Positions 1-5,416 of a stretch of 5,416 nucleotides of DNA are shown here, piece by piece. Position 1 is the first letter of the stretch. Each line of letters opens with the position of its first letter. The notes beneath the pieces were generated by a model. That model was given only the letters and a program-made list of their open reading frames with translations. It searched no databases and was not told the origin of the DNA. The stretch lies in contig JAGUYV010000239.1 of NCBI GenBank assembly GCA_020061125.1, forward strand, positions 1-5,416, given 5' to 3'. Position numbers and translations under genes: made by a program. This DNA is from a bacterium. Lineage in GTDB: Bacteria > UBP15 > UBA6099 > DSWB01.

Positions 1-275
1 CGCCGCACGCGCTCCGCGGGCGCAGCGCCCTGCTCCTGCAGCTCCAGGATCCGCCCCAGCAGCTTGATGGTGTAGTCTCTCGTGATGCAGTTGCTGTTCA
101 GCGTCTCCAGGGAATTCGGGTCAATGCGCACGGACTCGCGCATAAGCTCGGATTGCACGGCGTCCCGCATGGGCATGGTGGCCGTGGCCGTGCGATCCTG
201 CACGAACATGACCACGGCGGCGGCGGCCGTGCCGGCGATCAGGATGAACAGCGTTGTCAGCACAATTCTTCTCAT
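1..275 (-). CDS. Membrane-anchored protein of unknown function (N-terminal part)
   Basis: This reading frame starts at the ATG at 275 and is still open at the left edge, giving 91 visible residues. I do not recognise the family. The protein begins MRRIV, followed by a hydrophobic stretch at about residues 4-25 rich in Leu, Ile, Ala and Val. This looks like an uncleaved signal anchor or signal peptide with a positively charged cytoplasmic start. The part after it (about 26-91) is polar, with a predicted helical segment around KLLGRILELQEQG, and would lie in the periplasm or outside the cell. The start is supported by a GGAAG ribosome-binding sequence 7 bases upstream and by the lysine/arginine-then-hydrophobic N-terminus. 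It is transcribed divergently from the EndoQ gene. One cysteine (residue 63) is visible, but there is no lipobox. The coding call is fairly safe; the function is unknown. Confidence 0.65.
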   Translation of the reverse strand, partial: MRRIVLTTLFILIAGTAAAAVVMFVQDRTATATMPMRDAVQSELMRESVRIDPNSLETLNSNCITRDYTIKLLGRILELQEQGAAPAERVR

Positions 276-282
276 GCCACGG

Positions 283-287
283 CTTCC
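283..287 (-). promoter_or_regulatory. Ribosome-binding site of the left-edge gene
   Basis: On the minus strand this reads GGAAG, with 7 bases to the ATG at 275. It is a moderate Shine-Dalgarno match and the main evidence, besides the hydrophobic N-terminus, for the chosen start. Confidence 0.45.
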
Positions 288-324
288 AATGCAAGGACAC
301 GGCGCGGCCGCGCCCAATGCACAT

Positions 325-330
325 ATTTTA
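325..330 (-). promoter_or_regulatory. Candidate -10 element for the left-edge gene
   Basis: The minus strand reads TAAAAT here, five of six bases of the sigma-70 -10 consensus, inside the most AT-rich island (321-333) of the divergent intergenic region. No good -35 hexamer lies 16-18 bases upstream (the best is ACAACA, three matches). This is only a plausible location for the promoter. Confidence 0.15.
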
Positions 331-395
331 ATATCCTCTGAAAGAGTGTGTTGTTTCCCGCGCAATTGCCGCGGACGCAAAAACCCGGCGCCGCA

Positions 396-423
396 TGGAC
401 ATGGGCCGCAAATGCGGTATCCT
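396..423 (+). promoter_or_regulatory. Candidate sigma-70 promoter for endoQ
   Basis: A -35-like TGGACA at 396-401 (five of six matches to TTGACA) is followed, after a 16-base spacer, by a -10-like TATCCT at 418-423 (four of six). Transcription would start near 430, leaving a leader of about 55 bases before the EndoQ start codon. The leader would contain the GC hairpin at 439-453. This is the best plus-strand hexamer pair I found by eye in the intergenic region, but the -10 is imperfect. Confidence 0.3.
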
Positions 424-438
424 TAAACAACGGTCGCC

Positions 439-453
439 GCCGCGCGCCGCGGC
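439..453 (+). repeat. GC-rich inverted repeat in the endoQ leader
   Basis: GCCGCG and CGCGGC form a perfect 6-base-pair stem around a 3-base loop. A run of six T lies at 472-477, about 19 bases beyond the stem. That is too far for a standard intrinsic terminator, so an attenuator is not supported. In such GC-rich DNA a short stem can arise by chance. Confidence 0.25.
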
Positions 454-483
454 CCGATTCCCGGAAACGGATTTTTTCAACCC

Positions 484-1776
484 ATGCCTTTTATCGCCGA
501 CCTGCACATCCATTCGCACTACTCGCGCTCCACGGCCAGAGACATGAATGTGGAAAGCCTGCACCGCTGGGCGCAGCTCAAGGGCATCTCCGTGCTGGGC
601 ACGGGCGACTTCACCCACCCGGCGTATTTCGCGGAACTGCGCGAAAAACTTGAGCCGGCCGAAGACGGCCTCTTCAAGCTCAAGCCGCAATTCGCCGCGC
701 CCCAGGACGATCTCGTTCCCGGCTCGTGCCGCGCGCCGGTGCGCTTCATGCTTTCTTGCGAAATTAGCTGCATCTATTCAAAAGACAAGAAAACCCGCAA
801 GGTGCACAATCTGATTTACTGCCCGGACTTTTCGGCCGCGGCCAGGGTCAACGCCGCGCTGGGCAAAATCGGCAATCTCAAATCCGACGGGCGCCCCATT
901 CTGGGTCTGGACAGCCGGCATCTGCTTGACATCGCGCTCGAAGCCTGCGAGCAAAATTTTTTTGTACCCGCCCACGCCTGGACCCCGCACTTTTCCATCT
1001 TCGGCGCGTTCACCGCATTCCAGTCCCTGGAAGAATGCTTCGGCGATCTGGCTCCGCATGTGCGCGCCATCGAAACCGGCCTGTCCTCGGACCCGCCCAT
1101 GAACTGGCGGCTGTCGCAGCTCGACAACATTGCGCTCATCTCCAATTCAGATGCGCACTCGCCCGCAAAGCTGGCGCGCGAGGCCAACATTTTTGAAACG
1201 GAAATGAGCTACCGCGGCATCGTTGACGCCATCAGCGCCAACGCCCCGGCTTCCTTTACCGGCACCATCGAGTTCTTTCCCGAGGAAGGCAAGTACCATG
1301 TGGACGGGCACCGCAAATGCGGGGTGCGGCTCACGCCCAGGGAAACGCTCATGCACGATGGCCGCTGTCCGGAGTGCGGACGCAAAATCACCGTGGGCGT
1401 GTGCTCACGCGTGGAAACCATGGCCGACCGCGCCGAGGACGAAATCCCCAAGTGCCGCGTACCCTTCGAGTCCCTCATCCCGCTCCAGGAAGTGGTGTCC
1501 GAATGCCTGGAAACCGGTGTGAATTCCAAAAAAGTCACCGGCGAATACTTCCGCCTGCTTGCGGAACTCGGCCCTGACCTGGGCATCCTTCGCACGGTTT
1601 CCCTGGCGGACATCCACGCCAGCGGCGGCCCCGTGCTCGCCGAGGCCATCCGCCGCGTGCGCGCACGACAGGTCAACATCGAACCTGGCTATGACGGTGA
1701 ATACGGAACCATCAAGATTTTCGAGCCGGGCGAACGGGAAAAGATAACCGCCGCCGGGCAGATGTCGTTGTTTTGA
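484..1776 (+). CDS. Endonuclease Q family PHP-domain DNA repair protein
   Basis: This 430-residue protein has the start, order of domains and length (about 420-430) of the EndoQ family (older name TIGR00375). Known members nick DNA just 5' of deaminated bases (uracil, hypoxanthine, xanthine) and abasic sites. The PHP metallo-phosphoesterase domain fills about residues 1-255. Likely metal ligands are D6, H8 and H10 (DLHIH), D42 and H45 (GTGDFTHP), E93, H108, H164 and D223/H225 (NSDAH). A four-cysteine zinc-binding module follows (C279, C295, C298, C307), then a helical C-terminal region (about 325-410). The last five residues, QMSLF, resemble the bacterial beta-clamp-binding motif. MPFIADLHIH is the family's usual N-terminus, so the ATG is chosen even though no clear Shine-Dalgarno sequence precedes it (GGAAACGG ends 13 bases upstream). 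It has its own leader and is followed 32 bases later by a carboxypeptidase gene. Family assignment is strong from motifs; activity is inferred. Confidence 0.88.
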   Translation: MPFIADLHIHSHYSRSTARDMNVESLHRWAQLKGISVLGTGDFTHPAYFAELREKLEPAEDGLFKLKPQFAAPQDDLVPGSCRAPVRFMLSCEISCIYSKDKKTRKVHNLIYCPDFSAAARVNAALGKIGNLKSDGRPILGLDSRHLLDIALEACEQNFFVPAHAWTPHFSIFGAFTAFQSLEECFGDLAPHVRAIETGLSSDPPMNWRLSQLDNIALISNSDAHSPAKLAREANIFETEMSYRGIVDAISANAPASFTGTIEFFPEEGKYHVDGHRKCGVRLTPRETLMHDGRCPECGRKITVGVCSRVETMADRAEDEIPKCRVPFESLIPLQEVVSECLETGVNSKKVTGEYFRLLAELGPDLGILRTVSLADIHASGGPVLAEAIRRVRARQVNIEPGYDGEYGTIKIFEPGEREKITAAGQMSLF

Positions 1777-1782
1777 TATAAT
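1774..1782 (+). promoter_or_regulatory. Extended -10 promoter overlapping the endoQ stop codon
   Basis: The sequence TGATATAAT is a perfect extended -10 (TG, one base, TATAAT). Its TGA is the EndoQ stop codon. No -35 is recognisable at 16-18 bases upstream (CCGGGC-like), which extended -10 promoters can tolerate. Transcription would begin near 1789, giving a leader of about 20 bases that contains the ribosome-binding site of the carboxypeptidase gene. Confidence 0.5.
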
Positions 1783-1797
1783 GAATCAAACGCTTGC

Positions 1798-1802
1798 AGG
1801 GG
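1798..1802 (+). promoter_or_regulatory. Ribosome-binding site of the carboxypeptidase gene
   Basis: AGGGG lies 6 bases before the ATG at 1809. This favours that ATG over the in-frame TTG at 1794, which would place the site inside the coding region and add five residues ahead of the signal peptide. Confidence 0.6.
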
Positions 1803-1808
1803 AAAGGC

Positions 1809-2852
1809 ATGAGAATATTTGCTGCGCTCACGGGTCTGATTCTGCTGGCGGCGAGCCTGCGGGCATTCGCCGATGAGCAATCTTTCGGAGCATATCCCGC
1901 GCCGGATGCAATGGTGGCCGAAATCCATGCGCTTGCCGCTGACTTTCCGAACCATGCGGAAGTCATGGAATACGGCGCAAGCGTGCAGGGCAGGCCGTTG
2001 CTCGCCGTGCGCATCGCCGCGGATCTTTCGACACACAAGCCGCCCGCGCTCATCGCCGCCGCCATTCACGGTAACGAGTGGATCGCCAACCGCGTGGCCA
2101 TGGCCGCGGCGCGAAGGTTGCTGAACGGCTACGGCGCGGACCCCTGGATCACGGGCATTCTCGACCGCATGGACATTTTCGTGATTCCGTGCATGAACCC
2201 AGACGGGTATTACAAGACTTTCGAAATGCTCCGGGACCCTTCCATACCTTGGCGCAACGGGCGCAAGAACGCGAACCGGGTGGATGTCAACCGCAACTTC
2301 CCCCTGCCGGGCGAGCGCACCGTGGACATCGCCATGGCCGGGGTCGAGGACGACCCGGACCACGAGCGCTACACCGGGCCTAACCCCTACAGTGAACCGG
2401 AGTCCGCGGCCCTGCGCGATTTCGCGGCCGCCCGCCCCCTGTTCGCGGCTGTAGACCTGCACTCCAACTGGGGCACAATCTTCCCGCCTAAATGCAATTC
2501 CGCGGGGTGCGAAAAGCAGTTCCGCAAAATGTGCGACGCGGCCATCGCGCGCCAGAAATTCGTGAAATATCCCTGCGTGATGGCGCGCAATGTGGACTCG
2601 TTCAGCGGCGAGATGGAAGACACTCTGTTTTACGATTTCGGAGTCATGGCCGTGTGCTGGGAAACATTCACCACCAAGGCCGCGGACGAACAGAAACAGC
2701 GCTTGCCGCACTCCTTCTGGAGCCAGAATCCGGAAGACATCGCGTGGTGGACGGACAACGACGCGGACGCGGTTCTGGCCGCGATAGAGTCCGCGTACGA
2801 AATCACCGGCGGCAGCCCCGTGCCCGAAAAACTCCGGCAGGTGCGCCAGTAG
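1809..2852 (+). CDS. Secreted M14-family zinc carboxypeptidase
   Basis: This 347-residue protein belongs to peptidase family M14 (carboxypeptidase A type), zinc enzymes that remove C-terminal residues from peptides. Residues 1-21 form a signal peptide (MRIF, a hydrophobic core, then cleavage after AFA), so it acts in the periplasm or outside. The mature part, about 326 residues, is a single catalytic domain. Zinc ligands are H87 and E90 (HGNE) and H218 (VDLHSN). R149 (WRNGR) and N161-R162 (VNRNF) match the substrate-binding Arg127 and Asn144-Arg145 of carboxypeptidase A. E285 (CWETF) matches the catalytic Glu270. All core catalytic residues are present, so it should be active. By alignment in the SGEMED segment, E270 sits at the specificity-pocket position 255, and the usual Tyr248 is not evident. 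There are six cysteines in the mature protein. No propeptide or anchor is seen. It may be expressed from its own promoter at 1774 as well as by read-through from endoQ. Substrate unknown; a peptidoglycan peptide is possible. Confidence 0.88.
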   Translation: MRIFAALTGLILLAASLRAFADEQSFGAYPAPDAMVAEIHALAADFPNHAEVMEYGASVQGRPLLAVRIAADLSTHKPPALIAAAIHGNEWIANRVAMAAARRLLNGYGADPWITGILDRMDIFVIPCMNPDGYYKTFEMLRDPSIPWRNGRKNANRVDVNRNFPLPGERTVDIAMAGVEDDPDHERYTGPNPYSEPESAALRDFAAARPLFAAVDLHSNWGTIFPPKCNSAGCEKQFRKMCDAAIARQKFVKYPCVMARNVDSFSGEMEDTLFYDFGVMAVCWETFTTKAADEQKQRLPHSFWSQNPEDIAWWTDNDADAVLAAIESAYEITGGSPVPEKLRQVRQ

Positions 2853-2884
2853 CCGCAAACCCGCCCCTTCGGCTCATTCGCGAT

Positions 2885-3706
2885 TCATAGATTCTTTTTG
2901 GCGAATTTCACGGCGTTCTTGAATATGTGGATTCCGTCCGGGACTTTGGGGATTGCGCCACGCGTCCACAGGGGATGGTGGCGCGGCCGCACATTGCGCT
3001 CGGGATGCGGCATGAGGCCGAACACGCGGCCCGTGGGATCGCAGATGCCCGCGATGTGGTCCGTGCTGCCGTTGGGGTTCACGGGATAGCCGCCAAATTC
3101 CCCGCTTTCGTCAACATACTGATAAACGACCTGGTTGTTTTCCCACAGGGCGCGGCGCGTGTCCTCGGAGTCGAACATGACCTTGCCCTCGCCGTGCGCG
3201 ATGGGCAGGGAGATAATCTCGGGCATGCCTTTTGTGAAGATGCAATTGCCGTTGTCCGCGGCTTTGAGGTGGACCCATCGGCACTCGAAGCGGCCGCAGT
3301 CGTTGTCGAACACCGTGGCTTTCTGGGGGGGCAGCCCGCGGCCGGTTTTGGCTGCGGCGCCTCCGGTTTCCATGCCCGCCAGAAGACCGGTTTTCATGAG
3401 CACCTGGAACCCGTTGCAGATGCCGATGACGAGCTTGCCTTCGGCCACGAAACGCCGCAACTGGTCCGCGGCTTTGTACGCAAGCTCGTTGGCCAGGATG
3501 CGCCCGGCGGCGATGTCGTCCCCGTACGAGAACCCGCCCGGCAGGGCGAGAATGTGGTAGTTGTTCATGTTGTCCTCGCCGCGGATGAACCGGTTGATGT
3601 GTACGGAGTGCGGTTGCGCGCCCGCGGCTTCGAAAGCCCAGGCGGTTTCGCGGTCGCAGTTCACTCCCGCGGCCCGCAGCACGAGTGTCTTCACGGTGTT
3701 CAGCAT
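2885..3706 (-). CDS. purQ: Phosphoribosylformylglycinamidine synthase, glutaminase subunit PurQ
   Basis: This 273-residue class I glutamine amidotransferase hydrolyses glutamine and passes ammonia to PurL, which makes FGAM from FGAR and ATP in purine synthesis. LPGGFSYGDDIAAGRI (residues 55-70) is the PurQ oxyanion and interface signature. C97 in GICNGFQ is the nucleophile, and H234 and E236 in MPHPER complete the catalytic triad. HGEGK at 171-175 and the NGS..IAG segment near 212-220 are also typical. It is longer than the roughly 227-residue Bacillus protein. Extra sequence lies around residues 112-131 (glycine/alanine-rich) and 240-255 (an arginine/histidine/proline-rich segment just after the triad). 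The ATG at 3706 has AAAGGA 9 bases upstream, and the N-terminal LRAAGVNCDRE fits the family start. It lies 63 bases downstream of purL and is very probably in the same operon. It converges on the carboxypeptidase gene. Confidence 0.95.
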   Translation of the reverse strand: MLNTVKTLVLRAAGVNCDRETAWAFEAAGAQPHSVHINRFIRGEDNMNNYHILALPGGFSYGDDIAAGRILANELAYKAADQLRRFVAEGKLVIGICNGFQVLMKTGLLAGMETGGAAAKTGRGLPPQKATVFDNDCGRFECRWVHLKAADNGNCIFTKGMPEIISLPIAHGEGKVMFDSEDTRRALWENNQVVYQYVDESGEFGGYPVNPNGSTDHIAGICDPTGRVFGLMPHPERNVRPRHHPLWTRGAIPKVPDGIHIFKNAVKFAKKNL

Positions 3707-3715
3707 GGTTTCAGG

Positions 3716-3721
3716 TCCTTT
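3716..3721 (-). promoter_or_regulatory. Ribosome-binding site of purQ
   Basis: The minus strand reads AAAGGA, with 9 bases to the ATG at 3706. It is a good Shine-Dalgarno match, so purQ can be translated independently of purL. Confidence 0.6.
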
Positions 3722-3724
3722 GGT

Positions 3725-3766
3725 CCCGGCGCCTGGCGCCTGGTGCGTTGAGTCCGTTGTGCCGGG
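3725..3766 (-). repeat. Dyad with tandem GGCGCC in the purL-purQ spacer
   Basis: CCCGGC at 3725-3730 and its complement GCCGGG at 3761-3766 could pair as a 6-base-pair stem across most of the 63-base spacer. Inside it, the palindrome GGCGCC occurs twice, at 3728-3733 and 3735-3740, separated by one base. No U-run follows on the minus strand, so it is not an intrinsic terminator. A role in mRNA stability or translational spacing is possible but unproven. Confidence 0.3.
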
Positions 3767-3769
3767 GTT

Positions 3770-5416
3770 TTACCAGAGCAGGGTTTTGCGCCAGGCCTGG
3801 AGCAGTTTTTTCCATGCGGCGCGAACCACCGGCTTTTTGTCCCTGCCAAGGAATTCCACGAAATCGCCGTCCGTGACTTCGCCGATTCTGGCGTGGGGAA
3901 TCTTCTGCATGATTTGCGCAAAGAGTTTTTGCTTTCCGCGGTCCACTTCCACAATAAAACGGGTGTTGGATTCGGAGAAGAGGAGATTGTCCATGCGCTT
4001 GAGTCCGCGCGCTGCGGGAATGGAGTTTGTGGCGATGCGCACGCCGGTCTCGCCGCTGAACGCCATTTCGGCCACGGCCACGGCGATACCGCCGTCCGAG
4101 CAGTCGTGGCACGCGCGCACCGTGCCGCGCCGCATGGCGGCCGCCAGCTTCAAAAATGTGTCCCGCGCAAGTTTCGCGTCCACTTCCGGCACATTGTTCC
4201 CAATAAATCCGCGCGTCTGGTAATATTGCGATCCACCGAGTTCATCGTGCGTCATGCCCACGATAAATACGGGATTGCCCGGCTCCTTGAAGTCCATGGT
4301 TACGCATTTGGAAATATCGTTGACGCGGGCCACGGCGGAAATGAGCAGTGTTGGGGGCACGGCGATGGACTCGCCGCCGCCGGTGGCGAATTCGTTGTGG
4401 AAGCTGTCCTTGCCAGAGATAAAGGGCGTTCCCAGGGCCGTGGCGATGTCGTGGCATGCGCGGGATGCGCGCACCAGATCGCCGAGCCGCCGCGGGTTGG
4501 TCGGGTTGCCCCAGCAGAAGTTGTCGAGGATGGCGGTGTGGTCCGGATCGCCGCCCACGGCCACGATGCCGCGCAGAGCTTCGTCAATGGCGCTGGCCGC
4601 CATCCAGTACGGATCTATGTCTCCGTAGCGGATAGCCATGCCGTTGCTCACGGCGATGCCGTGCCGCTTGCCGTATTTGGGCGCGATCACGGCCGCGTCG
4701 CCCGGCCCCAGGCCGCTGCGGCCCTGCAGCGGCTTGATCACCGTGCCGCCCTGCACCTCGTGGTCGTACTGCCTCACCACCCATTCCTTGCTGGCCACAT
4801 TGCAACTGGATAGGATTTTCACAAGCCACGGCGTGAGATCCGCCGGTTCCTTGAATGACGGCTCGGGGAATGCTGGCCGGCTCCATTCGGCAACAAGGTT
4901 CAGCCGGGGCAGGCCGTCGTGCAGGAACTTCATGGACATGTCGCAGACCGTAACGCTATCGTAGCGCACGGTGAATTTTCTATCTCCCGTGAACCGGCCG
5001 ATGACCGTGGCTTCCACATCCTCGTCCGCGCACAGTTTGAGGAACCGTTCGAGCTTGTGCGGAGGCACGGCCAGCACCATGCGTTCCTGGGCTTCGGACA
5101 GCAGGATCTCCCACGGGGCCAGGCCTCCGTATTTGAGGGGCGCCTTTTCGAGGTCCAGTTCCGCGCCCACGGTTTCGCCCATCTCTCCCACTGCGGAGGA
5201 AAACCCGCCCGCGCCGCAGTCCGTGATGCATGTGTAGAGTTTTTCGTTCTGGGCCTGGAGGATGACATCAAGCATTTTCTTTTCCACGATGGCGTTGCCG
5301 ATCTGCACGGCGCCGCTGGAAGTGGTTTCGGATTCGGTTTCCAGCTCGATGGAAGAAAAGGTGGCGCCGTGGATGCCGTCCCGGCCCGTGCGGCCGCCCA
5401 CGGCCACGACCAGGTC
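3770..5416 (-). CDS. purL: Phosphoribosylformylglycinamidine synthase, synthetase subunit PurL (C-terminal part)
   Basis: This frame is open from the right edge and ends at the stop at 3772-3770, giving 548 residues. It is the C-terminal part of the ATP-dependent synthetase that uses ammonia from PurQ to turn FGAR into FGAM. Visible signatures, numbered from the window edge, are GGRTGRDGIHGATF (about 7-20), LLSEAQERM (about 105-113), GRSGLGPGDAAVIAPKYGK (about 232-250), the DIDPYW and AVGGDP region (about 266-290), ISGKDSFHNEF (about 333-343) and CSDGGIAVAVAEMAFSG (about 439-454). These cover the end of the first AIRS-like half and all of the second. The N-terminal catalytic region lies beyond the edge. 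This is the PurL type that works with separate PurQ and PurS, not the single-chain E. coli enzyme. No separate purS is visible, so it is either upstream or fused to the PurL N-terminus. The apparent GTG at 5407 is internal (DLVVAVGGR is continuous), not a start. Confidence 0.95.
   Translation of the reverse strand, partial: DLVVAVGGRTGRDGIHGATFSSIELETESETTSSGAVQIGNAIVEKKMLDVILQAQNEKLYTCITDCGAGGFSSAVGEMGETVGAELDLEKAPLKYGGLAPWEILLSEAQERMVLAVPPHKLERFLKLCADEDVEATVIGRFTGDRKFTVRYDSVTVCDMSMKFLHDGLPRLNLVAEWSRPAFPEPSFKEPADLTPWLVKILSSCNVASKEWVVRQYDHEVQGGTVIKPLQGRSGLGPGDAAVIAPKYGKRHGIAVSNGMAIRYGDIDPYWMAASAIDEALRGIVAVGGDPDHTAILDNFCWGNPTNPRRLGDLVRASRACHDIATALGTPFISGKDSFHNEFATGGGESIAVPPTLLISAVARVNDISKCVTMDFKEPGNPVFIVGMTHDELGGSQYYQTRGFIGNNVPEVDAKLARDTFLKLAAAMRRGTVRACHDCSDGGIAVAVAEMAFSGETGVRIATNSIPAARGLKRMDNLLFSESNTRFIVEVDRGKQKLFAQIMQKIPHARIGEVTDGDFVEFLGRDKKPVVRAAWKKLLQAWRKTLLW

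Follow-up and report, generated by a model that had tools for sequence, protein, structure and literature searches.

Endonuclease Q of a UBP15 bacterium ends in a probable beta-clamp docking peptide, and its relatives are repeatedly joined to a UvrD-like helicase

Enzymes of the endonuclease Q (EndoQ) family cut DNA 5' of AP sites and of dU, dI, and dX, and the ends they produce carry a 3'-OH and a 5'-phosphate (PMC4357722). In archaea, EndoQ works with PCNA, as the original prediction on the present sequence had stated: deletion of the C-terminal PIP box of T. kodakarensis EndoQ abolishes both PCNA binding and stimulation (PMC4858679). Bacterial homologues are known as well, and the B. pumilus EndoQ is active (PMC6202378). 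Beta-clamp motifs at the C-termini of bacterial EndoQ were noted by Shiraishi et al. in 2016, who also provide a consensus of the bacterial clamp motif (PMC4858679). Thus, the clamp idea for bacterial EndoQ is not new, having been published in 2016 (PMC4858679). A swap from PCNA to DnaN at a C-terminal pentapeptide is experimentally proven for another repair nuclease, NucS (PMC8228993). The EndoQ literature consulted does not agree on which step follows once EndoQ has nicked next to a deaminated base.

The window, that is, the whole stretch of 5,416 nucleotides analysed here (GenBank assembly GCA_020061125.1, contig JAGUYV010000239.1), comes from a bacterium of the UBP15 lineage and includes the following features.

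484..1776, + strand: endonuclease Q gene, coordinates including the stop codon, product of 430 aa; relatives 5zb8 and 7k30 by sequence and fold.
484..1707, + strand: EndoQ core, residues 1-408, ending PGYDGEYG, with PHP nuclease, zinc ribbon, and C-terminal domain; metal-site and Cys residues invariant in 64 sequences, model with pLDDT 93.
1318..1377, + strand: zinc-ribbon cysteines C279, C295, and C298; C295 and C298 invariant, C279 kept in at least 90%.
1708..1758, + strand: variable linker, residues 409-425 (TIKIFEPGEREKITAAG); alignment columns of relatives carry little information here, and part of it is modelled as a lower-confidence helix.
1759..1773, + strand: QMSLF, residues 426-430, proposed DnaN (sliding-clamp) docking peptide; 44/57 standalone proteins end QxxL[F/L], plus controls.
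1809-2852: M14 zinc carboxypeptidase gene with a likely signal peptide, starting 32 nt past the EndoQ stop.

The M14 peptidase has no evident link to repair, and convergent PurQ and PurL genes also lie downstream of EndoQ. The window protein is an endonuclease Q, as its sequence and fold match biochemically proven EndoQ over the whole length. Residues 5-421 of 430 align with Pfu EndoQ 5zb8 (phmmer E 1.6e-49), and the AF2 model, with a pLDDT of 93, matches the same structure in Foldseek (TM 0.83, E 4.8e-39). The NCBIfam model TIGR00375 gives 160.9 bits, which is under its cut-off of 326.6; therefore, the protein is a member of a divergent subfamily in which the core ends PGYDGEYG. In the alignment of 64 EndoQ sequences, E93, H108, H164, D223, H225, C295, and C298 are invariant, H8, H10, and C279 are kept in at least 90%, and D223 aligns with the Asp that is Asn in the 7k30 chain. 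By homology with the proven enzymes, the window EndoQ would be expected to nick immediately 5' of a deaminated base or an AP site and leave a 3'-OH. A match of the FxSxx-COOH RiPP model at residues 369-395 was discarded, being below the cut-off and within a predicted core helix. EndoQ was present in none of the six sister genomes of the host phylum (0/6), which suggests transfer or losses and argues against vertical descent inside the phylum. A mobile-element origin was rejected, since no match was found in viral contigs, plasmids, or phages.

The codons CAG ATG TCG TTG TTT at 1759-1773, followed by TGA at 1774-1776, are in frame with the ORF 484-1776, and the C-terminus reads ...AAGQMSLF; the predicted ending of EndoQ in QMSLF is thereby confirmed. 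A scan of genome contigs yielded 80 EndoQ relatives from many bacterial phyla with 47-59% identity, and the tail census was made on 57 complete standalone EndoQ proteins, with the window's own counted in. Q-x-x-L-[F/L] lies no more than one residue from the C-terminus in 44 of the 57, compared with a mean of 0.09 proteins and a maximum of two when the tails were shuffled 2000 times. Among 410 neighbouring non-helicase ORFs of at least 150 aa flanking the EndoQ genes, two have such an ending (the adjacent helicase L006, which also has one, was left out of this set). Conservation of the tail among bacterial EndoQ C-termini, which had been put forward as the way to check the prediction, therefore holds for the window's subfamily.

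The information content of the tail is concentrated at Q(-5), L(-2), and F(-1), with 2.90, 2.81, and 2.21 bits, respectively, and is 0.4-1.2 bits at the other positions. These three residues are the anchor positions of the bacterial clamp motif. A tail that is variable except for three anchors, placed at the extreme end of the protein, is the pattern of a bacterial clamp-binding peptide. The original prediction had taken Leu as the expected second residue and Met as an exception; in this subfamily, Leu is not typical at that position, Lys is the commonest residue (17/52), and Met is found in 4/52. The stretch before the tail had been called flexible, which is not clearly correct: AF2 confidence is lower over the last 10 residues, at about 70, but a helix is drawn over residues 417-429.

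Since the Q-x-x-L-F tail recurs in this subfamily across many phyla and relatives are often joined to a helicase that bears its own copy of it, QMSLF is very probably a docking peptide for DnaN, the beta clamp. The host has one copy of DnaN, with 246 bits for TIGR00663 against a cut-off of 137.65. When this protein was aligned to E. coli DnaN and scored at the residues of the peptide pocket, R152, T172, G174, H175, R176, L177, P242, Y244, V247, Y323, V360, M362, and P363 were found to be kept, and the one change was L155M. It had further been proposed that clamp coupling would place incision at replication forks; this does not follow, since clamps also stay on the DNA after the fork has passed and can be loaded where there is a nick.

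The tail is absent in 13 of the 57 complete standalone proteins, or about a quarter. Six of these form one deltaproteobacterial clade (L008, L017, L032, L033, L043, and L053) in which the tail is lost and most members stop at or just after GYDGEYG. Further tail-less proteins have degenerate ends (QNRLI, QTALPI) or, in the case of L042, represent an apparent truncated fusion whose end is a helicase Walker A-like stretch. In a sample of 398 Bacillota genomes, EndoQ falls into two classes: one is closely related to the window protein, and the other is distant, with about 400 aa and an identity of about 25-33%. The distant class, presumably the B. pumilus/B. subtilis type to judge from phylum and size, has no motif within the last 60 residues when read to the stop (0/35), and all 35 proteins end 3-18 residues past GGGGxYG. 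Four Bacillota genomes (G013, G314, G290, and G336) carry a pair of close EndoQ copies, of which one lies in a long fused frame and the other stands alone; none of the three standalone copies that were read (L161, L163, and L167) has the tail. Since the tail is missing in about a quarter of the standalone proteins and in these standalone Bacillota copies, it is dispensable somewhere. Therefore, the prediction of a conserved DnaN-type motif on bacterial EndoQ is strongly supported within the window's subfamily, and fails for the distant Bacillota class and for one deltaproteobacterial clade. The published remark on beta-clamp motifs would likewise be true for one EndoQ subfamily only.

Many relatives of the window EndoQ are joined to a helicase. 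In 24 of the 80, EndoQ is fused through a linker to a UvrD/PcrA-like SF1A helicase (L002, L003, L010, L012, L016, L020, L022, L023, L025-L027, L030, L031, L037, L039, L044, L058, L060, L061, L063, L065, L071, L072, and L075), and the helicase part, if complete, is mostly 540-680 residues long. In ten more, a separate helicase gene adjoins EndoQ and starts before, at, or up to about 60 nt past the EndoQ stop. The fusions were found in Bacillota, Pseudomonadota, Verrucomicrobiota, Thermodesulfobacteriota, Gemmatimonadota, Calditrichota, and others, and the adjacent helicases on contigs of Nitrospirota, one Omnitrophota, one Elusimicrobia, and one Patescibacteria. In Bacillota, 45/62 strong matches lie in open frames of at least 980 aa. 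All eight complete adjacent helicases end in QxxLF, six being closely related Nitrospirota, and a QxxLF-like motif is located in the last 30 residues of 20/21 complete fusions. The remaining complete fusion, from Anaerotruncus colihominis DSM 17241 (L016), is frameshifted: its fused helicase frame is broken late, and the downstream ORF ends QMSLF. The old EndoQ tail is retained inside 31/46 fusions, each time exactly 15 residues past the core; shuffling gave a mean of 2.4 and a maximum of seven, and the next 28 residues gave none. The fusions thus bear two putative clamp peptides, one of them inherited internally from the EndoQ tail.

Most of the length of the linked helicases is matched by the models pcrA, uvrD, and rep, and Walker A and the other SF1 motifs are kept, as judged by eye. 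Their scores are far under the equivalog cut-offs of all three models; the complete ones reach 322-534 bits with the pcrA model, for which the cut-off is 911. No Q-x-x-L-F tail was found on about 46 UvrD/PcrA/Rep helicases unlinked to EndoQ, taken from sister genomes and from the genomes of the relatives. Therefore, the motif goes with the EndoQ partnership and not with the helicase family; among the genomes examined, no clamp-tailed UvrD-like helicase was seen in one that lacks EndoQ. A tree built from EndoQ cores groups the window protein with its nearest relative, the Elusimicrobia EndoQ with an adjacent helicase (L004; support 94/79), and places the two as sister to the clade of all fusions (supports 97/93 and 98/96). 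Labels for tail, fusion, and adjacency change 4-6 times each on this tree, and relatives of the same phylum are not independent; therefore, the number of lineages behind the pattern is moderate, and most of the sequences compared are from metagenome assemblies. The helicase is not required everywhere, since 14/35 genomes with an unlinked EndoQ have no UvrD-like match. A universal pairing of EndoQ and helicase was rejected, as many Patescibacteria have the EndoQ tail and no UvrD-like helicase was found in them. Thus, the tail must be of use by itself, and the helicase was added in a single branch.

In the window, the gene next to EndoQ encodes the M14 peptidase, and no helicase is fused or directly downstream. 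The host C-termini were surveyed by a DNA pattern search for Q-[hydrophobic]-x-L-F-stop in the 4.1-Mb genome, and only three plausible genes have this ending: EndoQ, a UvrD-like helicase, and a DUF488-like protein. The helicase is a fragment (L083; G000:C231:3600-4309, - strand) that ends PPQMELF, and BLAST matches it best to linked helicases. Three N-terminal parts of UvrD type are present in the host, on contigs C398, C146, and C60. That on C398 is complete, PcrA/Rep-like, and without the tail, and that on C146 is UvrD-like, cut at the contig end, and 42% identical to E. coli UvrD. The C60 part, also cut at a contig end, has a fused helicase as its best BLAST match and carries a GG-T/A-..F..DSGRV insert that is also seen in several linked helicases. 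The C60 and C231 fragments both stop at contig ends, with about 54 codons missing if they are joined, and they probably represent one split helicase gene; C60 is the better mate for C231 since C146 is a housekeeping UvrD. The placement of C60 and C231 in the helicase tree is weak. None of the UvrD-like helicases of six sister genomes without EndoQ has the tail. The host helicase ending in QMELF, on other contigs, is probably the matching unlinked partner of the window EndoQ, and the evidence tips slightly in favour of the two working together in this host.

The third host gene with such an ending (L084; G000:C274) ends GAQLELF and has no NCBIfam match; its DUF488-like name is presumptive, being our own reading of the sequence. 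Its QLELF ending may mark a clamp client or may be due to chance. A QLELF-type ending is also present on a short MazF-like ORF in a sister genome. The 18-mer CAGATGTCGTTGTTTTGA, which occurs identically in a sister genome at G005:C112, was set aside because no open frame of more than 80 aa ends with it.

That QMSLF is a coincidence in one protein can be dismissed with near certainty: unrelated proteins occasionally end QxxLF, but a tail common to 44/57 proteins of many phyla stands against 0.09 by shuffling and 2/410 among neighbours, and conservation and both controls reject a chance ending. The tail might also be a conserved peptide of another role which resembles the clamp motif, such as a protease signal, a core-capping element, or a dimerisation tail. 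The lower-confidence AF2 helix at 417-429, where no disordered tail is drawn, fits such a role, and hydrophobic C-terminal residues are recognisable by proteases in principle. However, the conserved residues Q(-5), L(-2), and F(-1) are precisely the clamp-motif anchors while the x positions are free, the same motif ends the linked helicase, which is a different fold, and the distant Bacillota EndoQ class lives without the tail. A protease signal is further opposed by the motif being kept inside fusions, where a C-terminal degron could not work. Overall, another role appears improbable, and docking to the clamp is the best reading of QMSLF.

Even if the tail docks on the clamp, fusion and operon could reflect a joint function other than deaminated-base repair, such as recombination or defence against foreign DNA; alternatively, the host helicase could be unrelated to EndoQ. 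The many Patescibacteria that keep the tail with no UvrD-like helicase found are in favour of such readings, as is the M14 peptidase beside the host EndoQ, in place of a helicase. On the other hand, the fusion recurs in the six named phyla and others, the clamp-tailed UvrD-like helicase was seen only together with EndoQ, and no relatives were found in phages, plasmids, or viral contigs. Such explanations are plausible but seem unlikely, with perhaps one chance in a few. A joint role of EndoQ and the helicase in repair at the clamp is somewhat more likely than not: EndoQ and a dedicated UvrD-like helicase, whether fused, co-operonic, or separate, would form a widespread bacterial repair module in which each is docked on the clamp by its own Q-x-x-L-F and which nicks at deaminated bases and displaces the damaged strand.

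The proposed working is a clamp-tethered unit that nicks and then unwinds, and its clamp binding, host helicase partnership, and order of steps are inferred, whereas the sequence, conservation, fusion, adjacency, tree placement, and intact DnaN pocket are observed. QMSLF would tether the window EndoQ to DnaN, so that the enzyme would be concentrated locally and its 3'-OH could be passed to a clamp-bound polymerase. The UvrD/PcrA-like helicase, fused or co-operonic in the sister branch, would work with EndoQ through its own clamp peptide. SF1A helicases move in the 3'-5' direction. Held on the clamp, the helicase would probably move 3'-5' on the intact strand and displace the nicked strand that bears the lesion as a 5' flap, while the 3'-OH is extended by the clamp-bound polymerase; repair would be completed by ligase together with a flap or 5'-3' nuclease. 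The host version would consist of two separate genes with separate tails, QMSLF on EndoQ and QMELF on the helicase.

No account of an EndoQ-helicase module was found in the literature that could be searched, in which matches were judged by title and abstract and subscription journals were mostly outside the search. The helicase partner is the apparently new part, the clamp motif on bacterial EndoQ having been published already, and the published statement is narrowed here to one subfamily which excludes the distant Bacillota class. A helicase that recurs as a partner of EndoQ, both halves bearing a clamp peptide, points to a specific next enzyme and to a scaffold, and the module, if true, would supply the missing step after EndoQ incision. 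Cultured carriers of the fusion, such as Anaerotruncus colihominis and Eilatimonas milleporae, make the question testable.

Archaeal EndoQ from T. kodakarensis and P. furiosus is of the same family and fold, and its clamp peptide is likewise at the extreme C-terminus; however, this peptide is a PIP box (QRSITEFL, QRTLLQYI), its partner is PCNA, and no fused or adjacent helicase is reported (PMC4858679). The distant Bacillota class is also a bacterial EndoQ homologue, but it lacks the QxxLF tail and has an identity of about 25-33%. The EndoQ-linked helicases resemble the SF1A helicases PcrA, UvrD, and Rep along most of their length and differ from them in their low pcrA scores and in the C-terminal clamp motif. 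Bacterial EndoMS/NucS from Corynebacterium and Mycobacterium is a repair endonuclease that archaea also have; its C-terminal peptide has PCNA as its partner in archaea and DnaN in bacteria, as is proposed for EndoQ, whereas its nuclease fold is unrelated, its substrate is a mismatch, it makes a double-strand cut, and its motif is [E/K]-[L/Y]-[T/R]-L-F (PMC8228993). Together with NucS, EndoQ may thus be a second candidate repair nuclease that keeps its clamp coupling while the clamp differs between domains.
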